Source: Bacillota bacterium
GTDB lineage: Bacteria > Bacillota > Clostridia > Peptostreptococcales > Acidaminobacteraceae
Direction: 5' to 3'
Assembly (NCBI GenBank): GCA_024636005.1
Contig: JAGXHV010000032.1
Coordinates: forward strand, 1-64,000
DNA: 64,000 bases
Shown: piece after piece, positions 1 to 64,000 of the stretch
Layout: the number at the start of each line of letters is the position of its first letter
How positions within the stretch are numbered: position 1 is the first letter of the stretch
Notes under the pieces: generated by a model
What the model was told of the DNA's origin: nothing
The model's input: the letters and a program-made list of their open reading frames with translations, nothing else
The model's database searches: none
Position numbers and translations under genes: made by a program

Positions 1-1
1 G

Positions 2-283
2 GATTTCAATGCTCTGGCATTAGAAAAAAGAGAGTTTGCCTGCTATACCTTTGCTGGAGATAAAAGTGAGAGTGAATGGCAAGTAAGTATACGAGGCTTG
101 GAAAATGGAGAATTGATTGTATATGAGAACGATCAAGTGATAAAAAAAATTGAGTTCTTGAAAGATCGTGATTATATTACCCTTTCCTTCCCTGGTGTAA
201 AATTGGGTCAATTGGGAGTCCGGAGACTAAAAATAGAAGTTATGTGTGGAGAAGTGGCAGTTGATTGGGTTCAACTTTCTTAA
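2..283 (+). CDS. 3' end of a CDS truncated by the window edge; C-terminus resembles a carbohydrate-binding (CBM6-like) domain
   Basis: Frame 2 is open from base 2 to the TAA ending at 283; tail ...VRRLKIEVMCGEVAVDWVQLS is reminiscent of CBM6-type C-termini; a glycosidase-like gene follows. Confidence 0.45.
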   Translation, partial: DFNALALEKREFACYTFAGDKSESEWQVSIRGLENGELIVYENDQVIKKIEFLKDRDYITLSFPGVKLGQLGVRRLKIEVMCGEVAVDWVQLS

Positions 284-457
284 AATGCGGAAACTATGAA
301 AAAATATAACGTAAAAGTCCACATGATAAACGCTCAAGTCTTTAGAAATATGACTCTGTCTGATGCTTTAGTGAAGCTGAAGGCGTCAAATTGGTTAAAG
401 GAAGCTGTTTATTAACCCTAATACGACTAGAAAAAAATGTAATAAAAAGGAGCAGAT

Positions 458-1726
458 ATGAGTAAGACTCAGTATAAAATTTTAGGTGAAGATTTTTACA
501 TTAATAATAGACTTACTTATTCAGAAATTCCTGAAAGTGACAGCAAAGTACATGGTTTGCTGTTTAACGGCAGGTGGATTCAAGGCATTTTTAATGACAT
601 AAATCCAGACAATATGAATAAGTATGATCGATTTGGGAAGAAATTTGACTGTGATCAAAATACAGATGATTTAATTCGCAATTTACCACAATGGTATGAA
701 AAAGGCATACGAGCAATCACTGTTGGATTACAAGGTGGTGGACCGATTTTCACATATTCGGATTGGACCGTTATTGATACAGGTTGCTTTTCGAAAGATG
801 GGAAAGACATGAGCGATCAACACAAGAAAAACTTGTTGAAAATTATTAAGGCATGTGATGAGCTGGGGATCTTAGTTATTGTGAGTATTTTATATCAAGC
901 CCAGGAACATTTATTTAGAGATGGCGTTGCAATTGTTCAAGGAGTGAGAACTGCTTGTGAATTTTTGGCAAATACTTGCTATGATAATATTATCATAGAA
1001 GTTGCTAATGAACACAACGTTGGCAATTTTTCAAAACATCCAATGATAGGAACATCAGAAGGCATCGCAAATCTTATAAATCTCGCACGTGAATGGTCAA
1101 ATGGAAGATTTGCTGTAGGTTCTAGTCCTGGCGGTGGCGACTTTGATAAAATTATTGGTGACAATAGCGATGTAATCCTAATTCATGGAAACACTTTAAG
1201 AAGACAGGAATATTATGATTTTATTTGTAAAATTAAAAGCGTATGTCCAAATAAGCCAATTGTATGCAATGAAGATTCACAGATGTTTAGTCAGTTGGCA
1301 GTAAGTTATGCAACACATACATCGTGGGGCTATTACAATAATTTTACAAAACAAGAACCACCTACAGATTGGAGTATTACAAAAGGAGAAGATTACTTCT
1401 TTAGCAAACGACTCGAAATGCTTATATTGGCTAAACCGGAAATCGAAAATGAGTTCTATTTGCAAGGTTTCGAAGAAAACTGTGATATAGACGGAAGGTA
1501 CTATGTTAAGTTAGCGAGTTTATATCCTGAAAAAATCAATTACGTTGAATTCTACGAGGATGAACATTTGATTTATACAGCGTTTGATGAGCCGTTTATG
1601 CTTTACAGTCTTACAACATGGATACAAAATCCTTATATACCAACAAATGGAGCTGAAGTTTTTAAAGCAATTGTCTTTCTCCACGATGGGAGAAAGTTAG
1701 AAATAACAACAGAAATAGAGAGGTAA
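458..1726 (+). CDS. Glycoside-hydrolase-like TIM-barrel protein
   Basis: 422 aa ORF with RBS (aaaaaggagc); segments such as GIRAITVGLQGGGP, ILVIVSILYQAQEHLF, NIIIEVANEHNVG and PIVCNEDSQM fit a (beta/alpha)8 glycosidase (NE motif). Confidence 0.55.
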   Translation: MSKTQYKILGEDFYINNRLTYSEIPESDSKVHGLLFNGRWIQGIFNDINPDNMNKYDRFGKKFDCDQNTDDLIRNLPQWYEKGIRAITVGLQGGGPIFTYSDWTVIDTGCFSKDGKDMSDQHKKNLLKIIKACDELGILVIVSILYQAQEHLFRDGVAIVQGVRTACEFLANTCYDNIIIEVANEHNVGNFSKHPMIGTSEGIANLINLAREWSNGRFAVGSSPGGGDFDKIIGDNSDVILIHGNTLRRQEYYDFICKIKSVCPNKPIVCNEDSQMFSQLAVSYATHTSWGYYNNFTKQEPPTDWSITKGEDYFFSKRLEMLILAKPEIENEFYLQGFEENCDIDGRYYVKLASLYPEKINYVEFYEDEHLIYTAFDEPFMLYSLTTWIQNPYIPTNGAEVFKAIVFLHDGRKLEITTEIER

Positions 1727-1969
1727 AATAATAGGACAAGAAAATATTCGATTATAACAGGATTTATGGGAGCTGTGAGAGACAGTTTTGTTTATATTTT
1801 GTTCCTTATATGATTTTAATAAAGAGTTCGATGAGTAATTCTTAAATTTTTTCTAAATATCAGTTCAACTATTTCCTATGGTCACCACCAATTTAGATTT
1901 AAAGATAGTGGAAGAAAACATATTGTTTGAGCATTAATTGAGCATCAGATTGCATATGATTTTTAACAG

Positions 1970-1996
1970 AATCATTAGCGATTCTTTTTTTAAAAC
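1970..1996 (+). terminator. Possible intrinsic terminator
   Basis: AGAATC-attagc-GATTCT stem followed by a T-run. Confidence 0.35.
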
Positions 1997-2371
1997 TTGA
2001 CAACATTGATAAATGGACAAAAATGGAAAAAAGCGAATATCAAATGAATATTGACATTCATAATAGAAAGGAATATAGTTATTACATGAGATGATGTTCT
2101 AAAAATACAATAGTGAATTTTCAACAAAGAAATTGGCAGAAGAAGTATCAAAAAACATGTTTCAGAATAAGGATATATAATATTTCTATAAATTATTTTT
2201 ATGCAAATATCTGAATGAATACATAATAGTACACATAAAGAGAATATAATTCATGCTAAAGTAAATATGAAATTAATATTGGGAACTGTGATCTCGAGGA
2301 ATCATTTGGACGCTTTTCCTCTTGGGAGTTAACAGCGTAACCGACCTTTTATTTAGGTTGGTTTTTTATTG

Positions 2372-3449
2372 TGTTCTTTTGGCCATTCCATTGGGTTTGA
2401 GATTCTTAAAAAAACAGTGCAATTAATCAAGAAAGCATGTCGGACGGAAGATATTATAGCAAGATTTGGAAATGAAATGACACAAGCAGATTCACAAAGA
2501 TGGCACAAAAGGATGGTGGAGTGCTGATGCTGTAAAGCTTACAGAAAACCGATTTATGGGTTTTGTTAAAGACATTACTGATCAGATGCGGGCAGAAGAA
2601 GAAACTCTGGAAAGTCAAAACTTCTTAGTGAACTTATTAGAGGCTATTCCAGCACCGGTTTTTTATAAGGATATTGAAGGTCGATACTTAGGATTTAATA
2701 TGGCCTATGAGGATTTCTTCGGCAAGTCAAAGGAGGAGTTGATTGGTAAGAATGTTTTCGACATCAGCCCAGTGGAATTGGCTACGGTCTACCATGCTAA
2801 GGATGAAGAGTTATTCAAACGACTGGGAATCCAGACATATGAGACTCAAGTCAAAGACGCTCAAAGCATTTTTCATGATGTTGTCTTCAACAAAGCCTCC
2901 ACAGTTGACTCCTTTGGCTATGAAACTAAAAATGATGAGAAAGAAAAAATTCAAGATACATTCAAAAAATATAAGAGGGAGCAGTCGCATTCAATTAAAG
3001 TTAGCAAAATCTGTGAAGGCATTGCAACCAGGATGGATTTCAATGAACATGATGTCTCTCAGATAAGAACAGCTGGGCTTATGCATGATATTGGGAAAAT
3101 AGATATTGAAGAAGAATTCAATAAAATCAAGAGGCATCCTGAAAAAGGATATAGAATAGTAAGGATAGTGAAACAGTTTACTGAAATAGCCAAGTATGTT
3201 CTGCAACATCATGAGAAATGGGATGGTACAGGATACCCAAGAGGACTTAAAGGCGAAGAAATTTCTGTACCAGCAAGGATAATAGCAGTCGCAGATGCCT
3301 ATGATGCTATGACTACTAATAGAGTATATGCAAAAGCGTTAAGTAAGGAAGAAGCCATAAATGAAATAAAGAGATGTTCTGGTACACAGTTTGACCCCGA
3401 AATTGTAGAGGTGTTCATGAAAATATTGGTAACTGAATATATTACCTAA
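2372..3449 (+). pseudogene. Remnant of a multidomain PAS / GGDEF / HD-GYP signalling protein
   Basis: FGHSIGFEILKKTVQLIKKACRTEDIIARFGNE (GGDEF-type, GGDEF signature lost) in one frame; HKDGTKGWWSADAVKLTENRFMGFVKDITDQ... PAS in another frame (open from about 2481); HD-GYP (MHDIGKI...HHEKWDGTGYPRGLKGEEIS...RIIAVADAYDAMT) to 3449 with a short deletion after HDIGKI. Confidence 0.75.
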
Positions 3450-3623
3450 CAGTCAGCGAAGAACAAAAAACAGAGACACCTGAGACATCTGGAGTTCCTG
3501 TAGACGGAAGACCCTAACTGCAAATCTTAGAAAGGAGTGAGTCCATTGAATTCAGGAAGTACTATACTACATTAAGAATAGGTTATTTAAAAAGGTATAA
3601 AGAACTAAAAGGAGATGTGTTTT

Positions 3624-4145
3624 ATGATTAAGAAAAAATTGATAATAATTCTAGTTCTTGTAATGGCGTTAGCTTTTCCTTTAGCGGCGTTCGCAGCGCC
3701 GACGTCTGTGTCGCTCGAGATCACCGGTGGTCTATTGACGATCAGTGTCCCCACAGGCGTTGTTGATCTCGGTACTTTTGTCGACACCGTAGAGGGAGGA
3801 ACCATCAGTACGCAACTGGGCGAGGTACAGGTTAGTGACGCCCGAAACGCTGCCGCCGGTTCAGGCTGGGTTGCTAGTGTCATTTCTACCGCCTTCACAC
3901 CGGCGGCGGGACCGACGATTGCTGCTAGTGCTATCGGCTATGAAGTCGGAGTAATTACTAAGGTCGGCACCGCCACCTATACTGCGAACAATCCGAGCGA
4001 CCTCACCGCAGTCAGCCCGGCTGTCACGGCAACAGGGATCACCGGCAACAACTCGGCCACCTGGAACCCGACCATTGTCGTGACGATTCCCGGCGGCATG
4101 GCCATTGGAGTGTACACTGCCACGATCACCCATTCAGTCCTATAG
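3624..4145 (+). CDS. Secreted WxL-domain-like surface protein
   Basis: Start reassigned to ATG 3624 (RBS AAAGGAG); signal peptide MIKKKLIIILVLVMALAFPLAAFAAP; C-terminal WNPTIVVTIPGGMAIGVYTATITHSVL fits the WxL-domain end; GC-rich mature region. Confidence 0.6.
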   Translation: MIKKKLIIILVLVMALAFPLAAFAAPTSVSLEITGGLLTISVPTGVVDLGTFVDTVEGGTISTQLGEVQVSDARNAAAGSGWVASVISTAFTPAAGPTIAASAIGYEVGVITKVGTATYTANNPSDLTAVSPAVTATGITGNNSATWNPTIVVTIPGGMAIGVYTATITHSVL

Positions 4146-4268
4146 CAACATGTGGACCTGGTGGCTGGTTGGCTGTGCTGATCAGTTGGAATATGAAGGC
4201 TTTAGTCGCGAACAAGCAGTTTATGGAGTGTAACAGAATGGTTTTTAAATAATGGATCAACTCTCGCA

Positions 4269-4309
4269 AACTAGAAGTAGGCATGTAAAATGTATGTCTA
4301 CTTCTAGTT
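4269..4309 (+). repeat. Long inverted repeat/hairpin between the two surface-protein genes
   Basis: AACTAGAAGTAGGCAT (4269-4284) pairs with ATGTCTACTTCTAGTT (4294-4309), one G.U position, 9-nt loop, no T-run afterwards. Confidence 0.7.
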
Positions 4310-4373
4310 GTATCAGGCGACAAGAGTCCCTATTTTTCAAAAAGGCAAAAGAATGAGAAGGAGATGCAATAAT

Positions 4374-5393
4374 ATGATTAATAGAAAGTTGTTAGTTAGA
4401 CTTTTTTTTGTAATTTGCTGTATTTTTGCCGCAGTGGTCCAAGTGCCGGTACAGGCATCGGCTGAGGCTCTTCATCTAGGTGTCTCGGACCCCAGAGGAG
4501 GCATCGGGGTCCGGCTCCTACCCGAGCCAGGGGACGCGGGTAGGGACCCCCGAGCACAGTTATATATCGTTGAACATCTCCCACCAGGATCGGTGCTCAG
4601 TCGCCGCATCGAGGTTATCAACACCACGCAGGACCCCGCCACCGTATCGCTGTATGCCGCTGGCGCCACGATTGAAGATGGACACTTCGTGGGAGCGGAC
4701 GATCGCAGCGCGAATGACCTGTCGACGTGGAGTTCTGTGCTCCCTGCCAGTGTGGACCTCCCGGGCGGCGGCAGCGCGATTGTCACCGTGATGATTACCG
4801 TGCCCTCTGATGCCGAACCGGGGGAGCGATTCGCGGCGGTGTGGGCTGAGGTCCGCTCTGGCACCACTTCAGGAATCTTGCAGATCAACCGGGTAGGGAT
4901 CCGTCTCTATGTCTCGGTGGGACTAGGTGCGGCTCCTGCTTCGGACTTCACAATTGTGTCACTGACAGCCCAGCGATCACTTGACGGCTTTCCTTCAGTG
5001 GTCGCGACTGTACGCAACACCGGCGGCCGGGCGCTCGACATTGTGGGCTCACTCGAGCTGCTGAATGGCCCAGGAGGGCTTCGAGCAGGACCATTTCCAG
5101 TCAACCTCGGCACTACCCTCTCAGTTGGGGACATTGAACAGGTGACCATCGAGCTTGATCAGCGTATTCCCAATGGCCCGTGGGACGCGGAGTTGACCTT
5201 GCATAGTGGGCTACTTGAAAGAAGCGCGAAGGCACTCATCACCTTTCCGGAATCCGGATCGGAGCTACCGGTACCGGCGACGGACACAACAGGGGCAAGA
5301 TGGCCTTTCGCCGTCGCCGCTGGCTTCATCCTGCTCGTCGCACTCCCCATACTCCCCACACTCTGGCGACACCAGCGCCGAACAAGAATCTAG
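4374..5393 (+). CDS. DUF916 / WxL-protein peptidoglycan-domain-like membrane-anchored protein
   Basis: Start ATG 4374 (RBS GAAGGAG); signal peptide; Ig-like region with LPPGSVLSRRIEVINTTQDPATVSLYA and VPSDAEPGERFAAVWAE; C-terminal TM plus basic tail FAVAAGFILLVALPILPTLWRHQRRTRI. Confidence 0.65.
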   Translation: MINRKLLVRLFFVICCIFAAVVQVPVQASAEALHLGVSDPRGGIGVRLLPEPGDAGRDPRAQLYIVEHLPPGSVLSRRIEVINTTQDPATVSLYAAGATIEDGHFVGADDRSANDLSTWSSVLPASVDLPGGGSAIVTVMITVPSDAEPGERFAAVWAEVRSGTTSGILQINRVGIRLYVSVGLGAAPASDFTIVSLTAQRSLDGFPSVVATVRNTGGRALDIVGSLELLNGPGGLRAGPFPVNLGTTLSVGDIEQVTIELDQRIPNGPWDAELTLHSGLLERSAKALITFPESGSELPVPATDTTGARWPFAVAAGFILLVALPILPTLWRHQRRTRI

Positions 5394-5560
5394 TGAGACA
5401 CCCTCTTGAGTCCTATTAAAGACTACGATAAATGTTGCGAAGAATTCATGAAATAAGGCTGAGCTATTTGTTTCAAAGAATGTCCATGTACTACCGGTAA
5501 TTATGAAAAAACAAAAAAGCATACCAAATAGAGTAATAATTAATAACGTAAGGAGAACTT

Positions 5561-5806
5561 ATGAGAGGAATCGAATTGGGCATCTTGATTAGAGGAATAA
5601 TTGTGAATGTAAATCTTTTTATTAGTTCGAAAGTCGAGAATCATGGGTTCAAACATTGTCAGTACGAATATTTTCTTCATATATTCAGCAGTCCGGACAT
5701 TAACCAAATGGAATTGGCACGATTAAAAAATGTCGAAAAAGCAAGTGTGACAAAAGCACTTAAAATTGTAGATGATTTAATGGATGTCAAAACAAAGACA
5801 ATATGA
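5561..5806 (+). pseudogene. Truncated MarR-family transcriptional regulator
   Basis: LGILIRG...QYEYFLHIFSSPDINQMELARLKNVEKASVTKALKIVDDL is a MarR HTH; the frame stops before the wing and dimerisation helices. Confidence 0.55.
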
Positions 5807-5913
5807 AATGATGAAGAAACAACGTCCCTCATAGAAAATGCGACTTATGATATGGATTATGCTATAATAAACCTTATTACTAGAATAGACAAGCGATTCT
5901 TAAAAGGAGAAAT

Positions 5914-7221
5914 ATGTTATTTGAAGATTTAAATTTAATTGAACCAATAAAGAAAGCCTTAAAAACAAAAGGGTTTACAAAGCCAACACCAATACAATCT
6001 AGAGCTATACCATCTCTTCTTAAGGGAATGGATTTATTGGGTTGTGCTCAAACAGGCACTGGTAAAACTGCAGCTTTTGCTATTCCAATATTGCAAGGTA
6101 TATCATTACAGCATAAGGCTTCAGCAAACCATAGACAGATTCAAGCACTGATAATAGCACCAACAAGAGAGTTAGCTATACAGATAGCAGACAGTTTTGA
6201 AGAATATGGGGAGAATTTGACTCTTAAAACACTAGTGATCTACGGTGGAGTTTCTCAAAATCCTCAAACAAAAGAGTTAACAAAGGGAATAGATATACTT
6301 GTTGCCACACCTGGCAGACTACTGGATTTAATAAACCAAAGATTTGTTAGTTTGAAAAACGTGAAATATTTTGTGCTTGACGAGGCAGATCATATGCTGG
6401 ATATGGGTATGCTTCAAGATGTGAGAAAAATAATTGCGCACCTGCCAAAAGAAAAACAGACAATGTTTTTCTCAGCTACCATGCCAGCCGAAATTGAAAA
6501 ACTTGCCAATTCTATTTTAAAAAGCCCTATCAAAGTAATGGTTACACCGCCATCTTCTACAGTTGAAATCATAGAACAAGAAATATATTATGTTGATCGT
6601 GGAAATAAAGTAAACTTACTTATTGATTTATTGAAAAACAAAGATATAATATCAGCTCTAGTGTTTTCAAGAACTAAGCATGGAGCAAATAAGATTGTCA
6701 AAAATTTAAGTAAAGCGGGGCTTAATGCTGAAGCCATTCATGGTAACAAATCCCAAACTGCTAGACAATTGGCTTTAAACAACTTTAAAGAAAGAAAAAC
6801 CAGAATACTTGTTGCAACAGATATTGCAGCCAGAGGCATTGATATCGAAGAGTTATCTCATGTTATTAATTTTGATTTGCCGGAGGTTCCTGAAACTTAT
6901 GTTCATAGAATAGGTCGTACAGGTAGGGCTAGACGCGGAGGCACAGCAATTTCATTTTGTAGCCAGGCAGAGAAGCCATTATTGAAAAGCATTCAAAAAT
7001 TAACAACAAAATCAATAATAGAAATTAATGACCATGCATATCCTTTAGTAGAAACAAACATAGAAGCGATTGTAAAATCTAATGGTAGAAATACTTCTAA
7101 AAAACCTATGACACAGGACAAACCTAGAAGTATTAGAAGAAACAACGAAATCAAGAAAAAAGTTGCAAGAACTGAAAAACCCCGTTCAAATGTTAAAGGA
7201 TACAAAACGAAGAATGATTAA
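5914..7221 (+). CDS. DEAD-box ATP-dependent RNA helicase (RhlE-like)
   Basis: Motifs AQTGTGKT, PTRELAIQ, DEAD, SAT, HRIGRTGRARRGG; basic C-terminal tail. Confidence 0.95.
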   Translation: MLFEDLNLIEPIKKALKTKGFTKPTPIQSRAIPSLLKGMDLLGCAQTGTGKTAAFAIPILQGISLQHKASANHRQIQALIIAPTRELAIQIADSFEEYGENLTLKTLVIYGGVSQNPQTKELTKGIDILVATPGRLLDLINQRFVSLKNVKYFVLDEADHMLDMGMLQDVRKIIAHLPKEKQTMFFSATMPAEIEKLANSILKSPIKVMVTPPSSTVEIIEQEIYYVDRGNKVNLLIDLLKNKDIISALVFSRTKHGANKIVKNLSKAGLNAEAIHGNKSQTARQLALNNFKERKTRILVATDIAARGIDIEELSHVINFDLPEVPETYVHRIGRTGRARRGGTAISFCSQAEKPLLKSIQKLTTKSIIEINDHAYPLVETNIEAIVKSNGRNTSKKPMTQDKPRSIRRNNEIKKKVARTEKPRSNVKGYKTKND

Positions 7222-7398
7222 TAATAGTACTTAGGGAATGGATCTTTTTGCACTATATTAAATCTAGAGTATAGACTAACATACTTGACTTTTCAAAATT
7301 TCTATCGCAGTATAGCCACTGTTATGGATTCAAGCAGAGATAGAACACTGTAAAAACTGTGGAAACTGTCTGCTGACAAGAGAATAAAAGTGGTTGCC

Positions 7399-7442
7399 CT
7401 TGAGAATGGCGTATTTACGTTGTTTTCAGGGGTTTCTTTATT
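7399..7442 (+). terminator. Possible imperfect terminator hairpin
   Basis: CCCTTGAGAA...TTTTCAGGGG imperfect stem followed by a T-rich tract. Confidence 0.35.
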
Positions 7443-7563
7443 TATTGCAAGTTTTCACCGATGGAATAGACCTACGTCCATTAGTTCCCCGAAACTAAGT
7501 GTTTGTAATGTGGATTATAAGGTAAAAAAATAGCATACCAATAAAAATTAAGGAGACCAACTT

Positions 7564-8916
7564 ATGTATTTTAAAAAAATTGAAACTGAAGGACTTGCAC
7601 ATTATTCATACATGATAGGGGATGCAGATGACATTGCAGTAATCGATCCAATGAGGGATGTTGAAGTTTATATGCATGAAGCCAGAAAAGCAGGAATGAG
7701 GATCAAGTATATTTTTGAGACACACAGAAATGAGGACTTTGTCATAGGATCTATGGAGCTGGCTAAAAAAACAGGCGCAACGATATACATTTCTGGCCAT
7801 GAGGACCTGGGTCATGTCTATGGAGAAAAAATCCGAGAAGGATTTAAGCTTTACATAGGGAAGATCAGCATAAAGGCAATTCACACTCCTGGACACACCT
7901 TGGGTCATATGAGCTATGCGGTGTATGAAGAGGGAATCGAGGAAGCGTATATGGTATTCACAGGGGATTGCTTATTTATGGGGGACCTTGGAAGAACTGA
8001 CTTCTATGGAGAGGAGAACCTTGAAAAAATGACAGGACTTCTATATGAGAGTGTTTTCGGAAAGTTGCTCCCGATGGGGGACCATGTGCTTCTGTGTCCT
8101 GCCCATGGTGCGGGATCCGCATGTGGTGACTCCATGGATGAAAGACCTTATTCGTCATTTGGATATGAAAAGGCAACAAATCAGCTACTCAAGGTGAGTT
8201 CCAAGGAAGAATTCATTGAGAAGTTTGCAAGAATGAGAATCAAACCAAGATATTTTGAGCGGATGGAAACCCTCAACGTAAAAGGTGCAGACTTTGTTGG
8301 AAATAGCATTGTACTTAATGCATTGACTGTTGATGAAGTAGCCGAAATGAAAGATGATATTCTTCTGATAGATGCAAGGACAAAAGAGGGTTACATTGGA
8401 GGGCATATTCCTGAATCCATTTATCTGCCCAAAGGGAACCTTACTGCTTTCCTCGGATCCATATACCTCCCCGATAAGAAGATCGCTTTTGTTATTGACA
8501 GAAAAATGGGAGAGATAGAAGAAATCTACTGGCACTGTAAAAGAATAGGGTTTGACAATATGGTCGGGTACTTGCCTGACAGCATTGAAATGTGGCAGAA
8601 AAATGGCCATAACGTAGATCAGCTAGAGACAATATCTGCAAAAGAATACAAGGAAATGCCAAAGGGCGATGATTTTATACTTCTCGACATAAGAGATTAC
8701 AATGAAATGGATGCGAAAGATCCGGATGAGAACAAAGTGAATATACCTCTAAAGAGCCTCTATGAGAGTCTGGATAAGCTAGATAAGAACAAGACTATTT
8801 TCGTTCTTTGTGGCTCCGGTAACAGAGCTACAACCGCTGCTGCATTCCTAAAAGTGAGGGGTTACGATGTAGCTGTCATAACCGGTGGCGCAGAAATGTA
8901 CAGAAATTTTGTATAG
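7564..8916 (+). CDS. MBL-fold metallo-hydrolase with two C-terminal rhodanese domains (persulfide dioxygenase-like)
   Basis: FETHRNEDFVIGS, IHTPGHTLGHMSY, FTGDCLFMGDLGRTD; rhodanese 1 DILLIDARTKEGYIGGHIPES; rhodanese 2 with catalytic Cys VLCGSGNRATTAA. Confidence 0.9.
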   Translation: MYFKKIETEGLAHYSYMIGDADDIAVIDPMRDVEVYMHEARKAGMRIKYIFETHRNEDFVIGSMELAKKTGATIYISGHEDLGHVYGEKIREGFKLYIGKISIKAIHTPGHTLGHMSYAVYEEGIEEAYMVFTGDCLFMGDLGRTDFYGEENLEKMTGLLYESVFGKLLPMGDHVLLCPAHGAGSACGDSMDERPYSSFGYEKATNQLLKVSSKEEFIEKFARMRIKPRYFERMETLNVKGADFVGNSIVLNALTVDEVAEMKDDILLIDARTKEGYIGGHIPESIYLPKGNLTAFLGSIYLPDKKIAFVIDRKMGEIEEIYWHCKRIGFDNMVGYLPDSIEMWQKNGHNVDQLETISAKEYKEMPKGDDFILLDIRDYNEMDAKDPDENKVNIPLKSLYESLDKLDKNKTIFVLCGSGNRATTAAAFLKVRGYDVAVITGGAEMYRNFV

Positions 8917-8961
8917 AGACAGTAAAGTGATCTAAAACACGGGAGGATGAAAATGGATTTC

Positions 8962-9957
8962 TTAATGCTTGAGATCATATATGTTCAAAAGCAGCTTACC
9001 GATTGCTTTTAAATCTCGTTGTTGAGCAATAAGGTATCCGTTTTCTGTTAAATCTGGAACTATGCCTTCTAATATATTAACTATTTTTTCTTTAAAATCT
9101 TGGATAGTAATGCCTTTATGTACATTTACACCATCTGTCAGCCAGTTTGCATACACAGGAATATCTCTGACCAAAACAGGGATCTTAGAAGCAAGAGCCT
9201 CAAGTAATACAATGCCCTCTGTTTCCTCAAGTGTCAGGAAAAGGAACAAATCACTCCCTAGATATGCATCTCTCAGATCATTTCCGTTTACATAGCCAGG
9301 AAAATGAAGATTCGGTAGTGGATTTTCGATTACTTCCCTTACTGAATTTGGGACAAGATTTAAGTTTGTATATCCAAACCAGAAAAACTGATATTCTGGC
9401 ATTTGTTCTGCTATCCTTACAAAGTCCAAAATCCCTTTTCTTTCAATATAGTGTCCGACTGAAATGATTACTTTTTCTTGTTCCTTCAAATCGTATTGAT
9501 CACGGAATCTCTTGCGTGCATCAAAATTCCGTGCAAAATAATCAGTATCTACGCCATTGGAAAGACTGAAGATAGGTCTGTTTAATCTATAACTCTCTAA
9601 TAATACTTTTGAATACTCCGTAGGAGTAATAATAATATCAGCACTATTATAGCAATAAATTATCCATTTTTTAAAAAATGGTGCAAACAAATTTGAACCC
9701 CGAAAAGAATTTCTAAAATCTTCCATGGTAGAATGTGCGTAGTAAATGACCATTTTTCCTTTCTTTTTTGCCAATGTGCTCATGATTCGGGAATCCGGGA
9801 AAATAGTATTAAGGTGTACAATATCAAAATCATCTCTGAAATCCGTAGTATATGGAATGTTGAGTAGTTTTAATGTTTTTTCCTGATGGCGCACTGCTTG
9901 CCCGACACCGCTTTTATTCACTATCTTTAAAGATCCGGAATACAATAAAACTTTCAT
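8962..9957 (-). CDS. Glycosyltransferase, GT4/group 1 family
   Basis: SLSNGVDTDYFARN, VGHYIERKGILDFVRIAEQMPE, EETEGIVLLEALASKIPVLVRDIPVY. Confidence 0.85.
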   Translation of the reverse strand: MKVLLYSGSLKIVNKSGVGQAVRHQEKTLKLLNIPYTTDFRDDFDIVHLNTIFPDSRIMSTLAKKKGKMVIYYAHSTMEDFRNSFRGSNLFAPFFKKWIIYCYNSADIIITPTEYSKVLLESYRLNRPIFSLSNGVDTDYFARNFDARKRFRDQYDLKEQEKVIISVGHYIERKGILDFVRIAEQMPEYQFFWFGYTNLNLVPNSVREVIENPLPNLHFPGYVNGNDLRDAYLGSDLFLFLTLEETEGIVLLEALASKIPVLVRDIPVYANWLTDGVNVHKGITIQDFKEKIVNILEGIVPDLTENGYLIAQQRDLKAIGKLLLNIYDLKH

Positions 9958-10166
9958 TTAACATGCCATGCAAAATAAACACATTTAAATCTCATTATGC
10001 ATTTCCTCCTTTAAATTCGTTTGTTCTAAAACTATATACCAATAATCAGAGAGAATCAATCTGAAAGTTTCTAATTTTAGGAAGAGGAGTTGTTATCTTG
10101 ATTAATTATATGAACACTTCTTCCAAGGAGAACATTGTGATAAACTACTTGCAGGAGGATAAAACG

Positions 10167-10808
10167 ATGGAATATGAAGAAGAAAAGGGATTTCATCCCA
10201 TATACATATTAGCGGCGTTATATACTGTGTCAGTATATTTGTTTCCAGTCATATTTTTCAAGGTTAATGGTAATATTAATGATGAATATGGTCTATACAC
10301 ATGGCCATTATTGATCCCTCTTGTTTTTGGTTTAATCAACTTGGCTGTCGTTATCCTTGGGAAAAATTCTATCGGTAGAACTCGATTGCTAAATTGTGCA
10401 ATACTGATCAAATATACCCTGATTCCATTTTACATAATTGGTGGAATTTGTGTTGCTGTTGCCCTGTTGTTAATGTTTACACCAATAGTAATTATGGTAT
10501 TTGTAGGTCCAACAATAGCAGTGTTTTTTTCAGTGCTGGGTTGGCTTGCTATGGTTGGAACAGCACCTTATTCGGTGGCTTATATTGCTGAATCCAATAA
10601 ACAGGGAATCCATGGCAAGAACATATCCGTTATAGCTGGAGTATTTCAATTTATCTTTATGATAGATGTAATTTCATTAATGCTTTTGACCCTAAAAGAG
10701 AAAAAATGTGTAAAAATAACTGTAGCTTTGTTAATTGTGTTAAGTCTTGCTGTTTTGATATCGGGGATTTGGTTAACTGCATCTATTGTTGGAGTTTTAA
10801 TAAGTTGA
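10167..10808 (+). CDS. Multi-pass membrane protein of unknown function
   Basis: GCAGGAGG RBS before ATG 10167; multiple hydrophobic segments. Confidence 0.7.
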   Translation: MEYEEEKGFHPIYILAALYTVSVYLFPVIFFKVNGNINDEYGLYTWPLLIPLVFGLINLAVVILGKNSIGRTRLLNCAILIKYTLIPFYIIGGICVAVALLLMFTPIVIMVFVGPTIAVFFSVLGWLAMVGTAPYSVAYIAESNKQGIHGKNISVIAGVFQFIFMIDVISLMLLTLKEKKCVKITVALLIVLSLAVLISGIWLTASIVGVLIS

Positions 10809-10847
10809 AAAACACAATTAATGATAAATTTAAATAGAGGTGATTCC

Positions 10848-11303
10848 ATGTATGAAATAATTGCTATGGTTACCAAATATGTATTAATTTTCTTGATATA
10901 TTTGTTTATTATGAGAATCGCAAGACTAATTTATTTGGATATTAAAACGATGACAGTGTGGGAAGATTCCAAAGTCATAAATCCACATTTAAAACTGATG
11001 TCATCCATCGAGCAACCTGGTGTGAACACGATCACTGAAATTTACCCACTAAAAAATCTGATTACTAGAGTGGGGCGTTCACTGGAATGTGAAATAGTGA
11101 TTTCAGATCCTCACATCTCATCTCTGCATCTACAAATTGAAAAAACGCACCAAGAGTTTATAATCTCTGATTTAGGAAGTATCAATGGAACTTATATCAA
11201 TGATGTAAAACTTTTGAATCCTGTCCTATTAAAAGATGGCGATGAAATATTGCTAGGGATCACAAAATTTGTATTTTCTGAAGGCGGGAAACTGCATGGA
11301 TAA
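10848..11303 (+). CDS. FHA-domain protein with N-terminal TM segment
   Basis: VGRSLECEIVISDPHISSLHLQIE...DLGSINGTYIND is a canonical FHA core. Confidence 0.9.
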   Translation: MYEIIAMVTKYVLIFLIYLFIMRIARLIYLDIKTMTVWEDSKVINPHLKLMSSIEQPGVNTITEIYPLKNLITRVGRSLECEIVISDPHISSLHLQIEKTHQEFIISDLGSINGTYINDVKLLNPVLLKDGDEILLGITKFVFSEGGKLHG

Positions 11304-12582
11304 ATTTGTGAATCAAAAATCAAAAAAATCAAAGCCAATTGCTCCGATCCATTTGGTGGCTCTTATAGATCTTATCATATTTGCGCTACTCTCTATTAGA
11401 AGTGGCATTTTTGTACCGTTCATTTTGGCACTTGGAGCCACTAAGGCGGTGCTAACATATTTGACCACAATTATTCTTAGAAAATTTAGAATGGGCGATA
11501 CTTATATATCGCTTATTGTTGCTATGATTTTGAGTATTGGTCTTTCGATGCAACTTAGGTTATCTACAGAGATTGGTGTTAAACAATTCATATGGTTTCT
11601 AATTGGAATGTCCATATATATAGTGACATCTTCTATATACCACCTAGTGTATAAACACATTAGATCCATATGGTTTTTTTATGCTTTGATGATCTTTCTC
11701 TTTATTCTCACTCAAATTATTGGTACTAGTATAAACGGCGCAAAAAATTGGATTATACTGGGGAACTTTTCATTTCAGCCTTCTGAATTCATAAAAATCC
11801 TATTCGTATTTTTCATGGCTTCATTTGTATCAAATCCGGAGGCACTACGTTTAAAAATAGTTGATAAAATGTCACCGCCAAAATGGACTCTAATGGCCAT
11901 GGTTTTTATTGTGCTCGGTTTTTTTGTGCTCCAAAGAGAGTTTGGAACAGCACTTCTTATATTTATGGTCTATTTATCTATGCTTTATGTGTTTGAAAAA
12001 GCAATTATTTTTGTTGGGATCAATGCAATCGGTGCAGGCTTAGCGGCATTTGCAGCGATACAAATAATGCCACATTTACAAGTCAGAATGGATAGCTGGC
12101 TAAATCCATTTGCTGATATTGCGGGAAAAGGGTATCAAATAACGCAATCTCTCTTCGCAATAGGAAGTGGCAGTTTTTTTGGAACAGGTCTTGGACTGGG
12201 TTACCCTCATTTCATTCCAAATGTTGAAACAGACTTTATTTTCTCAGCCATTTGTGAAGAAATGGGCATATTTGGAGGTATTGCAATTATTGTCTTATTT
12301 ATGTTGCTCGTATACCGTGGTATTAAAATTTGTCTACGTCTTCGAGATCCATTTACAAAGTCACTTGCATTCGGCCTGACTATAACGATAGGGTTTCAAA
12401 CATTTTTAATCATCGGTGGTGTAACGAGATTAATCCCACTTACGGGTATAACGTTACCTTTTGTGAGTTACGGCGGTTCTTCTCTAGTCTCCAGTTTCTT
12501 AATAATTGGTCTCCTACAAGCACTTTCAGGATCTATTTTAAGAGAGGAGGTCTTTACTGTTGAAAAAAACGACAACGAATAG
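11296..12582 (+). CDS. FtsW/RodA/SpoVE-family peptidoglycan polymerase
   Basis: NWI..G.FSFQPSEFIKI, GYQITQSLFAIGSGSFFGTGLG, FVSYGGSSLVSSFLIIGLL; start overlaps the FHA stop. Confidence 0.92.
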   Translation: MDKFVNQKSKKSKPIAPIHLVALIDLIIFALLSIRSGIFVPFILALGATKAVLTYLTTIILRKFRMGDTYISLIVAMILSIGLSMQLRLSTEIGVKQFIWFLIGMSIYIVTSSIYHLVYKHIRSIWFFYALMIFLFILTQIIGTSINGAKNWIILGNFSFQPSEFIKILFVFFMASFVSNPEALRLKIVDKMSPPKWTLMAMVFIVLGFFVLQREFGTALLIFMVYLSMLYVFEKAIIFVGINAIGAGLAAFAAIQIMPHLQVRMDSWLNPFADIAGKGYQITQSLFAIGSGSFFGTGLGLGYPHFIPNVETDFIFSAICEEMGIFGGIAIIVLFMLLVYRGIKICLRLRDPFTKSLAFGLTITIGFQTFLIIGGVTRLIPLTGITLPFVSYGGSSLVSSFLIIGLLQALSGSILREEVFTVEKNDNE

Positions 12583-13996
12583 CAGGATTCTCCAAATTTT
12601 TATAGTGATCAACATACTGTTTTTAAGTTTGATAGTCTATATGAGTTATTTTGAATTATATGGAAAAGAGCCAATAATGGCAAATAGCTACAATAGACGT
12701 CTTAAGGCGAATGAAGATGGCATTATTAGAGGACAAATTTTTGATAGAAACGGTGAGGTTTTAGCTGAAACGAAAATAGTTGACGGGATCTCAAACCGAA
12801 GTTATCCATATAAGCGGCTTTATGCGCATATAATTGGATATAATTCAAATATATATGGAAAAACACTTCTAGAGGCCCAGTTTAATGATACTTTACTTGG
12901 AATAAACGCACTAGGTCTTATTGGGAATGCGATGAGCCTTGTGAAAGGAGAAGATAAGACAGGGAATAATCTTATTTTGACCATTGATCATTCTCTACAA
13001 TCCAAAGCGAGAGAACTTATAGGAGATAACCGTGGAGCTATAGTTGCTTTAAATCCCAAAACAGGTGAGATTCTAGCTATGGTAAGCACACCCGATTACA
13101 ATCCAAATGAGAGTTCCTTAAGAGAAAACTGGGCAGATATATCAACGGGTGAGAATAGCCCACTTCTACCAAGAGCAGTACTCGGTTTATATCCTCCAGG
13201 GTCAACTTTTAAAGTTGTAACAGCTGTTTCTGCAATTGAAGAAGGCCTAATTGACTTTATCGCTGAAGATACGGGTAGCGTCGTGATCGATGGTAAAACT
13301 TTTTCAAATGCAGGCAATAAAGCTTATGGCGAACTCAATATGACTTCCGCAATGGCCTATTCAAGCAATGTCTATTTTTCAAAATTATCAGAGGTACTAG
13401 ACTCAAAGGCCCTATTAAATACTGCCGAAAAAGCAGGATTGAATAAAAGTCTCAGCTTTGATCTACCAACGAAAAAAAGTAGTATTAACCGTGACATTAA
13501 TAGTAAAACTGAATTTGCGGCAACTGTCATTGGACAAGGGAAACTTCTTGTTACACCTCTTCAGATGGCACTCATATGTGCTGGTATTGCAAATGATGGT
13601 GTAATAATGAAACCCTATTTAGTAAAAAAAATATCTGATAAATATGACACGATTCTGACAACTACCCTATCAAAAAAGAGTGGTGTTTTAACAGATTCTG
13701 AGACAGCTGAGCTTGTAAAAGAAATGATGATTGAAGTCGTTAAAAATGGAACCGGTAAAAAAGCCTCCATTTCAGAAGTGGTCGTTGCCGGAAAAACTGG
13801 GACTGCTCAAAATGAAAAATCAAGTCAAGGTCAGGGAAATGATCACGCATGGTTTATCGGCTTTGCTCCAGCTTCAGACCCTGAAATTGCAATTGCTGTC
13901 ATCATTGAAAATCACGAAAAAGATGGCGGTCAATTAGCTGCGCCGATAGCTGGAAAAATAATGTCTGAATGGATCAATAAAAGCAAGAAACAATAA
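12560..13996 (+). CDS. Penicillin-binding protein 2 / transpeptidase (PbpA-like)
   Basis: TTG start; IFDRNGEVLAET; PGSTFKVVTAVSA (SxxK), SSN, GKTGTAQN (KTG) motifs. Confidence 0.93.
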   Translation: MKKTTTNSRILQIFIVINILFLSLIVYMSYFELYGKEPIMANSYNRRLKANEDGIIRGQIFDRNGEVLAETKIVDGISNRSYPYKRLYAHIIGYNSNIYGKTLLEAQFNDTLLGINALGLIGNAMSLVKGEDKTGNNLILTIDHSLQSKARELIGDNRGAIVALNPKTGEILAMVSTPDYNPNESSLRENWADISTGENSPLLPRAVLGLYPPGSTFKVVTAVSAIEEGLIDFIAEDTGSVVIDGKTFSNAGNKAYGELNMTSAMAYSSNVYFSKLSEVLDSKALLNTAEKAGLNKSLSFDLPTKKSSINRDINSKTEFAATVIGQGKLLVTPLQMALICAGIANDGVIMKPYLVKKISDKYDTILTTTLSKKSGVLTDSETAELVKEMMIEVVKNGTGKKASISEVVVAGKTGTAQNEKSSQGQGNDHAWFIGFAPASDPEIAIAVIIENHEKDGGQLAAPIAGKIMSEWINKSKKQ

Positions 13997-14034
13997 ACAC
14001 ATAGTAGGGCTTGAAAAGCCAAGAGGAGGCCATT

Positions 14035-15066
14035 ATGCTTTATTTCATGAACGATTACTCAGAGGGTGCACACGAGAAAGTACTGAATGCACTGATCAAA
14101 ACAAATATGGAACAACATGTGGGTTATAGTTTAGATGATATAACGAATGAAGCGACTACGCTAATAAAGAAGAGAATCAATAAACCGGATGCGGATGTAC
14201 ATTTGTTGATAACTGGCACACAGACAAATACAATAGCGATCGCTCATTTTTTACGACCATATGAAGCTGTAATCGCAACTGATCTTGGTCATATCTCGGT
14301 GCATGAAACCGGTGCAATCGAAGCAACGGGTCATAAAATAATCGAAATGGAATCGAAGGATGGTATACTCACTGCAGAAATGATTGATGCCGCAATTTTA
14401 AAGCATGCAGACGAGCATTGGGTATTGCCAAAATTGGTTTATATTTCAAATGCTACTGAAACTGGGACCATTTACACGAAATCGATGCTGGAAGAGATAA
14501 GAAAGGTATGTGACAAACACGGACTGTATCTTTATTTAGATGGTGCAAGACTTGCCAATGCACTTATGTGTTCGGATAACGATATGACGATCGAAGATGT
14601 AGCTTCTCTGACGGATGCTTTCTCGATTGGCGGTACAAAAAACGGCATTCTTTTTGGAGAAGCTCTAGTTGTCACTAACAACCGATTAAAAGAACACATG
14701 AGATATTCAATTAAGCAAAGAGGTGCTCTTCTTGCAAAAGGCAGATTGCTTGGGGTTCAGTTTAAAGCGTTGTTTGAAGATGATCTGTATTTTGAAATCG
14801 CAAAACACACCAATGAAATGGCAACTATTTTGAAAAACGGCATTTTAGAACTTGGTTATGAACTTGTGACCAATCCGTCAATAAACTTGATTTTCACGAT
14901 ACTTCCAAATAGTGTTCATAACAAACTTTCGAAACACTGTTATTATGAAGCGGAACATCCTTATGATGAAAATAATATGGAAGCTAGATTTGTTACTTCT
15001 TGGGCGACTCCAAAAGAAGATGTTTTGGAACTGCTTAGACTTTTGAAAGAGTTCAAGGCTAATTAA
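14035..15066 (+). CDS. Low-specificity L-threonine aldolase / beta-eliminating lyase family
   Basis: FMNDYSEGAHEKVL..., LYLDGARLANAL, FSIGGTKNG (PLP Lys), AGAGGAGG RBS before ATG 14035. Confidence 0.88.
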   Translation: MLYFMNDYSEGAHEKVLNALIKTNMEQHVGYSLDDITNEATTLIKKRINKPDADVHLLITGTQTNTIAIAHFLRPYEAVIATDLGHISVHETGAIEATGHKIIEMESKDGILTAEMIDAAILKHADEHWVLPKLVYISNATETGTIYTKSMLEEIRKVCDKHGLYLYLDGARLANALMCSDNDMTIEDVASLTDAFSIGGTKNGILFGEALVVTNNRLKEHMRYSIKQRGALLAKGRLLGVQFKALFEDDLYFEIAKHTNEMATILKNGILELGYELVTNPSINLIFTILPNSVHNKLSKHCYYEAEHPYDENNMEARFVTSWATPKEDVLELLRLLKEFKAN

Positions 15067-15108
15067 AAAAAATGATATGAGAGCAAATGCTTTCATATCA
15101 TTTTTTTG
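15066..15108. terminator. Bidirectional intrinsic terminator between convergent genes
   Basis: AAAAAAATGATATGA-GAGC-aaat-GCTT-TCATATCATTTTTTT. Confidence 0.85.
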
Positions 15109-15119
15109 GTTCAACAGTA

Positions 15120-16589
15120 TCATTTCATAAGTTCCAAATAATTATTTTTGGTGATGCTTTGACCATAGATCATGTAACCCGGTTCAATATTGAATCGGTA
15201 ATAAGACATCGTGAAATGAAGATGTGGACCAGTGGAGAAACCTGTTGATCCAACTTCTGCAATCAATTGTCCACGTTCTACCATTTCGCCTTCAGTAACG
15301 TGTAATTTGTCTAGATGAAAATAAACACTGAATAGTCCTTCTCCGTGATCTACAACAATGCTGTTGCCAGTCAAGACAAGTGGCATTGAAAGCATGACTT
15401 TTCCCGCGTTGGTTGAAAGCACTTCTGTATTTCTCGGTGTTGCGATATCGATACCAGCATGTCTGTAATTGGTAAGTGAACCGTTGACATATCGTGACTC
15501 ACCAAATTCAGTGGTAAGTCTGCCTTTAGTCGGTAATAGAAAAGGCTCTGTGTAATACTTTACTGGGGAAGAGACATCACGTGAAGGGTAGAAATACTTA
15601 TAATACTCGGTATAGGCGTCATCTGTTCTCGTACTGGATTCAACACTTGTATCGACTGTTAGATTTTGTACTCTGAATTTTCTTTGAACGACTTCAATTT
15701 CTCTTGTTGATGTAGCACCGGTTTCATTATTTGTGAATTTAAGGCTATAAACACCTGGTGAAGTGCTGTAGTTGGTTGGAATATATCCTTCCATAACACC
15801 ACCTGCATCATACCACTTGAAATCTGGATATAAGTCTTGATCAAGTGATATTTCGAAGGCATGATATACTGTGATCTTTAATAAATCACCCTGAGTGAGT
15901 GTTGTTTTTGAAAGTATGATATTCTCGGAAAGACTCGCATTTGTTATAATGCCCATTTTTGTAAGCAGTTTGTAGGATATTATGGCAGCCTCTGCCCTTG
16001 TGGCAGAACGTTTTGGAGCAAATGTTCCATCTGGATAACCTGATATGAAATCCAGTGCGACTGCAGCCATTGCTTTTTCAAAATAACCCGCTGTTACTGC
16101 ACTAAAATCACTCAGTCTTGAACTTGCTTCATTCAGAACAGAAGGATCAACAAAACCTCCCGATTTCAGGTATGCGTTCACAACAATACTTGCCATTTCT
16201 TCTCGGGAGATGCTTTTGTCAAATGCCTGAACGTCCATATTCCCGTATTCATTTGAAACGATAAGACCACTGCTGAGTGCAGTTTCGATATAGGGTTGTC
16301 CCCAGTACTCATCTTCTGATCGACTTCTTAGATCAAGCCCTTGTGAATTGACAATAATAGCAATAAACTCAATTCTTTTGATAGTGCTATTAGGTTTGAA
16401 AGAACCGTCCGGATAACCAGAAACAGCATTGTAAGTTGCAACCTTTTCTATATAAGATTTTGCCCAGTGGTTCTCGATATCACTAAAATTTGTAGCAAAA
16501 GAAGGTGCTGAGACGGTTGCTGTGGAAACAACAATTACCACAATTGCCAGAATTAAATTGAATATTCGTTTTCTATATTTATATGCCAT
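15120..16589 (-). CDS. Secreted SLH-domain protein with C-terminal M23 peptidase domain
   Basis: SLH repeats (FSDIENHWAKSYIEKVATYNAVSGYPDGSFKPN..., DFISGYPDGTFAPKRSATRAEAA); M23 motifs YRHAGIDIATP and GPHLHFTMSYY. Confidence 0.9.
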   Translation of the reverse strand: MAYKYRKRIFNLILAIVVIVVSTATVSAPSFATNFSDIENHWAKSYIEKVATYNAVSGYPDGSFKPNSTIKRIEFIAIIVNSQGLDLRSRSEDEYWGQPYIETALSSGLIVSNEYGNMDVQAFDKSISREEMASIVVNAYLKSGGFVDPSVLNEASSRLSDFSAVTAGYFEKAMAAVALDFISGYPDGTFAPKRSATRAEAAIISYKLLTKMGIITNASLSENIILSKTTLTQGDLLKITVYHAFEISLDQDLYPDFKWYDAGGVMEGYIPTNYSTSPGVYSLKFTNNETGATSTREIEVVQRKFRVQNLTVDTSVESSTRTDDAYTEYYKYFYPSRDVSSPVKYYTEPFLLPTKGRLTTEFGESRYVNGSLTNYRHAGIDIATPRNTEVLSTNAGKVMLSMPLVLTGNSIVVDHGEGLFSVYFHLDKLHVTEGEMVERGQLIAEVGSTGFSTGPHLHFTMSYYRFNIEPGYMIYGQSITKNNYLELMK

Positions 16590-16835
16590 TTGCCCAACTC
16601 CTCTTCAAATAGATTCACACTAGACTTTTAGTCGTGGATTATTGTCATTATATCCTATCTGTATTACAGTTGTATTACATTATATAATGAGATAATGCAA
16701 TTGACTAGACGCTACTCATGTAAAGAAAGTTCTATTTTAAAGAAGTTATGTTATAATAATAACAAATAAATGTTGTAAGGCGCTTCCCGTGGGTAAAATT
16801 GGAATATATGTTAACGTACTTTAAATATTAGGGAG

Positions 16836-18146
16836 ATGAAAATTTTGATTAATAAAATAATATTTCTACTTGTATTAATAGCGGTAAACGCTTTCTTTGC
16901 CGCATCAGAAATTGCACTGATATCATTAAATGACAACAAGATGAAGCTCATGGCTGAAGATGGTGATAAAAAAGCATTGCAATTAATGAAGTTGTTAGGC
17001 GAACCAGGTAGATTCCTGGCGACAATTCAAATTGGAATAACATTGGCGGGTTTTTTAGCGAGTGCATTTGCAGCCGAATCTTTTGCTGATCCTATTGTAG
17101 CTAGTCTTATGGGACTCAATCTCCCTTTTTCAGAATCTTTGTTAAGAGTAACAACAGTTGTAGTGATCACAATAATTTTGGCCTACTTTACACTTGTTCT
17201 TGGTGAGCTGGTGCCCAAACGTGTCGCAATGAAAAAATCGGAAGGTATTGCTTTTTTTGTTGTGACGCCACTGACCATATTATCAAAAGTGACTAATCCA
17301 TTTGTCAAGTTCTTAACCGTTTCGACCAATTTTTTCGTGAGATTGTTTGGGATAGACCCTAATTCAACCGATGAAGCAGTGACAGAAGAGGAAATAAGAA
17401 TGATGGTGGATGTGGGTCAAGAAAAGGGAACAATAAATGAGCGAGAGAAAATAATGATTAACAATATATTTGAGTTCAATGATAAAATGGCTGGGGATGT
17501 TATGACTCATAGAATGGAACTCGTAGGAATACCATATAATATTGAATGGAAAACACTTCTAGATTTCATAAAAGATGGGCGTTACTCTAGGTATCCAATT
17601 TATGATGAAAGCATTGATAACATCATAGGAATATTACATGTTAAAGATCTACTCAAATTAATTTCTGAGGACAAAGTAGATGAGTTCAGACTGGGTTCAT
17701 TGATCAGAAAACCGATATATGTGCCTAGGAAGGAAAAAATCGATAAATTATTCCTGGATTTACAAGTAGCCAAAACTCATATTGCAGTTGTACTGGATGA
17801 ATATGGTGGAACTGCAGGGATTGTGACATTAGAAGATCTTGTTGAGGAAATCGTAGGTAATATATTTGATGAGTACGATAAAGATGAGGATAAAGAAATC
17901 AAAAAAATTGATGAGGCGACCTATGAGGCAAGTGGAATGATTAGTCTCTATGAATTAGAAGGACATCTTGACGCTGAATTACCAGTTCATGAGTATGACA
18001 CACTAAACGGTTTTTTAGTCAGCTTGTTTGGATCAATTCCTCCAAAAGACAAAACAAGTGAAGTGGAGTTCAAAGGTTTACATTTTCAAGTGATAGAAGT
18101 GACAAATAAACGTATTGTAAAAGTGATCATTAAGGTCCGTGAGTGA
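16836..18146 (+). CDS. HlyC/CorC (CNNM) family transporter: DUF21 + CBS pair + CorC_HlyC domain
   Basis: N-terminal DUF21 membrane domain; CBS region (VMTHRMELVGI..., YSRYPIYDESIDNIIGILHVKDLL); VLDEYGGTAGIVTLEDLVEEIVG. Confidence 0.92.
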   Translation: MKILINKIIFLLVLIAVNAFFAASEIALISLNDNKMKLMAEDGDKKALQLMKLLGEPGRFLATIQIGITLAGFLASAFAAESFADPIVASLMGLNLPFSESLLRVTTVVVITIILAYFTLVLGELVPKRVAMKKSEGIAFFVVTPLTILSKVTNPFVKFLTVSTNFFVRLFGIDPNSTDEAVTEEEIRMMVDVGQEKGTINEREKIMINNIFEFNDKMAGDVMTHRMELVGIPYNIEWKTLLDFIKDGRYSRYPIYDESIDNIIGILHVKDLLKLISEDKVDEFRLGSLIRKPIYVPRKEKIDKLFLDLQVAKTHIAVVLDEYGGTAGIVTLEDLVEEIVGNIFDEYDKDEDKEIKKIDEATYEASGMISLYELEGHLDAELPVHEYDTLNGFLVSLFGSIPPKDKTSEVEFKGLHFQVIEVTNKRIVKVIIKVRE

Positions 18147-18171
18147 ATCATGATGATGGGGGAGACAATAA

Positions 18172-20607
18172 ATGCAAAATTTTGAAAAGTTGGGTGTATT
18201 TTATTTAGGCAAAGAATATGATGTGGATAGCAAAACGGTCAAAGAAGATCTTGTGCTATTAAAATCGAAGGATTTAACAACACATGCTGTAATCATCGGT
18301 ATGACAGGAAGCGGAAAGACTGGTCTGGGAATAGGAATCATTGAAGAAGCAATGATTGACAATATCCCCGTGATTGCCATCGATCCCAAAGGTGATATGG
18401 GGAACCTGGCTTTGACTTTTCCTAAGCTCCGTGGAGAAGATTTCCGTCCATGGATCAATCTTCAAGAAGCCTCAAACAAGGGACTTTCGGCAGATGAATA
18501 TGCTGAGTCACAAGCGGATTTGTGGAGAAAAGGGCTTTCTGATTGGGGGCAGGATGGGACTAGAATTGAAAAACTTCGCAATGAAGCTGATGTGAAAATT
18601 TATACTCCAGGAGGATCGGCAGGCATCGGTGTGTCGGTGCTCAAATCATTTAACGCACCAACTCAAGCAATAATTGATGATAAAGAATCATATAGAGATC
18701 GCATCAGTGTTACAACCATCAGTTTGCTCTCGCTAATAGGCATTGAGGCTGATCCTTTCAAAAGTCGAGAGTATATTTTGATATCCAATATTCTAGAATA
18801 CAATTGGAACTCAGGGAAAAACCTCGGGCTCCCAGAGTTGATCAACGCAATTCAAAAGCCTCCAATGGACAAAGTTGGTGTCATGGACCTAGAGAGCTTT
18901 TATCCTTCCAAGGACAGGCTCTCACTTGCGATGATGCTTAACAATCTCTTGGCATCACCTGGCTTTGAAGCTTGGCTTGAAGGCGAGGCACTTGACGTCA
19001 ATCGATTCTTCTATGATGAATCCGGAAAGCCTCAGGTATCCATCTTCTCAATTGCCCATCTCTCAGAAAGTGAGCGTATGTTTTTTGTGACCATGCTGTT
19101 AAATGAAGTGTTGTCGTGGGTTCGCAGTCAACCTGGGACTGGAAGTCTTAGAGCAATTCTGTATATGGATGAACTGTTCGGTTATCTTCCACCTACAGCC
19201 AATCCACCTTCTAAGAGTCCCCTATTGACACTGCTCAAACAAGCTCGTGCATATGGACTCGGACTAGTGCTTTCAACTCAAAATCCTGTGGACCTTGATT
19301 ATAAAGCGTTATCGAATGCAGGAACTTGGTTTATCGGTCGTCTCCAAACGGAACGTGACAAAGAAAGGGTACTGGCAGGACTTGAAGGAGCAGCCGCAGG
19401 AGGCAAATTTGACAAATCCCGAACCGAGCAAATACTGGCGGGTATTGGTCAGAGGGTATTTTACCTTCATAGTGTACACGAAGATGAACCTATTATTTTC
19501 AACACGAGGTGGGTTCTGTCCTACTTGGCTGGGCCACTTACAAAAAATCAGATTAATGCTCTCCCTTCCAACAATATAGTACATAAAGCGGTGACAGATT
19601 CAACTGAACCAGTCAGTATAAAATCTGCTAGAAATTTAAGTACCATAAACCAAGATATGAGCCATGAAAATGAATTGACTTCAGCTGCACCGATTTTACC
19701 ACCTCAAATAAAACAAGTGTATATTCCTGCAAAGCTTGGAAATGGTGGAAGAATAGTCTATACACCTTCAGTGATAGGTATGGCAGATGTACTTTATAGC
19801 AATACAAAGCATAAAGTATCGGTTTCACAAAGCTATACAATGTTGACACCGATTCACGATGGACCAGTAGCTCTGGACTGGAGCGAGTCAGAGACACTTG
19901 ACATTGGGATTCATGAACTGGACTCGAACCCCCTTGAAGGATTGTCATTTGAAGGTTATCCGGCTGCTGCGACAAATGCGAAAAATTATGATGCTTGGAA
20001 AAGACTTCTGACACAATATATTCGCACCAACATGAGTCTTAAGCTTTTGTCATGTCCTGGGTTGAAGGTCATTTCAGAATATGGTGAAGATGAACGTGAC
20101 TTCCGTATACGATTACAGCATTTGGCTCATGAAAAACGAGATGAAGATTTGGAGGCAATGAAGAAAAAATACGCTTCTAAGATTCAAACGCTTACTAATA
20201 GAAAGCAACGAGCAGAGCAGGCAGTTGAGAAGCAAAGCAGCAAAGCCACACAGAGAAAAATGGATGCTGCCGTTTCAGCAGGAAGTGCAATACTTGGTGC
20301 ATTATTAGGGCGAAAAAGCATCAGTTCGACATCAGTTTCCAAGATTGGAACCGCTGTTAAAAGTACATCTCGTGCTTTAAAAAGCGGAGAGGGAATTGAG
20401 CAGGCAAGGGAACTTCTGGAGTCCATTGAAGTTCAGCTTGAAGAACTTCTGCTAGAACTTGAACAACAACTTAGTGAGATTTCAGATCATTATGATGTAA
20501 TGAAAGAACAACTCGAGGAAATTGAAATAAGAGCTATTAGTGAAAATATTGCAATTCATTTAGTGGGTCTAGCATGGGTTCCATATAAAAAAGGTGATAC
20601 AGCGTAA
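18172..20607 (+). CDS. HerA-like / DUF87-type ATP-binding protein with C-terminal coiled coil
   Basis: Walker A GMTGSGKTGL, IDPKGDMGNL, Walker B ILYMDELFGYL, LVLSTQNPVDLDYKALSNAGTWFIGRLQTERDKERVL; Glu/Lys-rich coiled-coil C-terminal region. Confidence 0.85.
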   Translation: MQNFEKLGVFYLGKEYDVDSKTVKEDLVLLKSKDLTTHAVIIGMTGSGKTGLGIGIIEEAMIDNIPVIAIDPKGDMGNLALTFPKLRGEDFRPWINLQEASNKGLSADEYAESQADLWRKGLSDWGQDGTRIEKLRNEADVKIYTPGGSAGIGVSVLKSFNAPTQAIIDDKESYRDRISVTTISLLSLIGIEADPFKSREYILISNILEYNWNSGKNLGLPELINAIQKPPMDKVGVMDLESFYPSKDRLSLAMMLNNLLASPGFEAWLEGEALDVNRFFYDESGKPQVSIFSIAHLSESERMFFVTMLLNEVLSWVRSQPGTGSLRAILYMDELFGYLPPTANPPSKSPLLTLLKQARAYGLGLVLSTQNPVDLDYKALSNAGTWFIGRLQTERDKERVLAGLEGAAAGGKFDKSRTEQILAGIGQRVFYLHSVHEDEPIIFNTRWVLSYLAGPLTKNQINALPSNNIVHKAVTDSTEPVSIKSARNLSTINQDMSHENELTSAAPILPPQIKQVYIPAKLGNGGRIVYTPSVIGMADVLYSNTKHKVSVSQSYTMLTPIHDGPVALDWSESETLDIGIHELDSNPLEGLSFEGYPAAATNAKNYDAWKRLLTQYIRTNMSLKLLSCPGLKVISEYGEDERDFRIRLQHLAHEKRDEDLEAMKKKYASKIQTLTNRKQRAEQAVEKQSSKATQRKMDAAVSAGSAILGALLGRKSISSTSVSKIGTAVKSTSRALKSGEGIEQARELLESIEVQLEELLLELEQQLSEISDHYDVMKEQLEEIEIRAISENIAIHLVGLAWVPYKKGDTA

Positions 20608-20663
20608 TCAAATGATCAAGCAAAACCTCTTTGAAATTTCAAAATAGAATAATCAGGATCACT

Positions 20664-20699
20664 AAAACCATCACACAATCGATTGTGATGGTTTTTTTT
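20664..20699 (+). terminator. Intrinsic terminator
   Basis: AACCATCACac-AATC-GATTgtGATGGTT followed by T8. Confidence 0.85.
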
Positions 20700-20872
20700 G
20701 TGCATAAAAACAAACAAGACATGACCAATTAGAATTAAAATGACTTTTTTGTGAGTTTAGGCACATGTGTAACTTGAATAATATTGATAGACTTAACTGG
20801 AAACAATCGGGGAACCGATGCGGACTGTAGTTGAGAGAATTTTCAGCTGGATTTGAATTTTTGGAGGTAAAT

Positions 20873-21937
20873 GTGATACAAAAATTTTTCGTAGGTTTGA
20901 TTCTAATTCATGGACTCATGCATTTATTAGGGTTTGTTAAAGCATCAGGTTCAACTGATGTAAGTAAGTCTAAAGCTGCTTTATGGGTGGTTTGTTCAGC
21001 TTTTTTATTTTTTACAGCTATTTTGATTATACTGAAATTTGACTGGTGGTGGACTACTGCATTTCTTGCAATTGTACTATCACAAATATTAATTGTTATG
21101 ACATGGCAACGTTCGAAATTAGGAACAATCACAAATTTTATTATATTATTGGTTGCTATTATGGGATTCTCGCTTTGGAATTTTAATGCAGATTTGAAAC
21201 AAGAAAGAATAGCTCTCTTATCAGGAAATAGCGTTAGTCAAGAAGTGATCACAAAAAACTCAATGGATAGTTTGCCGGTTCCTGTAAAGCGATGGCTTGA
21301 TTATTCTGGTGTTGTTGGGAGAAAACAAATTGATACCGTCTATCTTAAACAAAAGGGTTTAATGAAGTTGAAACCCGATCAAAAGGACTGGATTGAATCG
21401 GATGCAGAGCAGTATTTTACTGTTGATCAACCCAAATTCATTTGGAATGTAAAAACATCAATGATGGGAATACCCGTTGTTGGAAAGGATGTGTTCAAGG
21501 ATGGTCAAGGATCGATGCACATCAAATTGGGAGGTCTTTTGTCAGTTGTGGATGTTTCAAACCATTCAAAAATAAATGAATCAACGATACAACGTTACTT
21601 AGGAGAAATCATTTGGTTTCCATCAGCGGCACTGAGTGATTACATTAAGTGGGAACCAATTGATAATAATAGTGCTTGGGCCACTATGTCATATGGTGGA
21701 AGTACTGGCTCCGCAGAGTTTCATTTTGATGATACTGGAAAACTGACACATTTTATTGCTTTAAGATATAGGGACATAGAGGACGAGAGTCCAACTGAAT
21801 GGGTGGCAACGGTAAAAAAATATGACAGAGTGAACGGTCTAAACATACCAACGAAATTGGAAATATCTTGGAGTCTTGAAGCTGGCAAGTTCACATGGTA
21901 TAAATTTGAAGTCTATGATGTGCTATACAATAACTAA
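20873..21937 (+). CDS. Membrane protein, DUF6544/DUF6920-like
   Basis: GTG start with GGAGG RBS; N-terminal TM segments; soluble C-terminal domain with LPVPVKRWLDYSGVVG and YDRVNGLNIPTKLEISW. Confidence 0.6.
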   Translation: MIQKFFVGLILIHGLMHLLGFVKASGSTDVSKSKAALWVVCSAFLFFTAILIILKFDWWWTTAFLAIVLSQILIVMTWQRSKLGTITNFIILLVAIMGFSLWNFNADLKQERIALLSGNSVSQEVITKNSMDSLPVPVKRWLDYSGVVGRKQIDTVYLKQKGLMKLKPDQKDWIESDAEQYFTVDQPKFIWNVKTSMMGIPVVGKDVFKDGQGSMHIKLGGLLSVVDVSNHSKINESTIQRYLGEIIWFPSAALSDYIKWEPIDNNSAWATMSYGGSTGSAEFHFDDTGKLTHFIALRYRDIEDESPTEWVATVKKYDRVNGLNIPTKLEISWSLEAGKFTWYKFEVYDVLYNN

Positions 21938-22051
21938 AGTTAAGCAAATCATAAGCAAATGATAAAAGGTATGTAAGGAAGCTCTGATATTCTTACAATG
22001 TAAAATTAAACGTTATCAGAATGGAAAACCATTGATTAAAAGGAGTGTCAT

Positions 22052-22993
22052 ATGATAGAAACTAAAAATTTAGGAAAAGCATTTGGATCTGTAAAGGCGG
22101 TTGAAAGTGTAAGTCTTTGTGTTCCAGAATATTCAATACTTGGTTTTTTGGGGCCTAATGGAGCTGGGAAAACCACATTTATGAAAATGCTTATGGGATT
22201 AGTAAAACCTTCTTCGGGAAGTGGAACTGTATTTGGATTGGATATTGTCAAGGACAGTGTCAAAATAAGAGAACGTGTGGGTTACCTTTCACAAAACCCA
22301 AAATTCATTGATCATATGACTGCACGCGAAAACATCTTGTTAATTGCGAGATTTTTCAATATCGGAAATGATCAAGATGTATTAAATCGATGTAATTCAT
22401 TATTGAAAAAGGTTGGACTCGAGCATAAGGCCAATCGACCTGTAAAAGGGTTTTCAGGAGGCGAAAAGCAAAGACTCGGCATTGCCATTGCACTAGTCAA
22501 CAATCCTGAACTGTTGATTTTGGATGAACCGGCTGCTGCCTTAGATCCAGTTGGACGAGAAGATGTACTGGAGATCATAAAAAGTTTGAAAGGGAACACA
22601 ACTGTGTTTTACTCCACACATATTTTAGATGATGTTCAGAGAGTCAGCGACTCGGTGGCAATATTGAATAATGGGTCATTGGCTACGGTTGGTCCAATTG
22701 AGAACATTATAGGTGGAAACAAGGGACCCATATTTTCAGTAACTGTAAATGAAGCTGAAGATCGTTTGATACGATCACTTGATCAATTCCCATGGATTAC
22801 AGACGTATTGGTTCGTGAGAACGATCAGAGAACAACTACCTTGAAAATTAGTGTTCAAGATGAAGAAATCGCTGAAAAAGATTTGTTGCGACATATTTTA
22901 CTTGACCAAAATACAACCGTGTTGGAATTTAACAAAGAAAAACATGAATTGGAAGATGTTTTTATGGATATTGTAAAAAGGAGAATAGTATGA
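22052..22993 (+). CDS. ABC transporter ATP-binding protein
   Basis: GPNGAGKTTFMK, GFSGGEKQRLGIAIALVNNPELLILDEPAAALDP. Confidence 0.95.
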   Translation: MIETKNLGKAFGSVKAVESVSLCVPEYSILGFLGPNGAGKTTFMKMLMGLVKPSSGSGTVFGLDIVKDSVKIRERVGYLSQNPKFIDHMTARENILLIARFFNIGNDQDVLNRCNSLLKKVGLEHKANRPVKGFSGGEKQRLGIAIALVNNPELLILDEPAAALDPVGREDVLEIIKSLKGNTTVFYSTHILDDVQRVSDSVAILNNGSLATVGPIENIIGGNKGPIFSVTVNEAEDRLIRSLDQFPWITDVLVRENDQRTTTLKISVQDEEIAEKDLLRHILLDQNTTVLEFNKEKHELEDVFMDIVKRRIV

Positions 22994-23772
22994 GAGGTTT
23001 GAGTACGTTAATTTATAAAGAAAATATTGCCTGGTGGAGAACGAAGAAGTGGATGGTGAACTCCCTAGTATGGTCACTTCTTATATGCGGTCTGATGGCC
23101 AATCTGTTGTTCATACCGACAATAGCGAACATGGCCACTGAAACGGAACTCGTTCAAGCTGGTGGCATTACCGCCTATGTCATATCGATTGGACTGTCCG
23201 CACTTTTTGAGTTTGGCATGGCAGCAATAGGAATTGGTGTCATCATTTTAACTTCGGATTCTTTTGTTGGAGAATTTGAAAGTGGCATATGCACTTGGAT
23301 GTTGTCAAAACCAGTGAATCGAAAATCATATGTGTTATCAAAATTGATTTCAAATGCTATGGCAATATTCATTCTACTGATTGCACTTCCTTCAACAATT
23401 GCATACTTGATGCTGTCTTATCGAATGAGTGAATTTTTTCCATTGATCTCATTTTTAAAAGGAATTGGAATCATGTCGGTCCATACTTTATTCTATTTGA
23501 CATTGACAATGGTTTTGAGTGTTTTCACCAAGAATAGGGTGCTCGTATTAGCGGTGGCTCTTGCATCTGCTCTCGGTGGAAGTATAGTAGGCAGCATCAT
23601 TCCTCAATTGTTACATGTGACTCCTTGGATGCTTCCAAAACTAGCTTCTGTGATTGTTTCAGGGGATGTTCCGGCAATCGGGTTTGGATTAGGGTCATTG
23701 ATTACGAGTGTTATATGGTCAATAGTGTTTATTGTAGCGTCACTATGGAGGTTCGAGAAAATGGATTTGTAA
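22990..23772 (+). CDS. ABC-2 type transporter permease
   Basis: ATGA overlap with the ATPase stop; about 6 hydrophobic TM segments. Confidence 0.85.
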   Translation: MRGLSTLIYKENIAWWRTKKWMVNSLVWSLLICGLMANLLFIPTIANMATETELVQAGGITAYVISIGLSALFEFGMAAIGIGVIILTSDSFVGEFESGICTWMLSKPVNRKSYVLSKLISNAMAIFILLIALPSTIAYLMLSYRMSEFFPLISFLKGIGIMSVHTLFYLTLTMVLSVFTKNRVLVLAVALASALGGSIVGSIIPQLLHVTPWMLPKLASVIVSGDVPAIGFGLGSLITSVIWSIVFIVASLWRFEKMDL

Positions 23773-23783
23773 GGAGGTCATTT

Positions 23784-24743
23784 GTGAAAATTCTTGTTTA
23801 TGGTGCGGGGGTTATTGGGAGCATATTTGCTTGCAAGCTTGCAAATGCAGGAGTTGATGTGACGCTTTTGGCTAGAGGTTCTCGGTATCAGGAGCTTTGT
23901 GATCAAGGTGTTATCATTCAAGATGTCAATTCAGACGTTCTTTCGGTTAAGAAACTTAAGGTTATTGAACAGTTGGATGAGGGGGATTATTATGATTATA
24001 TCATCATAGCTATGCAGAAACCCCAGGTAGCAAGTATTTTAAATATAATTAAAAACAATTGTTCACCCAACATCGTTTTCATAGTAAATAATGCACTCGG
24101 ATATGACCAGTGGGCTAAAGAAATTGGAGCAGAAAGGTTAATGATCGGATTTCCTTCTGCGGGTGGTGAACGGGTTGAGGGAACAGTAAAGTACTTTGTT
24201 GGTCGAGGTATCATCAGACTCTTTCAAACAACCACTTTTGGAGAATACAAGGGTACTCATTCAAAAAGAGTTGGAAATCTGATTCAAGTCTTCAATGAAG
24301 CCGGTATACCATCAGTATATTGTGAAAAAATGGATTTATGGCAAAAATATCATGTGGGAATCGTGACCTGTATAGGGAATATTCTGTATAAGTATAATGG
24401 AAACAATTATGAACTTGCAAAGAATTCTAAAGATATAAAACTAATGCTTCAAGGCATAAAAGAAGGATTTTTAGTGCTAAACGCTTTAAACTACCAGGTT
24501 ACTCCATTTAAGTTAAATTATTTCAAATTACCGAATGCTTTATTGATATTGATATTCAAACCTCTGATGGGAAGTAGATTGGCTGAAATCACGATGTCAA
24601 AGCATGCTATGGCAGCAATAGAAGAAATGAAATGTTTACAGGATGAATTTGATTCTTTAATAGTTCAAAGTGGAATAATAACACCAGCTATAGATGAATT
24701 AAAAGGATATTTATACCATGATTTTTATGGGAGAGCATTATGA
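23784..24743 (+). CDS. Ketopantoate reductase (ApbA/PanE)-family protein
   Basis: GTG start 23784 with AAGGAGG; VKILVYGAGVIGSIFACKLANAGVDVTLLARG; the track's start at 23625 lies inside the permease gene. Confidence 0.85.
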   Translation: MKILVYGAGVIGSIFACKLANAGVDVTLLARGSRYQELCDQGVIIQDVNSDVLSVKKLKVIEQLDEGDYYDYIIIAMQKPQVASILNIIKNNCSPNIVFIVNNALGYDQWAKEIGAERLMIGFPSAGGERVEGTVKYFVGRGIIRLFQTTTFGEYKGTHSKRVGNLIQVFNEAGIPSVYCEKMDLWQKYHVGIVTCIGNILYKYNGNNYELAKNSKDIKLMLQGIKEGFLVLNALNYQVTPFKLNYFKLPNALLILIFKPLMGSRLAEITMSKHAMAAIEEMKCLQDEFDSLIVQSGIITPAIDELKGYLYHDFYGRAL

Positions 24744-25549
24744 GTGAAAAGTATACCATCAAAGAAATCTCATTGTTTTTAGCCATTACCTTTATATTGA
24801 CTTGGGGTATATGGCTTTTAGCATTGTCAAAATTGAATTTAACACTATCCAATGAAACATTAATTCTGATTGGTACATGGATCCCTTCATTTGTTGGGAT
24901 TCTGATGACGTATAAAAGCAATGGAATAAATGGATTGATAAAACTGGTCAAATCAATATTTAACATCAGAATCAGTGTGAAATGGTATTTGTACATTTTT
25001 GGAGTCATGCCAGCAATAATGGCGATTGCTTATGTTTATTTGAGTTTATCTGGTAGCGCCATTCCAAAGTCTGAATTTCCTCTTTATGCCTTCCCTTTGG
25101 TATTTATGTACATCATGATTCTAATGGGCCCTCTGGGTGAAGAAGCGGGTTGGAGAGGATTCCTTTTTAAGAAGATGATCTCAAGATATACTCCTTTTTA
25201 TGCAAGCGTAGTTGTAGGTCTGATTTGGTCTTTATGGCATTTGCCACTATTCTTCATGGAGACCACTATTCAAGCCAAACTTGCAAATGATTACAACTTC
25301 ACTTTAGCCTTTTGTGGGTATATCATTTACACGTTGATGATTACAATACAAATATCAATAGTATACATTAATACCAAAGGCAATATTTTAGCTGTAATCT
25401 TATTCCATACTATGGCAAATGCTTCATTGGGGATGATGCCTTTGATTCTTTCAAAATCAGGAGCTACAGCTGTACTGGTAATTATGATTATTGTGACGGT
25501 CATTTTAATGGTTTTTAATAGAAATAAGTTGCTTGACAAGATTGAGTAA
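24740..25549 (+). CDS. CPBP-family intramembrane metalloprotease
   Basis: GPLGEEAGWRGFLF, GLIWSLWHLPLFF, LFHTMANAS motifs; ATGA overlap with the preceding gene. Confidence 0.9.
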   Translation: MSEKYTIKEISLFLAITFILTWGIWLLALSKLNLTLSNETLILIGTWIPSFVGILMTYKSNGINGLIKLVKSIFNIRISVKWYLYIFGVMPAIMAIAYVYLSLSGSAIPKSEFPLYAFPLVFMYIMILMGPLGEEAGWRGFLFKKMISRYTPFYASVVVGLIWSLWHLPLFFMETTIQAKLANDYNFTLAFCGYIIYTLMITIQISIVYINTKGNILAVILFHTMANASLGMMPLILSKSGATAVLVIMIIVTVILMVFNRNKLLDKIE

Positions 25550-25584
25550 AAACTATACTATGTAGTTAACCTAACTAACTACAT
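25533..25584 (+). promoter_or_regulatory. Promoter plus palindromic operator upstream of marR-like gene
   Basis: TTGACA (25533-25538), 17-nt spacer, TACTAT (25556-25561); perfect inverted repeat ATGTAGTTA (25560-25568) / TAACTACAT (25576-25584). Confidence 0.75.
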
Positions 25585-25593
25585 GGAGGAAAT

Positions 25594-26016
25594 ATGGATC
25601 AAAATCTAATAACAAGCGCAGATGCACTTGGAATGTTTTGCAGATTGCATATGAATACTAAAAGAAATTTACCTATCCGACCAAGTGAAATGGGCGTTCT
25701 GATTTTCACACAAAAGCAACCCACACCAGTCACACCACTTATGATCAGTCAATTTTTAAAAATCACCAAACCCTCAGTGACTTCTTTGATTACTGCTTTG
25801 GTTAAAAACGGCTATTTGAATAAGGAAGCGTCTGCTGTCGACAAGAGAAGCTACACGCTACTAATCACAGAAAAAGGCGAAAAGCTTGTTGTAAACACAT
25901 TTGATGAATACTATAAATCCATCGAGTTGCTTAAAGAAAAAATGGGTGACGAGCAATTCATTCAATTTATTGAATTGATTCAAATTGCCAATTCTATATG
26001 GGATGAGGTGGAATAG
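25594..26016 (+). CDS. MarR-family transcriptional regulator
   Basis: PVTPLMISQFLKITKPSVTSLITALVKNGYLNKEASAVDKRSYTLLITEKG winged helix. Confidence 0.9.
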   Translation: MDQNLITSADALGMFCRLHMNTKRNLPIRPSEMGVLIFTQKQPTPVTPLMISQFLKITKPSVTSLITALVKNGYLNKEASAVDKRSYTLLITEKGEKLVVNTFDEYYKSIELLKEKMGDEQFIQFIELIQIANSIWDEVE

Positions 26017-26874
26017 ATGAAAGTTCTAATTACGGGAGCTTCAGGGAACGTGGGAAAATATGTGGCGCAGGAACTCCTTAAAATGGGTGAGGATGTTGTT
26101 GTTGCTGGAACAGATCCTAAGAAACTCAATAAGCTTTTCGGTGATGAAGTCAAATCTGTTGAACTGGATTTCACGAATCATGAGACGTTTGACTCAGCAC
26201 TCAGCGGTATCGACAGGGTATTCTTAATGAGACCACCACACCTTGGGAAACCGGAAGATCTTTATCCTTTTATTGATGCTGTGAAAAAAAAACCGATCAA
26301 ACTTTTATCTTTTTTATCTTTGATGGGTGTTGAAAAGAATACAATCCCGCCTCATCATAAGATCGAAAAGTACATTGAGGCGCTAGACATTCCTTTTTCA
26401 CACATAAGACCAGGTTTTTTTATGCAGAATGTATCCGGTATCCATTCAATTGAAATCAAAGAGAATGATACGATCTTTGTACCCGCAGGAAGAAGCAAAA
26501 CCAGTTTCATTGATGCATCCGATATTGGTCTCGCAATAGCGACGGTCTTACATGAACCAGAGCAACATAAAAAATCAGCCTATACAATAACAGGATCTGT
26601 TGCACTCGATTACTATCAAGTCGCTGAGATCATAAGCGAAGTGACTGGAAGAAAAATAACCTATGCCAAACCTGGTTATTTGAGATATAGAAATCACTAT
26701 ATCAACCATCGTGGTTTGGACAAAGGTTATGTGAACGTTACTGTGGCACTGTACTTCATGACTAGAATGGGAACTGCTGAAGCCACAACAGATGAATTCT
26801 TCAAACTGACTGGTAAAAAGCCAAAGACCTTCGAAGAATTTGCGAGAGAAAATATCGAAGCTTTTATGAATTAA
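26017..26874 (+). CDS. NmrA-like NAD(P)-binding oxidoreductase
   Basis: MKVLITGASGNVGKYVAQEL; RPGFFMQN. Confidence 0.88.
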   Translation: MKVLITGASGNVGKYVAQELLKMGEDVVVAGTDPKKLNKLFGDEVKSVELDFTNHETFDSALSGIDRVFLMRPPHLGKPEDLYPFIDAVKKKPIKLLSFLSLMGVEKNTIPPHHKIEKYIEALDIPFSHIRPGFFMQNVSGIHSIEIKENDTIFVPAGRSKTSFIDASDIGLAIATVLHEPEQHKKSAYTITGSVALDYYQVAEIISEVTGRKITYAKPGYLRYRNHYINHRGLDKGYVNVTVALYFMTRMGTAEATTDEFFKLTGKKPKTFEEFARENIEAFMN

Positions 26875-28609
26875 TACTACTGATCAGCATTTCAAGTTCA
26901 TCAGCGTAGACTTTAGCGAGTTCAAAATCGGTCTCTTGTAAAGCTTTTTCAATTTTGGTTTCAATGGATTTCTTTTTTTGCTCAAATTCCAAATAATCTT
27001 TGTCAAAATGACTGTCGTAGATCATTTTTCTGAATTTGCGAATGCTCATTTTTCGAATGGTCTTATTCTCAATGATCAAAACGTAATCCATACAATTTGC
27101 AATCGTATAGTAATCATGGGAAATCATCAGTACAGCACCGGTATAGTCATCAATCGCTTTTTCAAGTGCCATTTGTGAATAGGTGTCCAAATGACTAGTG
27201 GGTTCATCAAGTAATAGGAAGTCAGACTTCACAGCAGAAATTTTTGCGATTTGAAGGATATTCTTTTCTCCACCGGATAACGTTCTGATTGTTCTGTCAA
27301 GAACATCTTCGTTGAAACCATATTTAGCGACATGTGACCGGATTTCACCGGATGATTTGAATCCAATATCAAAAAACTCTTCAAGGACTGTATTGGAATC
27401 ACAAAGCATTTCGCCTTGAACCTGTGACAAATAAGCTACAGTGGCGTCTTCGTGGATTTCGATGGCGCATGAATTGTTTTTGAAGAGCGCTCTGAACAAA
27501 GTCGTTTTTCCGGTGCCGTTGGAACCGATGAGAGCGACTTTTTCACCTGCTCCAATTTCAAAACTGACATTTTCAAGGAGTATTTCATCAAAACTGGCGC
27601 TATAATCCTTTACTTTCAGTATGAATGTATCGTGAAGTCCATGAGCTGAATTAAGCTCAATATCAGGTTTTTTGATATCGACAAAAGGTGCTTTTATTCT
27701 TCGTGCTTCAAGTCGTTCCTGTATTTTTACTCTCGCATACAGTGCTTTTCCTCTTGACGCCTCCGCGTTGCTGGATGCAATCAATCTCAATTTATGGATC
27801 ATTTGATCATTTCTTTCAATCTCTTCATCATCTGCGATTGAAAGTTCCTGAAGCTCAATTTTCTTTTGAAGTAGTGTGAGGTTGTATTCGATATACCCGC
27901 CATCGAATTCCTGCAACTCAGTATTTTCAAGATGGATGATCTTATTGAAACAATGGTTCAAAAGATACCGATTATGCGTAACAACCAAAAGAATCCCTTT
28001 ATGTGCGTTGATGAGATTCTTCAGAGCGGCTAGGTTTTCAAAATCCAAAAATACGTCGGGTTCGTCCATTATCATCAGATCTGGTTGCTTCAGCATTTCT
28101 TTAATGACTTGGATGAGTTTGAATTCACCGCCACTGAGCATTGATACAGACATGTCCCTGGTTTTGTTTAGGTTTGCAAGATTCAGTTTTTTGTTGATAT
28201 TGCTTTCATAGTCATCCCCACCGATGGCGTTAAATACATCCAGTGCATGCTGATATTTTTCAAGCAAAACATCTATTTCAGTTGAAGTTTCCATAGCGGT
28301 TCCTAAAGATTCGAGTTCACTACGAAGTCTCAGAAAGTCTTCACCGATATATTCGAATACGGTGATTTTTTTTGTGTGATCATGCTTTGGGAACTGACTG
28401 ACATAGCCAATTTTACAGTGCTGATCCAGTTCAATTTTTCCATCGAACATATACTTTTCAGGATCCATGATCATTTGAATCAAGGTGCTTTTTCCACTAC
28501 CACTGGTGCCAATGAAAGCTGCGTGTTGGCCATCTTCAAGTGTGAATGAAATCTTGTTGAATAAATCTTTTTGTGGAAATGAGTAAGACAAGTCATTAAT
28601 TTTTATCAT
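26864..28609 (-). CDS. ABC-F family ATPase (tandem ABC domains)
   Basis: Two Walker A (GTSGSGKST, GSNGTGKTT), two signatures (LSGGEFKL, LSGGEKNI), LLLDEPTSHLD, no TM segments. Confidence 0.93.
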   Translation of the reverse strand: MIKINDLSYSFPQKDLFNKISFTLEDGQHAAFIGTSGSGKSTLIQMIMDPEKYMFDGKIELDQHCKIGYVSQFPKHDHTKKITVFEYIGEDFLRLRSELESLGTAMETSTEIDVLLEKYQHALDVFNAIGGDDYESNINKKLNLANLNKTRDMSVSMLSGGEFKLIQVIKEMLKQPDLMIMDEPDVFLDFENLAALKNLINAHKGILLVVTHNRYLLNHCFNKIIHLENTELQEFDGGYIEYNLTLLQKKIELQELSIADDEEIERNDQMIHKLRLIASSNAEASRGKALYARVKIQERLEARRIKAPFVDIKKPDIELNSAHGLHDTFILKVKDYSASFDEILLENVSFEIGAGEKVALIGSNGTGKTTLFRALFKNNSCAIEIHEDATVAYLSQVQGEMLCDSNTVLEEFFDIGFKSSGEIRSHVAKYGFNEDVLDRTIRTLSGGEKNILQIAKISAVKSDFLLLDEPTSHLDTYSQMALEKAIDDYTGAVLMISHDYYTIANCMDYVLIIENKTIRKMSIRKFRKMIYDSHFDKDYLEFEQKKKSIETKIEKALQETDFELAKVYADELEMLISSINS

Positions 28610-28628
28610 AATATTACCTTTCGTTTGG

Positions 28629-29690
28629 TTAAGCTTTTATGGCCCAACGGAGTTTGGCGGATCGAGCTCGGCTGTTGGTATGGCATTCTTCGGCTGATGG
28701 CCTGATGGGATCCGGTGCGATTTCCTTGTAAATCCCTTCCCGCAAATATTTCTTAAAGGATTTCTTCACCAGACGGTCTTCTCCTGAATGAAACGTCAGA
28801 ATCGCTACACGTCCTCCTGAAGCAAGGACGTTCGGTAGTTTTTCAAGGAAATCATAAAGCACTTCAAATTCACTGTTGACATCAATTCTAATAGCCTGAA
28901 AGCAACGTTGACAAGATTTTTTCACTTCTTCATCTCTTGTGCTTTCCGGAATAAATCTTAAAGCGGTTTTTATGATTTGCATCAGATGAGTGGTTGTAGT
29001 GATCTCATGTCCTTTTTTGATTTCAGATATGATGGCCTTGGCAATCACTTCAGCGTGGGGTTCATCGGAATTCTCGAACAGCATGCCCACGAGTTCATCT
29101 TTTGATATTGTTTTTAAGCGCTCTGCTGCAGAAATACCAGATTCAGGATTTAAGCGAAGGTCTAGTGGACCTTCACTTTTGAATGAAAATCCTCTCTCCG
29201 GATTATCGATTTGCATGGAAGAAACCCCTAAATCTGCGAGAACAAAATCCAGTGGCCCTGACTCTAGTGCGACCTGATCGATGCACGAAAAATTCAGTTG
29301 CTTGATGGTCAGTATCTCAGGACCATATCCTAAACGTTCAAGTCGTTCTTTGGTTCGTGGGAGTTCAATGGGATCAACATCCATGGCGTACAAACAGCCA
29401 GACATTTCAAGCCGTTTCAGCATTTCCAGAGTGTGACCTCCGTAACCAAGGGTTGCATCAAGTCCAGTTTCCCCAGGTTTGATATCTAGTAATTCAAGAA
29501 TCTCATTCACACAAATGGAACGATGCATCCCTGCTGGGGTGTTGCCTTTTTGGATTATTTTTACAACATCCTCTGAATACTTCTCAGGTTGGAGTTCTTT
29601 ATATTTGTCTTTGAAAGTTTTGGGATGAGTACCTTTATAGCGTACACGACGCTGGCGTTTTTGACCTTGATCATCCATGGTTGAACTCAT
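28629..29690 (-). CDS. RsmH-like 16S rRNA m4C methyltransferase, with N-terminal extension
   Basis: GLDATLGYGGHTLEML, FVLADLGVSSMQIDNPERGFSFKSEGPLDLRLNP, ILTFHSGEDRLVKKSFKKY, RARSAKLRWA. Confidence 0.88.
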   Translation of the reverse strand: MSSTMDDQGQKRQRRVRYKGTHPKTFKDKYKELQPEKYSEDVVKIIQKGNTPAGMHRSICVNEILELLDIKPGETGLDATLGYGGHTLEMLKRLEMSGCLYAMDVDPIELPRTKERLERLGYGPEILTIKQLNFSCIDQVALESGPLDFVLADLGVSSMQIDNPERGFSFKSEGPLDLRLNPESGISAAERLKTISKDELVGMLFENSDEPHAEVIAKAIISEIKKGHEITTTTHLMQIIKTALRFIPESTRDEEVKKSCQRCFQAIRIDVNSEFEVLYDFLEKLPNVLASGGRVAILTFHSGEDRLVKKSFKKYLREGIYKEIAPDPIRPSAEECHTNSRARSAKLRWAIKA

Positions 29691-29849
29691 TTTTCCTCCA
29701 TATGATTTTTATGCTATCATATCACAGATTCGCCTATATGAATGTTAATTTATCGGTTACTTTTTATTTTTAAGGGTAATTAAGTAAAGGGACCTATAGT
29801 AAAAGTGTCAACCTTATAAAGTGTAGTTATGTATTAAGGAGGAAAAAAA

Positions 29850-31451
29850 GTGAGTATGTTTTGTTATCAATGTCAAGAAGCCGCAAAAAATACTGGATGT
29901 ACAGTAAAAGGTATGTGTGGCAAAGAAGCGGAAGTTGCAAAACTTCAAGATGTGTTGATTCACACTTTGAAAGAAATCTCTGTAGCCGTTGTAAAAGGAA
30001 AGATAAATGTCGGTGAAATTACTGAGGCCAATCACCAAATGCTCAAAAGTTTATTTATGACCATTACAAATGCCAACTTTGACGACTGGGCAATCGAACA
30101 GCAAATCAAGAAAATGATTGCAATTGGAAATGAACTCAAAGGCGATATCACACCATACGATTCAAAAGCGTCTATGCTTGAAAAAGCTGAATCCATCGGT
30201 GTTTTGGCGACTGAAAATGAAGACATTCGCTCTTTGAGAGAATTGATCATTTATGGACTTAAAGGTATGGCGGCCTATACCGAACATGCTCTCAATATCG
30301 GGAAAGAAAGCAAAGAAATTTATGAGTTCACTTATGAGGCGTTGTCGGCGACTCTTGATGATTCGCTTTCTGTTGATGATTTGGTGAAAATGACATTGAA
30401 AACAGGAGAATATGGTGTCAAGGCGATGGCACTGCTGGATGAAGCGAATACATCCAAATATGGTCATCCTGAAATCACCAAAGTCAATATCGGTGTAGGA
30501 AAAAATCCTGCCATTCTAATATCTGGACATGACCTTACAGATCTTGAGCAACTACTTGATCAAACCAAAGGCACAGGTGTGGATGTTTATACCCATGGTG
30601 AGATGTTGCCTGGACATTATTATCCCGCTTTCAAAAAGTATGATCATTTTATAGGTAACTATGGCGGTTCATGGTGGAAGCAAGTTGGGGAGTTTGAATC
30701 CTTCAACGGACCAATTCTATTTACAACCAACTGTATCGTACCTCCTAAGAGTGATGAGGTCAGAAAGAGAATCTTTACAACCGGTTCATCTGGATATCCT
30801 GGCTGTCTCCATATCATACCTGAGCCCGATGGTAAAAAAGACTTTTCAGCCATAATTGAAATGGCGAAAAAATTGCCTTCACCTGATGAAATCGAAACAG
30901 GAAATATCGTGGGTGGATTTGCTCATAATCAAGTCATCGCACTAGCTGATCAAGTGGTGGAAGCAGTGAAATCCGGAGCAATCAAGAAGTTTATCGTTAT
31001 GGCCGGATGCGATGGTAGAATGAAGTCTAGAGAGTATTACACAGAGTTTGCTGAAAAACTTCCAAAAGATACAGTGATTCTTACAGCTGGATGCGCCAAG
31101 TTCCGTTACAACAAACTGGATCTGGGTGACATCGGAGGAATCCCTAGAGTACTTGATGCCGGTCAATGTAATGATTCTTACTCACTTGCAGTGATTGCGC
31201 TCAAACTCAAAGAAGTATTCGGACTGGATGATATCAATGAGCTTCCAATAGCATATAATATCGCATGGTATGAGCAAAAAGCTGTTATAGTTCTGTTGGC
31301 ACTACTTTACCTTGGGGTCAAGAACATTCACCTAGGTCCGACACTTCCTGCATTTTTATCTCCAAATGTGGCAAACGTTTTAGTGAATACATTTGGCATT
31401 GCTGGAATTGGAACAGTTGAAGACGATATCTCAATGCTTGTTACAAATTAA
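29850..31451 (+). CDS. hcp: Hydroxylamine reductase / hybrid-cluster protein
   Basis: GTG start after [31 protein letters not shown]-terminal cluster ligands; [34 protein letters not shown]. Confidence 0.96.
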
Positions 31452-31460
31452 TTCTTATGA

Positions 31461-31503
31461 TACAGTGTGTGGTGAAGTTCAAATCATCACACACTGTTTT
31501 TGT
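31461..31503 (+). terminator. Intrinsic terminator after hcp
   Basis: ACAGTGTGTGGTGA...TCATCACACACTGTTTTTG. Confidence 0.85.
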
Positions 31504-31639
31504 AATGCATATAAAAAATTATAATTATGGATATTTCCCAATAAAATGCGTGAAGTAAACGCTTCGAAATGGTAAAATAGGAAAGGATATATAAAAGCAA
31601 TGTGCTTGAACATAAAATATAATTAAGAGGAGATGTATT

Positions 31640-32956
31640 ATGAGTAAACCAATTCTCTCAGCTCACTTCGAATCAAGAAAGCCATCTGACGTGCGTTTGG
31701 CTCAAATGAAATTCGATGAACGTAAAGTAAAACCTGAAGCGGTGATTAACGTAGGTATAGGAAATGTTTCTCTCCCTACCAATCCAGCTATGATGAAAAG
31801 ATTGTTTGCACTTAATGCACCAGACAGTCCTTTTGCTCAGGGTGTGATCAGATATTCCGGTACAGCGGGTACAGTTGAATGTCAAAATGCATTTAAGAAC
31901 ATTCTTGATTGTGAAGGGTTTGACACTAGCAAGTTACACGTACAGGTCACAGATGGTGGTTCAGCTGGAATGGAACTTTTATTGATTGGAGTTTGTGGAC
32001 CTGCTGGAACTGATGAAAGACCACTTATGATGATTGACCCAGCTTATACAAATTATATCTCTTTTGCAGAGAGAGTAGGCCGAAAGACAGTTACTGTGAA
32101 GCGTCATTTGGGTGAAGATGGAAAATTCACTTTGCCTGAGCTGGACAAAATCGAAGAGACCATTAAAGCTAACAATCCAGGGGCATTACTTGTTATCCCA
32201 TATGATAATCCGACTGGACAACTTTATAACCATGAAACACTAGTGGAACTTGCTAAACTCTGTGTGAAGTACAACATGTGGATGGTCAGTGATGAAGCTT
32301 ACCGTGAGCTTTATTACGAAGATGGTATTGACCTCGTGAGCATTTGGGGTGTGAACGATGCGGAAGTTCCAGGAATCGAAGGCAGAAGAATCAGTATTGA
32401 GACTGCATCCAAAGTTTGGAATGCTTGCGGACTCCGTATTGGTGCAGTGATTACTGACAGCGCTGAATTCAACAATCGCTCAATAGCTGAATATACTGCG
32501 AATCTATGTGCAAATGTCATTGGACAGTATATTTTTGGAGCACTTGCTCACGAATCAAAAGAAGAGATTTTAGGATGGGCAAGCCATATCCGTGAGTACT
32601 ATAAAGAACATATTGTTAAGGTTTATAATGGTCTCAAGGAAAAAGAGCCTGGTCTTATTGTATCTTCACCGGATGCATCCATTTACTCTGTAATAGATGT
32701 TAGAAATGTTGTTAAACCTGGATTTGATGCCATAGATTTTGTACTTTATTGTGCCCAGGAAGGTTCTGTAAATGTCGACGGCGTTGAAACCACTCTTCTT
32801 GTCGCACCTATGAAAGGGTTCTATGATATCAAGGCTGGAGAAGTAAATCCGGGGAGCACACAGTTCCGAATCTCTTTTGTTGAAACACCTGAGAACATGG
32901 CGAAAATTCCTGAATTGTTTGTTCAACTTTTGAGACAGTTTGAAGCACAAAGATAA
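31640..32956 (+). CDS. Class I/II PLP-dependent aminotransferase
   Basis: YDNPTGQLYNH, MVSDEAYRELYYE, SIETASKVWNACGLRIGA, FRISFVETPENM. Confidence 0.88.
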   Translation: MSKPILSAHFESRKPSDVRLAQMKFDERKVKPEAVINVGIGNVSLPTNPAMMKRLFALNAPDSPFAQGVIRYSGTAGTVECQNAFKNILDCEGFDTSKLHVQVTDGGSAGMELLLIGVCGPAGTDERPLMMIDPAYTNYISFAERVGRKTVTVKRHLGEDGKFTLPELDKIEETIKANNPGALLVIPYDNPTGQLYNHETLVELAKLCVKYNMWMVSDEAYRELYYEDGIDLVSIWGVNDAEVPGIEGRRISIETASKVWNACGLRIGAVITDSAEFNNRSIAEYTANLCANVIGQYIFGALAHESKEEILGWASHIREYYKEHIVKVYNGLKEKEPGLIVSSPDASIYSVIDVRNVVKPGFDAIDFVLYCAQEGSVNVDGVETTLLVAPMKGFYDIKAGEVNPGSTQFRISFVETPENMAKIPELFVQLLRQFEAQR

Positions 32957-32973
32957 ATTAGATCCATTAAGCA

Positions 32974-33010
32974 GATCCCTCTTGCATATTGCAGCAAGGG
33001 GGATTTTTTT
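32974..33010 (+). terminator. Intrinsic terminator
   Basis: ATCCCtCTTGC-atatt-GCAgCAAGGGGGAT followed by T-run. Confidence 0.75.
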
Positions 33011-33125
33011 ATTTGAAATTTCACGAATATTCTGACAATTGTGTACAAATCTTAAAATATCAGTTCATAGTCATGGGTATATTATTGTGATAAGATTAAA
33101 AAAAACACATAAATACAGGATGGTT

Positions 33126-35561
33126 ATGATGTTATCTTACAAAAGAATCAGGAAATTGGTATTTATTGTTATTATGGCTTCATTATTGATGTTTGCTTTT
33201 TTTCGTTTTTCAAACAACACTTTTGATGAATCCAAACTTAATACTGACAACATTATGGGTCATATTGAAAAATTGTCCTCCGATGAGTTTAATGGACGTC
33301 AGGCGGGGTCGAGTGGAGATTTATTGGCACTTGAATACATAAAAGACTATTTCACTATGATTGGGCTTGAACCTGCTGGGATTGATGATGGTTATTTACA
33401 ACCGTTTTCGGTTTTAATTCCCAATGTGGACACTGACCCTGTTTTTGAGATTGAATCAGATACAGGTACGATACTAAAGTCTTTTGAGATGTATAAAGAC
33501 TTTAGTGTCGTGTTGTCCCCAAATGGAGGAGGCATTGATTATTATGGAGAAATGATTCTGGTCGGGAATGATTTTCTAAGAACGGATCCTGAGGAAATCA
33601 AAGACAGAATTGTAGTGATAGAATTCAACTACCTTAGTCCACGTGTCGTGTCTCATATTATTGAGGCCGGTGGAAAAGGTATTCTTTGTAGTACTGATAC
33701 GAATACATTCAATCCGCCACAGACACGTGAGAAGACTAAATCCTTTGATATTTCAGGTAAAACCAATGAATCTATTTTATTGGGATATATTTCATCGGAT
33801 TCATTTCGATATTTGAATTCTATTATAGAAAAGAATGAAGATCGTACTTTGGAAGAACCCATTGGAATCATTGACCGCGTAAGAATCAAGATTGATATTG
33901 ACTATCCAGTAGTCGAAACAGCAAACGTATTGGGTAAAATTAATGGTAAATCATCAAAAGAAAGTATACTCCTTATTACAACAAACATAGATGGTTTGGG
34001 AATTGGAACAGGAGAAAATCACTTCCCAGGGGCCATAAATAATACTTCAGGTATTGCAATAATGCTTGAAATGGCAAGAACTATGACCCAACAAGAGACT
34101 CTACCTGACCAGACGGTTGTCTTCGCAGGCTTCAATGGTCAAGAGCAGCAACTTTCAGGATCGGGTCATTATATCGATTATCCGATCTATCCACTTGAGC
34201 AGACCACGGTCATTCATATTGAATACATCGGAAAAGCATCGTTTGAAGGACTCAGTATTGCCTCAGACCCGATCAATGGTACGATTATCAAAGATAGAAT
34301 CAGCAAATATGCTGATGATATGGGGCTTCTGACTGTGCTGAACCCTACTGGTTATGGTGTGATCACTCAACTTTCGAACAAGAAAGTCCCTTCTGTGCAA
34401 CTTAATGACAGCAGTAGGACACAGAACTCATATGAAGATAGTTTTGAGAATGTAGATGAAAAGACCATTGATAACTCTGCGAATGTCTTACTCCATTATA
34501 TCAAAAGAGATGTTTACAAAGATTCAGGAATTGATTATTTGAATTCCGTGGAGATATTTCTTCTTGTTTTGATTGCATTCGCTGGATTACTTAGTTATTT
34601 GATTGTCAAAGGGTACAATGCTTTTCCAAATAGGATCATTGCAGGCAACCGTATTGAAGATTTATATTTTTCTACACCTGTTTTAATGGTCAGAAAGTTC
34701 TTTACGACAGTACTGCCATATTTTCTAGCAGTATTTATGTTATCGCTTCTCGCAAATATCGATCCTGGAACCAACTTGAAAGTAATCAATGGAGAAGCGA
34801 CCACCAATGTATCCTGGTATTTGACACTAAAGAAAAGTGTGCTCTATTTAAGGTCAATGATTGATTTGGGTACATACCAATCCGATACGGTAGGCAATAT
34901 TTTCAAAGTGATTTACGAGTCTAGCAAACTTAGTATCGCTTTAGTGGCTACATCACTTTTGGTGTCCACAATAGTCGGTATTTTACGTGGAATGGTTGAA
35001 GGGTATAGGTCCAAAAAAGCAAAATTGGGCTCTCTTGCTACGCTCGTCTTTTTTTCTATTCCGGATGTGTTGATTGTATTGCTTGTGCTTTTGGGGTACA
35101 CGTTCATTGCCAGACAGTTCCCAAATATAAAAGACTTTATGCCGCTAAAAGCATTCATATTGCCGCTTTTTACACTTTCAATCATTCCGACGATCTATAT
35201 TTCCAGAATTACATTGATCAGCATTCAAGAAGAGCTCGTCAAAGATTATATTAAAAATGAAAAAGCCAAAGGTTTTTCGAGACGTAAAATAATATTCGTT
35301 GAACTGATGCCTTCAATTTTCTATAAAATTATTGATACCATGCCTACAATCATGACAATGCTTTTATCCAATATGATTGTTGTAGAATACTTGTTCAACT
35401 ATAAAGGCATTTTATATTATTTGATTTATCTGTACGGGCGTCAAGATATTTATAGATTCGTTCCACTTGCGATGACACTTGGACTGATTTTTATTGTCTT
35501 CACCAAAGGGTTTCAGTTGCTTGCAAAAATGATCAATCCACTGAAACGTAAGGGGGTCTAG
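33126..35561 (+). CDS. Fusion: N-terminal TM + extracellular degenerate M28-peptidase-like domain + complete Opp/DppB-type ABC permease
   Basis: M28-like core TANVLGKINGK...LLITTNIDGLG...GAINNTSGIAIMLEMARTM...TVVFAGFNGQEQQLSGSGHYI...IHIEYIG...TQNSYEDSFENVD; then TMs and OppB-like region with permease loop VKDYIKNEKAKGFSRRKIIFVELMPSI. Start ATG 33126 or 33129. Confidence 0.85.
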   Translation: MMLSYKRIRKLVFIVIMASLLMFAFFRFSNNTFDESKLNTDNIMGHIEKLSSDEFNGRQAGSSGDLLALEYIKDYFTMIGLEPAGIDDGYLQPFSVLIPNVDTDPVFEIESDTGTILKSFEMYKDFSVVLSPNGGGIDYYGEMILVGNDFLRTDPEEIKDRIVVIEFNYLSPRVVSHIIEAGGKGILCSTDTNTFNPPQTREKTKSFDISGKTNESILLGYISSDSFRYLNSIIEKNEDRTLEEPIGIIDRVRIKIDIDYPVVETANVLGKINGKSSKESILLITTNIDGLGIGTGENHFPGAINNTSGIAIMLEMARTMTQQETLPDQTVVFAGFNGQEQQLSGSGHYIDYPIYPLEQTTVIHIEYIGKASFEGLSIASDPINGTIIKDRISKYADDMGLLTVLNPTGYGVITQLSNKKVPSVQLNDSSRTQNSYEDSFENVDEKTIDNSANVLLHYIKRDVYKDSGIDYLNSVEIFLLVLIAFAGLLSYLIVKGYNAFPNRIIAGNRIEDLYFSTPVLMVRKFFTTVLPYFLAVFMLSLLANIDPGTNLKVINGEATTNVSWYLTLKKSVLYLRSMIDLGTYQSDTVGNIFKVIYESSKLSIALVATSLLVSTIVGILRGMVEGYRSKKAKLGSLATLVFFSIPDVLIVLLVLLGYTFIARQFPNIKDFMPLKAFILPLFTLSIIPTIYISRITLISIQEELVKDYIKNEKAKGFSRRKIIFVELMPSIFYKIIDTMPTIMTMLLSNMIVVEYLFNYKGILYYLIYLYGRQDIYRFVPLAMTLGLIFIVFTKGFQLLAKMINPLKRKGV

Positions 35562-35563
35562 CC

Positions 35564-37825
35564 ATGAAAAAAATGAATCTGCCACTTTTGCTGGGTAGCG
35601 TAGTTTTGATAGTGATCCTTTTGGTGATGATGTTTCCAGAAATGTTTGTCGATCAAAGTCCCTATACTATACAACATACGAGATTTCTTCATGGAGATGG
35701 GAAACTTTACATTGAAAGAGCACCGTTTCCTCCGGCCAAAGATTTTATACTTGGAAGTGATCATTTGGGTCGGGATATATATAGTTACATTATTTATGGT
35801 ACCCGTCTAACTATAACGCTCAGTGTGATGATTGCCATAGGACAATTCTTGGTGGCAATACCGATGGCATTATACGCCGGTTTCGGAAATCGAGTTGCCA
35901 AATCTGTCATATTGCAGACTGGTGTGATTTTTTCTGCTATCCCAGCATTGCTGATTGCCATAATAGTATTGAAACTGGACTTTTTCGTTGGACTTGAGAA
36001 ACAAAAATCCATAATTGCCTTTATTGTTGTTTTAACAAGCGTGAGCTGGCCAAGGCTTGCGGGTCTGATTTTAGAAAGAGTAGAAGCGATACTTACTCAG
36101 CCGTTTATCCGAGGGGAAGTCGCTATTGGAAAAAGATATTTCAAAATCGCGATGGAGAATGTTTTACCACATTTGGCTCCAGAGATGATCATTTTGTTTT
36201 TTATGGAAATCGCACGAAACCTGTCTATGATGATGCAACTTGGAATATTTGCGGTATTTGTTGGAAATTTAGGTTTGATCAGTGATGCTTCGGCGGGTAT
36301 CCCTATCAATTTGACTGTAAGTTTTGAACCTGAGTGGGCAAGTATGCTGAGTACATCCAGAACTTTAATCAGTACAGCGCCTTGGGCGATAATTTATCCC
36401 GCACTGGCTTTCTTCATCAGCGTACTCGGGTTTAATTTGTTTGGAGAAGGGCTTAGAAATACCATGCAAAAAAAAGATTCTCGTGCTGTTTTACTGTTTA
36501 GAAAAATAATTTCATTCGATTTTAAGTATATTTGGAGAAATAGTGAAAAAAAAATAAAAGTGAAAATGGCCATTTGGACAATCGCCTTCACATTTTTATT
36601 AGGGCTGTTTACTTGGATCAACAACGAAGATTACAGTATCGGGTACAGGACCGATTCATCAGAATTGCCTGAACAGGTTGTCATTGGTACCGAATCTGCA
36701 GTTAAAACCGCGAATTATATCGCAACCAAGATGTCCGAAATGGGAATTGAACCAATAAAAAACGAAAGTTATTTGATGGGTTATGATATTGGACCATCTT
36801 ACCTCATTGAATCTCAATTGTTGAGGCTGAACGTCCCAGGAACCCCCATTGAATTAAAAAAAGATTCGGATTATGCATTTATGACCTCAGGCAATATAAG
36901 TGAAACCGGACCTATTTATGATGCAACACGAGAGGATATGTTTGATCTCCAGGATTATAGTCAATTTGAAGGTCATTATGTTTTACTGGATAAATCCTAC
37001 TACAACGATAGTGCAATTGGATATTTCATTGACAACATCACTCAAAATGTCAATATTAAAGGCATCCTACTTATAGCGAATAAAGATGAGAAGCTTGAAA
37101 ATGTTATTGTTCATGCGAGCGAGGAATTGGCGGTTATAATCGTTTCCAGAGAGGCTTCAAAAAAAATGATTGAATATCCAGACGTTAGCATTACCATCGA
37201 AACTGTGGTTAAACCCATTGATTCAATGGGTTACAATGTCGTTGGAATCTATAAGGGGACCGATAAGAACATAGGAGATGAAGCCATCGTCATCGGAATG
37301 AATTACAATTACCTTGAGAGCAACAATAAAGAAGTTCTTGAATTTAATCTCAAATTGATGGAAAAACTTTGTGGTCTCGCTACCAACAAGAGGTCCATTA
37401 TTTTCATGTTCTTGGATGGTACCATCAATGAAGAACAACACGGTATACACTATATTGCTCAGGATTTCCCATACAGTTCTCAAAAAGTTCAAGTATACAT
37501 CGACCTTACAGGGATTCGAACCACAGAATTTGGAAAAGTGGAGTTTAGTACTGCTCAAGCACCAATCACAAGACAATTTTCGTGGAGTCTTGGGCATCAT
37601 CTCAATAAAGAACTGAATAACAAAGATTTTGATCTCCAGCAGCTTGAGGCTATGTTTATTAATGGGGAGTACTATTTTACGGGCAGTATCGCTGATAACG
37701 CTCTCTTCTGGAACCGCGGCATGCCAACCATCATCATCGGAACCTTGCGAGCTGAAGAAAACAAGAAAAATCTTGAGGATCTAGGTGCTATCATTCTTGA
37801 AGTCATAAGTAAAAACAACTATTAA
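35564..37825 (+). CDS. Fusion: Opp/DppC-type ABC permease + extra TM + C-terminal degenerate M28-like domain
   Basis: LGSDHLGRDIYSYIIYGTRLTITL, permease loop TQPFIRGEVAIGKRYFKIAMENVLPHLAPE; extra TM MAIWTIAFTFLLGLFTWI; tail YNVVGIYKGTDKNIGDEAIVIGMNYNYLE...SIIFMFLDGTINEEQHGIHYIAQDFP...VYIDLTGI. Confidence 0.82.
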   Translation: MKKMNLPLLLGSVVLIVILLVMMFPEMFVDQSPYTIQHTRFLHGDGKLYIERAPFPPAKDFILGSDHLGRDIYSYIIYGTRLTITLSVMIAIGQFLVAIPMALYAGFGNRVAKSVILQTGVIFSAIPALLIAIIVLKLDFFVGLEKQKSIIAFIVVLTSVSWPRLAGLILERVEAILTQPFIRGEVAIGKRYFKIAMENVLPHLAPEMIILFFMEIARNLSMMMQLGIFAVFVGNLGLISDASAGIPINLTVSFEPEWASMLSTSRTLISTAPWAIIYPALAFFISVLGFNLFGEGLRNTMQKKDSRAVLLFRKIISFDFKYIWRNSEKKIKVKMAIWTIAFTFLLGLFTWINNEDYSIGYRTDSSELPEQVVIGTESAVKTANYIATKMSEMGIEPIKNESYLMGYDIGPSYLIESQLLRLNVPGTPIELKKDSDYAFMTSGNISETGPIYDATREDMFDLQDYSQFEGHYVLLDKSYYNDSAIGYFIDNITQNVNIKGILLIANKDEKLENVIVHASEELAVIIVSREASKKMIEYPDVSITIETVVKPIDSMGYNVVGIYKGTDKNIGDEAIVIGMNYNYLESNNKEVLEFNLKLMEKLCGLATNKRSIIFMFLDGTINEEQHGIHYIAQDFPYSSQKVQVYIDLTGIRTTEFGKVEFSTAQAPITRQFSWSLGHHLNKELNNKDFDLQQLEAMFINGEYYFTGSIADNALFWNRGMPTIIIGTLRAEENKKNLEDLGAIILEVISKNNY

Positions 37826-37851
37826 TCATTTTTTTAGGGGGCACATGTCAT

Positions 37852-38814
37852 ATGAATAATAAACTTCTTGAAGTCACAGACCTGAAAGTGTCTTTTTATC
37901 ACGAAACCGGAAAAGTTCAAGTGGTAAGAGGCTTTGATATGAGCCTCGATAACGGTGAGATTATTGGAATCCTTGGTGAATCCGGAAGTGGAAAGACTGT
38001 TTCCGCTACAGCGATTTTGAAACTGGAAGAAGATGATGTGAGTTGTATTGATTCAGGTACGGTTATTTTTAAAGGGTTGAGTTTATTGGACCTTCCAGAA
38101 ACTGAACTGAGAACAATCAGAGGCAATAGGATTTCGTATATATTTCAAAATGCTTCAAGTGCGCTAAACCCATATAAAAGTATAGGAAAGCAGTTGAGTG
38201 AAGTGCTTAAGAACCATAAATTACGCTATTCAAAGGAGATCGTTCTGAGTACACTCAGCGAAGTTGGGATTGAAGATGTTGAGATGGTCTATGACATGTA
38301 TCCGTTTCAGCTCAGTGGAGGACAAAATCAAAGAATCATGACTGCTCAATGTATCATCAGCAAACCTGATCTGCTGATTGCGGATGAACCAACAAGTTCA
38401 ATAGACGCTTCGTTAAGAAAAATAGTACTCGATTTGCTGAAGGAAATTAATAGGAAAACAAACATGTCGGTAATCATTATTACACATGATTTTGATGTTG
38501 CCAAATATCTATGTAATAGGTTGATAATCATGTATGGTGGTCTTGTTGTTGAAGAAGGCACTATAGATGAAATCTTCAAAGATCCGTTTCATCCTTACAC
38601 AAAGGAATTGATTGTGTGCGCAAGCTCGTTGACTCGTGGAGATGATATCGTCTATACTCTTGAAGGATTTCCACCTACGCCATTTGAATTTGGGAATGAA
38701 TGTCCTTTTGCAAATCGATGCAAGGTGAGGTTGCCTGAATGTACGTCAGGAATTCCACGTACTTTAGAGATTGGAAAGAGGAAAGTGCGCTGCATCAGAT
38801 TTGAAGAGAGGTGA
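37852..38814 (+). CDS. Opp/DppD-type ABC ATPase
   Basis: GESGSGKTVS, QLSGGQNQRIMTAQ, LLIADEPTSSID, C-terminal CPFANRCKVRLPEC cysteine motif typical of OppD/DppD. Confidence 0.93.
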   Translation: MNNKLLEVTDLKVSFYHETGKVQVVRGFDMSLDNGEIIGILGESGSGKTVSATAILKLEEDDVSCIDSGTVIFKGLSLLDLPETELRTIRGNRISYIFQNASSALNPYKSIGKQLSEVLKNHKLRYSKEIVLSTLSEVGIEDVEMVYDMYPFQLSGGQNQRIMTAQCIISKPDLLIADEPTSSIDASLRKIVLDLLKEINRKTNMSVIIITHDFDVAKYLCNRLIIMYGGLVVEEGTIDEIFKDPFHPYTKELIVCASSLTRGDDIVYTLEGFPPTPFEFGNECPFANRCKVRLPECTSGIPRTLEIGKRKVRCIRFEER

Positions 38815-38818
38815 TTTA

Positions 38819-39601
38819 ATGTCTATAATTGCGTTAAAAGTAGAAGGGCTATCCAAACATTTCATAATCAAAAGGAGTGTTTTTTCAAAGAAGATAAAAA
38901 TAGATGCAGTCAAGAAAATTAATTTTGTAGTAAAACAGAATGAATCTATGGGTTTGATTGGTGAGAGTGGTTCAGGCAAAACGACCATAGCAAACATGTT
39001 GCTCAAACTCATTGATTCTAGTGAGGGGAGCATTGAGCTCTTTGGAGTGGATATTACAAATTTGAATGGGGAAGCAATGAGAGCGCATAGAAAAGACATT
39101 CAAATCATCTTTCAATACACCCATGCAGTCTTGGACCCTAAAATGACTATTGAAGAACTGATCAAAGAACCTTTGGTAATCCATCAGATTGTTAAAGAAC
39201 ACGATCTTGATGAAGAAGTGGATAGACTGCTTCAGATGGTGGGCCTTTCCATATTGGAAAGAAAAAAATTCCCATCACAATTGAGTGGAGGACAGAATCA
39301 AAGGATTATAATCGCACGAGCAATAGCCACGAGGGCAAAACTCATCGTTTGTGATGAACCTGTTTCTGCACTCGATGTATCCGTACAGGGCCAGATTTTG
39401 AATCTTTTAGTGAAACTCAAAGAAGAATTGGGACTTACCTATGTATTGATTACTCATGACCTTAGTGTCGTCAAACACATGTGCAATCGCATAGCGGTCA
39501 TGTATCAAGGGGAAATTGTGGAAATTGGAGAAACCGAGAAAGTACTTTCAAATCCTACGAATCCTTACACAAAGAAGTTGATAGCGTCTATTTTAGATTA
39601 A
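38819..39601 (+). CDS. Opp/DppF-type ABC ATPase
   Basis: GESGSGKTTIANMLL, QLSGGQNQRIIIARA, IVCDEPVSALDVSVQGQILNLL; ATG at 38819 after GAGAGG. Confidence 0.92.
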   Translation: MSIIALKVEGLSKHFIIKRSVFSKKIKIDAVKKINFVVKQNESMGLIGESGSGKTTIANMLLKLIDSSEGSIELFGVDITNLNGEAMRAHRKDIQIIFQYTHAVLDPKMTIEELIKEPLVIHQIVKEHDLDEEVDRLLQMVGLSILERKKFPSQLSGGQNQRIIIARAIATRAKLIVCDEPVSALDVSVQGQILNLLVKLKEELGLTYVLITHDLSVVKHMCNRIAVMYQGEIVEIGETEKVLSNPTNPYTKKLIASILD

Positions 39602-39624
39602 AAATGAAAAGGAAGGTGGAAGCA

Positions 39625-40827
39625 ATGGCAATCAAAAATATATCCATTATCGGTATGGGAGCACTTGGCATTCTCTTCGGCCAGCATTTTACTGAGATAA
39701 TGGGAAATCAATCCGTTGCATTTGTTGCGAATGAAAGAAGAATCGAAAAATTTAAGCAAACAAGAGTAAATTGTAATGGTAAAGAGTGTGACTTCAGGAT
39801 GGCATCCGACAGGCTAGAAGATAAGCCTGCAGATTTAGTAATCTTCGCAGTAAAATCCACTGCTCTGGAAGAAGCACTGGAAACTGCAAAACATCAGATT
39901 GGCAAGGATACGATAATCATATCGCTATTAAACGGTATTTCAAGTGAACAAATCATCGGAGCCAGATATGGAATGGAAAAAATTATCCACTGCGTAGCAC
40001 TTGGAATGGATGCAGTCAAGACGGACAATGACCTCACCTATACCAAAATGGGTCAACTGTGTGTGGGCATTTTACCGGATGAAACCGATAAATCCAATCA
40101 ACTGAACGCACTTTGTGAGTTCTTTGATGAAGTTAAACTTCCATACACCAAAGAAGATGATATCCTACACAGATTATGGAGCAAGTTCATGCTCAATGTC
40201 GGCGTGAATCAGGCAGTCATGGTCTACGAAGGTACATATGAGACGATTCAAAAACCTGGGGAAGCCAGAGAAGTGATGATCGGGGCCATGCGTGAAGTGA
40301 TGGAACTCGCTCATTATGAGGGGGTAAATCTTACCATTGATGATCTTAAGGCTTACGTTGATTTGATGGGTACGCTTTCACCAGAAGGGATGCCATCCAT
40401 GCGTCAGGATGGTCTTGCATCAAGAAAATCCGAAGTGGAATTGTTTTCTGGGACAGTTTTGAGACTCGCGGAAAAACATAATTTGACGCTTCCAATCAAC
40501 GCAATGCTTTATGAAAAGATTCGCGATATGGAAAGAGGCAAAGTTGTACAGTCAGGATTTTTTGATGCTTCAGAAAACCATCTGGATGATGTGCTTGCTG
40601 AGCTTAAGGCACATTCTGATCATGACGACAAAATAATCAGAAGCATAATACAGTATGAGATTGAAAAGTCTTATTCGGTGGATGCAAAAATAAAAATCAT
40701 CCAGTGTTTTGACCAAATAGATCCAACTCCTGATCTGAAATTAGAAATGACCCAATTTGTCAGAGCAAATGCCAATCATCCCAACAGCAAAGTCAGACGA
40801 GAAGCGAGAATATATTTGAATGGATAG
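39625..40827 (+). CDS. Ketopantoate reductase (ApbA/PanE)-family protein with C-terminal extension
   Basis: ISIIGMGALGILFGQHF; ICBP-type LHRLWSKFMLNVGVNQ; ATG 39625 after GGAAGGTGG. The track's start at 39481 lies inside the oppF-like gene. Confidence 0.83.
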   Translation: MAIKNISIIGMGALGILFGQHFTEIMGNQSVAFVANERRIEKFKQTRVNCNGKECDFRMASDRLEDKPADLVIFAVKSTALEEALETAKHQIGKDTIIISLLNGISSEQIIGARYGMEKIIHCVALGMDAVKTDNDLTYTKMGQLCVGILPDETDKSNQLNALCEFFDEVKLPYTKEDDILHRLWSKFMLNVGVNQAVMVYEGTYETIQKPGEAREVMIGAMREVMELAHYEGVNLTIDDLKAYVDLMGTLSPEGMPSMRQDGLASRKSEVELFSGTVLRLAEKHNLTLPINAMLYEKIRDMERGKVVQSGFFDASENHLDDVLAELKAHSDHDDKIIRSIIQYEIEKSYSVDAKIKIIQCFDQIDPTPDLKLEMTQFVRANANHPNSKVRREARIYLNG

Positions 40828-40829
40828 AT

Positions 40830-40876
40830 AAAACCCCTGGATGATGCCGATGTGGCATACTTCAGGGGTTTTTTTA
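40830..40876. terminator. Terminator between convergent genes
   Basis: AAACCCCTG...CAGGGGTTTTTTT with inner ATGCC-gatgt-GGCAT stem. Confidence 0.85.
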
Positions 40877-40877
40877 A

Positions 40878-41894
40878 TTAATCATATAATGCTGAAAGGT
40901 TATTCTCTTCTGCCAGAGTGGTGACTATGGTGTAGATAATTACTGACGCCAAACTTGACGTGACTTGGTCATGGTCGAAGCGTGGTGAGACTTCAGCAAT
41001 ATCAAAACTCATTAGTTTCCCTGATTTGATGATGTGCTTGATAAGTTTGAGCACCTTTTCCGGGTGAAGTCCAAGAGGCTGCGCAGCACTTACACCTGGA
41101 GCATAAGAAGAAGAAATCACATCCGCGCATAGGGTGAGATAAATGCTGTCATTTTTTTTGATGAAGTGGTCCAGTCGCTCTAGAATTCCCCAGATGTCGG
41201 CACCATCGATGTCTTTTGCAAGCATATAATCCACGCCAAGTTGATGAGCGGTTTTGAATAAGTCAATTGTATTGCCGCTTTTTTGTATACCGACACATAA
41301 ATAGCGGAATGGATAATTGTTTTGTGAAGAATAGTCCGCAATTTGTCTGAACATTGTTCCAGAGGAGCCACCATTTGGATATGGCCTAAGGTCGAAGTGT
41401 GCATCAAAATTAATGATGCCTAGCGCATTTTGACTGCTATTTTGAGTCATATGACGGTGTAGTCCATGATAATGACCGAGTGCTACTTCATGACCTCCGC
41501 CAAGAACAATTGGAAAGAGACCGAGTTCAAGAATCAGATTGATAGCGTTTGAAAGTGTCGCCTCTGCGCTTTCCAGATCCTCATCTATCGGACGGATATT
41601 TCCCGCATCATAGAGTTTCAGTCCTTGATCAAAAGAACAGGGTCTGTTCATGAGTTCTCGTCTAATGCTCTCAGGACTGTTTTCAGCGCCGATACGACCG
41701 TTGTTACGCTTTACACCTACATCGCTGCAAAAACCAAGAAATGCAATTCCGAATTTATGATTCAAGTCTTCTTTCCTGATTTCTCTCAGGTCGATGGTTT
41801 GCACCCACTGATGCCACCTAAAGGCATCAAAATTGTCTTCGCTGTCGATTCGACCTTTCCAATAATCAGATGGAATAGGACTGTATTCTTTCAT
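40878..41894 (-). CDS. hutG: Arginase/agmatinase-superfamily, formimidoylglutamase-like
   Basis: GGGHEVALGHYHGL, NFDAHFDLRPY, SSYAPGVSAAQPLGL; N-terminal WKGRIDSEDNFDAFRWHQ is HutG-like. Confidence 0.8.
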   Translation of the reverse strand: MKEYSPIPSDYWKGRIDSEDNFDAFRWHQWVQTIDLREIRKEDLNHKFGIAFLGFCSDVGVKRNNGRIGAENSPESIRRELMNRPCSFDQGLKLYDAGNIRPIDEDLESAEATLSNAINLILELGLFPIVLGGGHEVALGHYHGLHRHMTQNSSQNALGIINFDAHFDLRPYPNGGSSGTMFRQIADYSSQNNYPFRYLCVGIQKSGNTIDLFKTAHQLGVDYMLAKDIDGADIWGILERLDHFIKKNDSIYLTLCADVISSSYAPGVSAAQPLGLHPEKVLKLIKHIIKSGKLMSFDIAEVSPRFDHDQVTSSLASVIIYTIVTTLAEENNLSALYD

Positions 41895-41965
41895 AGGATC
41901 ACGCTCCTTGACTTATATTAGTGATTGTTGAGGACATTATATCAGAATAGAGTGGTTTTATCGTC

Positions 41966-41986
41966 TATTTGAACGAAACTCAAATA
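41966..41986. promoter_or_regulatory. Palindromic candidate operator in the divergent intergenic region
   Basis: Perfect inverted repeat TATTTGA-acgaaac-TCAAATA. Confidence 0.45.
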
Positions 41987-42033
41987 ATATTATGGTAAAA
42001 TGGTTTAAGAATCATTATAGAAAAGGGTGACCC

Positions 42034-43107
42034 ATGGAATGGAAACAATGTTTGACCGCTTTTGAGAAGTCGGTATATATCAAATTCATAAAAACACTTT
42101 ATAAGGATGATCCATTTTATGTGGACTATTCAACACCGATACTTATTGAGATCTTCGCTGAAAAATCACCGTTTTCCAGAAATTTGTGGTACGAATCCTA
42201 CTTAATTATGCACTCTGGCGAATTGGTGGGAGTTTTGACATATCTGATCCATAAACATTATTGTGATGTGCTCCAAATCGCATTTTTGGAGTTTCTCGAT
42301 ATCGACGGATTACCACAGTTGATTCTAGATCATGCGGGTCTGATCGCAAAAGATAAAGGCGTCAAGGAAATCGTGATCGGATTAAATGGTCACGTCAATT
42401 ATGGTCTGGGATTATCAGTGGAACAATCCCATCGCCCAACATTTGGCTCTGTTTATACAAAAGCTTATTACAGCAAACATTTCAAGGAGCTTGGCCTAGA
42501 AGAAACGAGGCTGGTCTCTTTTCAGTATCCTTGGGAAACGAAAGAATTTCCCATGTCGATGGAAAAGAAAAATAGATTTTACGAGAGATTCAATTTTCGA
42601 ATCATGCGGAAAGAAACTTTTGATCGTGATATTGAGATTTATACTGCTCTTAACAACAAATGCTTCGGGGAACACCCATTTTATTTCCCGAGAACAGTTG
42701 AAGAAGATCGATTCTTATTCAAGGATCTGAAATATTTCATGGAGAAAGGCAGTTTGATTTTTGCTGAAGACGATGGAAAACCCATAGGTTTTTTACTTTG
42801 GTATCCTGATTGGGGTGAGATTATGCACCGGGGTGAGACGCTTTCGGTCATTACTTTCATCAGAAAGATTTTTTTCGGTAAAAAAGTGAAGGGCTTTAAG
42901 ATCGTTGAATGGGCTGTTCTACCTGAATATAGAAGAAAAGGGGTTCCAGTCGGTTTGTTGGCTCACTGTTTTGAAATGGTTAAAGACAGACAATTCACAA
43001 AGTGTACAACGAGCTGGATTGTTGAGGCCAATAAGGATTCAAGCGGATTTGGAGACAAATGGGCTGAGCCTTATGAGCACTATGCAGTTTACACATTGAA
43101 ACTATAA
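42034..43107 (+). CDS. GNAT-superfamily acyltransferase-like protein
   Basis: C-terminal GNAT-like IVEWAVLPEYRRKGVPVGLLAHCFEMVKDRQF; N-terminal half is also NAT-like. Confidence 0.65.
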   Translation: MEWKQCLTAFEKSVYIKFIKTLYKDDPFYVDYSTPILIEIFAEKSPFSRNLWYESYLIMHSGELVGVLTYLIHKHYCDVLQIAFLEFLDIDGLPQLILDHAGLIAKDKGVKEIVIGLNGHVNYGLGLSVEQSHRPTFGSVYTKAYYSKHFKELGLEETRLVSFQYPWETKEFPMSMEKKNRFYERFNFRIMRKETFDRDIEIYTALNNKCFGEHPFYFPRTVEEDRFLFKDLKYFMEKGSLIFAEDDGKPIGFLLWYPDWGEIMHRGETLSVITFIRKIFFGKKVKGFKIVEWAVLPEYRRKGVPVGLLAHCFEMVKDRQFTKCTTSWIVEANKDSSGFGDKWAEPYEHYAVYTLKL

Positions 43108-44046
43108 ATGAGGACAATGATTATGATGAACCCGTTTCTGAAAGAAGAGCTATGGCCTGTACTGGAAAAAACCCACGATGGTGAGTGTGAAAGACACGTC
43201 ACAGGTAGTGCTGTATTCACCACTTATTACACCAAACTCAATCTGCTGTCTTTTCAGAAGGGAAAGATTCAAAAAAGAGTAAGGATCTTAGGACTACCAC
43301 CTTCCATATCGCTTGGAGGTTTTGAGGTGGAGAACGGACAAGGACTTGATGAAATCCAGGAGTGGTTGACTGACCAAAACGGACATACCCTCGTGATTAA
43401 TTCAGAGGATCCCCTCGCAGGTAATTTCTCTTGCGTTCCGACTTTGCCCTCAGTGATCGTCGATAATAGATTTGAGAGTTTTGACCATTATTTGAATGAG
43501 CTCAGATCGCATTACAGATATAGGGCAATCAAAGCCATGAAAAAATTTGAAGGCATTGTTCAAAAGCAAAATGAACCTTTTGATAGGGCACTTTATGATT
43601 TGTATGACGCTGTATTTCAAAACTCCGATTATCCTCTTGCAAAGAACGATATGATTTTTTTTGAGCAGTTCCCAGGAACAATCGAGCAATTTTATTTTGG
43701 AGACACACCCCTTGGATTCTGTCAGTATTATATTGCTGAGGACACACTCTATTTCATGTTTTGTGGAATCAATTATAAATTGCTGAAAACTTATGACACA
43801 TATTTGAATATGCTTTTGGTCATCATTCGAAGGGGAATAGAGGCAGGTGTCAAAAGGATTGATCTTGGTCAAACCACAGAGACCATCAAACAAAAGCTTG
43901 GTGGAACATTGAAGCCACTGTATATATGCCATTATCACAAGAATCCGTTGACCAGAAGACTTATGAAAAATGTCATGCCGCTACTGGGATACACTGCACC
44001 GAAGGTTCAATATCATATCTTTAAAAATAATGGGGATCAATCATGA
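43108..44046 (+). CDS. FemAB/GNAT-like acyltransferase
   Basis: YLNELRSHYRYRAIKAMKKFEG, FYFGDTPLGFCQYYIAEDTLYFMFCGINY, GVKRIDLGQTTETIKQKLGG. Confidence 0.6.
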   Translation: MRTMIMMNPFLKEELWPVLEKTHDGECERHVTGSAVFTTYYTKLNLLSFQKGKIQKRVRILGLPPSISLGGFEVENGQGLDEIQEWLTDQNGHTLVINSEDPLAGNFSCVPTLPSVIVDNRFESFDHYLNELRSHYRYRAIKAMKKFEGIVQKQNEPFDRALYDLYDAVFQNSDYPLAKNDMIFFEQFPGTIEQFYFGDTPLGFCQYYIAEDTLYFMFCGINYKLLKTYDTYLNMLLVIIRRGIEAGVKRIDLGQTTETIKQKLGGTLKPLYICHYHKNPLTRRLMKNVMPLLGYTAPKVQYHIFKNNGDQS

Positions 44047-44639
44047 GTATTTGGAATTTGTATGAAAAGACATATGAAAAACTTTGGGTTCAGCATATAT
44101 CTCTTAGACCGACCAGAAAAGCGGTGATCAGAGCACTCTCTAGTTTACATTTGCCAGAGAACACGCTGCTTGATATGAGTTGTGGTACGGGTCAGTTGCT
44201 TGATGATCTAAAAAGAGATTTGCCTGAAATTAAATGTATGGGTGTGGAACCGTCATTAATGAGACGCGCTGCGGCCTCCAAAGGTCATAAAATTCTTGAG
44301 AGCAATGTAGAGCATTTTGAATCCACTGAAAAATTTGGATGTATCGTGTGCACTCACGCATTTCCATACTTCTCGGATCAGCAAGACGCCATTTCCAGAT
44401 TTTCAGAGCATACGCTTCCTGGTGGATATCTGATTATCGCTCATGCTGAGACAAAAACAATATATGATCTACTCATGCTAAAGATTGTGAAACTAACAAC
44501 TTCAAAAGCGAATTATCCGGCACCTTCAAAGATGAAAGAGCTTTTGGAACCTTATTATAAAATATGTGACGTGGTAGAAATCAATGCTTGGTACGTCCCA
44601 AGCATCACAATGTATGTCGCGCGAAAAGGTGAATTATGA
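44043..44639 (+). CDS. Class I SAM-dependent methyltransferase
   Basis: LLDMSCGTGQLLDDLK (motif I); ATGA overlap with the preceding gene. Confidence 0.85.
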   Translation: MSIWNLYEKTYEKLWVQHISLRPTRKAVIRALSSLHLPENTLLDMSCGTGQLLDDLKRDLPEIKCMGVEPSLMRRAAASKGHKILESNVEHFESTEKFGCIVCTHAFPYFSDQQDAISRFSEHTLPGGYLIIAHAETKTIYDLLMLKIVKLTTSKANYPAPSKMKELLEPYYKICDVVEINAWYVPSITMYVARKGEL

Positions 44640-45964
44640 AAATCGTACTATTGCGCCCAAAACCAGATTCAGAAACCATTGGACTCCAGCATGTCATGAT
44701 CTGTGAGCCGCTTGAACTTGAGTATGTAGGCGCAGTTCTTGAAAAAGATCACCAAGTGGTGCTCTATGATATGATTCTTGAAAAAAAGACTATTGAAGAA
44801 ATCATCGCTATTGAGATGCCCGACATGGTTTGCATGACCGGTTACATTTCTCATGTGAATATCCTGATGGATTACAGCAGTAGGATCAAACTGATCAATG
44901 ATAGGATATTGACTGTGGTCGGGGGCGTTCATGCAGAGGTCATTCCTGAGGATTTTGAAAAAGGTTCGTTTGATTACATCATTTCCGCCAATCCGCTGGA
45001 TCATATCGTATCCATTGCAAATGGCACCGTTTATCCAAGAATCATCAAAGCTGTGAAATCGAGAACATTTGAGTACTCGCATCCTGCAAGACATCTTGTA
45101 GACCGTTACAGAAAAGACTACTATTACATGTTTCACAATCCGTGCAGCCTCATCAAGACCTCTTATGGTTGTCCATACAATTGTTCGTTTTGCTTTTGCA
45201 AGGCCATCACGGACGGGAAATATTTCACAAGGCGAGTTGAAGATGTGATTGAGGAACTAAAAACGATTGATGATGAAGAAATCTATATTGTGGATGATGA
45301 CTTCCTTTATGATGAGAAGCGGTTGACAGCTTTTTGCGATGCTGTTGAGGCACATCAGATCCACAAAAAATACTTAGTATACGGTAGAGCGGATTTCATT
45401 GCGGAACATCCGGAAATGATGAAAAGACTTAAAGGTGTCGGTCTTCGTGCGGTGATTGTTGGGCTGGAATCTTATTCGAATAAAGATCTTGACAGCTATA
45501 ATAAGAACAGTCAAATAGGTGCGAGCATCGCTTGCATAGAATTGCTCAATGCAATGGATATTGAATGCTATGGGACGTTTATCATTGGACTGGACTGGAG
45601 AAAATCAGATTTTAAATCACTTAGACACTTCATTGTTCAGACAGGGATCCAGTTTGTGAATCTTCAGCCACTTACACCAATGCCGGGAACCAGTTTGTAT
45701 GAAAGTACTAAGAAAGATTGGATTGTCAAAATGGATGATTTTGCCAAATGGGATATGGCTCATCTGGTGCTTCAGCCTGAACACCTATCCATAAGGCGAT
45801 ATTATTTTGAAATCGTCAAACTCTATTATAGAGTGACTCTAAGACCTACAATGGTCATCAGAGCGCTTAAAAAATATCCATTCAAGGAAAACATCAAACT
45901 AACCATCGGCGCAAACAGAGTGATGTGGCAGTATATCAAAAGAATAATAAAGGGGCAACCATGA
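44636..45964 (+). CDS. Radical SAM protein with B12-binding-like N-terminal domain (no. 1)
   Basis: CPYNCSFC (CxxxCxxC); N-terminal VVGGVHAEVIPEDFEKG B12-binding-like; ATGA overlap. Confidence 0.92.
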   Translation: MKIVLLRPKPDSETIGLQHVMICEPLELEYVGAVLEKDHQVVLYDMILEKKTIEEIIAIEMPDMVCMTGYISHVNILMDYSSRIKLINDRILTVVGGVHAEVIPEDFEKGSFDYIISANPLDHIVSIANGTVYPRIIKAVKSRTFEYSHPARHLVDRYRKDYYYMFHNPCSLIKTSYGCPYNCSFCFCKAITDGKYFTRRVEDVIEELKTIDDEEIYIVDDDFLYDEKRLTAFCDAVEAHQIHKKYLVYGRADFIAEHPEMMKRLKGVGLRAVIVGLESYSNKDLDSYNKNSQIGASIACIELLNAMDIECYGTFIIGLDWRKSDFKSLRHFIVQTGIQFVNLQPLTPMPGTSLYESTKKDWIVKMDDFAKWDMAHLVLQPEHLSIRRYYFEIVKLYYRVTLRPTMVIRALKKYPFKENIKLTIGANRVMWQYIKRIIKGQP

Positions 45965-47280
45965 AAAAGAAAATCTTATTGATTCAACCCTCTCCTTATG
46001 CACCGGATGGCAATGTAATCAAGAAAAAAAGGCTTCATTTCGTTGGTCTATCACTTCCGCTTATCGCAGCATTGACGCCGGACAACTATGAAGTAGAGCT
46101 CATATATGAAACCATAGAAGAAATTCCATGGCACACGGAAGCTGAAATCATAGGTATATCCTCCATGGGACACGGTGTGCATAGAACCATCGACATCGCA
46201 AAAGGCTTTAAGGCTCTTGGTAAAACAGTGGTTCTAGGGGGTTATATGGTCAGTCTTTTGCCTGAAGAGGGGCTTAAATACGCAGATGCGGTGTTTGTTG
46301 GTGATGTGGAGACTTCATGGGGAATCTTCCTAAGTGATTATGAGACAGGTTTGATCAAGACAGTTTATGATATGCCGCTTACCGAGTATTCTCCACCTTT
46401 ACCGCGCTATGAACTGATTGCACATAAGAAAATTGGGAGTTTTCTACCTGTGCAAGCCGGCAGAGGTTGCGTGAACCATTGTTCTTTTTGCTCGGTGGCA
46501 TGCCTCTATCAAGGGCGCTATTTAAAAAGACCTGTTGATGAGGTCATGAGAGATATAAAAGAAGTCAGGAGACTGGGGTACAAACAGTTTTTACTGCTCG
46601 ATGACAATATTTTTTCAGACCGAGTTTATACGAAGGCACTGTGCGAGGCGATTAAACCTTTGAAGATGAAGTGGATGACGCAATGCACTGTGACCATAGG
46701 AGACGATGTGGAGCTGCTCAGGCTCATAAAGGACAGCGGGTGTATCGCACTCTCTTTTGGTCTCGAGAGCATTACACAGAGCAGCCTGGACGGCATGGAT
46801 AAGCCTTGGGCCAAAGTCAGTGAATATGAGAGGTTGATCAAGGCAGTCAGAGATGAGGGGATTCAGGTTTCGACAGAGATGGTGGTCGGGGCAGATGGTG
46901 ACACACTCGAATCCATTAAAAACACAGCCAAATTCATCAATGACCTTAAGATTGCAGTGCCTCGTTTTTATATTTTGACACCGATCCCTGGAACACTTTT
47001 TTTTCATCAGATGAGCGATGAAAATCGAATTTACAATAAGGACATCTATTCATATAATGGGGCTGAGGCTGTTCATATCCCCAAAAACATGTCTCCTGAG
47101 GAACTTACAGATGCATACTGGGCGCTTTATAAGGAGGTTTTCAGTTATAAGAACATCATAAAGCGGACGGTTTTTCAAAAAGGATTTTTCGTGAATCCAC
47201 TTTTGTCAGTTTTTTATCTGTACATCAATCTTTATTATAGGCATCAGATCTTTAGGGGAATCACCCCGAATATAATTTAA
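45961..47280 (+). CDS. Radical SAM protein with B12-binding-like N-terminal domain (no. 2)
   Basis: GRGCVNHCSFCSVACLYQGRY; VVLGGYMVSLLPEEGLKYADAVFVGD; true start 45961 by ATGA overlap. Confidence 0.92.
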   Translation: MKKKILLIQPSPYAPDGNVIKKKRLHFVGLSLPLIAALTPDNYEVELIYETIEEIPWHTEAEIIGISSMGHGVHRTIDIAKGFKALGKTVVLGGYMVSLLPEEGLKYADAVFVGDVETSWGIFLSDYETGLIKTVYDMPLTEYSPPLPRYELIAHKKIGSFLPVQAGRGCVNHCSFCSVACLYQGRYLKRPVDEVMRDIKEVRRLGYKQFLLLDDNIFSDRVYTKALCEAIKPLKMKWMTQCTVTIGDDVELLRLIKDSGCIALSFGLESITQSSLDGMDKPWAKVSEYERLIKAVRDEGIQVSTEMVVGADGDTLESIKNTAKFINDLKIAVPRFYILTPIPGTLFFHQMSDENRIYNKDIYSYNGAEAVHIPKNMSPEELTDAYWALYKEVFSYKNIIKRTVFQKGFFVNPLLSVFYLYINLYYRHQIFRGITPNII

Positions 47281-47292
47281 TGAGGAGCGGAC

Positions 47293-48666
47293 ATGAAAAT
47301 TCTTTTGGTCAGACCTTGGGTGAATAAGAACATCACAACAGTAAAGAATTACTTGTTTGGAGAACCTATGGGTCTCGAATGCTTTTCTACGCTTTTAAAA
47401 GAGAATGGTGTGGAGGTGCTACTTGTGGATTTCATGGTGGAGACAAAAGCCGCCGTTGAAACCTATCTGAAAAGTTTCAGACCGGATGCGGTGGGCATCA
47501 CTTCACAATGCACTGATGTCGAGAACGTCAAAGAGATTGCAAAAGCAGTGAAACTTTACTGTAAAACGACTCCGGTCCTGGTCGGTGGGGTTCAAGCATC
47601 CTGTTTCCCGAATGCCTTTTTTGTACCCGAAGTGGATTATGTATTCAAGTCAACCACGCGTAAAAATGTAAAAGAGGTTTTAGAGGAACTTATAGGCGGT
47701 TCAAATCTCGAGCAAATCGAGGGCATCTATAAAAAATCACACGATTATATCAATGAAGGTGAATTTTGCTACAACGAATATGTCGTTCCTGATCGCAGCT
47801 GCACTGAAAAATACCGAAAATCCTATAAATATGTAGGGTATCAACCATGTGCCATCGTTCAAACCGCCTATGGTTGCAGAAACAGATGCACGTTTTGCAT
47901 ACGCTGGAAAATTGAAGGCGGTGAGCTGAGGGAAGTGCCTATTGCTGAAATTGTCGATCAGATTGCCGCTCTAAGTGAGCCTTATGTGATGATCTGTGAC
48001 AATGATTTTCTGATCAACGCATCGAGACTTCTATCATTTTGTGATCTACTCGAAGCCAGGGGCGTTAGAAAAGAATTCATTTGTTATGGCAGTGTGAATA
48101 GCATTCTTGAAAAACCTGAGCTGATGTCCAGACTTAGAAGAAGCGGATTGGTGGCAGTGATTGTGGGCTATGAAGCTTTTGAAAACAAGCAATTGTCGAT
48201 TTACAACAAAGCGTCGACCATAGATGACAACGAGAAGGCGACATCAATACTTAAAGCAAACGGCATCGCATGTTGGGGGTCGTTCATCTTACATCCGGAC
48301 TGGACAAAAAAGGATTTCAAAAAACTGCTGGATTACCTTGATTATCTGAAACCTGAACTCGCCACTTTTTCACCTCTGGTTCCACATCCCATGACGCCAC
48401 TGTATGAAACCTATAAGGATCGTCTGCTTTATGATGCTGATGATTACGACAAATGGAATTTTGGAGATGTGCTCATCCGTCCATCCAAGATGAGTCTCAA
48501 GGCTTACTACTGGGAAGTGCTTAAGCTCAGTCTCAAAATCAACGGGAATTTTTACAGCGTCAGGTATACTCTGAAGGCATTTCCTATAACAAACACCTTG
48601 AAAATGATCACAGGATTCAATACTCTTTTTGCCATTTACATTAAAAATATGCTGACGAGGAGATAA
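47293..48666 (+). CDS. Radical SAM protein with B12-binding-like N-terminal domain (no. 3)
   Basis: AYGCRNRCTFCIRW; VLVGGVQASCFPNAFF; GAGGAG RBS. Confidence 0.92.
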   Translation: MKILLVRPWVNKNITTVKNYLFGEPMGLECFSTLLKENGVEVLLVDFMVETKAAVETYLKSFRPDAVGITSQCTDVENVKEIAKAVKLYCKTTPVLVGGVQASCFPNAFFVPEVDYVFKSTTRKNVKEVLEELIGGSNLEQIEGIYKKSHDYINEGEFCYNEYVVPDRSCTEKYRKSYKYVGYQPCAIVQTAYGCRNRCTFCIRWKIEGGELREVPIAEIVDQIAALSEPYVMICDNDFLINASRLLSFCDLLEARGVRKEFICYGSVNSILEKPELMSRLRRSGLVAVIVGYEAFENKQLSIYNKASTIDDNEKATSILKANGIACWGSFILHPDWTKKDFKKLLDYLDYLKPELATFSPLVPHPMTPLYETYKDRLLYDADDYDKWNFGDVLIRPSKMSLKAYYWEVLKLSLKINGNFYSVRYTLKAFPITNTLKMITGFNTLFAIYIKNMLTRR

Positions 48667-48667
48667 A

Positions 48668-49972
48668 ATGAAAGTATTGCTCGTGAGACCAGAAGTGCCC
48701 AATCTATTCAAATATGCGAATTTGATCACATGCGAACCCCTTGAGCTGGAGTACCTTTATACTGAAATCACAGCCCTTGGACATAGTGCACTTATTTTTG
48801 ATGGCGTATTGGATAAGAAAGAATATGTAAAAATTCTTGAAGAATTTGGTCCTGATTTAGTTGCCATCACGGGGTACATCACTCAAGAGAATTTGATGAA
48901 AGCATATGCGCTCGAGGCCAAAAGACACAATCCACACGTTCTGACTGTGGTGGGAGGTGTCCACGTACAGCTCAATCCAGAGCGGTTCAAAGTGAGAGGT
49001 ATCGATTATATCTTTCGGAGTGAATCCATGAAAGCTTTTGGAGCATTATTGGATGCACTTGCAAGTGGGAATAGTGTTTTAGAGCCAATTAATGGGTTGA
49101 TGTATAGAGACATGGACGACTGGATAGAAAATGCACTCAATCCAGCGGATATTGACGAACTTTCTATTCCAGACCGATCCTATTTTTATACCCATATGGA
49201 AAGATACAATTATTTGGACCTGAACGCCGTGGCAACCATCAAAACTTCATTTTCATGTCCTCACAACTGTAACTTTTGTTACTGTACAAAACTTGGAGGT
49301 GGGGTTTATAACGCAAGGAACCTCGATTTGGTCATAGAAGAACTGGTTGGAATCGGTTCTGAAAACATCTTGATTGTAGACGATGATTTTCTCGCGGATA
49401 TAAGTCGAACTGAGCAGTTTGTGAAGCGGGTCGAAGAAGCAGGACTGAAAAAAAACTATATCTGCTATGCGAGAGCGGATGCTGTAGCTGAAAGTCCACA
49501 GCTGATCAAAGATATGGCTGAGATAGGCTTCAAATATTTCATTGTGGGACTTGAAGCCATCACAGATATGGATTTGAAGAGTTATGACAAAATGACGACT
49601 GAAGACATCAACCGTAGATGTATTGAGAATATACATGCTACAAGTGCAGAGGTTATAGCACTCATGATGATTTCACATAAAGCAACCAAAGATGACTTTA
49701 AGGATCTGTACAGATGGGCAAAAGAAAATAAACTCAATTATACTACCGTATCTATTTTTACACCAATACCAGGAACTCCATTATATGAAATTCATAAAGA
49801 TGAGATCACAAGTAAGAAGATTGAGCATTGGGATTTTCTGCATTTGGTACTGAAGCCGGAAAATATGAACAAGTTCCAGTTCTATTTTCATTTTATAATG
49901 CTTTCTTATAAACTCTACAGATATGGGAAAAAAACTGGTGGATTCGATTTCAGAAAGAAAAGCCAAGAGTGA
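48668..49972 (+). CDS. Radical SAM protein with B12-binding-like N-terminal domain (no. 4)
   Basis: SFSCPHNCNFCYCTK; TVVGGVHVQLNPERFKVRGIDYIF. Confidence 0.92.
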   Translation: MKVLLVRPEVPNLFKYANLITCEPLELEYLYTEITALGHSALIFDGVLDKKEYVKILEEFGPDLVAITGYITQENLMKAYALEAKRHNPHVLTVVGGVHVQLNPERFKVRGIDYIFRSESMKAFGALLDALASGNSVLEPINGLMYRDMDDWIENALNPADIDELSIPDRSYFYTHMERYNYLDLNAVATIKTSFSCPHNCNFCYCTKLGGGVYNARNLDLVIEELVGIGSENILIVDDDFLADISRTEQFVKRVEEAGLKKNYICYARADAVAESPQLIKDMAEIGFKYFIVGLEAITDMDLKSYDKMTTEDINRRCIENIHATSAEVIALMMISHKATKDDFKDLYRWAKENKLNYTTVSIFTPIPGTPLYEIHKDEITSKKIEHWDFLHLVLKPENMNKFQFYFHFIMLSYKLYRYGKKTGGFDFRKKSQE

Positions 49973-50036
49973 GCACTTGAGGGTTCGGAATTGAACTGAG
50001 ACGCTAATAAGTTTCCTTCGGAAACTTAACTACGCG

Positions 50037-50072
50037 AAAGCCAAGAGTGCGAGCACTCTTGGCTTTATTTTA
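50037..50072. terminator. Perfect-arm terminator hairpin between convergent genes
   Basis: AAAGCCAAGAGTGC-ga-GCACTCTTGGCTTT followed by ATTTTAT. Confidence 0.85.
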
Positions 50073-50075
50073 TAG

Positions 50076-51623
50076 CTATTTTAAATCATTCAACCGCTCT
50101 TTGAGTTCATAGAGATCGATTCTTCTATTTTTTAGAAGTGTGACTGTTCCAGAATGTCTTGAACGTTTGAGCAGTTCGAGATCGACATCTCCAACGATTA
50201 CAGTTTCAATGTTCGGTGTACATTCTGCCATAATGCCATCTCTAGGGAAAGAAAAATCAGAAGGCGTGAAAATAGCGGACTGCGCATATTGGATATCCAT
50301 GTTCTCAACATGGGTCAGGTTGCCGACAGTTCCCGCAATAACAGTATAAACCTGATTCTCAACAGCTCTAGCTTGAGCGCAGTATCTAACGCGCATATAC
50401 CCTTGACGTTCATCCGTACAAAATGGAGTGAATATGATATTGGCGCCTTTTTCAGTAACGATTCTGGCGAGTTCAGGAAATTCGATGTCATAACAAATCA
50501 AAATTGAAATTTTACCGCAATCCGTATCAAAGACTTTAATGGAATCACCCGTGGTGATGCCCCACCATTGTTGTTCGTTTGGTGTGATGTGAAGCTTGTA
50601 TTGCTTGTCTATTGTCCCATCTCTTCTGAAAAGATAAGCGATGTTATAGATTTGTCCGCCTTCCTCAACAAAATGAGAACCTCCGATGATATTGACATTA
50701 TATTTGACTGCGAAATCCGTAAAGATCTGAATGTATTGTTCCGTGAATGTAGTTAACATTTTTATGGACTTAGATGGTGTGTCCTGATCCATGAACGAAA
50801 GCAACTGTGTCGTAAAGATTTCTGGAAATACGACAAAGTCAGATTTGTAGTTGGATGCGACATCCACGTAATACTCGCATTGATGTGAAAATTCCTCAAA
50901 CGAACGAATTTTTTTCATCATATATTGTATGACACAGATTCTTACGGGCATTGCAGTTTTAAAATGTTGCTTACCTTTGGACTGATATTCTATGTTGTTC
51001 CATTCCATCAATGTCGCATACTGAAGTGATGCTTTGTCATCAGGCATGTATTTTTTTATGACTCGTTTCAAAACGAATTCACTCTTAAGCTGGAAAGAAA
51101 GAATTGGGTCATAAATATTGAGTACGGTGACTTCCCTCACATATTCTTTGGGACTCATTTTGTTTGCATAGTCCTTGTACCCTGGAATCCTACCGCCGAT
51201 TACTATACTTTTCAGGTTCAATTGCTGAACCAATTCCTTGCGTGCCTCATAAAGTCGTTTACCGATTTTCATATTTCTATAATCGGGATGGACCATGATT
51301 TCAATGCCATAAAGGTTGTAACCATCAGGATTGTGGTTCGTGATATAGCCATTGTCAGTAATCTCATCCCAGGAGTGTTGATCGTTATACTCATCAAAAT
51401 TGATGATCAGGCTGGAACTGGAACCAATAATTTCACCATCGTATTCCACACAAATCTGACCTTCAGGAAATATCGCATGATGACTTTCAAGCTGAGAGAG
51501 TTTCCATAGCTCCATATTTTTAAAACATTTTTTTTGCAGTTCTATTATGGAATGAAAATCCTCTCTTCTTATCTGACGTATGATAATTTTTTTTTCAAAT
51601 TTTGATAAATCAATGTTTCCCAT
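50076..51623 (-). CDS. Bifunctional GNAT N-acetyltransferase / carbon-nitrogen hydrolase
   Basis: GNAT: IEIMVHPDYRNMKIGKRLYEARKEL; nitrilase: VVFPEIFTT (Glu), YKLHITPNE (Lys), ILICYDIEFPELAR (Cys). Confidence 0.9.
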   Translation of the reverse strand: MGNIDLSKFEKKIIIRQIRREDFHSIIELQKKCFKNMELWKLSQLESHHAIFPEGQICVEYDGEIIGSSSSLIINFDEYNDQHSWDEITDNGYITNHNPDGYNLYGIEIMVHPDYRNMKIGKRLYEARKELVQQLNLKSIVIGGRIPGYKDYANKMSPKEYVREVTVLNIYDPILSFQLKSEFVLKRVIKKYMPDDKASLQYATLMEWNNIEYQSKGKQHFKTAMPVRICVIQYMMKKIRSFEEFSHQCEYYVDVASNYKSDFVVFPEIFTTQLLSFMDQDTPSKSIKMLTTFTEQYIQIFTDFAVKYNVNIIGGSHFVEEGGQIYNIAYLFRRDGTIDKQYKLHITPNEQQWWGITTGDSIKVFDTDCGKISILICYDIEFPELARIVTEKGANIIFTPFCTDERQGYMRVRYCAQARAVENQVYTVIAGTVGNLTHVENMDIQYAQSAIFTPSDFSFPRDGIMAECTPNIETVIVGDVDLELLKRSRHSGTVTLLKNRRIDLYELKERLNDLK

Positions 51624-51753
51624 GTATTAACCCCTTTCAAATATTCATATGAGTATGTTTACCCAATTTCATGAAAGAATACCCACTTGATTAAAGAGAG
51701 AACAAGAAGTATAATTGTTAAAATAAATTAATAAATCTAAAATAGGAGGCGTT

Positions 51754-54700
51754 ATGAGCATAAGAAAACGATTGGGAATAGAGTTCGGAAATATCGATCC
51801 GATTACAACAAGTGAAGATAGGATCAAATATATAAATTTAAAATTGGCATCTCTTGGCCTGCCAATTTATAAATCAAAAGATGATGATAATGCGTCCGGG
51901 TCTTATTTCATTGATCTCTTTGATGACATCATACAGGATTACAAAGAAAAAACTAGAATGGTGGATATTCATGAAATCGGGATTCACAAAAGGATCAATC
52001 AATTTTTCAAGGGCTATTTCGATGAATTTGGTGAAGAGCCAAAAGTGGTTGAAGATTATTTCACCTTGGATCATTATGGACTCGCTAGAGAAATGTCACT
52101 ACCACCTGAAGGCAGTACTTTCTTCAATGAATACATCAGCAGTTATAGGATCAAACAAGGGGTGCTTAACAATCCTAGAAATGACAGACGAACAACTAAG
52201 GGATCTTTCCATATTGCTGAGGGCGGTTTGCCAATCCCATATGACAAAAAAGCCGTCCCCAAAGAAGTTTTTCTCAAATTGTACAATGAAGCTATCAACC
52301 CACCCGAATCACTCAAGATTTTACCATTTACATCAGAGCAGAGTGAACCCGCGAAAACTTTCGTTTCATTGATGCTTAAACCTATAGTTTCTCCAAAAGT
52401 GCCTGGAGTATTGGATGAAAAGACTATGGAAGTCCTTTTTATAGCACCCGGAAGTCTCGTCTCCAACTTGGATTTTGTCGAGTCAGTATTTGGAAATGCT
52501 GGTGATCCGAGTTATCACAGCAATGATGCCGGACTTGATTTAAATGGATGGTCTGGCCATACTGGATTCATTTTACTCGCTCCTCATTTGAGCAAAATGA
52601 GAAAAATAGATCTTGGACTTCCTCATTATGATATGGCAACGGAAAGACAGCGACGAGATGGTATGTGTTATAAAGATGAAAATGAACTTTATAATGAGGG
52701 TCAGGCGTTTAAATTGACTTGCCGTGACAAGAGCGGAGTGGCTGTGACTTTGATCGCAGACAATTACTTCGGGTATTCCAAAAAAGAGATCAAGACCCAA
52801 ATCAGTTTTGCCGCTAACCTTCTCGGAAATGTCGAAGAGGAACACGCCGGAGGAACAATAGCATATCCTCAAAAGAATCTTGGTGAGAATTATACCGCCA
52901 AAGAGGACAAAAGTGTCTCCGGGTACAATTTTGAAGAAGTCATTAAGGAATTTGGAGATATGATGGAGCTTCATGACGATTATTATGGAGTGGACAAAAA
53001 CAACAAGCAAATCATATATCTTCCTGAGAATGTGGAGATCGATCTCCATAAGACTGAAATCAAATGGTATTATCAAAGCCGTGAAATAACTCTGAAATTA
53101 TCACCTGCAAATATATATATCCTTCCAAACGGTGAAAAGATCCATATGGAAAAACACCCTGCCGCACCTGCTTGGAAAATGGTGGGAACGGCTGCTGAAG
53201 GCACGTTTTGTCATAAACCATGCACAGTGTCGGGTGGAGGAAAATCCGAGATCTCAAAATCCATCAGCAATTCCATAATTTATGGTACTTATTATGTCCA
53301 CGACCTTGCAAAAGACCTTGATAACGTAGAGCGGATTTTCAATTATGATTACAGGAAGCGTTGGAGAGACTTTCCAGACCGCGAAAGAGCGTCAAGAACG
53401 ATCCTATCAATCGATAGGACACTTGGATCAGTAATCAAACTGTTGTCACCATCACCAGCTTATACAGATGAATTCAATGCTTATCTGGAGGCTATTCCAA
53501 ACCACGTCAAAGCACTTGTGTTCATGATCAAAAGGTTTTATCGTCAGTCATGGGAAAATGACTGGAGGAAGCACTTTACTGTGGATCATATCAATGGGAA
53601 GCCTGGAAATGAAATCAATTTCAACAACAGGAGAATCAGACCGAGTTATTTAAGAGTCGGTTTTGAAAACGATGACGCGTGGCGAATTTTCAAACTGAGA
53701 ATAGACTTCATGCCAAGCGAAAAAATCCAAATGGAAGATGACGTCACAGCCTCAGTCCTTATTCCAGCGAGACAATTATCACATCTCAATCCACAATATA
53801 CAAACGGTAGTTACAAGTTTTCCACCAATTGCGAGTATAGATTTTTCCAAAGACCGGACGAGGCCATCAACAAAGGTTATGACAAACAAGCGGAGAGGGA
53901 TCTATCCAGTAGGAACCTATTCGCCACAAATTATCAACCTTTGACAAAGAAAGACGTCAAAGCCATACAAGATGATGTCATGGGATACATTGATTATACC
54001 CAGCCTGTAAGAACTCATATAGAAGAGTTTCTTGCAGGGGAAGATGAGTATTGTGTGGTTTCCTCAGAACCTAGAATTGTCGATGGAAAACCAAGCAAGA
54101 ATCCCCGCTATCTCGAACATCGATCAGACTTTATTGATCCTCTTAAAACCTATGTTTCTCATATTGGAGCGAGACTTGCAAGGAAAATACCGCTCGATAA
54201 GCCTGTGTTGATGCCAGTGAACGCAATTCTTGCCGGGAGAAGAAATAATCCGCCTGGTATGGAAGGTGACAAAAAAATATTGCCATTAAGTGTTTATAAT
54301 CCAATTCATTATCAGGAATTACCAGAGCTTTTCATGGACTTCATCAGCAGCTTGACCGGAAAATCGCCTTCGACAACCGGTGCAGGATCTGAAGGAGCGC
54401 TCACTAAGGCACCATTCAACATGTTGCTGCCAATTCATGATGTCAACAATGCATTGTTATCGTACATTCTAGGGGATTACGCTGTATTCACAACGCCCGC
54501 AGGATATATTGGCGCAAATGTGAAAGTTGATCATGACATCTCTATTTTAATACCTGAAATTTGGTCGAGGTTGTCAGAAGAGGAATGTAGACCGGAACAC
54601 TTGATTGGTGAAGGTTCATTCGAAAAAATTGAGGACTTCACGTACAATGGGATTCATGTCCCTGCCAGCAGATTGGGTTATAGGATGACAGAAGTGTTTT

Positions 54701-55224
54701 CTTATAAATATCTGGGTAAGATTTTTGATGAGCCTCAGACCGTTTTCAACGAGGAAATCCTGAAACCGGAGACACAGAGTATGGATGCATTTGTGGATGG
54801 TATAATCAATATATCAAATGGTCATAAGAAAGCGGCACTGGATTATTTTGAAGATGGTAGTATTGAACTTGCGATTCCTCCGCTCAAAGCATTATTGACC
54901 ATCATGGCAAAAGGATCCTATGATGGTCATACCATCGAATCAAAAGAAGTACGTGATCTCTTTGATAAAAACGTTGTCCTATCCAGTGAGTGGTATACAG
55001 AGCGGCTAAAAAACAAACAACTCATTGACATTAGACTGATTCAAAAGAAGATTCGCAACCTGGAAGAATTTGTTTCAGATCCAATCAACAAATCAATAAT
55101 CAAAGAGTTTCATTATGATGAAAAACTTGAACAGGCTAAAGCAGATCTAAAACACATTGAGTCCGAACAATATCTCGAATCGCTTGTTGGCACTATTGGA
55201 GCCGATGGAGCTACACTTAACTAA
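51754..55224 (+). CDS. Large (1156 aa) protein of unknown function
   Basis: Single long ORF with AATAGGAGGCG RBS; conserved-looking stretches HTGFILLAPHLSKMRKIDLGLPHYDMATERQRRDGMCY, YFGYSKKEIKTQISFAANLLGNVEEEHAGGTIAYPQ, HKPCTVSGGGKSEISKS. No TM or signal peptide noticed. Confidence 0.85.
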   Translation: MSIRKRLGIEFGNIDPITTSEDRIKYINLKLASLGLPIYKSKDDDNASGSYFIDLFDDIIQDYKEKTRMVDIHEIGIHKRINQFFKGYFDEFGEEPKVVEDYFTLDHYGLAREMSLPPEGSTFFNEYISSYRIKQGVLNNPRNDRRTTKGSFHIAEGGLPIPYDKKAVPKEVFLKLYNEAINPPESLKILPFTSEQSEPAKTFVSLMLKPIVSPKVPGVLDEKTMEVLFIAPGSLVSNLDFVESVFGNAGDPSYHSNDAGLDLNGWSGHTGFILLAPHLSKMRKIDLGLPHYDMATERQRRDGMCYKDENELYNEGQAFKLTCRDKSGVAVTLIADNYFGYSKKEIKTQISFAANLLGNVEEEHAGGTIAYPQKNLGENYTAKEDKSVSGYNFEEVIKEFGDMMELHDDYYGVDKNNKQIIYLPENVEIDLHKTEIKWYYQSREITLKLSPANIYILPNGEKIHMEKHPAAPAWKMVGTAAEGTFCHKPCTVSGGGKSEISKSISNSIIYGTYYVHDLAKDLDNVERIFNYDYRKRWRDFPDRERASRTILSIDRTLGSVIKLLSPSPAYTDEFNAYLEAIPNHVKALVFMIKRFYRQSWENDWRKHFTVDHINGKPGNEINFNNRRIRPSYLRVGFENDDAWRIFKLRIDFMPSEKIQMEDDVTASVLIPARQLSHLNPQYTNGSYKFSTNCEYRFFQRPDEAINKGYDKQAERDLSSRNLFATNYQPLTKKDVKAIQDDVMGYIDYTQPVRTHIEEFLAGEDEYCVVSSEPRIVDGKPSKNPRYLEHRSDFIDPLKTYVSHIGARLARKIPLDKPVLMPVNAILAGRRNNPPGMEGDKKILPLSVYNPIHYQELPELFMDFISSLTGKSPSTTGAGSEGALTKAPFNMLLPIHDVNNALLSYILGDYAVFTTPAGYIGANVKVDHDISILIPEIWSRLSEEECRPEHLIGEGSFEKIEDFTYNGIHVPASRLGYRMTEVFSYKYLGKIFDEPQTVFNEEILKPETQSMDAFVDGIINISNGHKKAALDYFEDGSIELAIPPLKALLTIMAKGSYDGHTIESKEVRDLFDKNVVLSSEWYTERLKNKQLIDIRLIQKKIRNLEEFVSDPINKSIIKEFHYDEKLEQAKADLKHIESEQYLESLVGTIGADGATLN

Positions 55225-55232
55225 AATCTAAG

Positions 55233-55267
55233 AAACAACTTCACTTGACGGTGAAGTTGTTTTTTTG
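55233..55267 (+). terminator. Intrinsic terminator
   Basis: AACAACTTCAC-ttgacg-GTGAAGTTGTTTTTTT. Confidence 0.88.
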
Positions 55268-55345
55268 GGTATGATATACTTAAATTGTTCAAAATCTAAT
55301 TGTGAAGTTGATAGTGTTGTAAGTTGTTTGCTTAGGAGGTATAGT

Positions 55346-56779
55346 ATGACTTTTGAAAAACTTTATGTAGGTGGAAAATGGATCCCTTCTGATTCTGGAG
55401 AATGGATTGAAGTTGAAAATCCCGCAACTAGGGGAATAATCGGTAGGGTTCCAAGAGGTAATGCAGTGGATGTGGACCTTGCAGTGAAAGCAGCTTCACT
55501 AGCATTTCAAGATTGGTCTAAGACGACTGTAAAAGTGCGAATTGGCTATATGGAAAAAGTACTCGAATACATGTTGTCTCAAAAGCAGGTCTTGATCGAA
55601 CTTGAAACACAGGAACTTGGAGCACCGGTGAAGTGGGCTGAAAGGGCACATGTGAATGGTCCCATAGGAAGGCTTGAAAACTACATTCGTCTAATCAGAA
55701 ACTTCGAGTTTATAACTGAACTAAAGCATGCCAAGGTCGTCAAAGAACCTATTGGTGTGATCGGTTGCTTGACACCATGGAACTATCCGCTCGGTCAAGT
55801 TATGCAAAAGATAGTCCCGGCAATCCTTTGTGGCAACACAGTTGTTTTAAAGCCCTCGCAAATTGCACCTCTATCCGCAGGAGTACTTGCAAAGGCATTT
55901 GAATATGCCGGTGTGCCCGGTGGTGTCTTCAATTTAGTGACGGGACGTGCAGGAGAAGTGGGCAATGCTCTTGCACTTCATGAAAAGGTAGATATGATTT
56001 CATTCACCGGATCGACAAAGGGTGGCATAGAAGTTGGAAAACTCGCGCTTGAAGGAGTGAAGAAAATCGCACTGGAACTCGGTGGAAAATCAGCCAATGT
56101 CATCCTAAAAGGTGCCGACTATGAAAAAGCTGTCAAGACGGGACTCAGTTCGTGTTTTGATAACACGGGACAGACCTGTGCGGCTTTGACGCGTATGCTT
56201 GTGCCTCGTGATGAACTCTCTAGGATTGAGGCGATGATAATTGAACATGCCAGAACCTTTGTTGTGGGTGATCCAAAACTTGAAACCACTCACATTGGAC
56301 CGCTTGCGAGCTTGAAGCAATATGAGAAAGTGAAAGGATATATTGAATTAGGGATCAAGGAAGGGGCAAGGTTGATAGTAGGTGAAGTTCCAGGAGCTAT
56401 AGACTCAGGGTATTTTGTAAGTCCTTGTGTGTTCACTGATGTGAAAAATGATATGAAAATTGCACAGGAGGAAATATTTGGTCCTGTGATTTGTGTTATT
56501 CCATATGATTCCATCGAAGAGGCTATTGAAATATCAAATGATACAGTCTATGGTCTTTCGGGTGCGGTATTTGGACCAGATGATGACGCCAAAAGAGTAG
56601 CAATGGCAATGAAGACAGGTTCTGTCTCCATCAATGATGGAAAAAGAGATATTGATGCTCCTTTTGGAGGTTATAAACAATCGGGAATCGGTAGAGAAGG
56701 TGGCACATACGGTATTGATGAGTTTCTTGAGATTAAAGCAGTTTTTGATGAAGAAAGCAAAATCATAGCAATTGATTAA
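55346..56779 (+). CDS. NAD(P)-dependent aldehyde dehydrogenase
   Basis: TPWNYPLGQVMQKIVPAILCGNTVVLKPSQ, FTGSTKGG, LELGGKSANVIL, NTGQTCAALTR; ATG 55346 after TAGGAGG. Confidence 0.95.
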   Translation: MTFEKLYVGGKWIPSDSGEWIEVENPATRGIIGRVPRGNAVDVDLAVKAASLAFQDWSKTTVKVRIGYMEKVLEYMLSQKQVLIELETQELGAPVKWAERAHVNGPIGRLENYIRLIRNFEFITELKHAKVVKEPIGVIGCLTPWNYPLGQVMQKIVPAILCGNTVVLKPSQIAPLSAGVLAKAFEYAGVPGGVFNLVTGRAGEVGNALALHEKVDMISFTGSTKGGIEVGKLALEGVKKIALELGGKSANVILKGADYEKAVKTGLSSCFDNTGQTCAALTRMLVPRDELSRIEAMIIEHARTFVVGDPKLETTHIGPLASLKQYEKVKGYIELGIKEGARLIVGEVPGAIDSGYFVSPCVFTDVKNDMKIAQEEIFGPVICVIPYDSIEEAIEISNDTVYGLSGAVFGPDDDAKRVAMAMKTGSVSINDGKRDIDAPFGGYKQSGIGREGGTYGIDEFLEIKAVFDEESKIIAID

Positions 56780-56795
56780 GTAGAGGAGATAAGCG

Positions 56796-57746
56796 GTGAT
56801 CGACAATCTTATATTCAGTTTAAGTAGCGCATTGCCAATATTCTTCGTTATGATTATAGGCTATTATCTAAAACGAAGAGCAATCATTGATGATCAATTC
56901 GTTAAAGCGGCGAATATGTTGGTTTTCAATGTTGCCCTGCCAGTAAAGATATTTAGTGATGTTTACAGTTCATCTATTGAGGAGTATTTCGATACCCGTT
57001 TTGTACTGTTCATCATCATAGGTACTGTATTCAGTGTAATGATTTCATGGGGGATGGGCGCACTATTTGTTAAGGATAAAAACAAACTCGGTGCGTTCAT
57101 CCAAGGTTCATTTAGAGGCAACTTCCTTTATATTGGACTTTCGCTAATGGAAAATGTCACTGGTACCATCGGTCTCAAAGCACCTCTAGTCATTGCTCTG
57201 ATTATTCCGCTCTATAATATACTCGCAATTGTTGTACTTTCATTTTTAGAGGTGAACAGAAAGTCAGGAGTTGAGATCAAAGGAGTTGTCAGAAATATCA
57301 TAGGCAATCCGATGATCATCGCAGTTGCACTAGGCATGGTGGTTTCACAATTCGGGTTGAACCTACCACTCATCATGACTCGAACAATGAGCTATTTTGA
57401 AGTCGTCGCCACACCACTTGCTTTGATCGCCATTGGAGCATCGTTCAAGTTTGGTAATATGAAGGGCAACTTGAAAACAGCTTTGCTCGCCAGTTTGCTT
57501 AAGCTGGTCGTGTTACCTGCAGTTGCAGTTATTTCCGCCATTGCCATGGGATTTGGAAATGAGGACGTGTTCTTGATTTACATCCTATTTGGTGTGCCAA
57601 CTGCCACAATCTCATATGTTGTGACCGTTGTCATGAAAGGTGATCATGACCTGGCATCCAATATCATAATGGTTTCAACTCTTCTTTCGAATGTTTCCAT
57701 GACATTATATGTCTTTATCTTCAAAACTATAGGATATTTGAACTGA
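56796..57746 (+). CDS. AEC (auxin efflux carrier)-family transporter
   Basis: About 10 TM segments; IFFVMIIGYYLKRRAIIDDQFVKAANMLVFNVALPVKIF N-terminus; GTG start. Confidence 0.9.
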   Translation: MIDNLIFSLSSALPIFFVMIIGYYLKRRAIIDDQFVKAANMLVFNVALPVKIFSDVYSSSIEEYFDTRFVLFIIIGTVFSVMISWGMGALFVKDKNKLGAFIQGSFRGNFLYIGLSLMENVTGTIGLKAPLVIALIIPLYNILAIVVLSFLEVNRKSGVEIKGVVRNIIGNPMIIAVALGMVVSQFGLNLPLIMTRTMSYFEVVATPLALIAIGASFKFGNMKGNLKTALLASLLKLVVLPAVAVISAIAMGFGNEDVFLIYILFGVPTATISYVVTVVMKGDHDLASNIIMVSTLLSNVSMTLYVFIFKTIGYLN

Positions 57747-57795
57747 AAAGTTAAATTTGTTTTACGAAACTATGAACTTTAATTAAAATTTTTTT

Positions 57796-57856
57796 TGTAA
57801 CATGTTGTAACAATTTGTCGGAATATGTAGGATGAATGGTATATCGTTAGTATACC
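57796..57856 (+). promoter_or_regulatory. Candidate promoter/operator upstream of the TAXI-TRAP genes
   Basis: Direct repeats TGTAACA (57796-57802 and 57806-57812); inverted repeat GGTATA (57838-57843) / TATACC (57851-57856); TTGTAA-N17-TAGGAT promoter-like. Confidence 0.45.
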
Positions 57857-57968
57857 GAATGTATTTGTAAGAGAACATGAGTGACAAATGATGCAATTTG
57901 TTATCGTCAATCTTGCAAAGTGGGTATTAGGGGACTCTATTTATTAATGATTTAAACAGGAGGAAAGT

Positions 57969-59006
57969 ATGAAAAAAGCATTTTCGTTATTGATGGTATT
58001 GATTTTATCGTTCTCTCTTTTGGCAGGCTGTGCCAATGAACCAGAAGTAGTAGCAGAAACACCTGCGGAAACTACTGCAGCAGAAGAAACACCTACAGAA
58101 GAACCAGCACCGGTTGATGAACCTGTTTCATTTGACGACATATTCGTAAATATCGGTACTGGCGGTACTGCAGGTACTTACTTCCCACTTGGAGGAGCAT
58201 TTGCAGAAATCTGGAACCAAAATATCGACGGCATCAACGCAACTGCACAAAGTACTGGTGCATCTGCTGCATACATCAACTTGTTGATGGATAAAAAAGT
58301 AGAAGTTGTTATCGTACAAAACGATACTGCACTCTATGCTTACGCTGGCGAAAAAATGTTCGAAGGTCAAACATTTGAAGGCATCAGAGGCCTTTCTACA
58401 TTATACAGCGAGCCACTTCAAATTGTAACTTCCGATCCTACTATTAAAACTGTTGCCGACCTTAAAGGTAAGAAACTTGCTGTAGGCGCTATCGGTTCAG
58501 GTGTTGAAGCCAATGCAAGACAAATCATTGCAGCGGCAGGTATGGATTTTGAAACAGACATCGATGCAAAATTCTTATCATTTGCTGAAGCATCAGCAGG
58601 ACTAAAAGACAAGCAAGTTGATGCAGCTTTCTTGACAGCTGGTATTCCAACAGCAGCAATCCAAGACTTATCAGCACAAAACGATGTATTCATTGTTGCT
58701 ATTGAAGGCGATATTGCTAACACACTCAAAACAGACTACAAATTCTTTACTGATTATGTCATTCCTGCAAACACTTACAAAGGTCAAACTGAAGATGTAA
58801 ACACATTAACTGTTAAATCAATGCTTGTTGTATCTACAGAGATGAGTGACGAATTGGCGTATGAACTCACAAAACAAATCTACGAAAACCTTGACCGTGT
58901 TCTATTGGCCCATAACGTAGGTAAATTCATCACACTTGACACTGCACTTGATGCAATGCCAATTCCAGTACATCCAGGTGCTCAAAAGTATTTCGACGAG
59001 CAATAG
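57969..59006 (+). CDS. TAXI-family TRAP transporter solute-binding lipoprotein
   Basis: Lipobox LLAGC; VNIGTGGTAGTYFPLGGAFAEIWN; TVADLKGKKLAVGAIGSGVEANARQI. Confidence 0.95.
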   Translation: MKKAFSLLMVLILSFSLLAGCANEPEVVAETPAETTAAEETPTEEPAPVDEPVSFDDIFVNIGTGGTAGTYFPLGGAFAEIWNQNIDGINATAQSTGASAAYINLLMDKKVEVVIVQNDTALYAYAGEKMFEGQTFEGIRGLSTLYSEPLQIVTSDPTIKTVADLKGKKLAVGAIGSGVEANARQIIAAAGMDFETDIDAKFLSFAEASAGLKDKQVDAAFLTAGIPTAAIQDLSAQNDVFIVAIEGDIANTLKTDYKFFTDYVIPANTYKGQTEDVNTLTVKSMLVVSTEMSDELAYELTKQIYENLDRVLLAHNVGKFITLDTALDAMPIPVHPGAQKYFDEQ

Positions 59007-59041
59007 GATCCAATTAGCTAAAGATAGAGAGAAGGGAAGAT

Positions 59042-59545
59042 TTGTTTAGAAGAATTGTCATCGCGATACTTGGTCTTATATTAGGGGTGTTGTTGGTGTT
59101 CACTGGACTTCAGGATCGAACCGTTTTGATCGTGGAAGAACAGTCTTCAGGGGTGCAGCATGAGCTTTATCCCGCTGATGACCACTTTGTGCTGAGTTAT
59201 GTCCATTCGGTACTTCTGACACCCGTAGATGAATATTTTATCATAACGGAAGACAATGATTTGATACTCCAAAAGACTGTTTATGAGTCTTTTGGAGTAG
59301 GACTTCCCTATGAACAGATCAATGATGCGGATTTTGAAATAGTAGATGGTAAGTTTATTTTATATTTGGAGCGGCAGTTTAAAAGTCTCAATATGATTAT
59401 TTCGCCAATACCCAAGCACAGCATCACTGTCAATGGTGAAACATTTCAGTTTAATGAGATGCTTGAAGTACAGGAACAATCTATCAAGATTTTTACAATA
59501 GATAAGAAAGTCTTTAAAATTGGCAACTATTCGGTTGTCCTATAG
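59042..59545 (+). CDS. DUF1850-type protein of a TAXI-TRAP locus
   Basis: HFVLSYVHSVLLTPVDEYFII, YESFGVGLPYE; sits between TAXI and the permease; TTG start. Confidence 0.8.
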   Translation: MFRRIVIAILGLILGVLLVFTGLQDRTVLIVEEQSSGVQHELYPADDHFVLSYVHSVLLTPVDEYFIITEDNDLILQKTVYESFGVGLPYEQINDADFEIVDGKFILYLERQFKSLNMIISPIPKHSITVNGETFQFNEMLEVQEQSIKIFTIDKKVFKIGNYSVVL

Positions 59546-59559
59546 GAAGGAACGGTGTC

Positions 59560-61518
59560 ATGTCTGACTTGAATTTAAAAAAACAAACAGATGCAGTGTC
59601 AGAAGGCTCCCCAGATGACCTGCTCAGAAAATATGACAAAGGTTCGGATTTCAGAATATTAAGTGGCATACAAGGAAAGTTGATTATCGGTCTGCTGGCT
59701 TTGTTTTCATTTTTTCAGTTGTATACAGGAATTTTCGGGATATTGGATGCTATGCTTCAGCGTTCGATTCACCTTGCATTTGGTTTGACCTTAGTATATC
59801 TTTTATATCCTTCGAGGAAAAAATTCTCAAGATTCAACCTTCATCCGCTGGATGTCGGTCTGGCGATACTCGCTGGAAGTGTATGTCTTTATGTTTTCTT
59901 TAATTATTCCAATCTGGTATATAGAGCGGGAAGAGTTACAACAACTGATATGATCGTTGGACTTATTGCTATATTTTTAGTGCTTGAAGCAGCGCGTAGA
60001 GTCATTGGATGGCCTATGGTCATTATCGCTTTAACATTTATAGGGTACGCACTTTTAGGACCTAAAATTCCAGGGCCATTGGCACACAGAGGTGTTGCTA
60101 TGGAAGACTTGGTACAACACTTATTCTACACAACAGAAGGAATTTTCGGTATTCCTATTGGGGTTTCATCAACATTTATCTTCATGTTTCTCTTGTTTGG
60201 TGCTTTTCTTGGAAAGACTGGAATGGGTGAGTTTTTTATTGATATCTCAAACGCGATTGCAGGTTCTGCTCCAGGTGGTCCCGCAAAAGTAGCGGTTATA
60301 TCCAGTGCGACAATGGGCACATTATCAGGAAGTTCGGTAGCCAACGTTGTCGGTACGGGTAGTTTTACAATTCCTATGATGAAAAAATTAGGATACAAGC
60401 CTGAATTTGCAGGTGCTGTTGAAGCAACCGCCTCTACAGGTGGACAATTGATGCCTCCAATCATGGGTGCGGCAGCGTTTCTGATGGCAGAATTCACCAA
60501 TATTCCTTATGTCACTATAATAGCAGCGGCTGTAATTCCAGCTGCACTATACTATTTCGGCGTATGGGCTGGTGTACATTATGAAGCCAAAAAACAAGGG
60601 CTTAAGGGCATGTCTAAAGAAGAGTTGCCTAAAGCGGGTAGAGTAATTAAAGAGAGGGGCCATTTAATGCTCCCAATCATCATTGTTATTTACCTACTGG
60701 TTTCCGGATATACTCCGATTAGAGCTGCACTTGGTGCAATTGCTGCAGCTATTGTTGTTTCTTCCTTTAAAAAAGAAACAAGGTTATCACTTAAAGAAAT
60801 TTTCTTTGGACTTGTAGAAGGTGCAAGAAGTGCACTCACTGTTATAGCAGCATGTGCAACTGCCGGTATCATCATCGGAGTTGTCACTCAAACTGGTTTA
60901 GGACTCAAAATGGGCTCATTACTTGTTAGTGTTGCAAATGGTAATCTCTTCTTAACACTTGTATTTACAATGATCACATCGCTCATTTTAGGTATTGGTG
61001 TCCCTACGACAGCAAATTATGTAATAACAGCTACAATTGCTGCACCAGCATTATTGTTACTAGATGTTCCAATTCTTGCTGCTCATATGTTTGCGTTTTA
61101 TTTTGGAATCATCGCAGATGTCACGCCACCAGTTGCACTCGCGGCTGTAGCAGCATCAGGGGTTGCCAAGTCAGAACCAATGCGAACAGGAATTCAAGCT
61201 TCGCGCCTTGCAATTGCAGCATTCATTATCCCGTATATTTTCGTCTACAGCCCGGAACTCTTACTGATTGATGTAACCCTATGGCATTTGGTCTTTATTT
61301 TGACCACTGCAATCATCGGAATCATCGCAGTTGCTTCTGGTTTGACAGGTTACTTCCAGACGGAAATGAATCCACTAGAAAGAATTTTCTTTATTGTCGG
61401 TGGTGTAATGCTTGTAACCACTAGCCCACTTTACAATGCAATTGGTGCGGTAATGCTTGGAATCGCGATCTTCACACAATTTAGAAAGAAAAAAGCTACA
61501 GTTTTGGTACAAGCTTAA
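59560..61518 (+). CDS. TRAP transporter permease, fused 4TM/12TM
   Basis: PGGPAKVAVISSATMGTLSGSSVANVVGTGSFTIPMMKKLGYKPEFAGAVEATASTGGQLMPPIMGAAAFLMAEF. Confidence 0.95.
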   Translation: MSDLNLKKQTDAVSEGSPDDLLRKYDKGSDFRILSGIQGKLIIGLLALFSFFQLYTGIFGILDAMLQRSIHLAFGLTLVYLLYPSRKKFSRFNLHPLDVGLAILAGSVCLYVFFNYSNLVYRAGRVTTTDMIVGLIAIFLVLEAARRVIGWPMVIIALTFIGYALLGPKIPGPLAHRGVAMEDLVQHLFYTTEGIFGIPIGVSSTFIFMFLLFGAFLGKTGMGEFFIDISNAIAGSAPGGPAKVAVISSATMGTLSGSSVANVVGTGSFTIPMMKKLGYKPEFAGAVEATASTGGQLMPPIMGAAAFLMAEFTNIPYVTIIAAAVIPAALYYFGVWAGVHYEAKKQGLKGMSKEELPKAGRVIKERGHLMLPIIIVIYLLVSGYTPIRAALGAIAAAIVVSSFKKETRLSLKEIFFGLVEGARSALTVIAACATAGIIIGVVTQTGLGLKMGSLLVSVANGNLFLTLVFTMITSLILGIGVPTTANYVITATIAAPALLLLDVPILAAHMFAFYFGIIADVTPPVALAAVAASGVAKSEPMRTGIQASRLAIAAFIIPYIFVYSPELLLIDVTLWHLVFILTTAIIGIIAVASGLTGYFQTEMNPLERIFFIVGGVMLVTTSPLYNAIGAVMLGIAIFTQFRKKKATVLVQA

Positions 61519-61561
61519 TTAGCCTTCTTAAAATTCAATAAATATTGCATTTAATAATGCG

Positions 61562-61617
61562 CAAAAGCCAAATTGTATCTGTCCTGGTTTCAGGAAGATC
61601 CAATTTGGCTTTTTTCT
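61562..61617. terminator. Terminator between convergent genes
   Basis: AAAAGCCAAATTG...TCCTG-gttt-CAGGA...CAATTTGGCTTTTTT. Confidence 0.88.
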
Positions 61618-61639
61618 TTTGGAAAGTTATAAGCTTTAT

Positions 61640-62974
61640 TTATAATCCTTGCATGAGGAATGGCATCATTTGCATCATTTCACTGATTCCATTCAGGATT
61701 TCAGTCCGTTCTGCTTCAGGTAACTGCTGAGCATTGACTTCAAGATCTGTCATCAAAGTGTTGAAAGCTTTGCTTCCTAAAATATTAGAGTATGCATTGG
61801 TGATTACTGTCTGTGCAATCTCTGAAGTTTTCTGTTGGTCTTCCATGAGAATTTTGATGTCTTCTGTGTTTTGGGCTTCAATGGAATTGATAATGACATC
61901 GTCATCGAAAGCGTTATAAGTGTAGATTTGTTTGACACTGATAAATACGGAAAGCATGTCGATTTCCATTGCTCTAATCAGGTTGTTCGAATCTATCTTC
62001 AGAAGGAGATCATAGTTCATTGATATTCCCATGGATTCATAGTCAGTACCGATTGTACTATATGCGTTGATCATCTCATCAATCATTTTGTCGAGCTCTT
62101 CGTCGTAATTGGCTTTTAAGGATGTTTGCATGGATTTCGCTTCTGATTCGGTCATGGAAAGTTTCAAATAGTCACCTGATTCAACAACAGTGTCGACAAC
62201 TTTGTAAATACGGTCTTTTATTAATGCTTGCATCGCTTCATCATCCTTGAACATGACAATAAGCGCTTCCATTTTTTCAAATAAAATCTTCATGTCTACA
62301 GGCAAAAGATATTGATCCACTTTGTGAGTGCTAACGATGCCTTCATAAGTGGTTTCAAGTGTGCCATCTTCGATCTTTTGCAATGATTCTTCAAGATACT
62401 CCATTAAAAAATCTTCATATTGCTTGAAGTTTTTCTCAGCGGATTTGTAAAGTGCATCATCGTCCTCAGTTATTATGGTTACATAACGGTCGAAGTCCAT
62501 TTTATCCGCTTCGTTTTCCATGTCATATGAAAACATTCGATCAAAGAGCTGTTCTGAACCGAATGCAATAGTCCAAGGTTTGAAGATCATACTCATATTG
62601 AGTAATGGATCATTCTTATAATTCATCTCAATTTTATAGTCCATGTATGTAGGAAGTGTGGATTGGTCACGTGCATAGGTCATATCATAAACTATTTTGA
62701 AGTTGGATAGAATGGAATTCATGTAATTGCCCATTGCCACAGGATCTTCAGAAGTATCAAATACACCAAGTTCATCAGCTGCCACTTGGTCGACAGACAT
62801 GGTCATGGTAGCAGTTGCATTTGTTTTTTCAAGTTCACCTGTTTTTTTCATGGCATATAGTACGTGTGTCGCTGGATTCATTTCAGCCAATTTGCCAACG
62901 ATGAATGGGGTGGCAAATGCTACTCCAGCAGCAAGTATGATGACGATTATGGCAACAATATAACTTTTTTTCAC
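61640..62974 (-). CDS. Membrane-anchored protein of unknown function
   Basis: 444 aa; N-terminal TM (SYIVAIIVIILAAGVAFATPFIV); RBS AAGGAGAT upstream on the minus strand. Confidence 0.7.
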   Translation of the reverse strand: MKKSYIVAIIVIILAAGVAFATPFIVGKLAEMNPATHVLYAMKKTGELEKTNATATMTMSVDQVAADELGVFDTSEDPVAMGNYMNSILSNFKIVYDMTYARDQSTLPTYMDYKIEMNYKNDPLLNMSMIFKPWTIAFGSEQLFDRMFSYDMENEADKMDFDRYVTIITEDDDALYKSAEKNFKQYEDFLMEYLEESLQKIEDGTLETTYEGIVSTHKVDQYLLPVDMKILFEKMEALIVMFKDDEAMQALIKDRIYKVVDTVVESGDYLKLSMTESEAKSMQTSLKANYDEELDKMIDEMINAYSTIGTDYESMGISMNYDLLLKIDSNNLIRAMEIDMLSVFISVKQIYTYNAFDDDVIINSIEAQNTEDIKILMEDQQKTSEIAQTVITNAYSNILGSKAFNTLMTDLEVNAQQLPEAERTEILNGISEMMQMMPFLMQGL

Positions 62975-63146
62975 GATTAGATCTCCTTTTGTTTTTATTT
63001 TAGTTTAACATTATTATAGCAATAAAAAAAACTTTAGTAAAATGTTACAAAAATGTCTTAAAGGATTGCAGTGGCATATATAAAACTATAGAATAAAGCT
63101 ATGAGACCCATAACAATTATTTTATATGTAGAAGAGGAGGCACAAT

Positions 63147-64000
63147 TTGAAAAGAAAAATTTCTATTTTGATGGTATTGGTTCTAGTACTTGGCTTAATG
63201 CCCACATTTGCCGCGGAATATGTGATTGAATCCGGTGATATGCTATGGAAAATTGCAAAAGATCATGGTATGGATTATGAAACATTAGCCAAGGTCAATG
63301 GAATTGAGAATCCAAACCTGATTTTTGCTGGGGATACGCTCAATGTTAATTTGGTCAAAAAAATTGATGTTTTGACAACCAATGATTTTCACGGTAATTT
63401 AGTTGGTGGTTATGAATCAGGTGCTGCAAAGTTGGCTGCATACATTGAATACTATACTTCTATGAATGAAGAGGGCACTATCGTTTTGGATGCGGGCGAT
63501 TCTTTCCAAGGCACGCCGATGTCAAACCTCCTTTACGGTGCACCAGTTGTAACATTTTTCAATGCAGCAGGTTACACTGCGACAACTGTTGGAAACCATG
63601 AGTTTGACTGGGGTATTGAAACTATTGTAGAAACAATGGAAGAAAACGGTGCAAAATATCAACTGTTGACATCCAATGTTTATAAAGATGGTGTATTGGC
63701 TTCTTGGGCGACACCTTACATGATCAAAGACGTTGATGGCGTTAAAGTTGGAATCATCGGAATGTCCACTCCTGATACTGCCGTTACTGCACATAAGGAT
63801 TTTGTTGGTGAATATACTTTTGAAGATCCGATTGAAATTGCGACAGCATTGATTCCTGAACTTGAATCGAAAGGTGCTGAACTTGTAATCGTATTATCAC
63901 ACTTACCAGCTTACCAAGATTTTGACACAAATGAAATCACAGGTGAACTGGTAGATTTTGCAAATGCTATGACAGGTATTGATGCAGTAGTTGGTGGTCA
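63147..64000 (+). CDS. Secreted LysM + 5'-nucleotidase/metallophosphatase protein, 3'-truncated by window edge
   Basis: TTG start after GAGGAGG; signal peptide; LysM YVIESGDMLWKIAKDHGMDYETLAKVNGIENPNLIFAGDTLNV; metallophosphatase VLTTNDFHGNL, VLDAGDSFQGTPMS, TTVGNHEFDWG. Absent from the ORF track because it has no stop in the window. Confidence 0.9.
   Translation, partial: MKRKISILMVLVLVLGLMPTFAAEYVIESGDMLWKIAKDHGMDYETLAKVNGIENPNLIFAGDTLNVNLVKKIDVLTTNDFHGNLVGGYESGAAKLAAYIEYYTSMNEEGTIVLDAGDSFQGTPMSNLLYGAPVVTFFNAAGYTATTVGNHEFDWGIETIVETMEENGAKYQLLTSNVYKDGVLASWATPYMIKDVDGVKVGIIGMSTPDTAVTAHKDFVGEYTFEDPIEIATALIPELESKGAELVIVLSHLPAYQDFDTNEITGELVDFANAMTGIDAVVGG

Follow-up and report, generated by a model that had tools for sequence, protein, structure and literature searches.

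The window analysed here, a 64,000-nucleotide stretch of DNA from a clostridial genome, encodes an Opp/Dpp-type ABC transporter in which both permease subunits are fused to predicted extracellular domains with the fold of M28 aminopeptidases, and beside which no gene for a substrate-binding protein (SBP) was found. We consider it somewhat probable (roughly 55%) that this is an SBP-less Opp-type importer, in which the paired M28-fold ectodomains receive substrate and so replace the SBP. The anatomy of the transporter is well supported; its function and the direction of transport we infer. Coordinates are collected in Table 1.

The first gene (33126-35561) is a single uninterrupted ORF. Its product runs from a transmembrane (TM) helix through an M28 aminopeptidase fold with a PA insert and a further TM helix to an OppB-type permease. 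Two Pfam domains score above their curated cut-offs: Peptidase_M28 (PF04389) at residues 267-458 (E 2.5e-16), and BPD_transp_1 (PF00528) at residues 618-808 (E 7e-11; 42.6 bits against a cut-off of 26.4). Among NCBIfam models the permease part is closest to Opp2B and its relatives, yet far under the equivalog cut-offs. In an AlphaFold2 model (mean pLDDT 80), residues 33-466 match PA-insert M28 aminopeptidases: comparison with BSAP/YwaD (6hc6/6hc7) gives a VIA Z of 32.7 and an rmsd of 3.3 Å over 376 residues, and the Foldseek TM-score on the target reaches 0.76. The original prediction, an M28-like domain that keeps its fold and lies between a first TM helix and a complete OppB/DppB-like permease, is thereby borne out by profile search and by superposition. 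Two genes joined by an assembly error, the artefact that might have explained such a protein, are ruled out because the identical fusion is found in 26 other genomes. The prediction was nonetheless incomplete: it missed the PA insert, a second M28-like domain, the absent SBP, and the shortened scoop.

That second domain lies on the partner permease. The OppC gene starts 2 bases downstream of the OppB fusion; its product scores 22.7 bits with PF00528, below the cut-off, and also has matches of the Opp2C/NikC type. Its ectodomain of about 400 residues has no Pfam match. In the model of this fusion (pLDDT 75), however, the ectodomain aligns with BSAP (6hc6) at VIA Z 25, and profile comparison with the OppB ectodomain (hhalign) gives a probability of 99.6 and an E-value of 4.5e-24, by which the two ectodomains are judged to be related to each other. 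The OppC copy is the more degenerate: it lacks the GAxDNxSG segment, the window copy has NYN in place of HxD, and the M28 ligand set is absent from every OppC copy examined. For both fusions, helix count and positive-inside charges place the ectodomain outside.

The gene order is B-C-D-F, and both ATPases have complete motifs. A ketopantoate reductase-like (ApbA) gene (39619-40827) begins about 18 bases past OppF, and may share its transcript. Scanning the region for promoters and terminators gave nothing above shuffled sequence, and no regulator gene lies inside the operon. This last point, together with the retention of motifs in both ATPases and both permeases, speaks against the idea that the ectodomains are sensors, in which a ligand on the M28 folds alters the ATPase or signals to the cell while no cargo is delivered. 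M28-fold receptors that have lost their chemistry are known, and the transferrin receptor is among the fold matches, but we hold a purely sensory role to be very unlikely.

Table 1. Features of the operon region (window coordinates; aa, amino acids)
Feature	Coordinates	Strand	Basis or remark
Terminator-like stem before the operon	32973..33006	+	Such sites in the region are no more frequent than in shuffles
OppB-type permease with N-terminal M28-PA pseudo-peptidase ectodomain, 811 aa	33126..35561	+	Pfam, model, VIA
Extra N-terminal TM helix, residues 5-30; KR-rich N-terminus predicted inside	33138..33215	+	
M28 fold with PA insert, residues 31-466, predicted extracellular	33216..34523	+	Pfam, VIA, Foldseek
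N287 at the H97 metal-ligand position	33984..33986	+	Alignment
N305 at the D117 bridging-ligand position	34038..34040	+	Alignment
Q339-E340: E151 general base lost, E152 ligand retained	34140..34145	+	Alignment
E366 at the D179 ligand position	34221..34223	+	Alignment
N434 at the H256 ligand position	34425..34427	+	Alignment
Second extra TM helix, residues 474-499, bringing the chain back to the cytoplasm	34545..34622	+	
Six-helix OppB core, residues 517-808, with EAA-like loop	34674..35549	+	
Shortened TM1-TM2 loop; scoop region of canonical OppB/DppB cut to a predicted beta-hairpin	34758..34898	+	
OppC-type permease with C-terminal M28-PA-like ectodomain, 753 aa	35564..37825	+	Profiles, model, VIA
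OppC core, residues 1-305	35564..36478	+	VIA Z 23 to E. coli DppC (8z1x)
Extra TM helix, residues 329-352, taking the chain outside	36548..36619	+	
Second M28-PA-like ectodomain, residues 355-753, without the M28 ligand set	36626..37822	+	VIA, hhalign, alignment
OppD-type ATPase: Walker A, signature, Walker B, H-loop, oligo_HPY	37852..38814	+	
OppF-type ATPase, all motifs, shortened C-terminus	38819..39601	+	Start set at ATG 38819

The prevailing view is that type I ABC importers require an SBP, both to deliver cargo and to switch on the ATPase. The E. coli DppBCDF complex shows no ATPase activity without DppA, which switches the ATPase on; the TM1-TM2 segment of DppB holds a scoop that enters the DppA cleft and docks DppA (PMC12136057). 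In the fusion family both elements are missing. No SBP-like ORF was found in any fetched operon neighbourhood, and the aligned TM1-TM2 segment spans 36-61 residues, against 65-72 in canonical OppB. The missing part falls at the scoop; every family member has it shortened, and canonical OppB proteins encoded by these or related genomes retain it. Because DppBCDF depends on DppA, docked by the scoop, a relative whose ATPases are intact and which lacks both SBP and scoop would need another trigger, for which the fused ectodomains are the obvious candidate. The missing SBP, taken with dead M28 domains on both permeases, thus suggests that these domains took over the job of the absent substrate-catching protein.

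An SBP encoded elsewhere could still serve the transporter, with the ectodomains as accessories such as docking platforms or stabilisers. SBP_bac_5 proteins do occur elsewhere in all 20 of the fusion genomes searched (2 to 31 per genome), and the pocket of the M28 domain is not specially conserved (see below). Loss of the scoop docking region in every member, and the lack of an SBP near the operon at any locus, make this unlikely. The absence of an SBP would also suit an exporter, in which a peptide or amine leaving the cell is received, processed, or retained by the ectodomains; such a role is possible because SapBCDF, a permease set of the Opp type, is reported to export putrescine (PMC12772348). 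The transmembrane domains, however, are closest to those of peptide and nickel importers (for OppC, the match to DppC listed in Table 1), and an intact M28 aminopeptidase in relatives better fits the scavenging of outside peptides, so that we regard export as quite improbable.

Is the window ectodomain itself a peptidase? Ligands are numbered as in the Vibrio aminopeptidase, an assignment based on that enzyme and on the intact orthologues. At H97, D99, D117, E151, E152, D179, H256, and D260 the window protein reads N287, D289, N305, Q339, E340, E366, N434, and D438: four of the five metal ligands (H97N, D117N, D179E, and H256N) and the general base (E151Q) are replaced. D289 (D99) is invariant across the family alignment. 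The residue calls made originally (NID for HxD, Asn for the bridging Asp, QE for EE, Glu for the following Asp, and Asn for the late His) fall at the right positions. Because the two-metal ligand set and the catalytic Glu are lacking, the window protein is, judged by its residues, no M28 peptidase, although the M28 fold is present.

The relatives tell a more varied story. Four orthologues from one family (L039-L042) have H, D, D, E, E, D, H, and D at every position of the OppB ectodomain, the same intact residues as stand-alone M28 proteins of the window's genome and of other relatives; they are the only fusion members with the complete ligand set and both catalytic Glu residues. Loss of chemistry with the fold kept thus stands for the window protein and falls as a general statement. 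Likewise, the expectation that the substitutions are conserved stands for the window's clade, where H97N, E151Q, D179E, and H256N are kept in 5-6 of 6 members, but the four intact orthologues are just the result that had been named as counting against the proposal, and 'all orthologues degenerate' is rejected. Because L039-L042 keep every ligand and both catalytic Glu residues, the predicted dead state is lineage-specific and derived within the family, and the fused ancestor probably had an intact site and was an active peptidase.

Degenerate lineages keep different subsets of the site: H97 in L044; D117 and E151 in L045; E152 and D179 in L037. All of them have lost H256, often to Asn, a pattern consistent with a single initial loss, after which each lineage decayed in its own way. 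That catalysis was lost several times independently is not established by the trees or the AU test. A far outgroup leaves the intact clade nested inside, but a single degenerate clade is not rejected by the AU test (p 0.385); a nearer outgroup of OppC-only fusions separates the degenerate rows from the rest at a weakly supported branch (50/60).

Such heterogeneous replacements could mean that the domain in the window protein is degenerating, with no role of its own, and persists only as a folded tether to the membrane. In the window's clade, conservation of the pocket does not significantly exceed that of the remaining domain core (P = 0.18), and in some lineages (L047, L049, and L050) the pocket positions look randomly decayed. 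Against this reading stand the shared substitutions in the window's clade, the full length of the domains across 27 genomes, and low dN/dS on both ectodomains. The NG86 values, calculated for OppB, OppC, and OppD against the nearest relative (L055, 75-76% identity), are about 0.14 for the OppB ectodomain (0.16/1.15) and about 0.07 for the OppC ectodomain (0.16/2.15), with 0.12/1.13 for the OppB permease; dS is high and near saturation, so the figures are rough and show constraint rather than its exact strength. Both ectodomains are under purifying selection, and mere decay is the least probable of the explanations weighed here.

Searches for the fusion covered the window's family, three other families, the order, the class, and named contigs. 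Counting the window's own, 27 genomes, all of one bacterial class, carry the OppB-M28 fusion. The class survey contributed two fusions from a family in another order (f186, loci L120/L121), and the named contigs with the fusion are labelled Clostridiales, Tissierellales, and Clostridia. In a phylum-wide sample of 398 genomes only the window's genome had it. An OppC fusion adjoins the OppB fusion at every locus examined. OppD and OppF follow at all loci except that of genome G029 (L038); in G024 the contig ends. At L038 (1-17001) both fusions are present, and no OppD or OppF homologue was found within the fetched 17 kb. At another locus (L098:10895-12739), a single ORF of 614 aa joins OppD and OppF.

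Three genomes beyond the 27 have the M28 domain on OppC only, with a plain OppB (L123:870-3245, L126:5227-7638, and L122:8416-10744). These fusions are degenerate, have no SBP nearby, and possibly represent an earlier stage of the architecture. The one in L122 is interrupted by masked bases, and an apparent separate M28 gene there is an artefact of the masked N stretch; its neighbour L123 shows the OppC-M28 fusion. Another family of the order has, in four genomes, a different arrangement: a gene for a degenerate M28-like protein whose C-terminal part holds several TM helices (L101:6493-8610, L102:6018-8276, L127:6653-8749, and L128:7621-9735) lies directly upstream of a standard SBP-OppBCDF operon. 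This is a possible in-trans version of the M28-Opp partnership. The same type of protein is also encoded without Opp genes beside it (L100:7221-9341 and L103:5529-7616).

These observations suggest a model for the SBP-less importer. A four-gene Opp/Dpp-type transporter, working without a separate SBP, would hold its M28-PA domains tethered outside, the N-terminal one on OppB through two added helices and the C-terminal one on OppC through one, and the two would lie together above the pore's external opening. The remodelled M28 groove would bind a peptide or an amino-acid-like ligand, and the ectodomains would deliver substrate and also trigger the ATPase. In the family of L039-L042, the OppB ectodomain is probably still an active peptidase that passes its products to the pore. 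The window's lineage would have given up the chemistry and retained recognition, as in the analogous case of HlyB, whose C39 domain is dead where that of PCAT transporters is active. Ligand recognition by the window ectodomain is itself something we infer, and binding may take place elsewhere than in the M28 groove, because the pocket is not extra-conserved and looks decayed in three lineages.

How does this system relate to known ones? It resembles Opp/Dpp importers (E. coli DppBCDF, 8z1x) in its OppB and OppC cores, in the canonical motifs of OppD and OppF, and in its gene order, but here there is no SBP gene, the scoop region is lost, and each permease bears an M28-PA ectodomain. The core is that of an Opp/Dpp-type transporter, yet the system is outside the standard SBP-dependent Opp systems because both the operon SBP and the scoop are lacking. 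With the M28 aminopeptidases that have a PA insert (BSAP/YwaD; 6hc6, 2ek8), it shares the fold over the whole ectodomain (Z 32 for OppB, 25 for OppC); it differs in the replacement of H97, D117, E151, D179, and H256, and in being embedded in a transporter subunit.

GlnPQ-type importers also carry extracellular ligand domains covalently on the permease, more than one per complex, but there the fused domains are substrate-binding domains (PMC8025302), whereas both ectodomains here match M28-PA end to end. PCAT and HlyB offer a parallel in their C39-like domain, an active peptidase in some members and a dead copy in others, the dead one being needed for substrate recruitment (PMC6363468). That domain, however, is a cytosolic cysteine peptidase on exporters; the domain here is M28, extracellular, and on Opp-type permeases. 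By fold, the window system is a member of neither type. The transferrin receptor and other non-peptidase M28 homologues share the M28-PA fold, a lost active site, and an extracellular receptor role, but these known receptors have no transporter domain. Text searches of open-access literature found no relevant paper on an M28-permease fusion. At slightly less than even odds, the family is a distinct class of ABC importer, in which an M28-fold pair replaced the SBP and whose ancestor was a machine for cleaving peptides outside the cell and taking up the products.

The family appears to work without an SBP, contrary to the need ascribed to type I ABC importers, and lets one ask whether an unrelated fold can replace that protein. 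Moreover, its natural pairs of intact and dead ectodomains on the same chassis bear on how a peptidase becomes a receptor.

Follow-up and report, generated by a model that had tools for sequence, protein, structure and literature searches.

Cargo capture in type I ABC importers generally depends on a protein of the periplasmic-binding-protein fold, and in OpuA and GlnPQ this receptor domain is covalently fused to the permease. In eukaryotes, and outside any transporter, a catalytically dead M28 peptidase fold acts as a receptor in nicastrin and in the transferrin receptor. In the peptide transporter subunits DppB and DppC the chain ends are cytoplasmic. OpuA uses two substrate-binding domains (PMC11065425) and nicastrin has been reported to be the substrate recogniser of gamma-secretase (PMC5343570). 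E. coli DppABCDF, of the PepT family, comprises two permeases and two ATPases with the gene order B-C-D-F; DppB and DppC have six transmembrane (TM) helices each, and a periplasmic segment of DppB running from TM1 to alpha3, termed the scoop, binds in the cleft of DppA and has been proposed to seal the cavity (PMC12136057).

The locus described here lies in a window of 64,000 nucleotides, the whole stretch of DNA that was analysed, and its features in that window are all on the plus strand. It consists of an operon in the order B-C-D-F, encoding OppB- and OppC-type permeases followed by OppD and OppF ATPases. The first gene (33129..35561, with an alternative start possible at an ATG at 33120) encodes an OppB fusion protein of ~810 aa that is matched by Pfam M28 (E 2.5e-16) and BPD_transp_1 (E 7e-11), and in which an N-terminal TM helix is followed by an M28-like ectodomain, a further TM helix and the OppB permease. 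The second (35564..37825, ATG start, 753 aa), described from its ORF and from NCBIfam, PDB, AlphaFold and Foldseek comparisons, encodes an OppC permease followed by a seventh TM helix (TM7) and an M28-like ectodomain. The OppD-type ATPase (37852..38814) has intact Walker A, LSGGQ and Walker B motifs and carries four C-terminal cysteines (284, 290, 297 and 314) at the [4Fe-4S] positions of DppD (positions taken from PMC12136057), while the OppF-type ATPase (38816..39601, 261 aa) has intact ATPase motifs and is without the Fe-S cysteine tail. By its permease and ATPase composition and its intact ATPase motifs the locus is classed as an Opp/Dpp-type ABC transporter.

Comparison with the described systems shows both likeness and difference. 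With DppABCDF the new transporter has in common the two permeases, two ATPases, gene order, DppC fold and Fe-S cysteines of the D subunit, but it is without a substrate-binding protein (SBP) gene or a scoop and has extra TM helices, M28-fold ectodomains and a hairpin in OppC. With SapBCDF it shares the BCDF composition and a scoopless B subunit, although the Sap system is without ectodomains and SapC is without the hairpin between TM5 and TM6. The likeness to OpuA and GlnPQ lies in a domain that is covalently linked to the permease and predicted to be outside, its receptor role here being putative; in those transporters, however, the receptor has an ordinary periplasmic-binding-protein fold whereas here it has a peptidase fold. 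That fold, including its PA-like part, is common to both ectodomains and to M28 aminopeptidases such as Aneurinibacillus AP (2ek8) and B. subtilis BSAP/YwaD, from which the ectodomains differ in being membrane tethered and in having lost the zinc ligands and catalytic base (except in the OppB domain of Geosporobacter and Anaerosolibacter). Fused receptors and eukaryotic dead M28 receptors are already known, but their combination, an M28 domain on an Opp-type permease, is apparently undescribed, no description of it having been found in the literature searched, in which subscription journals were thinly covered.

Residues 1-305 of the OppC fusion are of OppC type, as judged by matches to NCBIfam Opp2C (E 1e-32) and, by sequence, to DppC in the PDB (E 9e-16). 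In an AlphaFold model of the fusion made from a 37-row alignment (pLDDT 83.1) this half matches the DppC fold with a TMt of 0.81 in Foldseek. An 18-residue extracellular hairpin (residues ~236-253; 36269..36322) was recognised by loop-length comparison between TM5 and TM6, this loop having 23-27 residues in all 37 members versus 9 in DppC, SapC and canonical OppCs; it was modelled with low confidence as two strands and placed at the extracellular entrance. The permease is followed by TM7 (residues 329-353; 36548..36622), a hydrophobic helix that is also present in the AlphaFold model and was found in all 37 aligned OppC fusions, that of the window included, and then by an ectodomain of ~400 residues (355-753; 36626..37822). 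Single-sequence searches of Pfam, NCBIfam and the PDB with this ectodomain gave no M28 match, in Pfam no match of any kind, and a profile search of the PDB was not significant (BSAP 0.25). Among its relatives, Peptidase_M28 was matched by 13 of 37 members (best 1.4e-4), and the OppC fusions of a sister clade, described below, match Pfam M28 directly (E 1e-12 and 3e-9). When the 37 OppC ectodomains were compared with 33 OppB ectodomains by hhalign, the two profiles aligned over 362 columns with a probability of 99.7% (E 4e-26), and the top Foldseek match of the OppC model was to M28 aminopeptidases (2ek8, E 1e-15, TMt 0.60, probability 1.00). On the strength of this profile-profile comparison and fold search, the OppC-fused domain is assigned as M28-like and homologous to the OppB-fused domain. 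Within it the M28 core spans residues ~556-753, and the stretch before it (~430-555) can be aligned to the PA-like portion of the M28 aminopeptidases.

The OppB-fused PA/M28-like ectodomain (residues 30-468; 33216..34532) was identified by both Pfam M28 and a fold match, and the M28 fold is present in both ectodomains. The model of the OppB fusion (pLDDT 84.8) matched M28 aminopeptidases in Foldseek (2ek8, E 3e-23; BSAP, TMt 0.77). The transferrin receptor was matched by the models of both proteins, and two members of the OppB-domain set matched the Pfam nicastrin model. An N-terminal TM helix was found in 33 of 33 OppB fusions, and a second one after the domain (residues 473-498; 34545..34622) would return the chain to the cytoplasm before TM1 of OppB. 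In 36 of the 37 aligned OppC fusions the lysines and arginines preceding TM7 outnumber those that follow it (mean 4.7 vs 1.6). Both ectodomains are therefore predicted to be extracellular, given these added TM helices and the six-TM plan of DppB and DppC with its cytoplasmic ends.

The assignment of the M28 zinc-ligand and catalytic positions is backed by relatives with an intact site. In the OppC domain of the window the H-x-D motif of M28 is replaced by N580-Y581-N582 (37301..37309), the former catalytic Glu-Glu position is occupied by D618-G619-T620 (37415..37423), within an ‘FLDG’ in the F..EE region, and D647 (37502..37504), carried by ‘YIDLTG’, is the counterpart of the zinc-ligand Asp and is kept in almost all relatives; the GA.DN.SG segment is missing. 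The complete set of zinc ligands (H, D, E, D and H) and the catalytic Glu is present in none of the 37 OppC domains. N582 and D618 are each present in 35 of 37 aligned sequences and, together with G619 and D647, are almost invariant, although the pocket positions used in the test across all members were partly chosen because they are conserved. The near-invariance of this pseudo-site argues for the retention of a pocket or of a structural role rather than for decay, and the conserved residues may be structural rather than ligand binding. The first-pass annotation of this DNA had already placed an M28-like domain at the C-terminus of OppC, outside the cell beyond an extra TM helix, and had read its motifs as H.D changed to N.N, no GA.DN.SG and a YIDLTG; these readings hold in each particular. 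It had regarded a cytoplasmic C-terminal domain or a lack of structural similarity to M28 as evidence to the contrary, and the topology is predicted to be outside and the structural match is strong. The OppC hairpin insertion and the loss of the OppB scoop are both additions to that account.

In the OppB domain of the window the expected residues are likewise replaced, the first His by N286, the bridging Asp by N304, the base Glu by Q338 and the next Asp by E365; the final His is absent, and E339 and D288 are retained. Taken together, the pocket positions of the OppB domain were no better conserved than random, and of the old zinc positions only N286, D288 and Q338 are conserved in the window's clade. 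Among the 33 OppB domains the full set (H..D / D / EE / D / SDH) is found only in Geosporobacter (two) and Anaerosolibacter (two). In these four loci (L081, L082, L094 and L095) the M28 domain fused to OppB thus has all of its zinc ligands and catalytic residues, and may possibly be an active peptidase joined to a permease. This intact site would fit a peptide-handling ancestry.

The region of OppB on which an SBP would dock is also altered. The spacer between TM1 and alpha3 (approximately 34767..34847, from spacer length and the Opp2B profile) has 27 aa in the OppB of the window and 23-27 in the family, one truncated member being left out of this range, versus 34-43 in DppB and the six canonical OppBs of the window's genome. 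Correspondingly, the match to the Opp2B profile starts at position 71 for the OppB of the window and at position 1 or 2 for the six canonical proteins. Every member with sequence across this region lacks the scoop, as does the sister clade, whereas canonical OppBs that lie beside SBPs have it. No SBP_bac_5 gene was found in the 46 loci scanned with the SBP_bac_5 profile, for which positive controls gave 1e-181 and 1e-241. The sole weak matches to the SBP profile were a lipoprotein of the window (57969-59006) and a similar lipoprotein in another locus (L089); the former was rejected as a false match, being of TAXI/TRAP type. A binding protein and permease of a TAXI-type TRAP transporter lie at 57969-61518. 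The other opp operons of the window's genome have their own SBPs, and several SBP_bac_5 genes occur elsewhere in all genomes tested. The loss of the SBP-docking scoop from OppB makes a built-in receptor plausible. E. coli SapB (L131) is also without a DppB-type scoop despite the adjacent sapA binding protein gene.

Among 150 close genomes 24 match, the window's own included, and the GTDB species set yielded 38 loci; in a phylum-wide sample there was no full-length match outside the window's own genome. Members include Fusibacter, Geosporobacter, Anaerosolibacter, Maledivibacter, Clostridium intestinale, C. yunnanense, Soehngenia, Gudongella, Acidaminobacter and one MAG labelled Spirochaetales. 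On this evidence the fusion transporters form a family that is conserved yet patchily distributed, and that belongs mainly to the same order as the window. The B-C-D-F order is constant wherever the contig covers it, except in one genome (G066, locus L046) where B and C stand without D and F after them. This may reflect an assembly error or a real break, as may the division of the OppC fusion into two ORFs in the Spirochaetales MAG (L102:6404-8265) and a split OppB fusion in L075 (3913-6407). Relative to the nearest relative, dN/dS is 0.07-0.13 for all four parts, including both ectodomains, which are thus under purifying selection, and this together with conservation across ~38 loci excludes the fusion as a chance product. 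The ectodomains diverge more strongly than OppC itself (mean entropy 2.42 vs 1.44).

A wider search identified a sister clade (type 2) of seven loci (L133, L134, L135, L137, L142, L143 and L144) in which an M28-like domain, with its zinc site lost, is found only on OppC, while OppB is unfused, scoopless and ~314-338 aa long. The type-1 and sister clades are split with full support in the tree, and both are present together in Fusibacter bizertensis (G040) and in a second genome (G011). With the tree rooted on either canonical OppCs or the sister clade its backbone was unresolved, and losses of the OppB zinc site could not be counted. The OppC domain is, from these comparisons, taken to be the constant element, the OppB domain being either a type-1 addition or a type-2 loss. 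It had been suggested earlier that two paralogous-looking pseudo-M28 domains form a heterodimeric receptor above the translocation path. What stands of this is the presence of two paralogous M28-fold ectodomains without zinc sites, one per permease, predicted to be extracellular and without an SBP in the operon; what falls is the need for pairing, since the sister clade is without the OppB domain and pairing with it is therefore not obligatory. A mirror-tree signal of co-evolution between the two ectodomains is weak (partial r 0.24). The neighbours of the sister-clade loci vary and include an S41 peptidase, a secreted RNase A-type toxin domain, a MacB/FtsX transporter and a LytTR regulator.

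The computed features, namely the fold, the homology, the dead zinc site, the predicted outside topology, the conservation of the operon, the absence of SBP and scoop, and the hairpin, may be combined into a mechanism. The M28-fold domain of OppC, and in type 1 that of OppB also, would be anchored by TM helices on the outer side of the membrane and be without peptidase chemistry, the OppC domain presumably keeping a conserved pocket floor. The ectodomains could bind peptides by their N-terminal part, or bind a peptide-like ligand, or else control entry to the pore; the cargo would be handed to the cavity formed by OppB and OppC. Hydrolysis of ATP by D and F would power transport, most likely import, with both direction and peptide cargo inferred. 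We hold evenly balanced confidence in this reading, an SBP-independent transporter whose tethered pseudo-peptidase domains serve as cargo receptor or gate and which probably imports peptide-like ligands. A stronger form, held tentatively and with confidence just short of even, is that these are importers in which the binding protein has been replaced by tethered dead peptidases, the receptor having evolved from an enzyme that formerly cleaved this cargo, and that the OppB peptidase of Geosporobacter and Anaerosolibacter, apparently still active, trims as the transporter imports.

Export is the chief competing reading, since the scoop is likewise absent from SapB, which is annotated as a subunit of a putrescine exporter. 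In that case a small molecule or peptide would be pumped out by the BCDF core with no need of a binding protein, and the pseudo-M28 domains would be exit gates, adaptors or chaperones for the exported substrate. SapB has a spacer of 16 residues, in keeping with the literature on SapBCDF as a putrescine exporter, and the absence of the scoop from SapB means that scoop loss speaks for independence from a binding protein and not for import. The OppD with its Fe-S tail and the short OppF also recall the sizes of SapD and SapF, and among the type-2 loci one has a MacB/FtsX-type transporter as its neighbour and a second adjoins a secreted RNase-type toxin domain. However, the permease and ATPase profiles are nearer to those of importers (Opp2B, Opp2C, OppD and OppF) than to Sap, a biosynthesis, precursor or toxin neighbour is not consistently present, and it would be unusual for an exporter to carry two ectodomains so large and receptor-like; we consider export unlikely, though worth serious attention. 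No functional clue recurred consistently among the genes flanking related loci.

It is a good deal less probable that a diffusible binding protein encoded elsewhere serves this transporter and that the M28 domains are accessory, as scaffolds or as remnants of a peptidase that fed it. Although SBP_bac_5 genes are available in all genomes tested and the OppB domain has a full zinc site in four genomes, the scoop is missing family-wide, a linked SBP is absent, and a zinc-less OppC domain is always kept in both clades, which argues against mere decay. Slightly more improbable still is a sensor or regulator, in which the ectodomains would sense a peptide or a fragment of the cell wall, with the ABC core passing on the signal; the intact permease and ATPases, and the lack of a conserved two-component or regulator neighbour at the type-1 loci, speak against this, while the greater divergence of the ectodomains over OppC would fit changing ligands and a LytTR response regulator adjoins one type-2 locus.

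If the receptor reading is correct, the family would represent a second solution to cargo capture and a route from enzyme to transport receptor, akin to that of nicastrin in gamma-secretase. Cultured species are available among its members (Fusibacter, Geosporobacter and Clostridium intestinale). Proteins of ~700 aa, in which an M28-like domain with replaced zinc ligands precedes six or seven predicted TM helices, were also found (L136:5621-7735, L138:3426-5597, L139:5363-7486, L140:4221-6341, L141:4653-6749 and L145:4493-6610), and are possible donors of the fused domains. Those of L136, L138, L141 and L145 adjoin an SBP and a canonical OppB/OppC operon in which the scoop is present.

Follow-up and report, generated by a model that had tools for sequence, protein, structure and literature searches.

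Within a 64,000-nucleotide stretch of DNA from a Bacillota bacterium of the family Acidaminobacteraceae (the window), our analysis identified a seven-gene operon. All of its genes can be assigned to recognised enzyme superfamilies, and four represent separate radical SAM orthologue groups. Judged by comparison across genomes, the set is inherited as a unit in more than 30 anaerobic Firmicutes. Because the genes are inherited together so widely, their most likely role is the production of one so far undescribed small molecule; we give dedicated biosynthesis of a single uncharacterised compound about an even chance of being correct. To our knowledge, few pathways use several B12-radical SAM enzymes, and such pathways have tended to show unusual chemistry.

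A seven-gene operon inherited as a unit

The operon occupies about 8 kb of the forward strand (42034 to 49972), and its genes overlap or lie a few bases apart. The first three genes encode a tandem GNAT acyltransferase (G1, 42034 to 43107; Pfam Acetyltransf_1), a FemAB/MprF-like double-GNAT transferase (G2, 43108 to 44046), and a class I SAM methyltransferase (MT, 44043 to 44639; Pfam Methyltransf_23/11/25), whose stop overlaps the start of the first radical SAM gene. The second half consists of the radical SAM genes A (44636 to 45964), B (45961 to 47280), C (47293 to 48666), and D (48668 to 49972). The start codon of B is the ATG at 45961, not the GTG further upstream at 45925. A terminator scan located a 13-bp stem-loop followed by a T-rich run at 50037 to 50066 on the same strand, which is probably the operon terminator. 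The earlier note on this DNA had correctly described the four radical SAM genes as an operon, but it missed G1, G2, and MT and thus the start at 42034.

Of 395 genomes of the host's order, 25 carry an orthologue of B, and precisely these 25 also carry orthologues of G1 and of G2 (hypergeometric 4e-40 assuming independent genomes, which these are not). G1, G2, MT, A, B, and D are adjacent, in varying order, in all 34 loci, which span many families of Bacillota; the scattering of orthologues among related genomes that the earlier note had offered as a refutation is therefore not what is found. This conserved clustering, together with the exact match between the genomes that carry B and those that carry G1 and G2, strongly supports the note's proposal that the four enzymes serve one product. 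In each locus examined, MT immediately precedes A, and in two (L041 and L042) the two are fused. Only C is at times missing from the cluster: it has been lost, degraded, or relocated in six lineages, and L118, L122, and L123 are among the loci without it. C and D also fall into two matching types, and this covariation does not depend on the other genes (partial Mantel r 0.75 beyond B, p 0.001). Carriers include the cultured anaerobes Acetoanaerobium noterae, A. pronyense, and Petrocella, and because the set is compact and occurs naturally both without C and with MT fused to A, the product and the step order are directly testable.

Among neighbouring genes of at least 90 aa, no PKS/NRPS, precursor peptide, transporter, or regulator gene recurs across the loci. 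PKS/NRPS-type genes adjoin B in one locus (L103) and were set aside, as they occur in one genome only and the C gene lies elsewhere there. Three loci (L123 to L125) carry a FeeM-type N-acyl amino acid synthase and a phosphatidylserine decarboxylase within the operon, between B and D. Base composition was uninformative as to recent transfer, with a GC content of 40.6% in the operon and 38.9 to 39.3% in the flanks. An empty-site comparison with a cluster-free genome of the same genus showed neither gain nor loss, because both flanking genes are missing from that genome. A tblastn search of plasmids returned one true match, which by its size (2.6 Mb) is an entire A. noterae chromosome, and otherwise distant radical SAM proteins.

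Four distinct radical SAM enzymes

All four proteins contain a Radical_SAM domain (Pfam, E 1e-11 to 1e-18) and match the B12-binding domain PF02310; the match of B in the window falls below the cut-off (25.1 vs 32.1 bits), and all eight B orthologues tested match at E <= 0.001 (best E 5e-9). The CxxxCxxC motif reads CPYNCSFC in A, CVNHCSFC in B, CRNRCTFC in C, and CPHNCNFC in D. It is intact in 33/33 orthologues of A, 33/33 of B, 28/29 of C, and 34/34 of D, the single exception being a truncated gene, and the GG motif of the N-terminal B12-binding-like domain is present in nearly all orthologues. Thus the open reading frames, Pfam matches, and cysteine motifs confirm four adjacent radical SAM genes with B12-binding-like N-termini, as first noted. 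The 2.54-Mb assembly has eight B12-binding matches in total, and since four of these fall inside the operon, the clustering is not due to chance. A corrinoid adenosyltransferase is encoded by all 18 producers tested. By domain content A to D are of the cobalamin-dependent radical SAM type, and the use of cobalamin in catalysis is predicted; a B12-like domain may occur without the cofactor.

B stands apart from A, C, and D, which form sister groups; this bears out the suggestion that the first, third, and fourth genes are paralogues and the second is divergent. Each of the four is monophyletic, with one clade per gene, and they are therefore four separate conserved enzymes rather than redundant copies. 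B is the most conserved, and a profile search with its orthologues showed a score gap from 1e-200 to 1e-97; D is the fastest-diverging and C is dispensable. The earlier suggestion of iterative methylation is not supported, as A to D are distinct orthologous enzymes kept apart across a phylum, which indicates four different steps. To judge by sequence, these steps may be methylations or may be ring or rearrangement chemistry.

A proposed pathway and its alternatives

Among G2 orthologues, Pfam finds Acetyltransf_6 in 27/31 and FemAB_like in 10/31. The AlphaFold model of G2 (pLDDT 92) has the double-GNAT fold of the FemX/MprF/Sba18 group: its PDB fold neighbours are MprF/A-PGS, FemX, and Sbb17/Sba18 (TM 0.52 to 0.63, E 1e-6 to 1e-8), and its best 22 PDB matches all belong to the aminoacyl-tRNA-dependent transferase group, with tandem CoA-dependent GNATs lower down. 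G2 is thus probably aminoacyl-tRNA-dependent, with the qualification that a TM-score near 0.6 at ~12% identity indicates fold class and is not proof of tRNA use. The model of G1 (pLDDT 93) has as its PDB fold neighbours glucosamine N-acetyltransferase, the clavulanate tandem GNAT, and mycothiol synthase, which are tandem CoA-dependent GNATs. Most G1 orthologues keep the [QR]xxG portion of the CoA-binding motif [QR]xxGx[GA], and the last position is often V or P.

In our best reading, the acceptor for the G2 ligase and the acyltransferase would be a primary metabolite, perhaps a lipid, whose carbon skeleton the four radical enzymes would rework. G2 would transfer an amino acid from a charged tRNA to the acceptor as an amide (or ester), and G1 would acylate an amine from acyl-CoA. 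MT and A may work as a pair, by analogy with BchM/BchE, with a methyl-ester or similar activation preceding radical chemistry. B would catalyse a central radical reaction that every producer shares. D and then C would modify a part of the molecule that varies, giving two chemotypes, with C acting last and optionally. All of the radical reactions would use a 5'-deoxyadenosyl radical together with a corrinoid, either for C-methylation or for ring formation or rearrangement. This order is a guess based on which gene is lost and which genes co-vary. We propose, with somewhat less than even confidence, that the product represents a hitherto undescribed class of natural products or cofactors that anaerobic Firmicutes build without PKS, NRPS, or precursor peptide: a tRNA-derived aminoacyl amide reworked sequentially by four different B12-radical enzymes, with two chemotypes from the co-evolving C/D pair. 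The combination of a tRNA-type ligase and radical enzymes would suggest a scaffold-free route, and genome mining that relies on PKS, NRPS, or RiPP hallmarks may miss such routes.

A possible though doubtful alternative is that the target of the operon is a membrane or amphiphilic amino-lipid, which it would decorate or remodel, with G2 aminoacylating the head group in the manner of MprF and the radical enzymes methylating or cyclising acyl chains or the head group. The first-ranked fold match of G2 is indeed MprF, a lipid aminoacyl-transferase, but G2 lacks the MprF membrane domain and its TM-scores are higher to the soluble Sba18 and Sbb17. Likewise, the best NCBIfam matches are hopanoid enzymes (HpnR for A, C, and D; HpnJ for B), yet the similarity to HpnR is far under its cut-off. 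The FeeM-type synthase and decarboxylase between B and D would suit a lipid, as would the lipid-related genes of a parallel Citrobacter plasmid cluster; however, the former are confined to three loci, and the loci have no fatty-acid or head-group gene in common.

It is unlikely that the product is a soluble metabolite of amino-sugar or aminocyclitol type, or a mycothiol-like cofactor, with the radical enzymes serving as AprD4-like dehydratases or HpnJ/OxsB-like ring-changing enzymes, G1 acetylating an amine, and G2 adding an amino acid. The aminoglycoside radical enzyme AprD4 is the closest solved relative of A and B by sequence, although this likeness is limited to the radical SAM core. The fold of G1 is like those of glucosamine N-acetyltransferase and mycothiol synthase, G2 is similar to the streptothricin aminoacyl ligases, and the lack of a common transporter would suit an intracellular cofactor, but the loci do not share any glycosyltransferase, sugar-nucleotide, or cyclitol gene.

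Modification of a ribosomal peptide or protein is a frequent role of B12-radical SAM enzymes, and weak matches to ApyD and ocin-type models were obtained. We consider it very improbable here, as the gaps within the operon are too small for a common precursor gene in most loci, none of the neighbouring genes of at least 90 aa recurs across loci, and aminoacyl-tRNA-type ligases need no precursor gene to make peptides. The idea that unrelated paralogues lie side by side by chance, whose sole argument is the commonness of the superfamilies, is refuted by the clustering in 34 loci of many families, the perfect co-occurrence, and the single clade per gene.

Comparison with known systems

A search of the open-licence literature found no description of the seven-gene set, and no known pathway, the other outcome named in advance as a refutation, claims A to D, which all score far below the cut-offs of named NCBIfam families (nearest HpnR, BchE, and HpnJ). 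The hopanoid C-3 methylase HpnR (TIGR04367) is the best match of A, C, and D over nearly their full length and shares their domain order, but at 145 to 156 bits (A 156) against a cut-off of 650, and the operon has three parallel copies, each in its own clade. The second-best match of these three is the Mg-protoporphyrin cyclase BchE (TIGR02026; 98 to 120 bits vs a cut-off of 481). BchE is paired with a methyltransferase, as A is with MT, whereas the operon contains no porphyrin genes. B best matches the hopanoid ring-contraction enzyme HpnJ (TIGR03471; 94 bits vs a cut-off of 578), but there is no hopanoid pathway here: squalene-hopene cyclase (PF13249) is absent in 17/18 producers, with one partial weak match and a positive B. 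subtilis control. Hopanoid, bacteriochlorophyll, and other named families were thus ruled out by the NCBIfam scores and the lack of a hopene cyclase.

G2 shares its fold with the aminoacyl-tRNA-dependent peptide synthases Sba18/Sbb17, MprF, and FemX at ~12% identity. Unlike G2, MprF has a membrane domain, and the substrate of FemX is a peptidoglycan precursor; we know of none of these enzymes linked to radical SAM genes. Another multi-rSAM cluster, for which no characterisation was found, differs in that its radical SAM proteins are all B-like, a GH3 adenylase replaces G2, and MT, A, C, and D are lacking. On a Citrobacter plasmid it includes the GH3 adenylase, a PAP2 phosphatase, and a fatty-acid desaturase. 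Like the operon described here, this cluster places tandem B12-type radical SAM genes, four to five in number, beside GNAT genes.

The operon and its inheritance

The window contains four consecutive plus-strand ORFs with radical SAM and B12-binding-like parts, as the earlier note had claimed, and their coordinates are exact except for the start of the second; that four-gene set was nevertheless too small, since the operon begins earlier. Its first gene, G1 (start 42034), encodes a tandem GNAT acyltransferase and is followed by G2 (start 43108), a FemAB/MprF-like double-GNAT transferase, and MT (start 44043), a class I SAM methyltransferase, with 4-bp overlaps or zero gap at the junctions from G1 through to A. 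The radical SAM genes are A (44636-45964), B (45961-47280, starting at ATG 45961), C (47293-48666), and D (48668-49972). Pfam detects both Radical_SAM and B12-binding in A, C, and D; the window's own B matches Radical_SAM but its B12-binding match is below cut-off, though that domain is matched in all eight B orthologues scanned. A-D account for four of eight B12-binding matches in the 2.54-Mb assembly (77% complete). A divergent intergenic region of 139 bp lies upstream of G1, and a terminator-like 13-bp stem-loop (50037-50066) lies 3' of D. Downstream, on the opposite strand, 50076-51623 encodes a GNAT domain-carbon-nitrogen hydrolase fusion that adjoins the operon solely within the window's own genus and was not found in same-genus genome G024. 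A single very long ORF (51754-55224, 1156 aa) is possibly a PPi-type PEP carboxykinase, judged by eye.

A B-orthologue profile (E <1e-200; next match ~1e-97, a clean separation) identified 25 genomes among the 395 of the order, plus 7 in the phylum sample. Within the order, G1 orthologues (threshold E 1e-110) and G2 orthologues (threshold E 1e-50) are each present in all of these 25 genomes and in no others. G1, G2, MT, A, B, and D are present at all 34 loci read, among them those of Petrocella sp. FN5, HGW-Firmicutes-2, and Acetoanaerobium pronyense, plus a chromosome-sized A. noterae record entered as a plasmid in PLSDB. At L037 the contig ends inside the locus and G1 was found at another contig's end, at L031 A is broken into two frames, and at L122 the B frame was masked by an antisense ORF in ORF calling. 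Gene order varies (e.g., G1 G2 D MT A B C or MT A C D B G1 G2), yet despite this reshuffling MT is immediately upstream of A at every locus, and the two are fused in L041/L042; A and B share one frame in L112, possibly a sequencing effect. We infer that the seven genes serve one pathway.

Four radical enzymes and two modules

A, B, C, and D each form one clade (SH-aLRT 98-100) in a tree of 125 sequences. Iterative methylation, as first proposed for the four enzymes in series, fits this poorly: redundant copies performing one iterative reaction would not be expected to remain distinct across a phylum, and four separate reaction steps would be the simpler reading of these sequences.

Pairwise identities among G1, G2, MT, A, and B inter-correlate (Spearman 0.57-0.79), as do those of C and D (0.80), while C/D correlate weakly with the remaining genes (0.34-0.55). 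Controlling for B, partial Mantel r is 0.75 for C-D (p 0.001), a moderate 0.40 for G1-C, -0.09 for A-C, and 0.15 for A-D. One C/D type occurs in the window's genus, L038, Petrocella, L110-L112, and L114, with identities outside that genus of 62-71% (C) and 49-56% (D) to the window's proteins; the second, at most other loci, shows 39-45% and 27-42%. C has moved elsewhere in genomes G125 and G151 (the latter copy with an internal stop), survives only as a C-terminal part in L107 and as 32 residues in L123, and was not found in G312 and G762. This separate covariation and the loss or relocation of C suggest that C/D set a variable part of the product and that C is probably an optional enzyme.

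In one genus C and D are separated by a gene for a calcineurin-like phosphoesterase (L110 14328-15149, L111 14662-15486, L112 4730-5869). At L103 (1-9011), large PKS/NRPS-type genes stand beside B in C's usual place, with that genome's C on another contig.

There is also a second, separate kind of cluster, in which B-like B12-radical SAM genes, usually four or five in tandem, accompany a GH3-type adenylase, a GNAT-like protein of ~350 aa, and a further protein of ~230 aa (L126 13971-22889, L129 7189-15982, L130 4737-13663, L131 4957-13637, L132 7520-15599, and L133-L136). Several Firmicutes have it, as does a plasmid of Citrobacter portucalensis, whose version adds a PAP2 phosphatase together with a fatty-acid desaturase.

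A possible route

The predicted structure of G2 (mean pLDDT 92) has as its 22 best PDB matches only aminoacyl-tRNA-dependent transferases (MprF/A-PGS, FemX, and the streptothricin ligases Sbb17/Sba18). That of G1 (pLDDT 93) matches tandem CoA-GNATs, namely glucosamine N-acetyltransferase, a clavulanate-pathway GNAT, and mycothiol synthase. Beyond the demonstrated gene set, co-inheritance, and fold classes, a route may be outlined in which G2 would use charged tRNA to form an aminoacyl amide, G1 would acylate, MT and A would act as a coupled pair, B would perform a core step, and D and C would finish the product. Most enzymes of the B12-radical subgroup are methylases, but OxsB, HpnJ, BchE, PbsB, and ladderane synthase instead make rings or rearrange (PMC13142503), so the reaction types of A-D cannot be read from fold. 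Corrinoid supply is plausible, with a CobA/BtuR-type adenosyltransferase in 18 of 18 producers (genomes carrying the gene set).

The sole direct pointer to lipid or acyl-amino-acid chemistry, a hint, is a FeeM-type N-acyl amino acid synthase with a phosphatidylserine decarboxylase inside the operon, in the B-D interval (L124 10717-11951, L125 6486-7720, L123 8104-9392). Apart from these two, no neighbouring gene recurs consistently at the loci read.

Relation to known families

This is a conserved, uncharacterised seven-gene pathway, encoded by a biosynthetic operon whose genes belong to known superfamilies; searches of open-licence papers turned up no account of the set. The pathway is testable because it has cultured hosts and natural variants exist. 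Four separate B12-radical steps and a tRNA-type ligase, with no scaffold-making enzyme, are an unusual combination. A squalene-hopene cyclase is missing in 17 of 18 producers. A, C, and D are nearest to HpnR (145-156 bits, against an NCBIfam cut-off of 650) and next to BchE, and B is nearest to HpnJ (94 bits, against 578), and none is a member of these families; the nearest solved structures by sequence are AprD4, OxsB, CysS, and TokK.
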